From positions 1 through 30,219 of the IMG/VR virus record IMGVR_UViG_3300034095_001394: a stretch of 30,219 nt of DNA; one strand, 5' to 3'. The notes beneath the pieces are model-generated. The model was not told the DNA's origin, ran no database searches, and was given only the letters and a program-made list of their open reading frames with translations. The position numbers and the translations under genes are program-made. The DNA comes from a virus. Positions 1 through 30,219 of the stretch are shown here, piece after piece (positions within the stretch are counted from its first letter, which is position 1; every line of letters starts with the position of its first letter).

Positions 1-1108
1 CGTCGGTCTTGTCTTTTTTGTTGACTTTCGACCAATCTTCATCTACCAGGCCATATTTAGAGGCAAGCTCTTCTTTTCTTTTTGGATTACCGAACTTAAA
101 ATGCAAGTGATTATCTTCGTAGTATGACTCCATGAACTCATATCCGGTAATAGATAGGATCCTAGTTAATTGAGGAAGGAGTTCAGTCTCGTTTAGTTCA
201 TTTTCTGGAAGGATAAATATGACCTTCCATATGTGAAGCATGAGAGGATCTCTCATCAAATCTTTGGTACAGTCAAGAACTGTTGACATTATCGGAGCCG
301 CATGGCTTGCGTAGCTTGTCTCGTCGACAAAAAGATTGATCTCGGACACGCCTCGCTGCCAGCTGGATTGGACAAAAATTTCCACGGGTTTACGATCTGG
401 TGTCCTGAAAGTATAGGTACGACCCTTATCTAATTTTTTTCTCCATCGCAGAGGAGGACTGTCAGTCGTCTCACTCACTTTCACGCAATTGTCTTTGCCG
501 TTAGACGTACCTGCATAGCGATACCCTTTCCAGCAAGCCTTGCCGTCAACACCTTTTATTTTACCAGATGACTCTGACATGAATTCTTCTGCTCTCATTT
601 CTTTATTCCTCTGGTTTTCTTCGAACTTTTCTTTCTTTTCCTTGTTGATGAACACAAAGTTCACAAGACCATTTGCGAAGTATGTCTCTGTGAACTCAAA
701 TCCAGCACTAGGTAAAGCCTTGGCAAATCGCTGGTAAAGTTTGACACGGCTGGGTTCATTATCAGCTGATGCAAACTCGATCTTCCATACGTTTTGCATA
801 ATAGCATCTTTTAGCGCATCTTTCACGCAATCAATCACGGTAGAGAATATAGGAATAGCTTCGCCCGCGTTTGATATCCCACTATCGTAGTCGATCTCGA
901 AAACTATGGAAGACACGCCACGAGTTCGATTAACATCGACTTCCACATTCCCATGTTTGTCATCCGGTGTATCAAACATATATAAAAGACCAAAATAAAC
1001 CCGTCGTTTTTTCCATGACAACGGCTTGTCGAACGTCTCGCTTACTGCATGTACATCGACACCTTTTACTTTGCCAGATGACTCTGATATGAAATCACTC
1101 GCCCTCAT
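1..1108 (-). CDS. Putative internal head protein with two tandem modules (3' end beyond window)
   Basis: The frame is open from the ATG at 1108 to the left edge (369 codons, no stop), so the C-terminus is missing. It contains two homologous modules of about 170-200 residues: residues 1-170 begin MRASDFISES and residues 171 onward begin MRAEEFMSES. Both starts resemble the capsid-targeting peptides of T4 internal proteins, where the prohead protease cuts after (L/I)xE. Module 2 carries a GVDGKACWKGYRY...NGKDNC segment, a Cys/Trp motif I recall from phage virion proteins; module 1 lacks it through an in-frame deletion. Both modules share stretches of the types RGVSxI, PIxSTVxDC and GxEFxEx. The start overlaps the stop of the preceding gene by ATGA. 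Capsid location is inferred; the molecular function is unknown. Confidence 0.8.
   Translation of the reverse strand, partial: MRASDFISESSGKVKGVDVHAVSETFDKPLSWKKRRVYFGLLYMFDTPDDKHGNVEVDVNRTRGVSSIVFEIDYDSGISNAGEAIPIFSTVIDCVKDALKDAIMQNVWKIEFASADNEPSRVKLYQRFAKALPSAGFEFTETYFANGLVNFVFINKEKKEKFEENQRNKEMRAEEFMSESSGKIKGVDGKACWKGYRYAGTSNGKDNCVKVSETTDSPPLRWRKKLDKGRTYTFRTPDRKPVEIFVQSSWQRGVSEINLFVDETSYASHAAPIMSTVLDCTKDLMRDPLMLHIWKVIFILPENELNETELLPQLTRILSITGYEFMESYYEDNHLHFKFGNPKRKEELASKYGLVDEDWSKVNKKDKTD
596..612 (-). promoter_or_regulatory. Internal ribosome binding site and ATG within the two-module protein
   Basis: On the minus strand AGAGG (608-612) lies ahead of an in-frame ATG at 598 that starts the second module, MRAEEFMSES. 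This arrangement would let ribosomes make module 2 alone as well as the fused product. That it is used is an inference from the motif and from its exact match to the module boundary. Confidence 0.45.
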
Positions 1109-1320
1109 TTTACTTCCTTAGTTGAACCAATTTCCCAGTCTGCCACACCGTACATTGCTCGCATGAGTTGTCTTGCTCTGACCATATCAGGCGCAGTGAC
1201 AGTGACGTCAATATACCCGACATAGTTTGGTTGCTTGATTTTAACTGGAGCAGTCCATAACTTTGACTTCGGAGTAAGTTGACTTACTGTTACTTCTGTG
1301 ATAAATTCTGATGCTTTCAT
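1105..1320 (-). CDS. Small protein with capsid-targeting N-terminus
   Basis: A 71-residue protein beginning MKASEFITEV. The I7-T8-E9 tripeptide falls at the same position as the cleavage-type motif in its neighbours and fits the T4-type prohead protease consensus (L/I)xE, so the mature product would start at V10. The remaining 60 residues contain YIDVTVTAPDMVRARQLM, a strand-helix pattern (beta strand followed by an Ala/Arg-rich helix) like the C-terminal 45 residues of the two amidoligase-like proteins upstream. Its Shine-Dalgarno (AGGA) lies in the end of the preceding gene, and its stop overlaps the next start by ATGA. I read it as a head-packaged accessory protein. The catalytic role, if any, is unknown. 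Confidence 0.75.
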   Translation of the reverse strand: MKASEFITEVTVSQLTPKSKLWTAPVKIKQPNYVGYIDVTVTAPDMVRARQLMRAMYGVADWEIGSTKEVK

Positions 1321-1325
1321 GATTA

Positions 1326-2939
1326 TTATCCTGCTGGTCTTTGACTTATGACTCTTAGCTGATCAACAGGCACGTTTATCGTATAAGATGCTTTGGATAA
1401 AGCGTCCTCAGGGGATCGAGCTACGACAGGGAATGTTTTACCGGTGGATAGATTTTCTAGGGTATACAAAATTGAATTTTCAGATGGTTCTTCCGGCTTT
1501 CTCTCACCTTGAATTTTACGAACGAATGACTTCAATTCTCCCTGTGATAACTCACCGGAAGCATACCGAGAAAATAAGTTGACTGTATCCGGTGTACCGC
1601 TGGTTGGAGCCAATAGCTTATATAACTTCTTGTTGTATTCGTTTTTGTAGGCGTTGTCGTCACATGCGATACTTAGTGCCATTGCCAAACGAAGTGCTGT
1701 CGATGCTAATTCCTCAGGCGATTTTGACAAATAATCTCCGCCAGGCCCTCTGAACTCAACCCATCCCTCTCTTGTGTTAATGCTAGTGTACTTGTCCGTG
1801 GAACCACTATGAATGATCTTACTGGCAGCTGCGTTCATTCCTTTCTTCATAGCATTCAGTAACTGAAGGGTATTGTTATCCGTGATTCCAGCCTCAATCT
1901 TGGCAGTAGCAGACCTACAGTATCGATTGCCTACTCGATCGAACTGTTGAAGTACATGTTTATCGCCCATGAATAACGCCAACTTTATGTAGTCAAGTCG
2001 CTCAACGGAAAAGTTAGGGACGCTGATATTCATGTGAAGACCTGTGCTGTCGTTGGTATAACAACCTCCTTTATTAGCCCAAGACCATAATTTGTTCATC
2101 GAGTCAAGTGTTTTCGCAATCGGTTCAGCTGGACTAACTATTTCTACTCCCGAATCTCTATCTGAATGGGGATCAATACTTGAATCTGTCTCGATTACCC
2201 AAGCACCCTTCTCTCTTTTGCCGCCATGATAACTACCCGAAGTGTTGACTTTAGCACCGACTACTTGACTGACCTCAACTCCTAAATCGTCAAGGTTATC
2301 ATCTTCAAGTTCTCCAGGTTCATAATATGGCCATTCTAGATCAAATTCCTCAAAGGCCTCCAGGGCAGTTCTCACACCTTCGGATATAAGCCAATCTCTT
2401 TCACTCAATCTCTTTATATGCTCAGCTTCAGCCTCTTCATAAGCCTCATCCCATTCAGCAGACCCCGAGGCATACATTTCGCTTATTGTATCGTTTACTA
2501 TATCATATGCCAACGATTCGACAGCATCTTCATCGGCGTCATCGCCTAGCTCCTTTCTGGCTTTTTCCATAGCAGGTCCAAAATCAAAATCTCCCAGCAA
2601 ATTTTCTCTGGCGTCATCAACGACTAACTCGTTATCAATATTTTCATATACCCAATCCTGATATCTGGCATTCAAATCACTTCGAACTCTAGCTGGATAA
2701 TTCGCCTCACTGAAAAAATCCACTATTTCGTTGATATCCGATACATAAGTGTCGCGTGAAAAATCCGGAACATCCTCGCCATAGCCTAAGAGAACCAAAT
2801 CAGCAACAACCATCTCGAACTCGATGCCCATGAGCATACCCTGAGCAGCAGGGCTTGAGGCCCATTGACGTAATGCGCCAGGGCTCATCTTGACTTCATC
2901 AAGCTCTTGACTTTCTCTAATAAATTCTCTGAATCTCAC
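1326..2939 (-). CDS. Amidoligase-like protein with capsid-targeting N-terminus (copy 1)
   Basis: A 537-residue protein starting at GTG with Shine-Dalgarno GAGG. MRFREFIRES gives I7-R8-E9, a prohead-protease-type site. GIEFE at 38-42, VIETDSSI at 248-255, GVEIVSP at 264-270 and TGLHMN at 299-304 follow the order of motifs in the putative amidoligase (COOH-NH2 ligase, glutamine-synthetase/GCS fold) superfamily, which forms amide bonds using ATP. Residues 46-215 are acidic and diverge from the second copy, whereas residues 225-470 are nearly the same in both. The C-terminal 45 residues look like a separate small domain. It shares a late operon with its neighbours. Substrate is unknown; modification of host peptides or cell wall after ejection is speculation. 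Confidence 0.75.
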   Translation of the reverse strand: MRFREFIRESQELDEVKMSPGALRQWASSPAAQGMLMGIEFEMVVADLVLLGYGEDVPDFSRDTYVSDINEIVDFFSEANYPARVRSDLNARYQDWVYENIDNELVVDDARENLLGDFDFGPAMEKARKELGDDADEDAVESLAYDIVNDTISEMYASGSAEWDEAYEEAEAEHIKRLSERDWLISEGVRTALEAFEEFDLEWPYYEPGELEDDNLDDLGVEVSQVVGAKVNTSGSYHGGKREKGAWVIETDSSIDPHSDRDSGVEIVSPAEPIAKTLDSMNKLWSWANKGGCYTNDSTGLHMNISVPNFSVERLDYIKLALFMGDKHVLQQFDRVGNRYCRSATAKIEAGITDNNTLQLLNAMKKGMNAAASKIIHSGSTDKYTSINTREGWVEFRGPGGDYLSKSPEELASTALRLAMALSIACDDNAYKNEYNKKLYKLLAPTSGTPDTVNLFSRYASGELSQGELKSFVRKIQGERKPEEPSENSILYTLENLSTGKTFPVVARSPEDALSKASYTINVPVDQLRVISQRPAG

Positions 2940-2949
2940 GTTATTTCCT
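2878..2949 (-). repeat. 72-base exact direct repeat, copy 1
   Basis: This stretch covers the translation start region of amidoligase copy 1, including AGGAAATAAC before the GTG, and is identical to 4472-4543. Exact identity at DNA level, while the following 500 bases have diverged, suggests recent duplication or gene conversion of the start and targeting region. Confidence 0.9.
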
Positions 2950-2952
2950 CTT

Positions 2953-5900
2953 TTATTTCACTATGGATAAATTATCGCCTGATAATTTAAATGTCCTAGC
3001 AGCTCTCAGTAATGCCTCGCGCGGAGTTCTACCAGGAACTCGATATACATAGCCAGTTTCTGAATCCATCACTTTATAAATAGTTGCGCCACTCGCGGTA
3101 ACTTCCGGTTTTCTCTCATTTTGAATTTGACTAACCAGTTTCTTTAACTCTGGTTGTGTTAGCTCACCGGAAGCATACCGAGCAAATAAATTGACGGTAT
3201 CGGGTGAGCCGCTTTTTGGGGCTAACAGTTTGTATAACTTCTTGTTGTATTCGTTTTTGTAGGCGTTCTCGTCGCATGCAATACTTAGTGCCATTGCTAA
3301 TCGAAGTGCAGTTGATGCCAGCTCTTCTGGCGATTTTGACAGGTAATTTCCACCTGGACCTCTGAACTCAACCCATCCATCTCTTGTGTTAATGCTAGTG
3401 TACTTGTCCGTGTGACCACCGTGAATGATCTTACTAGCGGCTGCATTCATTCCTTTCTTCATAGCATTCAGTAACTGAAAGGTATTGAAATCATTAATTC
3501 CTGACTTAATTCTCTTCGAGGCAGATCTGCAGTATTCGTTGCCAACTCGATCGAACTGCTGGAGTACATAATCATCGCCCATGAACAACGCCAACTTTAC
3601 ATAGTCGAGATTTTCTCTTGAAAAATTTGGAACACTTATATTCATGTGAAGACCGGTGCTGTCGTTGGTGTAACAACCTCCTTCATTAGCCCAAGCCCAT
3701 AATTTGTTCATCGAGTCAAGTGTTTTCGCAATAGGTTCAGCAGGGCTAACTATTTCTACTCCTGAGTCTTCATCTGAATGGGGAAGAATACTTGAATCTG
3801 TCTCGATTACCCAAGCGCCCTTTTGTCTTTTGCCGCCATGGTAGTTCGCCGAAGTGTTGACTTTAGCACCGACTACTTGACTGACATCATCTCCTAAATT
3901 CTCTAATGCACTACCTGTATCCTTGTAGTGCGGCCACTCTAAATTAAATTTTCGAGCTGCTTTTAGCGTCGTGTCCGCACCTATAGAAGTAAGCCAATCT
4001 TTTTCACTGAATGAATTCGAGTATCTAGCTTCGGCCTCCTCGAAAGCCTCATTCCACTCATCGGAATCAAACTGCTTCAGGTCGCTTATGGTATCGTAGA
4101 CTATATCATCTGCCAACGCTTTGACGTCATCCTCATCTGCATCGTCGCCTAGCTCCTTTCTGGCTTTTTCCATAGCAGGTCCAAAATCAAATTTCTCCAC
4201 CATTATTTCTCTGGCATAGTCCTCAAGATTATAATATATCCATTCAAGGTACTTAATTTGTAATCTATCTAGCGTGTCAGGTGGATTATTCTCCCCACTG
4301 AAAAAATCACCCAATTGTTCGATAGACGACACATCTCTGTCGTATGAAAAATCCGGAATAGTGCCGCCATTATCATCTGGATCTATGATAAAATTAGGAA
4401 CAACCATCTCGAACTCGATGCCCATGAGCATACCTTGTGCTGCCGGACTCGATGCCCATTGACGTAAGGCACCAGGGCTCATCTTGACTTCATCAAGCTC
4501 TTGACTTTCTCTAATAAATTCTCTGAATCTCACGTTATTTCCTTCCTTTATAAATTCAACCGGTGCTATTTCACCAGTTTTCTTGAAGTGCAAAAATCTT
4601 TCTCTCATTTCCTCGAATATGCCATTCGTCTTTGCCACTTGAGGTCGGCCCTGACTGTCTGTCTTGAGTGCGAGAGCGTTCGCAGCTTTGCCCAAAGCAC
4701 CAGGCTGAACGTCCTTTGTGAGCGCCATGCTATAGCGAGGGTCCTTTGCTTGAGCTTTCGTTGGTATATACCCAGACGCGGATTCGCCCACAGTCTGAGG
4801 TTCAAAATATTCTGGGTGCATCTTGCCGTATTTACGCATCAGCACACCTGCCTTTGCGTTTGCTTCATTTTCCCATGGACTTCCATCCTCGCCAGCACCA
4901 GGCGGCATATCCCTTATTTCTGACTGACGAGCGTGAACTAGCTCGTGTCCGACTGTCCTGAGAATATCCATTATATGACGATCGACCAGGTTGACAAATA
5001 GCTTTTGACTTGCAGGATCATAGTAGCCGAATGTCTTCTTGTTGACCGACCATTCAGGGTCCCGCTTGAAAACTACTTTGGGTGGATTGTCTATTTTAAG
5101 TTTGTCAACACAAAATTCAATGAAATCCTGAACCACCTCTTCTCGACCTTTGGGTTCAGTCTCGTTCAGGAACATACACGTCGTTGGGTTTACACCGTCC
5201 CATGTAGAGCCAGCATCCTCTCCAAAACCATATTTCACCGGCTTGCGAAGTTTTTCGCGCTCGGCCAGGCTGAGTTCTTCGTCTTTGGCTTTGTTCCTAG
5301 CATCACTCAATTTACCAATGACACCTTGACTTCTGAGCATTTTGAACGCCAGATTTTCCGAACTGAACTCGCCATGCTCATCTAGGCCAGCCTGCCTCAT
5401 TTTCTTTAGCCTAGACATCACCTCTGCCATTTCATCGTAGTTACCAGATGCAATAGCGTCCTCTATCCTTTGCTGCATGTCATCATACTTGCTGCGCGTG
5501 TTGCCATCATTGATATCTGCCTTCTTGCGCTTAGGTACGTCGATCCATTCATCGTTCAGCACTGAGTATATACCTTGGCTTACATGAGGTTGATCGGCAT
5601 TTTGGACGTAGAGTTCGACTGGATATTTACCGATGGTGATGTTGTGCTGGTTGTTGTACTGGTACTTCTTGGCGTCGAAAAGCTCACGATAGACATCGTC
5701 ATTCTGTGGAAAGTCAACAACTAAATGCAGGTCAATATCGGAGTGAGGAGTGTAAGTGTAGGCAGCGTTGGAACCACTAATCGTGATATCTTTGAGATCG
5801 ATGTCACTGATGCCTAGAAATTGCTTGAAATCATCCGCGATTTCAAGTAGTCTGTTACGAACGTCTGGTCGAAGTTGTTCGTCTGAAGTCCACAAACGAG

Positions 5901-5967
5901 GATTCAGCTCGGTATTGAACTTCACGGCGTCAGCAAGGTCGTAGGTTTCTAGTTCATTAATGTTCAT
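2953..5967 (-). CDS. Nucleotidyltransferase-HExxH metallopeptidase-amidoligase fusion protein
   Basis: A 1004-residue protein with three parts. Residues 60-86 carry GSNAAYTYTPHSDIDLHLVV, the GS...DxD signature of the polymerase-beta nucleotidyltransferase fold. Residues 335-375 carry HELVH (341-345) followed by ENEANAKAG, an HExxH plus downstream Glu zinc-peptidase arrangement. From 479 to the end it is a second copy of the amidoligase-like protein (GIEFE, ETDSSI, GVEIVSP, TGLHMN all present). The junction contains two IxE sites, EFIKE (471-475) and EFIRE (483-487), where a prohead protease could separate the parts. The ATG lies exactly 5 bases after a GATAAATA late-promoter box and has no Shine-Dalgarno. 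A nucleotidyltransferase plus HExxH arrangement is what I recall from proteins of T4-like phages; the fusion to amidoligase is unusual to me. Confidence 0.8.
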   Translation of the reverse strand: MNINELETYDLADAVKFNTELNPRLWTSDEQLRPDVRNRLLEIADDFKQFLGISDIDLKDITISGSNAAYTYTPHSDIDLHLVVDFPQNDDVYRELFDAKKYQYNNQHNITIGKYPVELYVQNADQPHVSQGIYSVLNDEWIDVPKRKKADINDGNTRSKYDDMQQRIEDAIASGNYDEMAEVMSRLKKMRQAGLDEHGEFSSENLAFKMLRSQGVIGKLSDARNKAKDEELSLAEREKLRKPVKYGFGEDAGSTWDGVNPTTCMFLNETEPKGREEVVQDFIEFCVDKLKIDNPPKVVFKRDPEWSVNKKTFGYYDPASQKLFVNLVDRHIMDILRTVGHELVHARQSEIRDMPPGAGEDGSPWENEANAKAGVLMRKYGKMHPEYFEPQTVGESASGYIPTKAQAKDPRYSMALTKDVQPGALGKAANALALKTDSQGRPQVAKTNGIFEEMRERFLHFKKTGEIAPVEFIKEGNNVRFREFIRESQELDEVKMSPGALRQWASSPAAQGMLMGIEFEMVVPNFIIDPDDNGGTIPDFSYDRDVSSIEQLGDFFSGENNPPDTLDRLQIKYLEWIYYNLEDYAREIMVEKFDFGPAMEKARKELGDDADEDDVKALADDIVYDTISDLKQFDSDEWNEAFEEAEARYSNSFSEKDWLTSIGADTTLKAARKFNLEWPHYKDTGSALENLGDDVSQVVGAKVNTSANYHGGKRQKGAWVIETDSSILPHSDEDSGVEIVSPAEPIAKTLDSMNKLWAWANEGGCYTNDSTGLHMNISVPNFSRENLDYVKLALFMGDDYVLQQFDRVGNEYCRSASKRIKSGINDFNTFQLLNAMKKGMNAAASKIIHGGHTDKYTSINTRDGWVEFRGPGGNYLSKSPEELASTALRLAMALSIACDENAYKNEYNKKLYKLLAPKSGSPDTVNLFARYASGELTQPELKKLVSQIQNERKPEVTASGATIYKVMDSETGYVYRVPGRTPREALLRAARTFKLSGDNLSIVK
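4472..4543 (-). repeat. 72-base exact direct repeat, copy 2
   Basis: Identical to 2878-2949 and lying inside the 1004-residue fusion gene at the point where the amidoligase-like copy begins. It carries the old start region of that copy. Confidence 0.9.
4531..4548 (-). promoter_or_regulatory. Internal ribosome binding site and GTG inside the fusion gene
   Basis: AAGGAAGG (4541-4548) precedes GTG (4533) by a normal spacing, in frame with the 1004-residue protein. Initiation here would give a free 526-residue amidoligase-like protein beginning MRFREFIRES, equivalent to copy 1. The site is the same as the one used by copy 1 but with a stronger Shine-Dalgarno. Use in vivo is inferred. Confidence 0.55.
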
Positions 5968-5972
5968 GCTTG

Positions 5973-5980
5973 TATTTATC
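5973..5980 (-). promoter_or_regulatory. T4-like late promoter box GATAAATA
   Basis: GATAAATAC on the minus strand, then 4 more bases and the ATG at 5967. By the T4 late-promoter geometry (octamer at -13 to -6) the transcript would begin at the A of AUG. It drives the head-protein cassette. Confidence 0.7.
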
Positions 5981-6010
5981 GAATATTGCTTCTCCCGAAA
6001 ATGGGCAAAT

Positions 6011-6034
6011 AAAAGCCGCTTTCGCGGCCTTTAT
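6011..6034. terminator. Intrinsic terminator hairpin
   Basis: AAAGCCGC-TTTC-GCGGCCTTT with A- and T-runs on the two sides, in the 92-base gap between the fusion gene and the small AT-rich gene. Nearly the same sequence recurs at 6436-6465. Its position downstream of the small minus-strand gene fits termination of that gene, and the flanking runs would allow function in either direction. Confidence 0.75.
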
Positions 6035-6059
6035 GAGTACTTAACGTGTGAATCAAATT

Positions 6060-6386
6060 TTAGTATTTCATTGTAGCAAACTTCTTTATAAAGTTACCAA
6101 TATCCTTGTTAATTTTTAACAAAAAATCTATCACTCTGTATTTAAGTTTTACCGGACGACTTTCGTATTTGTCGTGAATTACATTTACATCATGAATGGC
6201 AGATACCATATATTTTGTTGTTTCGTCCAACGTTTCGGGGTTGGCTTCTAAAATGCTCAATTTATGCTTATAAAATTGAATTCTATCGAGTACTTTTCTT
6301 TTTTCATCGGAATCTATTCGGTCGCTATTTAATAGCTCCTCTAAATTCTCAACTTTCTTTTTTGTTTTTTGTATTACATAGTTCAT
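6060..6386 (-). CDS. Small AT-rich coiled-coil protein, isolated between terminators
   Basis: A 108-residue Lys/Glu/Ile-rich protein with heptad-like N-terminal half (LEELLNSDRIDSDEKRK) and a basic amphipathic C-terminal helix (FLLKINKDIGNFIKKF). I do not recognise a family. The DNA is visibly richer in A and T than the neighbouring genes and the gene is boxed by two terminators built from the same GCCGC-TTTC-GCGGC stem, the layout of a moron: a self-contained, recently gained gene. No clear Shine-Dalgarno is seen; TATAAT lies 3 bases before the ATG, too close to serve as a -10 for this start. It could act in host takeover, but nothing in the sequence shows it. Confidence 0.65.
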   Translation of the reverse strand: MNYVIQKTKKKVENLEELLNSDRIDSDEKRKVLDRIQFYKHKLSILEANPETLDETTKYMVSAIHDVNVIHDKYESRPVKLKYRVIDFLLKINKDIGNFIKKFATMKY

Positions 6387-6435
6387 AATATTATAATAAA
6401 CCCTGTTGTTTATTTTGAATAGTCAATATCGGAGC

Positions 6436-6465
6436 GAATAAAAGCCGCTTTCGCGGCTTTTATTC
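6436..6465. terminator. Strong bidirectional terminator
   Basis: A perfect 13-base-pair stem (GAATAAAAGCCGC / GCGGCTTTTATTC) with TTTC loop. A/T-rich stem ends make it usable on both strands. It separates the glycosyltransferase gene from the small AT-rich gene. Confidence 0.85.
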
Positions 6466-6483
6466 TGCTAGTATACTGGGTTA

Positions 6484-7392
6484 CTATGCTTTCTTGGATG
6501 CAGGCTTCTTTTTCTCCTTGACCACCTTCTCCTTTGCCACCTTCGCCTTAGATGCCGGTGCGCTCTCTGCAACTACGGCTGCCTCTACTGCTTCAGGCAC
6601 TGGTGCAACTCCAGCGGTCGCAGATGCTGCTGCATTTTTGGCTGCCTCTTCACTGAGAGCGATAGCGTGAAGTTCCTTGTATACCTGGGCTTGCGCCTGG
6701 TAGTCGAATACATAGTGACCGGTGTGCTTGAGTAGTACGCGCTTGTCTACCCATACCTTGCCACCGATATCGCGCCAATTCTCACAGAAAGTCCAGTCCT
6801 CGCTGTAGTAGCGACCTTCACGTACCGCGGTATCGAAGTAGGTCTTCATGTGCGGATTCAGCTCCTCTGGTAAGCCAATGTCGTTCTTGAATGGCTTTAC
6901 GGCAGGATGGGCGTTGAGCTTCTCGAAAACGTGACGCTTGATGAGCATGAAGCCGGTACCGGTTTTGGTCACTTCTTGGAGACCATCTGGACCCTCTTCG
7001 GCACCCTCGAAACCATTTACGCACCACTTGACAGGTATACTCTTCATAGGGTATAATCCACCAATGACATCTACGTCACGACAGAGCATTACCATGAGGT
7101 GCCACGGCTCCCAGCCGATATCAGCATCGATGAACATGAGGTGAGTGCTGTCGGGATTGTGGAGGAACTTGGCTGTAAGAGTGTTACGGGCCCTGCTAAT
7201 CAGCGATTCGTTGGACATGGTTTCCATAGTCCAGTCGATGCCGAGCTGACGAGCGGCATTCGCCCATTTGATGTAGCTCATGAAGCAAGACTCGGTTAAC
7301 TGACCGCCGTAGCATGGCATCAGGATATGGACTCTAGTGGTTTTCAGGTAGTCGACGTTGACTTGAATTTGTTGCTGTTGTGGTTCTGACAT
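6484..7392 (-). CDS. Glycosyltransferase-like protein (GT-A fold)
   Basis: A 302-residue protein. HILMPCYGG (22-30) and FIDADIGWEP (87-96, the DxD-type metal/nucleotide-sugar site) plus EDWTFCENW downstream are typical of GT-A glycosyltransferases related to family 2. I recall proteins of this kind in T4-like phages of aquatic bacteria. It may glycosylate virion or host surface components, but donor and acceptor cannot be read. The last 60 residues are an Ala/Val/Lys-rich low-complexity tail ending KEKKKPASKKA, probably flexible and nucleic-acid- or protein-binding. Shine-Dalgarno GAGG lies ahead of the ATG. A variant late box (CGTAAATA) and a hairpin lie in the 91-base gap upstream. Confidence 0.7.
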   Translation of the reverse strand: MSEPQQQQIQVNVDYLKTTRVHILMPCYGGQLTESCFMSYIKWANAARQLGIDWTMETMSNESLISRARNTLTAKFLHNPDSTHLMFIDADIGWEPWHLMVMLCRDVDVIGGLYPMKSIPVKWCVNGFEGAEEGPDGLQEVTKTGTGFMLIKRHVFEKLNAHPAVKPFKNDIGLPEELNPHMKTYFDTAVREGRYYSEDWTFCENWRDIGGKVWVDKRVLLKHTGHYVFDYQAQAQVYKELHAIALSEEAAKNAAASATAGVAPVPEAVEAAVVAESAPASKAKVAKEKVVKEKKKPASKKA

Positions 7393-7423
7393 TTTTTCCT
7401 CTGAGGTTAGAATATATTGTAGT

Positions 7424-7460
7424 TACTACCGGGCCAGAATATCTAGCCCTCGTGGTAGTA
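7424..7460 (-). other. Hairpin in glycosyltransferase leader
   Basis: TACTACC-GGGC ... GCCC-(TCGT)-GGTAGTA forms an 11-base-pair stem with one bulge in the gap 7393-7483. It could be a leader structure or a terminator of the gene upstream, although no T-run follows. Confidence 0.5.
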
Positions 7461-7466
7461 TTTACG
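7459..7466 (-). promoter_or_regulatory. Variant late promoter box CGTAAATA
   Basis: CGTAAATAC differs from the window's GATAAATAC box at the first two positions. It lies about 66 bases upstream of the glycosyltransferase start and touches the leader hairpin. Confidence 0.4.
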
Positions 7467-7483
7467 CCATATTCACCAGAGTG

Positions 7484-8251
7484 CTAAATTTCTTGGAAAT
7501 AGCTGGGAATTATGTCTTCTCGGAGACTTTGGTGGGCTAAATTAGCAATTTTTTCTGAATGAGAAATCGATTCCAGTATAGCTGTCAATCTTTTACGCTG
7601 TCCATTATTCATATCGTGCGTTCTCGCGTAGTTCATCATCTCGGTAATTTTCTCCGAGTCTTCGAGACGTTGGTCGAATATATCTTTTAGAGCAGGATCA
7701 GGCTTACCATACAAGTCTGCGATGATTCCCATGCGATCATTGTCGTTCCCGTCGATGTACATTTTGCGAATTTGACTAGCCGAGTTTGCATCTGCGCCTC
7801 TGACCTTGAAGTTGACCGTAGGAGTAATCAACACATACGCATGCTTCGACATCGGTTCCATGTCCTCTGGGTTCTCTGGCATGGGCTGCATATAGGTGGG
7901 AGAGCCATCTTTTTTCGTGCCAAATTTGAATCTAGGCGCAGATGGATCCATGTCTTTCTCACTCACAGCAAACACCAGCGCGGTATTTTCTGGGTCTTTA
8001 ACTTCTTTCACGATCTCGTCAGCCCGATATGGTGCCTTGACCTGTGCAATACGACCAGCAGGTATTCCCAACTTCGTCATCATATCTACCTTATCGGAGA
8101 ATGTAAATGGAGAAGTGACAGGAGCAGTCACGCCAGATGAGACAACGTATACGTTACCTGCACCAAACTTTTTGCTTAGATAGTCGTAGCTTGCCTTGTG
8201 TCCTTTGTGAAATGGATGAAATCTTCCAGGATAAATTACGATGGTTTTCAT
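7484..8251 (-). CDS. Cytidylyltransferase-fold nucleotidyltransferase
   Basis: A 255-residue protein beginning MKTIVIYPGRFHPFHKGH. GRFHPFHKGH (9-18) holds the HxGH signature that binds the ATP phosphates, and SASQIRKM (157-164) corresponds to the second (ISSTxIR-like) motif of the family that includes NMN adenylyltransferase (NadM/NadR), PPAT and FAD synthetases. Phage relatives are often annotated as nicotinamide-nucleotide adenylyltransferase and could replenish NAD, but the substrate cannot be settled by eye. The insert at 100-145, rich in Met and Pro, and an extra helical C-terminus of about 90 residues are not part of the core fold. The start follows the upstream stop by one base, so it is translationally coupled. 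Confidence 0.7.
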   Translation of the reverse strand: MKTIVIYPGRFHPFHKGHKASYDYLSKKFGAGNVYVVSSGVTAPVTSPFTFSDKVDMMTKLGIPAGRIAQVKAPYRADEIVKEVKDPENTALVFAVSEKDMDPSAPRFKFGTKKDGSPTYMQPMPENPEDMEPMSKHAYVLITPTVNFKVRGADANSASQIRKMYIDGNDNDRMGIIADLYGKPDPALKDIFDQRLEDSEKITEMMNYARTHDMNNGQRKRLTAILESISHSEKIANLAHQSLREDIIPSYFQEI

Positions 8252-8252
8252 T

Positions 8253-8618
8253 TTAGTAAGTGATAGTTATGGAGTCAATGGTTCCACTAGTAAATTCTAG
8301 TATTTCTGCTCGCATCCACACAAAGTTACCTTTGACTGTGATTGCTTGGACACCTGAGATAGCATGAAGAGGATCGCCAAATTGTGCTGTCTCGAACCAG
8401 AATGCTTTCTGCCATTCGTTATTTAGACTTGCTTGTAGTCTGATGTCGCCGACGAAGTTGGTCACTCTGATAGTGATAGTCTGAATACCACCTAGACCTC
8501 GGTAGAAGTCGGCAGCGATTGCAGGTTCGCTTACGAAGTCTAAAGAGCTGCCGTCGTAATCGCCCGACGGCACTCCATAGGTTGTGGTTGTAAGTAGCGT
8601 TTGTGTTGTCAATAGCAT
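8253..8618 (-). CDS. Small beta-rich probable virion protein
   Basis: A 121-residue Thr/Ile/Val-rich protein with alternating beta-strand pattern (LLTTQTLLTTTTYGV, IQTITIRVTNFVG, IDSITITY), no Cys and few charges, as in small phage structural proteins. I do not recognise a named family. It is preceded by a late-promoter box (8641-8648), which supports expression as a late gene, and is directly coupled to the nucleotidyltransferase gene downstream. Confidence 0.6.
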   Translation of the reverse strand: MLLTTQTLLTTTTYGVPSGDYDGSSLDFVSEPAIAADFYRGLGGIQTITIRVTNFVGDIRLQASLNNEWQKAFWFETAQFGDPLHAISGVQAITVKGNFVWMRAEILEFTSGTIDSITITY

Positions 8619-8625
8619 TGAATGT

Positions 8626-8642
8626 TACCAGTTATACTGGTA
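8626..8642. promoter_or_regulatory. Operator-like palindrome at a late promoter
   Basis: TACCAGT-TAT-ACTGGTA is a perfect 7+7 inverted repeat overlapping the last two bases of the GATAAATA box and spanning the predicted start of transcription. It could be a repressor site or a 5' hairpin. Confidence 0.4.
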
Positions 8643-8648
8643 TTTATC
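8641..8648 (-). promoter_or_regulatory. T4-like late promoter box GATAAATA
   Basis: GATAAATAC on the minus strand, 22 bases ahead of the ATG at 8618 and 5 bases beyond the ClpA-like gene's stop. Confidence 0.65.
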
Positions 8649-8652
8649 AAGT

Positions 8653-10911
8653 CTACTCTAAAACGATTATGCCATTGTCATCTACGCGGGCTTGAACATC
8701 CTCGTTCACTGTGAACTCGATCTTCTCTTCTATCATATCTGCGATGACCTCGCAGTTCTGTAGTCGATCAAACAAGATCTTCTTACTCAGCGGAATACGA
8801 ATCAGTTCGTCTATCTTTCTGCTCAATGGCCTTGCGCCCATTTTGCTATCATATCCTTTCGTGACCAGTTCATCCACCACGGACTCACTTAGTGTGAGGC
8901 GAATATTCTTAGCAGCAAGGCTAGTCTTTAGCTCGTCTACGAACTTGACGACGATCTTCTTGATGGCGAGCGTGTCCAGTTTATTGAACTTGCAAACTTG
9001 GTCGATACGATTCCTGAGTTCTGGCTTGAAGAACTCTTTCATCGCTTTGTCTTCGCAGCCAGTTTTTTCCAACTTCTGACCAAACCCAATGTTGTTCGCC
9101 TCGTTGTCTTTGGCACCGAGGTTGCTAGTCATAATGATGATCGTGTTTTTGAGATTGATCGACTTACCGTTATTCGAAGTCAACCTTGCCTCATCGAGCA
9201 TCTGTAGCATGATGTTCAGAACATCAGGGTGAGCCTTTTCGACTTCGTCGAACAAGATGATGCTGAAAGGGTTTTTCGTGATGTCAGATATCAGTTTGCC
9301 ACCACCGACGTTACCATCCTCGAATCCAACGTATCCAGGTGGAGCACCAATGAGACTTGACACTGAGAACTTTTCTTGGTACTCACTCATGTCGTACTTC
9401 AGTAGAGTCATGTCAAGATTTTTAGCCAACAGCTTTGCCAACTCCGTTTTGCCTGTTCCAGTAGGACCAGTGAACAAGAATGATGCGATAGGCCGACTCT
9501 CGTTGCCTATACCTGAGAAGTTGATATACACCCGCTCGAGTACTGAATCGACCGCTGAATCCTGTCCATAGAGCTTTTCCTTTATATTCCCTTCGAGATC
9601 AACGATCTGGACGCTCCTTTCGTTTTGTAAGCGATCAAGTGGTACGCTAGTCACTCGACTTACTTGTTCCATTATCTTTAGCTTACTGATAAGCACCTTG
9701 CCCTTGTCTTTCACACGTTCTTTCGCACATGCACCATCGAGCAGATCGATACTCTTATCCGGATTTTTCCTGTCGTGGATATAGCGTCCACTGAGTTCTA
9801 CTGCAGCCTTCACGGCATCAGCGTCGATTGCTACGTTGTGGAACTTTTCCAGCCTAGAACTCAGTCCGGTTAGAATTTGCTCGGTTACTTCAGGGTTTGG
9901 CTCATCGATGTTGACTTTTTGAAATCTACGCATGAGGGCCCTATCCTTCTCGAAGCTCTCGTAGTATTCTTCCCAAGTAGTTGAAGCCACCACCTTGAGT
10001 GTTCCCCTGGTTATAGCAGGCTTCAGCATATTCGCAAAGTCAAGAGAAGAGTTGGTGCCGGCTCCGGCACCCTTCATAGTGTGCGCTTCGTCGATGAACA
10101 ATATAGCCTTCTGCCTTGACTCCAGTGCCGAGATGACTTCCTTGAACTTTTCTTCAAATTCGCCACGATACTTAGAACCTGCCAGCAATGATCCAATCTC
10201 AAGCGACCATACTTCATGTCCCTTTAGGAATTCTGGAACTCGGTTCTTTACGATCTCTTGTGCGAGACCCTCGATAAGCGAAGTCTTACCAACACCTGGG
10301 TCACCGATGAGCAGTACGTTAGCTTTGAATCTACGAGCGAGCGTAGTTATCATGTCCGACAGCTCTTCGCTTCTACCTATCATTGGTTCTAGCTTGTCTT
10401 GCTCTGCAAGTTCGGTTATATTGATGCAAGACTCTTGTAGTATCTCAGCAGCAGCCGACTTGCTGACTGAAACGTTGTTGTGATTGTAGTTTTTGTGCCA
10501 GAAGTCAACAAATTCCTTCTTGGTCACTCCGTACTTCAGTAAAAAGTAGTGCGCGTGACTGTTGGTTTCTGCCATCATAGCAAGATACAAGTCGATCGTA
10601 CTGACCGTTCGTCTGCCAGTGAACAGAACTTGTGTCAACGCTCGGTTGAACACACGCTCAAGAGCGTTCGTTTTCTTTGGTTGAATAGACTCTCGACTCA
10701 CGAGACTTGAGCCGACACCATCGACATAAGCATCGAGTTCATCGTCGAACAAGTCAGTTGATACGCCGAAATCCTTCAGCACTTTGTTGAACTCCTCATG
10801 CCTTATGAGCGCGAGCAGTAGATGTTCCGTTAGACAATACTCATGACCCTTATCCTTGGCCAACATAACCGCACAGTCAATTATCCTTTCTATTTCCGGA
10901 TTGTCATTCAT
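8653..10911 (-). CDS. clpA-like: ClpA-like AAA+ protein unfoldase
   Basis: A 752-residue Hsp100 protein, close to ClpA's usual length of about 760 and lacking the long coiled-coil insert of ClpB. A Clp N-domain repeat occupies residues 1-145. The first AAA+ module has Walker A GDPGVGKTS (203-211), pore loop KYRGEFEE (from 248) and Walker B ILFIDEAH (270-277). The second has Walker A GPTGTGKTE (482-490), pore loop GYVG (526-529) and Walker B IILFDEVE (551-558). The tripeptide IGF at 608-610, before FFKPELRNRID, sits where ClpA carries its IGL ClpP-docking loop, so docking on a ClpP peptidase is predicted. Transcribed from a near-consensus sigma70 promoter just upstream, with Shine-Dalgarno GAGG. 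Confidence 0.9.
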   Translation of the reverse strand: MNDNPEIERIIDCAVMLAKDKGHEYCLTEHLLLALIRHEEFNKVLKDFGVSTDLFDDELDAYVDGVGSSLVSRESIQPKKTNALERVFNRALTQVLFTGRRTVSTIDLYLAMMAETNSHAHYFLLKYGVTKKEFVDFWHKNYNHNNVSVSKSAAAEILQESCINITELAEQDKLEPMIGRSEELSDMITTLARRFKANVLLIGDPGVGKTSLIEGLAQEIVKNRVPEFLKGHEVWSLEIGSLLAGSKYRGEFEEKFKEVISALESRQKAILFIDEAHTMKGAGAGTNSSLDFANMLKPAITRGTLKVVASTTWEEYYESFEKDRALMRRFQKVNIDEPNPEVTEQILTGLSSRLEKFHNVAIDADAVKAAVELSGRYIHDRKNPDKSIDLLDGACAKERVKDKGKVLISKLKIMEQVSRVTSVPLDRLQNERSVQIVDLEGNIKEKLYGQDSAVDSVLERVYINFSGIGNESRPIASFLFTGPTGTGKTELAKLLAKNLDMTLLKYDMSEYQEKFSVSSLIGAPPGYVGFEDGNVGGGKLISDITKNPFSIILFDEVEKAHPDVLNIMLQMLDEARLTSNNGKSINLKNTIIIMTSNLGAKDNEANNIGFGQKLEKTGCEDKAMKEFFKPELRNRIDQVCKFNKLDTLAIKKIVVKFVDELKTSLAAKNIRLTLSESVVDELVTKGYDSKMGARPLSRKIDELIRIPLSKKILFDRLQNCEVIADMIEEKIEFTVNEDVQARVDDNGIIVLE

Positions 10912-10937
10912 TTTTTGTCCTCGTTGTTGAGTGTTCC

Positions 10938-10966
10938 ATTATATGCTATTTCCCACCGTTCGTCAA
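10938..10966 (-). promoter_or_regulatory. Sigma70 promoter of the ClpA-like gene
   Basis: TTGACG (10961-10966), a 17-base spacer and TATAAT (10938-10943) on the minus strand. The start would lie near 10931, about 20 bases before the ATG. A host-type promoter implies early expression. Confidence 0.8.
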
Positions 10967-10970
10967 CTGC

Positions 10971-11738
10971 TCATTTCAGTCTTTGTATAGCCTCCAACAA
11001 TTCCTCATTTATTACCTCAGGAATTCTCACGCCTATTTTAACGTGCATATCCCCATAAGTCAAGTCTTTTTTGAGTCCTTTTCCTCTAAGCAGCAACACC
11101 GTACCTGGCTGGGTCATGTCAGGCACAGTCACGTTCAGCTGATTGCCCAGAATATCCTTTACAGTGGTCTGACAACCAAGGATGCAATCCCACACGCTGA
11201 TCGTATGCTCCATCAACAGATTGAGTCCATGCCTTTGCCAGCCTGGATGAGGATGAATTCTGAAGTTGATTATCAGATCGCCGCCTCCTGGTGCAATACC
11301 ATGATACTGAATCGTATCGCCATCATTGACGCCAGCAGGTATCTCAATCTCGACGATCGATGTTCCTAGCTGTGTGCCTATGCTGACCGGCCTCCTGCCA
11401 CCAGTTGCTACGTCGACCAACGTTATCCACAGACTCATCTGATACCTAGTCCTGCGAGCGTGCCCACCATGGAACTGCGCTCCGAATATATCGAAGATCG
11501 AATCGAAGTTGAACGAGGCGTTGAACGCTGTGTTGAACTGAGGTTGAGGCGTGTCATACTGCGCTTTTTTCGCAGGGTCCGACAGCACTTCATACGCTGC
11601 CTGAACCTTTTGAAACTCCTCTGTGTTGCCACCTGGACGATCAGGATGAAACTTGGCAGCGAGTTTTCTGTAAGCTGTTTTTATGTTTTCTGGAGTCGAA
11701 TTTCTATCGATTCCCAGGGTTGAATAATGGTCACTCAT
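10971..11738 (-). CDS. dnaJ-like: DnaJ/CbpA-like J-domain co-chaperone
   Basis: A 255-residue Hsp40. The J-domain (1-65) has the HPD tripeptide at 31-33 and the YEVLSDPAKKAQYD end. A short Phe/Asn-rich linker (67-93, FNTAFNASFNFDSIFDIFG) replaces the usual Gly/Phe region. The two-barrel C-terminal substrate domain follows, without the CxxCxGxG zinc fingers, so it is a type II (CbpA-like) protein. It should stimulate host DnaK's ATPase. The ATG lies exactly 5 bases after a GATAAATA late box with no Shine-Dalgarno, while the ClpA-like gene downstream has its own sigma70 promoter. So the two protein-quality genes are adjacent but seem timed differently. Confidence 0.85.
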   Translation of the reverse strand: MSDHYSTLGIDRNSTPENIKTAYRKLAAKFHPDRPGGNTEEFQKVQAAYEVLSDPAKKAQYDTPQPQFNTAFNASFNFDSIFDIFGAQFHGGHARRTRYQMSLWITLVDVATGGRRPVSIGTQLGTSIVEIEIPAGVNDGDTIQYHGIAPGGGDLIINFRIHPHPGWQRHGLNLLMEHTISVWDCILGCQTTVKDILGNQLNVTVPDMTQPGTVLLLRGKGLKKDLTYGDMHVKIGVRIPEVINEELLEAIQRLK

Positions 11739-11952
11739 GGTAATATTTATCGCGTATCATTGTCTCGCAACTGAAATTGTACATGCCGCCATCAATAACT
11801 ATCGACAGATCGGATATACTAGTTACGGGTAGACTATTGAATAATGGTTGCACAGAATCACTACATTTTACATAATGATGCGATTCTGTGCAACCACCAA
11901 TAACTATTGCAGTAAGGATTGCGCCTTGACGTAGTAACGCAACAATGCTTCG
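11731..11952 (-). CDS. Possible small lipoprotein overlapping its neighbours (start unclear)
   Basis: An open frame fills the 165-base gap between the spanin candidate and the DnaJ-like gene. Its stop (TGA, 11731-11733) overlaps the DnaJ-like ATG, as real genes do here. It contains a hydrophobic stretch ending GAILTAIVIGGC, a loose lipobox, then about 50 polar residues. No ATG, GTG or TTG lies just ahead of the hydrophobic stretch; an ATT near 11952 is the nearest usable codon, so the limits given are a guess. If real it could be a nested outer-membrane spanin. The 14-base inverted repeat at 11846-11895 lies inside it, which may mean the region is regulatory rather than coding. Confidence 0.2.
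   Translation of the reverse strand, partial: RSIVALLRQGAILTAIVIGGCTESHHYVKCSDSVQPLFNSLPVTSISDLSIVIDGGMYNFSCETMIRDKYYHE
11744..11751 (-). promoter_or_regulatory. T4-like late promoter box GATAAATA
   Basis: GATAAATATTACC then ATG: exactly 5 bases between box and the DnaJ-like start, predicting a leaderless mRNA. Confidence 0.6.
11846..11895. repeat. 14-base-pair inverted repeat with 22-base loop
   Basis: GGTTGCACAGAATC (11846-11859) and GATTCTGTGCAACC (11882-11895) are perfect inverse copies, in the gap between the lysis-type genes and the DnaJ-like gene. There is no adjoining T-run, so it is not a standard terminator. Confidence 0.85.
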
Positions 11953-12152
11953 CCACCAGCATCTGCCTTTACCTTGTCTCCATCGATTGAGATATGAACC
12001 TTGTCTGCGATTGGAGGCATGGTCAGACTTGGGCAGTTCACCGGAGCAGGCGTAACGGGTTTTGGACATGGCTTTGGCTCTGGTAGCTTCAGATTTGGCG
12101 CTACTTGAACGCAACCCGATAGCAATACCATGAGTAGGATCAGGCCCCTCAT
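11904..12152 (-). CDS. Proline-rich lipoprotein, probable outer-membrane spanin (Rz1-like)
   Basis: An 82-residue protein with a short signal peptide and lipobox LLSGC (Cys14), then a Pro-rich stretch (NLKLPEPKPCPKPVTPAP) and a short helical C-terminus. Small size, lipobox and proline content match Rz1-type o-spanins, which fuse the inner and outer membranes at the last step of lysis in Gram-negative hosts. It overlaps the holin-like gene upstream by ATGA, as in lysis cassettes. No obvious i-spanin partner was recognised next to it. It could instead be another small phage lipoprotein. Confidence 0.6.
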   Translation of the reverse strand: MRGLILLMVLLSGCVQVAPNLKLPEPKPCPKPVTPAPVNCPSLTMPPIADKVHISIDGDKVKADAGGEALLRYYVKAQSLLQ

Positions 12153-12409
12153 TTCTTTTTGGCTCTACTTTTCTTGACAACATAGTCGATACTATGTTCA
12201 TCGTCTTCGACGACCGTTTCGACTGGAGTAGGCTTGTTGTCTTTGAAAAACAGACCAAGTAAACCAACTACTACCATGCCCAACACGGCGACGTACTGTT
12301 CTTGTTCTGGGGTTATGACCACGCCAAGCGATGTCAGCAACCAAACAACAGCTTTCCATGTACTAGGCTCGGTGAAATCGATACCGAATCGTGCTTTCAT
12401 CTCTTCCAT
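12149..12409 (-). CDS. Holin-like membrane protein
   Basis: An 86-residue protein with two predicted membrane segments (about 19-32, AVVWLLTSLGVVI, and 39-55, VAVLGMVVVGLLGLFF) joined by a short polar turn TPEQEQ, followed by a charged C-terminal tail ending KKSRAKKK. Size and topology fit class II holins, which form the inner-membrane lesions that time lysis. Its neighbour downstream is the lipoprotein spanin candidate (ATGA overlap), and the gene upstream ends 1 base before its start. No endolysin was identified in this cassette. The holin assignment rests on topology and context only. Confidence 0.6.
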   Translation of the reverse strand: MEEMKARFGIDFTEPSTWKAVVWLLTSLGVVITPEQEQYVAVLGMVVVGLLGLFFKDNKPTPVETVVEDDEHSIDYVVKKSRAKKK

Positions 12410-12410
12410 G

Positions 12411-12653
12411 TCAGACGCCCGCTTTTGCTTTCGTAAAGGCTACTGCTAACTCGATTGCCAGCCTCACTGTTGAGTCGGATAACTTGAGTCCAGCAACCTG
12501 AAGCTCGTCCAACACACCGTGACGCTTTTCAGCACCAGTGAGCTTCTTCGTATTCCATTCAGTAACAGATTTGAGTACTCGTTCAAACACACCAGATTCA
12601 AGTAATAATCTGGCCAATATTGTAATTGCCTGAGTTAACAAAAATGCGTTCAT
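12411..12653 (-). CDS. Small helical protein of the lysis-type operon
   Basis: An 80-residue, largely helical protein with hydrophobic N-terminus (MNAFLLTQAITILARLLLESGVF) that may associate with the membrane, then an amphipathic region and an Ala-rich C-terminus. A strong GGAGG Shine-Dalgarno precedes the ATG. It sits directly upstream of the holin-like gene, with one base between them. I do not recognise the family. An antiholin or i-spanin role is possible from position but no transmembrane plus coiled-coil pattern typical of i-spanins is clear. Confidence 0.6.
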   Translation of the reverse strand: MNAFLLTQAITILARLLLESGVFERVLKSVTEWNTKKLTGAEKRHGVLDELQVAGLKLSDSTVRLAIELAVAFTKAKAGV

Positions 12654-12664
12654 AATAACCTCCT

Positions 12665-13186
12665 TTAGTATCCAGCTCTTGCTCTTAGTGCTTGCAACTC
12701 TGGATCGAATTTTTCATAATAAGTCTTCAGTGGCAATCCAGCCGCTGATCTTACCTCGTTCAAGTCCTTGTCAAACTTTTTCCTGTATGCTTTTGGAGTA
12801 AGTGGAACATGCTTGTCGAAGTCTTCCTTTGTAAATGGCATCGTTTTGCCTTTATACACCATTTCCCAATCATCCACGTCGAACTCAGTTAGGGTATTCA
12901 AGTCGCTCAATAACTGCCATACGTTCTGTCCTGCTGTGCTACGGCGGCGAATCTCTACATACACCAAATAACGATTGGGCTTTATTTCACCAGGACTCTT
13001 ATCCGAGTCGACGATGAAATCGTAACCTGTGTCCATCCAGTGAACTAAGTCCTTGGCTGCTTGATCGTCACGAACGAAGAAGCTAATTACGATGATATCA
13101 TCCGGATCGCCTAGTTTGGATTCAAATGCGTCGACATGAATGCAAGGCTTCATCAACTCGACCATATCTTTATATTCTAAGCTCAT
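12665..13186 (-). CDS. Unknown phage protein with C-terminal repeat
   Basis: A 173-residue acidic protein of the type conserved in large T4-like phages; function not recognised. The N-terminal part is alpha/beta (DDIIVISFFVRDD, YLVYVEIRRR). The C-terminal 45 residues hold two copies of a short motif: AYRKKFDKDLNEVRSAAG and TYYEKFDPELQALRARAG. The start overlaps the stop of the upstream gene by ATGA, so the two are probably made together and may work as partners. Virion association is plausible from the company it keeps in the operon but is not shown. Confidence 0.65.
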   Translation of the reverse strand: MSLEYKDMVELMKPCIHVDAFESKLGDPDDIIVISFFVRDDQAAKDLVHWMDTGYDFIVDSDKSPGEIKPNRYLVYVEIRRRSTAGQNVWQLLSDLNTLTEFDVDDWEMVYKGKTMPFTKEDFDKHVPLTPKAYRKKFDKDLNEVRSAAGLPLKTYYEKFDPELQALRARAGY

Positions 13187-13746
13187 TGAGGTACCTCGCC
13201 ATCAACTTGATACTGATCCTTATCTACGTCGTCTTCGTAAGATTGATCCAAGTCATGTAAATCAATACTAGCATTTTCAAGCTCAATACTACCAGTTCTA
13301 ATATCACTCATTATGCTTTTAGGCATAGTTATTTCTACCAACCATACTTTATGATCGGACAATCTTGCCTTATGAGTCCCTGGACGATAATCACTTGGAT
13401 CGGTAATTTTAATAGGAACCTTCATTATGGTTTTCTTGTACTTTATCTGGCAGTCAAATGGAAGCAAACGACGAGCGCCTCTAGGGTCAGGCATCAGATG
13501 CTCAGGCCACATGAAGATACAAGATACACGATATTTAGATACGGTAGGGCCAGAGACCAGCTCACCGATTTCCCAATTCTTGAAGGCATAAATATCCATC
13601 TCGTCCAATACTCGTTCAAAGTCTAACAGAGTTAGTAATGAACCATCGGACATATAGATATCACGGATATTCTTCGCTATTTGGAAATAGTCCTCGTGAT
13701 CCTTGAAAACGTGTTGATCTATGGTAGAATGATTATTGGTATTCAT
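13183..13746 (-). CDS. Unknown phage protein, late, leaderless
   Basis: A 187-residue acidic protein beginning MNTNNHSTIDQHVF. It has no signal peptide, membrane segment or catalytic motif I can name; its middle contains a hydrophobic/basic beta-like region (CQIKYKKTIMKVPIKI) and a very acidic C-terminus. The ATG is exactly 5 bases after a GATAAATA box and has no Shine-Dalgarno, like the DnaJ-like gene and the 1004-residue fusion. It is coupled by ATGA to the next gene. The pair heads the operon that continues into the lysis-type genes. Confidence 0.65.
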   Translation of the reverse strand: MNTNNHSTIDQHVFKDHEDYFQIAKNIRDIYMSDGSLLTLLDFERVLDEMDIYAFKNWEIGELVSGPTVSKYRVSCIFMWPEHLMPDPRGARRLLPFDCQIKYKKTIMKVPIKITDPSDYRPGTHKARLSDHKVWLVEITMPKSIMSDIRTGSIELENASIDLHDLDQSYEDDVDKDQYQVDGEVPQ

Positions 13747-13751
13747 AGTTG

Positions 13752-13759
13752 TATTTATC
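13752..13759 (-). promoter_or_regulatory. T4-like late promoter box GATAAATA
   Basis: GATAAATACAACT then ATG: exactly 5 bases from box to the start at 13746, so the mRNA should begin at or next to the A of AUG. Confidence 0.65.
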
Positions 13760-13811
13760 AGAAATAGATAGGTATCGAATACGCGAGAACAAAGCTGTCA
13801 GTACAGCTAAG

Positions 13812-13819
13812 TATTTATA
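13812..13819 (-). promoter_or_regulatory. Exact T4-consensus late box TATAAATA
   Basis: TATAAATAC on the minus strand, 60 bases upstream of the GATAAATA box of the same gene, in the divergent gap 13747-13912. It could give a second, leadered transcript. Confidence 0.45.
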
Positions 13820-13878
13820 AGTAATTTTCAAAGTAAAACTACTACTATTTCGGCAGTATACCACTAGTAAATACTATA

Positions 13879-13895
13879 ACAGTTTGATAAACTGT
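13879..13895. promoter_or_regulatory. Operator-like palindrome ahead of phoH
   Basis: ACAGTTT-GAT-AAACTGT, a perfect 7+7 inverted repeat ending 17 bases before the phoH ATG. An AGTAAATA element lies just upstream (13866-13873). The gap 13747-13912 contains only these control elements. Confidence 0.4.
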
Positions 13896-13912
13896 GAGTA
13901 AGTTCACTTCAC

Positions 13913-14662
13913 ATGGAGACTAAAACAGTGAGCAGGAATAGAGCAATGAAAGAACAAAAGCGTACCAACCACCACGAAAACGTCGTAAGCATAGATCAAG
14001 CTCAATCGTACCATCGTCCTAAAGCAATACACATCGTACCAAGAACTCGCAATCAAGAGAAATTGGTAACGGCACTACAGGACGACAAACAACATGTAGT
14101 CGTAGCTACAGGTCCAGCAGGTACAGGCAAAACCTACTTATGTATACTGAGAGCCATACAGGCACTTAGGGCAGGTGAATGTAAACGTATTATGTTGATC
14201 AGACCTGCTATTGCGGTGGATGGCGAAAGTCATGGCTTTTTGCCTGGAGATTTGAATAAGAAGCTGGAGCCTTGGTGCCTTCCATTATTGGATATACTAC
14301 ATGAGTTCTACAAGCCATTCGAAGTGACCAAGTTGATCGAAGACAAAGTAATCGAGTTAGCTCCATTGGCAATGATGAGAGGCAGAACCCTAAAGGACGT
14401 ATTCTTGATCGCGGATGAAATGCAAAATGCAAGCCCAAATCAAATGAAAATGCTTCTCACCAGAATAGGTGATAATTCCAAGTTCCTAGTGACGGGTGAC
14501 ATTGAACAAACGGATAAGAGAGTAGGCGCAAACGGACTACTGGATTTATGCCAGAGATTAGCCCGTTCGCCGGTGAATGGAATGTCGCTGTGTGAATTCA
14601 CTAATAGTGATATTCAGCGCCATCATCTGATTGGTAAGGTACTGGAACTCTACGCTGACTGA
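13913..14662 (+). CDS. phoH: PhoH-like P-loop ATPase
   Basis: A 249-residue PhoH-family protein, one of only two plus-strand genes here. Walker A GPAGTGKT is at 67-74, Walker B VFLIADEMQN at 163-172 and the sensor-type TGDIEQTD at 194-201. All are typical of PhoH, an RNA-associated ATPase/helicase-like protein common in phages of aquatic bacteria. The N-terminal 40 residues are variable. Start choice is uncertain: the ATG at 13913 has no Shine-Dalgarno, whereas GTG at 13928 has GGAG 9 bases before it and would remove five residues. The end overlaps the convergent gene on the other strand by 13 bases. Confidence 0.9.
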   Translation: METKTVSRNRAMKEQKRTNHHENVVSIDQAQSYHRPKAIHIVPRTRNQEKLVTALQDDKQHVVVATGPAGTGKTYLCILRAIQALRAGECKRIMLIRPAIAVDGESHGFLPGDLNKKLEPWCLPLLDILHEFYKPFEVTKLIEDKVIELAPLAMMRGRTLKDVFLIADEMQNASPNQMKMLLTRIGDNSKFLVTGDIEQTDKRVGANGLLDLCQRLARSPVNGMSLCEFTNSDIQRHHLIGKVLELYAD

Positions 14663-14994
14663 GTTTCGGCCTCATCATTGACTTCAACAACGGCTGTTGA
14701 TTCTTCTGAATTTTCAGCCGTTTCTGTATCTGCCTTCTTGAGTTCCCATCCATTCTCTAGGAATAGACGTTCAATCGTTGCTGCATAATGCTCGTAGTAG
14801 TAAGATACTATCCGTTCCCATTCCTTGGGCACCACCTTGCCACCCATACTAGCTTTTACGACTTCTAGTTTACCGAAGTCTAGAATAACGCTGCCAGTTT
14901 GAATGTCATTCACCCTTAGTTTTTTCGAGACAGTCATCTCTTCCGAGATTTGCCCTTTGGCACCAGTCTTGTATGTTATTATCAAATATCTCAA
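14650..14994 (-). CDS. Unknown small phage protein
   Basis: A 114-residue protein. The N-terminal half is beta-rich (MRYLIITYKTGAKGQISEEM, VNDIQTGSVILDFGKLEV), followed by a helix with aromatic residues (WERIVSYYYEHYAATIERL) and an acidic Glu/Thr tail. No family is recognised. It converges on phoH, the coding ends overlapping by 13 bases, so there is no room for an independent terminator between them. It lies 14 bases after the gene at 15009-15242 and probably shares that gene's sigma70 promoter. Confidence 0.6.
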   Translation of the reverse strand: MRYLIITYKTGAKGQISEEMTVSKKLRVNDIQTGSVILDFGKLEVVKASMGGKVVPKEWERIVSYYYEHYAATIERLFLENGWELKKADTETAENSEESTAVVEVNDEAETQSA

Positions 14995-15008
14995 ATACTT
15001 TCTCCAGT

Positions 15009-15242
15009 TTATTTTTTCATTTCCGATATTGCGTTAGCAATTTGCTCCACTTGATCCGCGTCGATGCAGTTTTCTGAGAACGAAGAGTCGAACACTTCAG
15101 CAACTACCATGCGTACATCCGTTTCAGTAACCAGTCTTTCCAATATCGACTTAGCCTCGATATCGTATTCATCTTCAGCGATATACGCTATTCTCATGGG
15201 ATCGATCGTCCATAGAATCCTGGATATGTCTGCTGTGTTCAT
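15009..15242 (-). CDS. Unknown small acidic protein
   Basis: A 77-residue acidic, helical protein starting MNTADISRILWTIDPM. An in-frame upstream ATG at 15296 exists, but the sigma70 promoter at 15269-15296 lies over that extension and AAAGAGA sits at Shine-Dalgarno distance from the ATG at 15242, so the shorter start is chosen. No motif allows a functional call. First gene of a short early transcript with the 114-residue gene. Confidence 0.65.
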   Translation of the reverse strand: MNTADISRILWTIDPMRIAYIAEDEYDIEAKSILERLVTETDVRMVVAEVFDSSFSENCIDADQVEQIANAISEMKK

Positions 15243-15268
15243 GTGAGTCTCTTTTAGGATATGGATAT

Positions 15269-15296
15269 AGTATAGCAGGACTTTGTTCGATGTCAA
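15269..15296 (-). promoter_or_regulatory. Sigma70 promoter
   Basis: TTGACA (15291-15296), 16-base spacer, TATACT (15269-15274). It decides the start of the 77-residue gene and begins within the last codons of the methyltransferase-like gene upstream. Confidence 0.75.
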
Positions 15297-16111
15297 TAGA
15301 AATCATCAATGAGAGAGTGAAGCAAAGCCTTCTCCTCGTCCGAGAAACCATAGAAATCCATTATAGAATCATCATCCCAGGCTCGGTCCAATGGAGGCAG
15401 TGGCACGTTTCGTAGATATCGACGAGTACAGAGATCGAATGATACTTTGTTGATGCCCAGCCCGAACCTAGCGACTTTGGTTTTTAGGTACGATTTGAGG
15501 TTGACAACTTCGTCATCATTTGCTAGATTGTAACATCCTCGCTCATTGGCGACTTTTTCAGAGTGTATATCACTCCCATGAACGAAAAACACCCAGTAGT
15601 CAGTAGATACGAGAGACAATACGTTGTCTCTCGCGTTATTGACCATACTCGGCTGCCCTAGGTAGGAGCCACCCTTGTATGGGCCAAATATCTTGACAAT
15701 CGAACTCTGCTGTGCTATGCTCTTGACTTTTTCTACCAGAGCGAATATTTCAGACCTTGGCTCCCATACTCCTGTGGGCATATCCTCGTAAGTAGCAACT
15801 TGGTATCGATTGCCGTTAGGATATACCACCTCAAATGGCCCATTGTTATACTTCACCACCTCGGTGATAACAAGTGGAGAGCCAAAAGACGCACCAAAAA
15901 ACCTATGTCCATTAATATAGGTGAGCCTCTTGGTTCTACGTCGCAACTGATCAATGATGGTCGATTCCTCGGCACGATTTGAACGTCGCATGGTCCATCC
16001 TCCTGGATGAATGAAGCTGACAATGTCAGCCATGTCAACACATTTGGATAGGATTCTCAGATGGAGATTTTTTATATATGGCGGGTTGCCCACTATGATA
16101 TCAAATCGCAT
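15293..16111 (-). CDS. N6-adenine methyltransferase-like protein starting at motif IV (third of three)
   Basis: A 272-residue protein beginning MRFDIIVGNPPYIKN. FDIIVGNPPY is motif IV, the catalytic NPPY of N6-adenine DNA methyltransferases of the Eco57I/type I/IIG kind. Downstream come IVSFIHPGGW and a GSPLVITEV region that resemble the motif VI-VIII part and then about 150 residues that could recognise DNA. The AdoMet-binding motif I, which precedes motif IV in these families, is absent: the protein begins 7 residues before the motif. Two similar genes lie just upstream, so either another subunit supplies AdoMet binding, or these are non-catalytic relatives. It follows the stop of the preceding gene by 2 bases. 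Confidence 0.65.
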   Translation of the reverse strand: MRFDIIVGNPPYIKNLHLRILSKCVDMADIVSFIHPGGWTMRRSNRAEESTIIDQLRRRTKRLTYINGHRFFGASFGSPLVITEVVKYNNGPFEVVYPNGNRYQVATYEDMPTGVWEPRSEIFALVEKVKSIAQQSSIVKIFGPYKGGSYLGQPSMVNNARDNVLSLVSTDYWVFFVHGSDIHSEKVANERGCYNLANDDEVVNLKSYLKTKVARFGLGINKVSFDLCTRRYLRNVPLPPLDRAWDDDSIMDFYGFSDEEKALLHSLIDDFY

Positions 16112-16113
16112 TT

Positions 16114-16653
16114 CTATTTTAGTGATTCTTCGTAAATTCTTATCAAATCTGATTTCGACAGGCTAGGAATTCCAACGGTGTTTTTGGCAAATGCTCTGAA
16201 GGTGCTTTCAAGCGAGATGAGCCTTTCAATGACAGCGTCACTCGTCACCTTTAGGAAGTAATGTTCATGGTAATAATGATCGTAATCTTTGACCATGACT
16301 TTGCCTGCCACTCCCCCAACTCGACAGATGAATAGATTCGACTCTTCCTTTGTGACAAATTCAAAGTCGGAATGGTTGCGCCTGGACTTAGTGATAAGAC
16401 GTAACTCTTCCTTTACTATCCAACGTTGGTTGCACGTCGTTATCTTAGGCCCGAAAACGAAATCCTTGTTGTTGGTGTCGGAAACTAAGTGCAGACGTCG
16501 ATCAAGCCGAGCAAGAAACGACTCCTTGCGTACCGTTTTTGGCAGAACCATTCTAATATCCTTACTCAGTGAAACGCATCTATTCAAAAATTTCAATACC
16601 AGATTCGCTTTTCGGCCGTATGGTGGATTGCCCACAATAAAGTCGAATGTCAT
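16114..16653 (-). CDS. N6-adenine methyltransferase-like protein starting at motif IV (second of three)
   Basis: A 179-residue protein beginning MTFDFIVGNPPYGRK, the same motif IV start as its neighbours. IRMVLPKTVRKESFLARLDRRL occupies the place of the (I/V)xPxxxR-type segment after motif IV in this family, and the C-terminus ends in a short helical region. No AdoMet-binding FxGxG motif is present anywhere. At under 180 residues it is too short for a complete methyltransferase. Its start overlaps the stop of the first copy by ATGA, implying coupled translation and possibly a complex. Confidence 0.65.
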   Translation of the reverse strand: MTFDFIVGNPPYGRKANLVLKFLNRCVSLSKDIRMVLPKTVRKESFLARLDRRLHLVSDTNNKDFVFGPKITTCNQRWIVKEELRLITKSRRNHSDFEFVTKEESNLFICRVGGVAGKVMVKDYDHYYHEHYFLKVTSDAVIERLISLESTFRAFAKNTVGIPSLSKSDLIRIYEESLK

Positions 16654-17369
16654 GTATGATATTTGATCAATTTCACTATCCCAGGACTTAGAAATCCACT
16701 ATAACGACAGTGGTGCTTCATTATATCAATACAAGATATCAGCCGATCTTTTACATATTCTGCTGTATCCATATCCGGTGTATATACATACACATAATTT
16801 CTAATATCCTTTGAACCCATTACAGGGTTATTGTCCTCGTCCAATACTTCAATATGAAATGGCCATAGGTATCTGGTAGTCGGTATTGAAACCCGAATTC
16901 CTTTATGGTTCTTGGTATCTACCTCGAACATTGAATTCAGATTGTCATTTAGGCTCAGTTCCTTGAACACTTGGTCGTGACCGCTCAGCGGCATAAATCC
17001 TAAGTTCGTAGGAGAGCCGTCACTGAATCGAAGTCCATCGTCACCAGACTTGTCGACGATCACATATCCAAATGTCGATCTGACCGTAGTGAAATGCTTT
17101 TCTACGTCATTAATATTGGCGTAGGAACTGTAAATGTTGAAAACGTCCCATAATCTAGATAAGCCTTTATACTTGTATTCTCCTTTCAAGTTCGAAGAAG
17201 GGGAAGCCCATGTGGCCGGAGTAATCAAGCAAGCAATTCCTTTTTTCTTGGCAAGCGACAATACTAGCGGCCAAAATTTTGACCACAAATTCATGGATAT
17301 GGCTTTTCTTGACCCATCATCTTTTGTATCTTGAAATGGTGGATTCCCAACGATAACGTCAAATCTCAT
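16650..17369 (-). CDS. N6-adenine methyltransferase-like protein starting at motif IV (first of three)
   Basis: A 239-residue protein beginning MRFDVIVGNPPFQDTKDDGS. NPPF at 9-12 is the catalytic motif IV. LSLAKKKGIACLITPATW is the helix-strand that follows it in Eco57I-type enzymes, where the strand leads to a Pro and a Trp. The rest (SRLWDVFNIYSSY, GIRVSIPTTRYLW) fits a target-recognition or C-terminal part. There is no motif I. A late-type GATAAATA box with TAGGAG Shine-Dalgarno lies directly upstream, so all three genes are probably a late operon. A role in modifying phage DNA, or in disturbing host restriction-modification, is inference. Confidence 0.65.
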   Translation of the reverse strand: MRFDVIVGNPPFQDTKDDGSRKAISMNLWSKFWPLVLSLAKKKGIACLITPATWASPSSNLKGEYKYKGLSRLWDVFNIYSSYANINDVEKHFTTVRSTFGYVIVDKSGDDGLRFSDGSPTNLGFMPLSGHDQVFKELSLNDNLNSMFEVDTKNHKGIRVSIPTTRYLWPFHIEVLDEDNNPVMGSKDIRNYVYVYTPDMDTAEYVKDRLISCIDIMKHHCRYSGFLSPGIVKLIKYHT

Positions 17370-17388
17370 TTATGCTCCTATTGTGAAA

Positions 17389-17396
17389 TATTTATC
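17389..17396 (-). promoter_or_regulatory. T4-like late promoter box GATAAATA
   Basis: GATAAATAT on the minus strand, 19 bases ahead of the first methyltransferase-like gene, in the 52-base gap after the clamp-loader gene. Confidence 0.65.
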
Positions 17397-17421
17397 ATGG
17401 GACTCTCCACCATTGCCAAAA

Positions 17422-18351
17422 TTAGCCCCGAGACAGCGCAGCAAGCTCGCACAGTGTCGCAGATAGGTTGATTTCTTGTATCGCCACAAGTGGAATGTTG
17501 ACGTATCCATTCCGAATTATGATGATAGCTTCGTCCTGTTTCTCCTCATCCTTTGTCCATAGATCGAGATTTTCATACAACCAACGAAATACATCCTCCA
17601 TTTCGTCGGGTCGAATCGAACTACACATCAACTTACGAGCTTGCGTGTACTTACCAGCCTTGAACAATTTCACAGCATCAATCTTCCAATCTCCGCCACC
17701 ACTTTCATCGCCTCTAGCTGATACCAGCACACCTGTCTGGCTATTCATCTGAAGGTTGTTCAGGCACTTGCGAAGATCAGGATACGTTGAGCGAACGTAG
17801 TTGTCAAGAGTGTCAAGATCGAACTCGACACCTTCTTCTACCAACACGGTCGCGACTCTGGCTGTGAACTCGGTTGCATCGACCTTTTCGATGTGGAAAC
17901 CCTGACACCTACTATGGAGAGCAGGAATGACACGATTTGGATAATTACAGGTCAGAATGAATCGAGCAGTCGAATGATACGCTTCCATGACTCCACGCAG
18001 TGCCGCTTGTCCGTTTGGAGTCACATAATCAGCTTCGTCTAGTAGTACGACCTTGAAGTCACCAAACGGCATCGTTTGCACAAAGCCTGTGATCTTGTCT
18101 CGGATAGTATCCACGGAGTTTTCACGACTAGCGTTGATCTCAAGGATGTCATACTCGTCGATGCCTAGACAATTGATTAGAATTTTTGCGAGTGTGGTTT
18201 TGCCAACACCAGGTGCACCAGAGAACAAGAGATGAGGGATGAACTTGTCATCGATCCAACCTTGAATCTGCTCTCGTTGCGCTTGATCTCTGAAAACATA
18301 GCCATCAATGGTTGAAGGCCGATATTTCTCTGTCCAGAGGGTATTTTTCAC
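17422..18351 (-). CDS. 44: Sliding-clamp loader AAA+ subunit (T4 gp44-like)
   Basis: A 309-residue AAA+ ATPase (T4 gp44 has 319). LWTEKYRPSTIDGYVF is the family's N-terminal signature. Walker A GAPGVGKTT (45-53), Walker B VVLLDEAD (101-108), sensor 1 TCNY (134-137) and the SRC arginine-finger motif (147-149) are all intact. It should load the phage sliding clamp on primer-template junctions together with a gp62-type subunit, which is not in this window. GTG start with AGGAG Shine-Dalgarno. The 71-residue gene upstream is 15 bases away, so both are probably expressed from the sigma70 promoter at 18615-18643, as fits a replication gene. Confidence 0.92.
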   Translation of the reverse strand: MKNTLWTEKYRPSTIDGYVFRDQAQREQIQGWIDDKFIPHLLFSGAPGVGKTTLAKILINCLGIDEYDILEINASRENSVDTIRDKITGFVQTMPFGDFKVVLLDEADYVTPNGQAALRGVMEAYHSTARFILTCNYPNRVIPALHSRCQGFHIEKVDATEFTARVATVLVEEGVEFDLDTLDNYVRSTYPDLRKCLNNLQMNSQTGVLVSARGDESGGGDWKIDAVKLFKAGKYTQARKLMCSSIRPDEMEDVFRWLYENLDLWTKDEEKQDEAIIIIRNGYVNIPLVAIQEINLSATLCELAALSRG

Positions 18352-18366
18352 TTATTGATTCTCCTA

Positions 18367-18582
18367 TTAGGTTGTAGATTCGTTGTATTCAGTGAATGAA
18401 AGATTGCTACCGAAGGATACAAAGTGTATGTCGCCAACCTGGTATCCTGATGAAAATTCTGCGTAAGTTATGTTGAAGAATATGCCAGCATTTGAAATTT
18501 CGAGGATAATCCCTCTCTTCTTTCTGGTGTCAGCAGGACAAATATTTACTTCCTTGCCGACAAAAGATTTTAGTAGTGACAT
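18367..18582 (-). CDS. Small beta-rich protein upstream of clamp loader
   Basis: A 71-residue protein with alternating beta strands (KEVNICPADTRKKRGIILEI, GIFFNITYAEF, VGDIHFVSFGSNLSFTEY), the look of a small SH3/Sm-type barrel, which could bind nucleic acid or protein. I cannot name the family. GGAG Shine-Dalgarno. First gene of the transcript carrying the clamp loader, so a replication-related role is a reasonable guess only. Confidence 0.65.
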   Translation of the reverse strand: MSLLKSFVGKEVNICPADTRKKRGIILEISNAGIFFNITYAEFSSGYQVGDIHFVSFGSNLSFTEYNESTT

Positions 18583-18614
18583 GTTCGTTCTCCGGTGCGA
18601 TGAATTATGGTTGT

Positions 18615-18643
18615 ATGATAACGCACCGGAGCGGTCATGTCAA
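18615..18643 (-). promoter_or_regulatory. Sigma70 promoter of the clamp-loader operon
   Basis: TTGACA (18638-18643), 17-base spacer, TATCAT (18615-18620). It lies in the gap between the co-chaperonin stop and the 71-residue gene, with the -35 close to that stop. Confidence 0.75.
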
Positions 18644-18647
18644 GTGA

Positions 18648-19031
18648 TTACATGGTTTGTTTTTCGATGTGGACAGCGGTCGAGTGTGTCTCGTCCATTG
18701 GCTTTTCGTCGGATACCAGCAAGATGTCGTTGTAGTCGACCTTGCGTATGATTTTTTCACCATCGGCATCTTGGACTTGAATACCGCGAGTCCATCGACC
18801 ATGCGCGATGCAAACCCATTGTCCTACCGATACTTCGGTCTGCTCTGGACCTACTGCGTAGACTTGGCCCCACCTTGGACGTATACCGGTTCCCTTACCG
18901 TTGTCGGACAGTAATATCAGTCCTCCGTGTGTAATACGCTCATCGAATACCATGTCAGTGACAATGACATCTTTGCGGATAGGGTTGAACTCATCTTTAT
19001 CAATCTCGAATGGAGCAAATGCGTTACTCAT
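18648..19031 (-). CDS. groES-like: GroES/gp31-like co-chaperonin
   Basis: A 127-residue protein with the GroES barrel order: NPIRKDVIVTDMVF as the first strand region, a mobile loop DERITHGGLILLSDNGKGT, then RPRWGQVYAVGPEQTEVSVG, which corresponds to the GxVxAVGxG...VKVGD region of GroES, and VDYNDILLV as the closing strand (YxExDILAI in bacteria). The Gly-Gly-Leu-Ile-Leu loop is the GroEL-binding segment. It should cap host GroEL for folding phage proteins such as the capsid, as gp31 does in T4. The last 20 residues are a polar extension. GAGG Shine-Dalgarno, 9 bases after the Val/Glu/Pro-rich gene, same operon. Confidence 0.75.
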   Translation of the reverse strand: MSNAFAPFEIDKDEFNPIRKDVIVTDMVFDERITHGGLILLSDNGKGTGIRPRWGQVYAVGPEQTEVSVGQWVCIAHGRWTRGIQVQDADGEKIIRKVDYNDILLVSDEKPMDETHSTAVHIEKQTM

Positions 19032-19040
19032 AATATCCTC

Positions 19041-19619
19041 TTAGTTATTCTCTCTCAATGCCTTCGCACGAGCGATTGCAGCCTGAAGTCCAGTGAGTGA
19101 ACCTTGCTCGACGATTGGAGCAGGTGCAACTGCTTCGGTCACGACTTGAGGCACTGCTTCAGGTTCATCATACACGACTGTTTCGGGTACCGCTACATCT
19201 TCGACAGCTGATACTGCCACCTCTTCGACTACCTGCTGCACTTCTTCGACTACCTGAAGTACCTCTTGAACTACTGGAGCAACAGGCTCAGGCAGATATT
19301 GGAGAGCAGATCGCAACTCTGGTTTTACTTCCTCTGATTTCTTAGGCGCAGTTTTTTCCAGAAGTATGCGTTTTTCTCTTGCCTTTCGGGCAGCAGGGTT
19401 ACTAGCGCACACCTCTGGATTTCCCACGTTGGATACCCTAGGTGGTTGGTTGACGCTCAGATTTTGTTTCTGTGGAGCCTCGGTAGAGTTATTACTTGCA
19501 TTTTCTTTTCGAGCCTTTAGACTCATGTTACCTACCGCGGTCACTCCCTCGTTTTTTAGAATAAGAGCGCCTAAATCTACTTGTTTGCCATTGGCACTTC
19601 GATATACTTTATTTGTCAT
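19041..19619 (-). CDS. Val/Glu/Pro-rich low-complexity protein with conserved N-terminus
   Basis: A 192-residue protein. The N-terminal 40 residues (MTNKVYRSANGKQVDLGALI...VTAVGNMSLKARKE) look conserved, of a type I recall from T4-like phages, usually unnamed. The middle is basic (AARKAREKRILLEKTAPKK). From residue 110 it is a Val/Glu/Pro repeat region (LQVVEEVQQVVEEVAV and similar), mirrored in the DNA by repeats of CTTCGACTACCTG. The end, LTGLQAAIARAKALRENN, is helical. It probably has a small folded head and a flexible tail. A structural or scaffolding role is possible but not shown. A GCTAAATA late-box variant lies upstream. Confidence 0.65.
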   Translation of the reverse strand: MTNKVYRSANGKQVDLGALILKNEGVTAVGNMSLKARKENASNNSTEAPQKQNLSVNQPPRVSNVGNPEVCASNPAARKAREKRILLEKTAPKKSEEVKPELRSALQYLPEPVAPVVQEVLQVVEEVQQVVEEVAVSAVEDVAVPETVVYDEPEAVPQVVTEAVAPAPIVEQGSLTGLQAAIARAKALRENN

Positions 19620-19641
19620 TACTGATCCTCGTTGTTGGTAA

Positions 19642-19649
19642 TATTTAGC
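19642..19649 (-). promoter_or_regulatory. Variant late promoter box GCTAAATA
   Basis: GCTAAATAT differs at the second base from the usual box and contains the TAA stop of the upstream polymerase-fragment gene. A GAGG Shine-Dalgarno follows before the ATG at 19619. Confidence 0.45.
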
Positions 19650-20157
19650 GCAAGAAATCTCTCACGTCTAAACAATAGTATAAGCTGTCTATTTTATGTA
19701 CGCCTATGAGATATAATATGTAAGAACTCACCGAACTTCCTCTGCCTACTCCCCAGATAATGTTATTCTGTTTCATTGTGACTACCAGGTATACCATATA
19801 CCTCAATAGGTTGAATAGGTTCCGTTCTTGATATAATAATAGTTCCTCGCCGCAACGCTGGAGTTGTTCCTGCGTAGTGCATAAGTCAAGCACAAATTTG
19901 GCGATATCAAGATCTTTGTATTCTTGTGGCATATACCAGTTATCCTGGCACTTAGAATCAAATTCTGGTATGGTAAGATTCGGCTTGTTATATTTTGTAA
20001 ATTTTGGTGGATTTTCGAGTAGATCGGTTATCGAATCGATGTTTACAGTTTGATCGACGAGTGCTTCGTGCATGTCGTCGATATCTTTTCCCTTCATTAT
20101 GTAGTTCATGAGATCGTCCTCGTTGAAGACGATCTGTCCAAACTTGTCTTGAATCAT
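19645..20157 (-). CDS. Orphan fragment homologous to bacterial DNA polymerase III alpha (family C)
   Basis: A 170-residue protein that aligns by eye with one segment of DnaE. MKQNNIIWGVGRGSSVSSYILYLIG (128-152) with IDSLYYCLDVRDFLR after it matches DnaE's VGPGRGSAAGSLVAY...IDPxxYxLLFERFLN, which holds the GS nucleotide-binding residues of the palm. Residues 30-120 match the part before it, where DnaE has NTVEIAERC and a tyrosine-rich run into the palm. The protein stops just where DnaE continues with PDxDxD, the catalytic aspartates, so it cannot polymerise DNA alone. It may be a regulatory or decoy module. It overlaps the next upstream gene by ATGA, arguing for a real stand-alone gene rather than a decayed remnant. 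Confidence 0.7.
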   Translation of the reverse strand: MIQDKFGQIVFNEDDLMNYIMKGKDIDDMHEALVDQTVNIDSITDLLENPPKFTKYNKPNLTIPEFDSKCQDNWYMPQEYKDLDIAKFVLDLCTTQEQLQRCGEELLLYQERNLFNLLRYMVYLVVTMKQNNIIWGVGRGSSVSSYILYLIGVHKIDSLYYCLDVRDFLR

Positions 20158-20384
20158 GAAATGTCAATTACATTTGAGAATGGGCTGTCCGTGTCTTTTC
20201 TGACTTTCTCAGTATACATCGACTGATAGCTTGCAAGAGCCAGACGAATCTGATTGCAGAGATGTCCATTACCAGTTCTATAGGCAATATTGAGCTTTTT
20301 GTGAAGCTCGGCTATTTTTGAGGTCAACTGCTCCTCAGTTAGAGTGTCAATTCCTGTTATCAATGGATGTTCTGGATAGTTCAT
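20154..20384 (-). CDS. Small helical protein, leaderless early gene
   Basis: A 76-residue helical protein (LTSKIAELHKKLNIAYRTG, CNQIRLALASYQSMY), unrecognised. It lies directly on a sigma70 promoter: the -10 TAATAT is followed by six bases and then ATG, so the transcript is expected to begin at the A of AUG. It overlaps the polymerase-fragment gene by ATGA. The pair probably act together. Confidence 0.65.
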   Translation of the reverse strand: MNYPEHPLITGIDTLTEEQLTSKIAELHKKLNIAYRTGNGHLCNQIRLALASYQSMYTEKVRKDTDSPFSNVIDIS

Positions 20385-20390
20385 GAGACT

Positions 20391-20419
20391 ATATTACACC
20401 AGTCCGACAGTTATGTCAA
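20391..20419 (-). promoter_or_regulatory. Sigma70 promoter giving a leaderless mRNA
   Basis: TTGACA (20414-20419), 17-base spacer, TAATAT (20391-20396), then AGTCTC and ATG. The -35 overlaps the stop codon of the virion gene upstream. Confidence 0.75.
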
Positions 20420-21294
20420 GCAAATACTGCGCCATTGTTGCCAACGCAAACCCATAGGTTGTTCAGATATTGCAGAGTGCAGCCTGATCCTTGAGAGCCA
20501 AGAGTGATAGTACCTGTACCTGTTATGTTCCAAGCAGCGTTTGTCACCGTGATGACCATGCCACCACCTGTAGCCAGTTGTGCGAACGTTTTTACCTGTC
20601 CAGCTACACCAGGTGCCATAGTGGCTGTCTGGTTAGAGTTTGAATAGCAAAAACTAGCGGTGGTCAGAAGGTTAACAGCGCCGGCTACTAAGTAGTCGCT
20701 ACTTGCGTTAAAACCACGCAGAACATTGTTAGATTCATTTACTGCGACGGTGTAGCCATTGTTGGATGATGAAAACTCAAAAGTATAGGTTCCGGTTGCT
20801 GCGAATGTTATAACGTTGGTATTTACCCATCCCTGAATACCCACTGCGTTCAGTGTTACTACCGATGGAAGAGTAAGGGTATGAGCAACATTGGTTACTT
20901 TGATTATAACCGACACAATACCCATTATACCAGCTGCTGGCCAGTTATTGAATCCCAGTGAAATAGGACCGTTGGTGGTAACAGTTTGAAACTGACCCAA
21001 CGAATAGTCAATGACTACTGAACCACTGAGAGTGCCAAGCGGGTTCACCGTGTAGGTAGACGATTGCAACTGCACGTTAGATAATGTTGCTCCCTGCATG
21101 TTGTTATTCAAAGTTCCACCGGACAATGCAGATTTCAATACTGCTTTATTCTGTAACTCGGTTATCTCATCAGCGGCATACTCGAAGTTAGTTCTTGTGT
21201 TGGTAAAGTTATCTCTAAAGCCCTGCGAGTTATTGGAAACTCCGGCCACTGGATAGTTGCCATTGATATTATTTGGATTGATCAGTGAAGTCAT
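20416..21294 (-). CDS. Virion structural / tail-fibre-type protein
   Basis: A 292-residue Asn/Thr/Ser/Val-rich protein. The N-terminus (INPNNINGNYPVAGVSNNSQ, GFRDNFTNTRTNFEYAADEI) matches a start found in many tail and baseplate-associated proteins of T4-like phages, similar in sense to the NxNFTQLY start of the plus-strand fibre gene at 28755. The rest is beta-rich, with no catalytic motif, and a Gly/Thr/Ser-rich C-terminus (GTGTITLGSQGSGCTLQYL). It sits between a late promoter and another virion gene. Receptor contact or fibre attachment is likely but unproven. Confidence 0.7.
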   Translation of the reverse strand: MTSLINPNNINGNYPVAGVSNNSQGFRDNFTNTRTNFEYAADEITELQNKAVLKSALSGGTLNNNMQGATLSNVQLQSSTYTVNPLGTLSGSVVIDYSLGQFQTVTTNGPISLGFNNWPAAGIMGIVSVIIKVTNVAHTLTLPSVVTLNAVGIQGWVNTNVITFAATGTYTFEFSSSNNGYTVAVNESNNVLRGFNASSDYLVAGAVNLLTTASFCYSNSNQTATMAPGVAGQVKTFAQLATGGGMVITVTNAAWNITGTGTITLGSQGSGCTLQYLNNLWVCVGNNGAVFA

Positions 21295-21315
21295 TTGTAT
21301 TCCTTTTTGTTGTTG

Positions 21316-21323
21316 TATTTATC
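21316..21323 (-). promoter_or_regulatory. T4-like late promoter box GATAAATA
   Basis: TGATAAATAC: the TGA stop of the 967-residue gene overlaps the box by two bases. The leader continues 21 bases with AAAAAGGA as Shine-Dalgarno. Confidence 0.65.
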
Positions 21324-24225
21324 AGGTAGTATATAGTATATTCCTTTTCGGCCATACCAGATATTGATCATACTCATTACTGACCGCGATATATTCATCC
21401 GACGGGTCAATGAACTTCAAGCTGTCATGGTCAAATACAGTTGGAGTAGTAGTAAATGTTGGTATAGGTTGCCAGTTAATAAACATATATCCACCAACAG
21501 GACAGCTAGGAACATATAGGGTATCACCCGCGTATTCCTCTCCATTTACGACGGTAACTGAATCGTACGTATTGGTAAGTTTCAGTAACGTCAACTTTAC
21601 AAAGTTATCAGATTGAATGGTTATTTGCCATATCGCCATTCTCTCGTTTGGTATTAATGGATCCTTATCGTGAGCTAACTGGCCTGGAACAACGTAGCTT
21701 TCGTCGTACAAGTCACCGTCTGCGCTGTAAGGCGTGGTGTCGTAAGGATCAACCCAGTAAGTCCATGCTTCGTCTTCGGTCAAAACTCCAGGTTGATGCG
21801 CCACTCTTGGATTGACGTATTCTTCTTGGCGAACAAATATCAGTGTCTTGCCATTGAACGTAGAATCAACAGGGCCATCTATTCCGCCTAGGCTATTGAT
21901 GTAGTCGATACTGCATTGATTGATATCTACAAATGCCAGTTCGGTTGCGTAGTCGACGTCGCGTAAATAGTTGATCGGTAAACTCCAGCCGCCTTCGTCA
22001 AAATCTGTCTCGGAAGCAGGCGGTACCCATTGCTTGATGTATGGGTCCCAATGAAGGCTGAGCGCATGATCCAACTCGTAACGATCTGCCTCGAAGTCGA
22101 TCTCGTTCAACTTACCTTTGAACTGCGTCTGTATGTTATAAGCTACCCTGCCTGATTCACCAGGTTGCGTGTAAGCTATGACCCACGCGGGTGTGAAGCC
22201 TAAGATTCTACCATCTGATTGTTTGCTCAACATCCAACGAGGCAGTATCCGACTGACTTGTCCTACGGAGTCAACCACTTGAATTCTCATATCGGCTAGA
22301 CCATTTGGGAAAACGACAAGCGTGTTCGGAGTATTCGGAGTTAGGGGATCAATAAACGGAGCGCAATCAGCAGTCACGAGTGTGTTATCAGCTGTAATAA
22401 CGGTGGTATCAGCACGACGATCAAAGTCTGCCAAAGTTATCGGATAGGGCAATACCACAGCCTTGTCCACGGTCACACCTTCGTTATTGATCAGATTGTC
22501 AATGACTTCGCTATATACAACCTCATAAATGACGTTGCCTTCATCATCTCGAGCCTGAGCAGTTTTTATTTGACCCAAAGTCAAGTTTTTCCAATAATGG
22601 TTCAACCATAGGCTATTGACATAATCTTCACGAGTCGCGCTAGTAAGACCAAAGGCATGCCAGTACTTGACACTCGTAGCCAGGCCAAAGTTGGGATCGT
22701 CTGGACGATACAGAAGGTTCTCTGGGAATATATTTGTATCGGAGAGTAGATCGTAGATCACTTGTCGGTCATCCAACGGCGGCATCGCTTCGATGTATAA
22801 ATTCTCGTAGGGTTCCTTGTACCGACGGACAACTCTGATCACGAACTCCTTGTCATCGTCGATCACGCCGTCATCGCTATAAGCATTTACCATGAATCTG
22901 AAGTCAAGATCGAACGTGGTTGTGTCATCGTCGAATATCGTTGTTCCGTTGTCGAGGCCAAAAACGTTGAAGCTCACGCGACCGGCTATTTCACCAGAGG
23001 GCAACAATGTTAATCCTTGTGGCAGCAGACTATAGCTGCCAGATTTGAGACGATACTGTATGGTTTGTTGAGACCTAGGAATAGCCTTCACGGAGAAGGT
23101 ACTAGTTGCGCCGTTGTCTATTAGGCCAAGATTGGTAGAACTGACCCACACTAGCTGCGAGTCAATGTTCCCGATGATGGTTAGAGAATAAGGGATAGGT
23201 CCAGTGTTGATACTAGGATCGCCAACTACCGAAGCCATGACCGAGAAGTAGAAAGTCTGCTGAGTGAAGTTCAGGTCAGGTAGATAGCCATATAACCATC
23301 CAGTATTCGGGTCCAGAGTGAGTTCGGTGGGTAAAGGTTCAGGACTCGGAGAATATCCAAACACGTCGTAGATGATACCGTAACCAGCCAGGAAGTCTAT
23401 GTCCAACAGGGTGTATTCGATCTGAACACCTTCGATGTCGATCGCTTGGAATTGGAACGCAAAGAATGAATCGTCGTATGTGATACCTATACTTCCAGGC
23501 GATGTTATCATCGTCGGAGGAGTAAATGGACTACCATCTGCCGTTATAAAGGTATTATCGGCAGTGATATATGTATTATCCGCTGTTAAACTATTCTCGC
23601 TATATATATCAATCGAGAAACGTCTTATATCCGAAGAAACATTATTGGTAACTTCTAAAGTGAACTCGTATACTGTTTTTGGAGGGAATGGATCAGATTC
23701 ACTTGGAGTAAATGATGAAGGATAAATAAAACCTGTTATTAGTCCTTTGTTGTTTATCGAGGTTCCAAGCGGTAACTCGCCAGATAGCAATCTGATAGTA
23801 GCAATCTCGTAGTCAGTGAACAATATTTGCAAGCCTGGGCGAGGTATCAAAGTACCGTCAAAATATTGAGCGACGAGTCCGGCTGGAGTGATGAATTTTG
23901 GAGCAGATTGTCCTGCGACAGTTAAGGTGAAGGTCCTATCGGCTAGACGATTGACGATATATGTTCCGTTGAAGTATCTTTTGGTGTAGGCACGAACTGC
24001 GAACTTGCTGACTTCGTTGTTGCCAAGTACCGTAGAGTCAGGAACGCCAGCGATTACTCCGTCAGTTCCGCATGCGACTCCGGCAGGTAATTCTCCTGAT
24101 ACAACCTGGTAAAAAACTTGATCTTGATTATCTGGCTCGTAAGCTATTAGAGGTACTTCATAAAAAGTCCCCTGTGGGATTGTTCCCAAGCTACCCGGAG
24201 GTGTCATCCAAATTGGTTGTGCCAT
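21322..24225 (-). CDS. Large virion adhesin/fibre with putative Ig-like repeats
   Basis: A 967-residue beta-rich protein without Cys-rich or catalytic motifs. Segments of the form SGELPxG...G.IxG recur (near residues 43-60, 147-165, 300-320 and 395-412), the pattern of putative Ig (He_PIG-type) domains common in bacterial and phage surface proteins. Two insertions of a short repeat, ITADNTFITADG and VITADNTLVTADC (near 212-235 and 605-622), alternate with them. The C-terminal 300 residues are a different, more acidic region (FDEGGWSLPINYLRDVDYA). It is expressed from a late promoter and followed by another virion gene, so it probably forms part of a tail fibre or tail sheath decoration. Exact location is unknown. 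Confidence 0.7.
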   Translation of the reverse strand: MAQPIWMTPPGSLGTIPQGTFYEVPLIAYEPDNQDQVFYQVVSGELPAGVACGTDGVIAGVPDSTVLGNNEVSKFAVRAYTKRYFNGTYIVNRLADRTFTLTVAGQSAPKFITPAGLVAQYFDGTLIPRPGLQILFTDYEIATIRLLSGELPLGTSINNKGLITGFIYPSSFTPSESDPFPPKTVYEFTLEVTNNVSSDIRRFSIDIYSENSLTADNTYITADNTFITADGSPFTPPTMITSPGSIGITYDDSFFAFQFQAIDIEGVQIEYTLLDIDFLAGYGIIYDVFGYSPSPEPLPTELTLDPNTGWLYGYLPDLNFTQQTFYFSVMASVVGDPSINTGPIPYSLTIIGNIDSQLVWVSSTNLGLIDNGATSTFSVKAIPRSQQTIQYRLKSGSYSLLPQGLTLLPSGEIAGRVSFNVFGLDNGTTIFDDDTTTFDLDFRFMVNAYSDDGVIDDDKEFVIRVVRRYKEPYENLYIEAMPPLDDRQVIYDLLSDTNIFPENLLYRPDDPNFGLATSVKYWHAFGLTSATREDYVNSLWLNHYWKNLTLGQIKTAQARDDEGNVIYEVVYSEVIDNLINNEGVTVDKAVVLPYPITLADFDRRADTTVITADNTLVTADCAPFIDPLTPNTPNTLVVFPNGLADMRIQVVDSVGQVSRILPRWMLSKQSDGRILGFTPAWVIAYTQPGESGRVAYNIQTQFKGKLNEIDFEADRYELDHALSLHWDPYIKQWVPPASETDFDEGGWSLPINYLRDVDYATELAFVDINQCSIDYINSLGGIDGPVDSTFNGKTLIFVRQEEYVNPRVAHQPGVLTEDEAWTYWVDPYDTTPYSADGDLYDESYVVPGQLAHDKDPLIPNERMAIWQITIQSDNFVKLTLLKLTNTYDSVTVVNGEEYAGDTLYVPSCPVGGYMFINWQPIPTFTTTPTVFDHDSLKFIDPSDEYIAVSNEYDQYLVWPKRNILYTT

Positions 24226-24278
24226 AATTAAAATTTACCGACTGGTTGGAACACAGGTTTCACCCCTGCGATATAATG

Positions 24279-24286
24279 TATTTATC
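24279..24286 (-). promoter_or_regulatory. T4-like late promoter box GATAAATA
   Basis: GATAAATAC on the minus strand, 53 bases upstream of the 967-residue gene, in the gap after the SOD gene. No clear Shine-Dalgarno precedes that ATG. Confidence 0.6.
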
Positions 24287-24298
24287 GATTTTGAATAC

Positions 24299-24838
24299 TC
24301 AAAATCTCTCGTTAATTATATTCCAGTCAATAATTTTCCAGATATTATCAATATATTTGTCCTTTTTCCATTGATAATCTGACCAAGCATGTTCCCACCA
24401 GTCAACCAGTAATATTATATCGGTTCTGATGGCATGATTAGGGATAGTTTTGATTTTTCCAGAAGTGCTTAGATATACCCATCCAGAACCCTGAATTTCC
24501 ATTGCAACTGTTTTGAATTCATCTTTGAAGTCCTCGAAGCTCTTGAACTTTGAGTTTATCAAATTCTGAATTTCACCTTTCGGTCTATTTGCACCAGATG
24601 GAGGTTTGTATTGAGCGAACAGCTTATTGTGAAGGTAACTTCCTGCTTTGTTGAACGTAGGATCTCCCTCACCGGCGTTGAATTTTTTGGCGTATCCTTT
24701 AGCAAGATGCTCAAAGTGATAGTTCAGATTGTCTTTGGATAATACAGGAGACAGCGAATCTAAGCTGTAGTTCAGTGGAGTAGTGTATAGCTTATCTGGC
24801 TCGGATGATTGCTCGATTAGGTTTATTATGTCTCGCAT
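24299..24838 (-). CDS. sod: Fe/Mn superoxide dismutase, possibly head-packaged
   Basis: A 179-residue Fe/Mn-type SOD, which converts superoxide to O2 and H2O2. All four metal ligands are present: H41 (NYHFEHLAKGY), H70 (AGSYLHNKLF), D146 and H150 (VDWWEHAW). Tyr49 of the active-site gateway is kept, but the gateway His of bacterial enzymes is Leu. The outer-sphere Gln is replaced by His135 (IPNHAIRT), and the first-half position is Gly66. The first nine residues, MRDIINLIE, precede the enzyme fold and end in L7-I8-E9, a prohead-protease-type site at the same position as in the 1-5967 cassette. ATG lies one base after the IF-1 stop, same operon. Confidence 0.85.
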   Translation of the reverse strand: MRDIINLIEQSSEPDKLYTTPLNYSLDSLSPVLSKDNLNYHFEHLAKGYAKKFNAGEGDPTFNKAGSYLHNKLFAQYKPPSGANRPKGEIQNLINSKFKSFEDFKDEFKTVAMEIQGSGWVYLSTSGKIKTIPNHAIRTDIILLVDWWEHAWSDYQWKKDKYIDNIWKIIDWNIINERF

Positions 24839-24839
24839 G

Positions 24840-25109
24840 TCATAATCTTCTAGTTATTCTGCCTCGTGTGAGATCATACGGCGAGAATTCCAATAGAACT
24901 CTATCGCCACCTACCACTCGAATGTTTGCTTTTCTCATCTTGCCACTTAGACTTGCTATAACGATTTTGTCGAATTCCTCCAGCTTTACTCTGTAGGTCG
25001 TGTTTGGCAATATCTCAGCAATGAAACCTTCTAATTTTATTACGTCTTCTTTCAAATTATTCTCTCGATAAAAGTGTAGTTCACGGCCTCGCCCAACTAC
25101 TCTAACCAC
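24840..25109 (-). CDS. infA: Translation initiation factor IF-1
   Basis: The last 71 codons match bacterial IF-1 along its length: KEDVIKLEGFI, LPNTTYRVKL, SGKMRKANIRVVGGDRVLLEF and SPYDLTRGRI (E. coli has SGKMRKNYIRILTGDKV and TPYDLSKGRI). IF-1 occupies the ribosomal A site during initiation. The frame is open from GTG at 25109, which adds 18 residues (MVRVVGRGRELHFYREN...). A TTG at 25055 would give MKEDVIKLEG, 71 residues, the normal IF-1 length, but its Shine-Dalgarno is weak (GAGAG). The start is therefore unsettled. A GATAAATA box lies 20 bases before the GTG, so expression is late. It is coupled to the SOD gene. Confidence 0.88.
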   Translation of the reverse strand: MVRVVGRGRELHFYRENNLKEDVIKLEGFIAEILPNTTYRVKLEEFDKIVIASLSGKMRKANIRVVGGDRVLLEFSPYDLTRGRITRRL

Positions 25110-25129
25110 AATCTTTGTGTCAGCGTTGT

Positions 25130-25137
25130 TATTTATC
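25130..25137 (-). promoter_or_regulatory. T4-like late promoter box GATAAATA
   Basis: GATAAATAA on the minus strand, 2 bases after the rlpA stop and ahead of IF-1 and SOD. Confidence 0.6.
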
Positions 25138-25139
25138 GA

Positions 25140-25598
25140 TTAATCGATTCTAGCGATCATCACATTCCCCACTCCTTTTAAGCCAATGGCAGCAGCGGCA
25201 CCTCGTGATAGGTCGATTATTCTGCCCCTGGCATAGGGACCTCGATCGTTAATACGAACCACTACCGACTCATCGGTGGCTAAGTTGGTTACTCTAACCC
25301 GTGTGCCTAACGGTAAAGTCTTGTGAGCAGCGGTGAGACCGAACTGGTTGAATCGTTCACCAGACGCGGTGCGCCTACCGTGGAATCCAGGGCCATACCA
25401 AGATGCTTTCCCTACGTTTTTGGAATATACCTTTTTGTTGTGTTTGGGATGATGGCTGATTTTGGTATGCTGGTGATGCTTCTTTTTGTCATCTTTGGAA
25501 GAAGCGAACCAACTAGGGTCGGTTATTTTTGCATCAACTATGCTTATCGGTAACAGTGTCAGTAATGACGCTGTGATTAGGCTGTTAAGTACTTTCAT
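25140..25598 (-). CDS. rlpA: RlpA-like lytic transglycosylase, secreted
   Basis: A 152-residue protein from the ATG at 25598 (Shine-Dalgarno GGAGATATT). Residues 1-23 form a signal peptide ending VDA, followed by a Lys/His-rich linker ([16 protein letters not shown]) and a double-psi beta barrel from 60. [30 protein letters not shown] and [16 protein letters not shown] are RlpA signatures; E81, H92 and D118 correspond to residues reported as catalytic in Pseudomonas RlpA, which cuts naked glycan strands. The SPOR domain of bacterial RlpA is absent. In-frame ATGs at 25691 (GGAG ahead) and 25727 would add a basic extension before the signal peptide. Likely a cell-wall enzyme for lysis or septum interference. 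Confidence 0.85.
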
Positions 25599-25870
25599 AA
25601 TATCTCCATTGGCTTTTGTGCCATTTGCGGGTTCCTTAATGGGAGCATTGACGCGGTGGAGATAGAGAGATGTAGACCTCGGTCTTTTCATGGCATGTTC
25701 TCCTAGACGATTCTCTTTTGCCGGCATTGGTTTGGGGGCGCACGAATCGTCGATTTGACTACGTCAATGAAGAGACCACCCGAGGATCTCTTCTAGGTGA
25801 TCAACTCACCTAGCTACTCAATGTTTTATTGTTCGAACTGAGTAAATCCGAAACGACTTTGTCGTGAAGT
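25599..25870 (-). ncRNA. Highly structured leader of rlpA, candidate structured RNA
   Basis: This 270-base gap holds five consecutive inverted repeats. Read on the minus strand from 25865: ACGAC/GTCGT (25865-25853), TACTCA/TGAGTA (25844-25815), CTAGGTGA/TCACCTAG (25813-25793), GAAGAGA/TCTCTTC (25793-25769) and TTGAC/GTCAA (25767-25755), then AATCG/CGATT next to it. The predicted late start, six bases past the GATAAATA box, is 25865, the first base of the first stem. From 25740 to 25599 no strong structure is seen; this part holds the in-frame ATGs upstream of rlpA. The function is unknown: regulatory leader, processed small RNA, or terminator-like block. Confidence 0.45.
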
Positions 25871-25878
25871 TATTTATC
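25871..25878 (-). promoter_or_regulatory. T4-like late promoter box GATAAATA
   Basis: AGATAAATAA: contains the TAA stop of the 66-residue gene. It precedes the structured rlpA leader by six bases. Confidence 0.6.
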
Positions 25879-26074
25879 TTTTCAGATTGATGTTTTGTAG
25901 CGTGTATGACCCGTTGTTATTGTCGACCCATTTTATTTCATCACCAGGAACCCATCCTAGGATGTCACATATTTCAGGACCGATGTCTAAAAGAATATCA
26001 GATGGATCACTTGGATCCTCGACCACATCGAGGATCCAAGTTTGTGGAATGTTAGGCTGACTTTTTGGCGGCAT
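25874..26074 (-). CDS. Small AbrB/SpoVT-like protein
   Basis: A 66-residue protein whose core, LDIGPEICDILGWVPGDEIKW followed by DNNNGSYTLQ, has the LxxPxxxxxxLGxxxGDxxxW...GSxxL pattern of swapped-hairpin AbrB/MazE DNA-binding domains as used in small phage proteins. If so it would be a DNA-binding dimer, perhaps a regulator. The start overlaps the preceding gene by 23 bases, which is long for this window. A 13-base-pair perfect inverted repeat (26010-26040) lies inside the coding region, encoding LDVVEDPSDPS. Assignment moderate. Confidence 0.6.
   Translation of the reverse strand: MPPKSQPNIPQTWILDVVEDPSDPSDILLDIGPEICDILGWVPGDEIKWVDNNNGSYTLQNINLKR
26010..26040. repeat. 13-base-pair inverted repeat inside a coding region
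   Basis: CTTGGATCCTCGA (26010-26022), CCACA loop, TCGAGGATCCAAG (26028-26040). It is perfect, GC-rich and located about 35 bases after the start of the AbrB-like gene; no T-run follows on either side. Confidence 0.85.
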
Positions 26075-26258
26075 CGAGTGCTTCTTTCTCGGCGGTGATT
26101 TCCTTGCGGCGAGATTTTACTGCGTTGCCAATTTCCTGAAGAGCCTTACGAGCCCTAGCGGCTGAAGCCTTTACGCCTTTATCGGTGAATTTGGTATTCT
26201 CGGCGACGTAAGTTTCGACTGCTGCCAGTAATGCCTCGTGTGTAGTGTGTTCACTCAT
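26052..26258 (-). CDS. Small Lys/Ala-rich protein, possible histone H1/Hc1-like
   Basis: A 68-residue helical protein rich in Ala, Lys and Arg. KGVKASAARARKALQEIG and KSRRKEITAEKEALDAAKK resemble the Hc1-type small histone-like proteins, which in phages occur as short KxxAxRARKALQE proteins; it may bind DNA. Charges are balanced by Glu, so nucleic-acid binding is not certain. It lies 58 bases after the 106-residue gene, in the same direction. Confidence 0.6.
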   Translation of the reverse strand: MSEHTTHEALLAAVETYVAENTKFTDKGVKASAARARKALQEIGNAVKSRRKEITAEKEALDAAKKSA

Positions 26259-26316
26259 TGTTATTTTCTCCTTTTGTTATAACTCAGTATGTATCGAAAG
26301 TCCAAAGGTGGTAAAA

Positions 26317-26637
26317 TTATGCGACCTCCGCGATCTTTTCGACCTTTGATCTCCCGACAGTCACAGTCAACCTAAGTTGCTGTTTATGTGCTTGAACTTT
26401 CTTCTCTGCTAGTTTGATTTCCACTAGCTTGGCGAAGTCCTCTTCTAGCGTCTGTGTTGCTAGATATTTCAGTGCGTCAATTTTGTACATAGGATAGGGT
26501 AGTTCGTCGATACGAATATCAGTCGCTCCCTTGTCGCTCAATGTTTTCACCCGTCGAATAAGATCTTTGCCCCAGTGAAGTTTGATAACGCCATCATGTT
26601 TTGCTGTGCCAACTACGCTATATAATGTTTCAGCCAT
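26317..26637 (-). CDS. Unknown small protein
   Basis: A 106-residue protein starting MAETLYSVVGTAKHDG. An upstream in-frame ATG at 26682 is rejected because the sigma70 -10 box overlaps that extension and the transcript would start after it. Beta-rich N-terminus, DELPYPMYKIDALKYL in the middle and a helical Lys/Glu segment; no recognised motif. Own sigma70 promoter; heads the small operon with the Hc1-like and AbrB-like genes. Confidence 0.6.
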   Translation of the reverse strand: MAETLYSVVGTAKHDGVIKLHWGKDLIRRVKTLSDKGATDIRIDELPYPMYKIDALKYLATQTLEEDFAKLVEIKLAEKKVQAHKQQLRLTVTVGRSKVEKIAEVA

Positions 26638-26669
26638 TTTATTTACTCTGTTGTTTACGTTGTGAATGA

Positions 26670-26698
26670 AGTATATCAACAAATCTTAAGAGTGTCAA
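26670..26698 (-). promoter_or_regulatory. Sigma70 promoter
   Basis: TTGACA (26693-26698), 17-base spacer, TATACT (26670-26675): an almost consensus promoter. The -35 overlaps the stop codon of the 61-residue gene upstream. Confidence 0.8.
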
Positions 26699-26880
26699 CC
26701 ATTTTGTACAGAAAGTTGTCTTACCAGCGTTCTATCGAACTTCAACACGGCATGCAATTTGTGATGAAGTGCGGCCCTTTTCCAATAAGGATTAGGATGC
26801 GTGTTCCATCTTTCCCAATGTCCATGACGCTTATCAGAGTCGAGCGAAGCCCAATAATGTGCTGATTTGAAATTATCCAT
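26695..26880 (-). CDS. Unknown small basic protein
   Basis: A 61-residue His/Trp/Lys-rich protein beginning MDNFKSAHYWASLDSDKRHG. A longer reading frame exists upstream, but this ATG overlaps the end of the preceding gene (ATGGATAA), the usual coupling in this bank, so it is preferred. No family recognised. Confidence 0.55.
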   Translation of the reverse strand: MDNFKSAHYWASLDSDKRHGHWERWNTHPNPYWKRAALHHKLHAVLKFDRTLVRQLSVQNG

Positions 26881-27091
26881 TGAGATTCTCCAGGTATGTT
26901 CGAATTTGTTCCTGAATGTCCTGTGTAGTATCAAGATGATTGGTGCAAAAATCAATCAGACGTTGCTCGACGATCTTATCGGCGAACACTTGAAGCCTAT
27001 CGGCTATGTTGATGCGATTGTTGTCGTCAGTTAGCCATGCAGGCAACCCTGAACGAATCGCAGTTTGACGTACAATTGAATTCAACGCCAT
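26873..27091 (-). CDS. Unknown small helical protein
   Basis: A 72-residue helical protein, MALNSIVRQTAIRSGLPAWL, with a C-terminal amphipathic helix DIQEQIRTYLENLNG. Phage proteins of this shape (FADKIVEQRLIDFC) are widespread and unnamed. Its ATG overlaps the 24-residue membrane peptide gene and its end overlaps the next gene: tight coupling. Confidence 0.6.
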   Translation of the reverse strand: MALNSIVRQTAIRSGLPAWLTDDNNRINIADRLQVFADKIVEQRLIDFCTNHLDTTQDIQEQIRTYLENLNG

Positions 27092-27156
27092 AATCTTCCT
27101 ATAGTGAACCCTAGCATGAAAACTAAAAACAATATAAATGCAAATTCAACCCACAT
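27082..27156 (-). CDS. 24-residue membrane microprotein
   Basis: An ATG at 27156 opens 24 codons ending in TGA at 27082-27084: a single hydrophobic segment (FAFILFLVFMLGFTIG) between MWVE and RLWR. GGAG lies at Shine-Dalgarno distance, the start follows the preceding stop by one base, and the stop overlaps the next ATG by 10 bases. That three-way coupling favours a real gene. It would be a one-span inner-membrane peptide with a basic C-terminal end, unknown in function. Confidence 0.5.
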   Translation of the reverse strand: MWVEFAFILFLVFMLGFTIGRLWR

Positions 27157-27157
27157 G

Positions 27158-27439
27158 TTAGCTCCAACGCATTGTAAAAGTCAAGCAATCAAACTCATCC
27201 ATGAAATAAAAGTTGTAGGTGGCCCCTTGGTTATCGTCCCAAGTCTCGACGTTCCACCGCCATTCACCTGCGATATTCGATCTGCACCACTTGAGTGTGT
27301 CTTCTAGCCTACCAAATGGTCTATGTGCCTGCGCCTCAAACGGGAACAAAGATTTCTCCGAAAAGGTCTCAATAATGTTACTGCTAAAATGGCTCACAGA
27401 TGTAGACTCTCTATCAAAAAAGTCGTAGGTAAGTTCCAT
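27158..27439 (-). CDS. Unknown small protein
   Basis: A 93-residue Phe/Trp-rich protein (FFDRESTSVSHFSSN, AGEWRWNVETWDDNQGAT, YFMDEFDCLTFTMRW). The Asp/Trp-rich C-terminus looks like a small alpha/beta domain. No family is recognised. It overlaps the end of the gamma-glutamylcyclotransferase-like gene by 46 bases, a long overlap that may mean a later start, though the ATG has GGAAC-like sequence ahead. Confidence 0.55.
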   Translation of the reverse strand: MELTYDFFDRESTSVSHFSSNIIETFSEKSLFPFEAQAHRPFGRLEDTLKWCRSNIAGEWRWNVETWDDNQGATYNFYFMDEFDCLTFTMRWS

Positions 27440-27795
27440 TGTTTGTATCCTTCTGCTATATTCTGAACGTAGGACAGCGAAGGCGTGCCGCGCTTGAAAC
27501 CTGCCATTTGGTAAAAGAAAAACTCATGTCCGTCCTGCGACCAGGATTTCTTGACGTAGTAATCTGGATATCCCTCGAACAGATCAAGCGATCTTTCGCA
27601 ATCTGGCGTAAGTTCCCACAACGCACCAGCTACCATCGAGCCTGTCTTGAACTCAATGGTAGCATGATTGAAGAACAATAGTTCCCAGTTGCGTAGAATG
27701 ATGGTTCCTACTTCCTTAGCTTTAGGGCATCTATGAGCCATACTGTCTTTATTGATGTTTGCTCCGTATGCAAAATAAGTTCGGTTTTCTTCCAT
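27394..27795 (-). CDS. Gamma-glutamylcyclotransferase-like protein (AIG2/GGCT fold)
   Basis: A 133-residue protein. TYFAYGANINKDSM (6-19) is the YGxN substrate-binding start of the GGCT/AIG2 family, GALWELT follows as in family members, and LDLFEGYPDYYVKKSW contains the catalytic-type Glu74. Such enzymes cleave gamma-glutamyl amino acids to 5-oxoproline, or act on related gamma-glutamylamines. Given the amidoligase-like proteins elsewhere in the window, which may create glutamyl-type amide bonds, a linked role is thinkable but speculative. Located in an early-type operon of small genes. Confidence 0.75.
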   Translation of the reverse strand: MEENRTYFAYGANINKDSMAHRCPKAKEVGTIILRNWELLFFNHATIEFKTGSMVAGALWELTPDCERSLDLFEGYPDYYVKKSWSQDGHEFFFYQMAGFKRGTPSLSYVQNIAEGYKQWNLPTTFLIESLHL

Positions 27796-27806
27796 AAGTT
27801 ACTCTC

Positions 27807-28241
27807 CTATGCCGAGTCATCGTCAAACTCCGAGACTACTAGTTCGCCGTCTTGAAATGTGATCTTCACCAAGGTCCCGGGAGATGATCTAGTGTACTCT
27901 CTGCCACCGTCTATGAAAACGGTGTGATCAGGGCTGAGACGATAGTCGTGGCGATACCTACTGTAAATAACGTCACCGTTCGAGGCTCGAATACCTGTGA
28001 TCGGTTCCTCGGTTGCCGAAATTCCATTTGAGATCACAATCGTACCATCTCTCTGCGAGAGGGCGAAGTAGTTGGATCCCCTGGGGTGAGGAGTATTTGT
28101 GTAGAAAATCAGTGATGGCATATAACGCCACCCCTCGTCGGTCTTGAGTGTAGTCTCGCAAACGTACTTGGCGTTGTAAATCTTCTCTGCCTTTTTGACG
28201 TCGATATCAGTTATGATTTCAGGGGTATTTAGCACAGTCAT
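27807..28241 (-). CDS. Unknown protein
   Basis: A 144-residue beta-rich protein (SLIFYTNTPHPRGSNYFALS, VFIDGGREYTRSSPGT, LVKITFQDGELVVSEFDDDSA). No membrane segment or recognised motif. Lies 11 bases before the GGCT-like gene and 2 bases after the 119-residue membrane protein gene, one transcript. Confidence 0.6.
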   Translation of the reverse strand: MTVLNTPEIITDIDVKKAEKIYNAKYVCETTLKTDEGWRYMPSLIFYTNTPHPRGSNYFALSQRDGTIVISNGISATEEPITGIRASNGDVIYSRYRHDYRLSPDHTVFIDGGREYTRSSPGTLVKITFQDGELVVSEFDDDSA

Positions 28242-28243
28242 TG

Positions 28244-28603
28244 TTACACCTTCAGGTTTTTGATTTCAGGATTCAGGAAGTTGAATCCCTGATGAAAGAT
28301 TTTCATCACCTCTTCATCGCCGGATTCTACATGTGCGATCTTCGATGGATAAAGGTTGTTGAACGCACTAAGAACATCATTTGCCGTATCACCTTTGCAG
28401 AGGAACTTACTCGTTGGATAGTCGTAAAAGTAGATTACGTCGTCATCGATTTCAGCGTGAATGTATACCGTCCTTTCAAGGATTTCCATCATCAACAATT
28501 CGTTGAACTCATCTGCTTCACGCTTCGCTCTCGCTCTGGCCGCGGCCATTCCAGAAACAAGGCCGAAGAGGATAGCAAATAAATACAGCGCGAAATTTTC
28601 CAT
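28244..28603 (-). CDS. Membrane-anchored small protein
   Basis: A 119-residue protein with one N-terminal membrane segment (residues 5-21, ALYLFAILFGLVSGMAA) followed by a basic stretch ARARAKREADEF and a cytoplasmic alpha/beta region. N-out/C-in or the reverse cannot be decided, although the basic residues favour a cytoplasmic C-terminal part. First gene of the operon controlled by the promoter at 28650-28679. Unknown function; early membrane proteins of phages often act in host takeover. Confidence 0.65.
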   Translation of the reverse strand: MENFALYLFAILFGLVSGMAAARARAKREADEFNELLMMEILERTVYIHAEIDDDVIYFYDYPTSKFLCKGDTANDVLSAFNNLYPSKIAHVESGDEEVMKIFHQGFNFLNPEIKNLKV

Positions 28604-28649
28604 TATGATCTCCGATATTGAAATTGCTTGTATGTCACAAGGTATGGAC

Positions 28650-28679
28650 AGTATACGACGACTGGATGGGCACTGTCAA
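28650..28679 (-). promoter_or_regulatory. Sigma70 promoter of the accessory gene bank
   Basis: TTGACA (28674-28679), 18-base spacer, TATACT (28650-28655). It serves the run of seven coupled genes 28603-26695. The gap 28604-28754 holds this promoter and a late box on the other strand. Confidence 0.75.
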
Positions 28680-28723
28680 GCACTTTGTTCAACTTTTTGA
28701 GCAGCCTCGGATTCTTAGATTCT

Positions 28724-28731
28724 GATAAATA
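28724..28731 (+). promoter_or_regulatory. T4-like late promoter box GATAAATA, plus strand
   Basis: GATAAATAC followed after 8 bases by GGAGGA and, 24 bases past the box, the ATG at 28755. It confirms that the octamer is used in either orientation in front of virion genes. Confidence 0.7.
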
Positions 28732-28754
28732 CAAATAATGGAGGATACGTACTC

Positions 28755-30219
28755 ATGACTCAGCAACTAATCAACATCGGCGCCGCACCAAATGACGGCA
28801 AGGGTGATCCTATACGCACGGCTTATGCAAAGTGCAACACGAACTTTACTCAACTTTACAACCGAGCGCAACCCTACCCGCCCAACACTCTAGTAGGACG
28901 GCCTGGAGATCAGGCTGGCATGTATGCTTACGACTCCGCTTATTTCTATTACTGTTTCGCCAACTATGACGGTAGCAGCGAGATATGGTCGCAAATAGCT
29001 CAATCAGCCAATATTGTGGTGACTGGAATAAGTAATGGCAACAGCGCGGTTACTATCCCACAATACAATGGCAACGTAATCATAAATGTAGGGGCAGTAA
29101 GTAACGTATTGACTGCAGCCCAAACTGGTATATATGTAAATGGCGTTATATCTTCAGCTGGTAATGTAGTTGGTTATGATGTTATAGCTAATAACTCACT
29201 TATTGCCCCAAAAGCCAAAATAAGCAACATCATAATTAGCAATAACGATATAACCAGCGACAATGGTCTGGTAAATATTAACAGGAATAGAGGTTTAGTT
29301 GATTTTGCTGTAAATGGTACAAAATCAAATGTACTATTTGTAAGTGCAAGCTCCAATACAGTATCTCTTAATAGTAATATCCAAATACCAGGCGCCACTC
29401 TTGCAGTTAATTCAACTGATTCAATATTACTTCCGGTAGGAACTACAGTTCAGAGGCCGCCGAACGGATATACTGGTATGTTACGTTTCAATACGTCTAT
29501 CAATAATCTGGAGATATTTGATAATTCTCAGTGGACTCCGATAGGAACACCACCAGTTACGGTAGTAACTGATGATCAATTCACCGGCGATGGAATGTCT
29601 ACGACGTTTTTCCTCACGTCTGCTCAGACAACAAATAGCTGCTTGGTATCCATTAATGGTATAGTTCAGGTACCAACTACAGCTTATTCAGTAGCAGGAA
29701 CTGTATTAACATTCACAGCTCCGCCTACTGCTGGCGATATTATTGACGTGAGAGGTATAATTGTTTCTGAAGTATTGGACTCTCAATTTCTTGGTGATAA
29801 CCATACCGTAACTTTCGCACTCAGCTCGAATCAGACAACGAATAGCTGCTTAGTATCTATTAATGGTATTATTCAAGCTCCGATATTTGCGTATAATGTA
29901 CTTGATAATCTGCTGACATTTACGTCGCCGCCTTCTGCTGGTGACATTATTGATGTGCGTGAATATCCAGGATCAACTATATCTGATAACCAGTATGTAG
30001 GAACAGGTGTAAAAACGACATTCATACTAGGAGGTGCGTACACTACCATTGGATGTATAGTTAGTATCAATGGTGTGGTCCAAATACCCAATAGTGCTTA
30101 TGTCATAAATGGTTCCACTATGGTATTCTCACAGGCCCCTGATTTCGATGATATTATCGATGTCAGAGAATTTACCGTTGTTCCAAGAGAAGGTTTATAC
30201 AATAGCAGTGGTAATGCCA
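28755..30219 (+). CDS. Tail-fibre-type virion protein (3' end beyond window)
   Basis: The frame is open from ATG 28755 (Shine-Dalgarno GGAGGA) to the right edge, 488 codons, no stop. NIGAAPNDGKGDPIRTAYAK and NTNFTQLY at the start match the common N-terminus of fibre and baseplate-wedge-associated proteins of T4-like phages. The middle is Asn/Ser/Ile-rich beta structure. From residue 273 there are three tandem repeats of 69 residues with the motif SINGIxQxP..AYxV...LTF..PP.AGDIIDVR, a unit seen in many phage virion proteins. It should be a trimeric fibre or adhesin. Confidence 0.8.
   Translation, partial: MTQQLINIGAAPNDGKGDPIRTAYAKCNTNFTQLYNRAQPYPPNTLVGRPGDQAGMYAYDSAYFYYCFANYDGSSEIWSQIAQSANIVVTGISNGNSAVTIPQYNGNVIINVGAVSNVLTAAQTGIYVNGVISSAGNVVGYDVIANNSLIAPKAKISNIIISNNDITSDNGLVNINRNRGLVDFAVNGTKSNVLFVSASSNTVSLNSNIQIPGATLAVNSTDSILLPVGTTVQRPPNGYTGMLRFNTSINNLEIFDNSQWTPIGTPPVTVVTDDQFTGDGMSTTFFLTSAQTTNSCLVSINGIVQVPTTAYSVAGTVLTFTAPPTAGDIIDVRGIIVSEVLDSQFLGDNHTVTFALSSNQTTNSCLVSINGIIQAPIFAYNVLDNLLTFTSPPSAGDIIDVREYPGSTISDNQYVGTGVKTTFILGGAYTTIGCIVSINGVVQIPNSAYVINGSTMVFSQAPDFDDIIDVREFTVVPREGLYNSSGNA
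29571..30191 (+). repeat. Three 207-base in-frame tandem repeats
   Basis: Units begin at 29571, 29778 and 29985, exactly 207 bases (69 codons) apart. Each contains TTNSCLVSINGIVQVP-like and GDIIDVR-like segments. Units 1 and 2 are closest; unit 3 has diverged (TTIGCIVSINGVVQIP). Confidence 0.85.

Follow-up and report, generated by a model that had tools for sequence, protein, structure and literature searches.

The DNA stretch analysed here (the window, 30,219 nucleotides, the IMG/VR virus record IMGVR_UViG_3300034095_001394) carries at one end a cassette of minus-strand genes, several of which begin with a very similar nonapeptide (Table 1). Three genes start with M[RK]xx[DE]FIxE (two with ATG and the stand-alone amidoligase with GTG), so that IxE ends at residue 9 in each of them, and two further copies lie in frame at domain junctions of longer proteins. 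These five peptides had been named in the original prediction and all of them are present where it had placed them, so that this observation is confirmed. A sixth site, VEFIKE, lies just before the internal copy at 4533. Two more features of the window had been overlooked, namely the variant tag MRDIINLIE of a superoxide dismutase (SOD) and the short start MNINE of the 1004-aa protein.

Table 1. Tagged genes and associated features of the window (the arrow marks the putative cleavage position)
Position	Strand	Feature	Supporting data
2..1108	-	two tandem modules with predicted GNAT fold; 3' end of the gene cut by the contig end	AF2 pLDDT 73.7; Foldseek E 3e-5, prob 1.00; VIA Z 9.2, rmsd 3.1 over 118 residues
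572..598	-	internal tag MRAEEFMSE↓S before the second GNAT module	SD-like stretch
1082..1108	-	tag MRASDFISE↓S of the first GNAT module (ATG)	residues 1-25 modelled with low confidence
1105..1320	-	71-aa protein of unknown fold	homologues of 66-69 aa in the same cassette of relatives
1294..1320	-	tag MKASEFITE↓V (ATG)	
1326..2939	-	stand-alone amidoligase, 537 aa, GTG start	Amidoligase_2 PF12224 2.4e-11, 44.4 bits (cut-off 22)
2913..2939	-	tag V/MRFREFIRE↓S	
2953..5967	-	1004-aa fusion of nucleotidyltransferase (about 5266-5928), zincin-like metallopeptidase (HELVHARQ; about 4783-5145) and amidoligase (about 3481-3915 by Pfam); starts MNINE↓L	phrog_36119 3e-43; Amidoligase_2 5e-12, 46.7 bits (cut-off 22); same fusion, 1545 and 1526 aa, in syntenic relatives
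4507..4533	-	internal tag copy VRFREFIRE	own GTG; Shine-Dalgarno-like stretch
4543..4557	-	internal tag-like site EFIKE at the metallopeptidase-amidoligase junction	
5973..5980	-	GATAAATA, late-promoter-like	13 nt before the start of the first gene of the cassette
24299..24838	-	Fe/Mn superoxide dismutase with N-terminal extension	Sod_Fe_C 2.8e-22, 79.1 bits (cut-off 20.9); N-terminal domain 23.1 bits, under its cut-off of 27; metal-ligand positions H41, H70, D146 and H150 conserved
24812..24838	-	variant tag MRDIINLIE↓Q of the SOD (LxE ending at residue 9)	LxE in 19 of 19 orthologues, next residue Ala in 15 of 19

For the N-half of the 1004-aa fusion, PHROGs gives no function for the matching family and NTP_transf_2 matches below its cut-off, while the zincin-like motif was read from the sequence. 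A search of viral contigs with the nucleotidyltransferase N-half as query confirmed no relatives, and a full-length alignment of the fusion with partial relatives was of poor quality and was not used. A sequencing error as the cause of the fusion can be rejected, since the fusion is conserved in two relatives. The tandem module at 1108, which had been described as a small unknown module, has a GNAT acetyltransferase fold according to the AlphaFold2 model and the structural comparisons. However, its homologues carry TGxGxA where GNATs bind the pyrophosphate of acetyl-CoA, whereas the two window copies read SNAGEA and SYASHA and have lost most of the glycines. The presence of a functional acetyl-CoA loop is therefore undecided and catalysis is uncertain. 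A short two-cysteine module (CWKGYR..GTK.KGG..VNNCV) follows the tag in several otherwise unrelated proteins (window 2-598 and the contigs L056, 18428-19336, and L030, 12312-12989). The 71-aa protein showed no significant match to the C-terminal module of the amidoligases and has no assigned function.

The SOD has a 16-residue extension. Among 19 orthologues (window included) LxE is invariant, while the residues before it vary in number and identity, and one orthologue carries the canonical tag MRASDFLTE. Cellular SODs align only after the extension. The structure model of the SOD was too poor to be used (pLDDT 54). In contig L250 the SOD gene overlaps the start codon of an MRANEFITE-tagged gene. 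However, some orthologous enzymes have no extension, as is the case for the cytidylyltransferase of the window and the SOD of Vibrio 2.275.O.

We next asked whether the tag could be explained by chance or by a composition bias at start codons, since the bare (I/L)xE triplet is common. In 18 contigs (17 found through the amidoligase plus the window), the DNA pattern of the tag occurs 22 times, in 13 of the contigs and always in gene orientation, and the reversed control pattern never. In 19 closer relatives the numbers are 27 versus 0. In the ten relatives that were fetched, the strict motif is present at 30 of 963 gene starts but at only 5 of 4481 internal methionines (p=2.4e-18). At this background rate, three tagged starts among the 44 genes of the window have a probability of about 2e-5. 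It has to be considered that the search that found these contigs used the amidoligase tag among its patterns, but the other tagged genes are independent of it. Chance is rejected by these controls.

The tag is also not restricted to a few protein families. A DNA-pattern scan of IMG/VR yielded at least 80 loci with at least 99 tagged ORFs, nearly all with only a short open frame upstream. The codons vary at synonymous positions, which shows selection at the level of the peptide and rules out a DNA-level element as the cause of the conservation. After removal of the tag, 157 proteins fall into 36 families without detectable similarity to each other. The cargo named by Pfam comprises ADP-ribosyltransferase exoenzyme, GH19, LysM, Polbeta-type nucleotidyltransferase, GNAT, cytidine deaminase (with the short tag form MFLAE) and SOD. 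Further proteins are ParB-like by PHROGs or kinase-like by a sub-threshold match only. The commonest tagged family is an uncharacterised protein of about 125 aa (YRFGVAIA...; contigs L246, L213, L256, L189 and others), often in two or three adjacent paralogues ending in F.GYKK. In a 206-aa GH19 hydrolase (contig L193, ORF at 2992) the tag MRAVEFIAE is followed directly by a twin-arginine-like signal (IDRRGFLGALGAGAMAAAG), as if removal of the tag would expose an export signal.

As a positive control, the start-anchored motif was applied to T4, where it finds eight genes. Six of them encode head-assembly or internal proteins (IPII, IPIII, gp21, gp22, gp24 and Alt), one is a 54-aa ORF with a classic MKTFKEFIKE start that we have not assigned, and one (td) is a false hit. 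SPO1, N4 and phiKZ have no S77 protease, and none of their 683 starts matches the strict form. However, the motif is weak or absent at the starts of some phages that do encode S77 (none in phiW-14, near background in S-PM2, phiM12 and PA5oct).

The absence of a gp21-type protease from the genome had been named in advance as an outcome that would speak against capsid targeting. The window itself encodes neither this protease nor gp23, but all six relatives of 317 kb or more encode an S77 (gp21-type) protease, which leaves the point undecided for the phage of the window itself. Relatives of the ClpA-like ATPase of the window, at 58-75% identity, lie on contigs of up to 353 kb, so that the window is most likely a fragment of a jumbo phage. 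The head operons of the large contigs read portal, a 72-aa core protein starting MILNE↓LY or MLLTE↓FW, a gp67-like gene, S77, gp22 and gp23. The short tag of the core protein matches the start of the fusion in the window. The maturation site of gp23 in relatives is LxE↓T/N in 58 of 58 sequences screened, and LKE↓N in most of the nearer lineage of the window, whereas G036 reads LLAE↓S. The cleavage specificity at the major capsid protein of the lineage, as seen in relatives only, therefore agrees with that of the tag.

In two relatives the cassette is syntenic with that of the window. It consists, in this order, of a nucleotidyltransferase-amidoligase fusion starting MNINELDSF or MNITELDSY (MNINELETY in the window), runs of tagged genes with overlapping start and stop codons, a homologue of the 71-aa protein and a Dps-like gene. 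These two nearest homologues of the 71-aa protein begin MKAKEIYATS and MKARDIYPK, a degenerate tag without IxE and its cleavage Glu. In the window, seven of 12 GATAAATA sites lie just upstream of genes, against one of 12 for the reverse-complement control, as expected for T4-type late promoters.

The role of the internal tag copies is less evident. In the window FIRE↓SQELDEV starts the amidoligase domain of the fusion, the same junction reads TVAE↓SVEQLDEV and QVAE↓SVDQLDEV in the fusions of the relatives, and stand-alone amidoligases read PLTE↓AILDEV or ALKE↓AEIIDEV. The xE↓S/A position is thus kept in internal and N-terminal settings, and in the relatives' fusions without a start codon, which favours a protease site over a translation start. 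Likewise, one sequence (G008) keeps VINE↓LRNKL where another (G005) has a stand-alone MRSKEFITE↓LRNRL. However, both internal copies in the window possess a start codon and a Shine-Dalgarno-like stretch, and internal EFIxE copies are not present in the fusions of the relatives. It is therefore possible, although in our view less likely than not, that the internal copies are only alternative translation starts of overlapping or fused genes. This alternative does not concern the N-terminal tags.

A further observation concerns the C-terminus of some amidoligases. Among 1007 genes of the amidoligase contigs (window included), the ending [IL]R[RK]LAG occurs only on eight large amidoligases, from eight related contigs, and on the scaffold protein gp22 of G010. 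Large amidoligases of the contigs L017, L011, L049 and L059 end in the same peptide as gp22 (L044, 2715-3818). All 80 gp22 homologues fetched end in [IL][RK]RLAGLK, and the gp22 proteins of the nearer relatives show the form KRLAGL. The amidoligases of the window lack this tail. We read it as a second prohead signal on some amidoligases, which is an inference.

Taken together, the N-terminal peptides are best explained as T4-type capsid-targeting sequences (CTS), and we hold this view with high confidence. In this model, the tagged proteins would bind the prohead scaffold core through the tag late in infection, and the S77/gp21-type protease would then cut after (I/L)xE, releasing mature enzymes that stay in the head with the DNA and most likely enter the next host with it. 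The tag would work as a modular address label on dozens of unrelated proteins, and the same kind of site at domain junctions would let the protease cut a polyprotein. The tags, their position, enrichment and modularity, the protease gene of the relatives and the matching gp23 site can be read directly from the sequences, whereas packaging is strongly inferred, and cleavage, ejection and action in the host are likewise inferences. Presence in virions and actual cleavage have not been shown, ejection and effector function are untested, and no virion proteomics was found for these phages. The original interpretation, that these proteins are packaged in the head and ejected with the DNA as an effector set unlike the internal proteins of T4, is thus supported in part. 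The cargo is wider than had been assumed, and the contrast to T4 holds for the protein bodies, but ADP-ribosyltransferases, the kind of enzyme T4 Alt is, are also tagged in other contigs.

Two other readings of the N-terminal tag have to be considered. First, the tag might be a prohead-core signal, but the proteins might act during assembly or inside the head (as scaffold partners, in DNA protection or as antioxidants) and not be delivered as effectors. The SOD and the untagged Dps/ferritin-like genes beside tagged cassettes (contigs L491, 12896-13336; L493, 3949-4389; L042, 3133-3573), which together suggest an oxidative-stress theme, fit the protection of packaged DNA, and the amidoligases ending like gp22 suggest a core role. 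In contrast, much of the cargo consists of classes used elsewhere as host-modifying effectors (ADP-ribosyltransferase, GNAT, nucleotidyltransferase, deaminase) and most would need substrates not expected in a head. We therefore consider this reading unlikely. Second, the peptide might be read by the phage-encoded ClpA or by another sorting system, with its likeness to the T4 CTS being convergence, since the window encodes a ClpA-like ATPase and a short amphipathic N-terminus could serve many readers. This is very unlikely, as it would not explain the LxE identity with the gp23 maturation site, the conservation of xE↓S at internal junctions, the tags on a core protein inside the head operon or the result with T4.

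The principle itself is known from T4. The internal proteins IPI-IPIII and Alt carry an N-terminal peptide of about 10 residues of the form MKTYQEFIAE, which ends in (I/L)xE and is processed by gp21. The CTS has been described as the only conserved part of a diverse set of internal proteins (PMC3012670), and it suffices to package foreign proteins into heads (PMC5694885). The lineage studied here differs from T4 in the much larger number of families, which are mostly enzymes where recognisable and include SOD, GNAT, amidoligase and GH19, in the freshwater consensus MRAxEFITE and in the tags at junctions of fused proteins. The breadth, the cargo and the likeness to the scaffold tail appear to be new: our literature searches found no paper describing this tag on SOD, amidoligase or GNAT proteins or its use in uncultivated jumbo phages, although only open-licence papers were covered and an earlier description elsewhere is not excluded.

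The polyvalent proteins of phages and conjugative elements (PMC5512222) share injected-effector-like domains (ART, kinase, ParB, zincin, GNAT, nucleotidyltransferase) and a zincin inside multidomain proteins. Here, however, the activities are mostly located on separate, individually tagged proteins. No protein of the window matched a named PolyVal domain over its cut-off, with only a sub-threshold Kinase-PolyVal match in contig L215, and the text of that paper mentions neither amidoligase, superoxide nor capsid targeting. The ejection proteins of phiKZ and SPN3US are also internal head proteins with cleaved propeptides that act as targeting signals. However, these are removed by the S80 prohead protease, several exceed 100 residues and the site is A/SxE (PMC5694885), in comparison to about 9 residues and (I/L)xE with an S77 protease here.

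There are some experimental hints from cultured phages. RaK2 encodes S77, and 54 of its virion proteins were found by mass spectrometry (PMC3622015). The site (I/L)xE↓[AGSTDN] ending at residues 6-13 is present on 6 of 26 RaK2 genes labelled 'virion structural protein' and on 2 of 108 others (p=7e-4). However, this stricter site was chosen after a looser motif had given no significant result (p=0.11), and the labels are those of GenBank. Pseudomonas phage PA5oct, which possesses S77 and a gp22 ending ELRRLAGIK, encodes a related SOD (EST35_0261) whose N-terminus reads MNDSIKKYISIAE↓AASS. Its record carries an ESI-MS/MS note, but unrelated enzymes of that record carry the same note, so that it does not prove a head location.

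If the tag means packaging in the head, a simple sequence rule predicts for many uncultivated phages which unknown proteins travel in the virion, and turns a list of hypothetical proteins into a list of candidate first-minute effectors. It also predicts a capsid-packaged SOD and suggests new ways of loading cargo into large phage heads. A more far-reaching reading, which we put forward only tentatively and regard as slightly less likely than not, is that jumbo T4-like freshwater phages run a general intravirion cargo system, in which a nine-residue address label and a shared protease load dozens of exchangeable enzymes, some as polyproteins cut inside the prohead. Large amidoligases of several related contigs would additionally copy the C-terminal tail of gp22 as a second loading signal, and the SOD would give the virion or the incoming genome its own defence against superoxide.

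Outside the cassette, the window contains three tandem minus-strand ORFs (15293-17369), each starting M.FD.IVGNPP, like tandem or fragmented adenine methyltransferases. A short ORF at 19645-20157 has a GRGSSVSSYILYLIG stretch resembling a piece of DNA polymerase III alpha, and a possibly related piece occurs in contig L002 (13376-13954).
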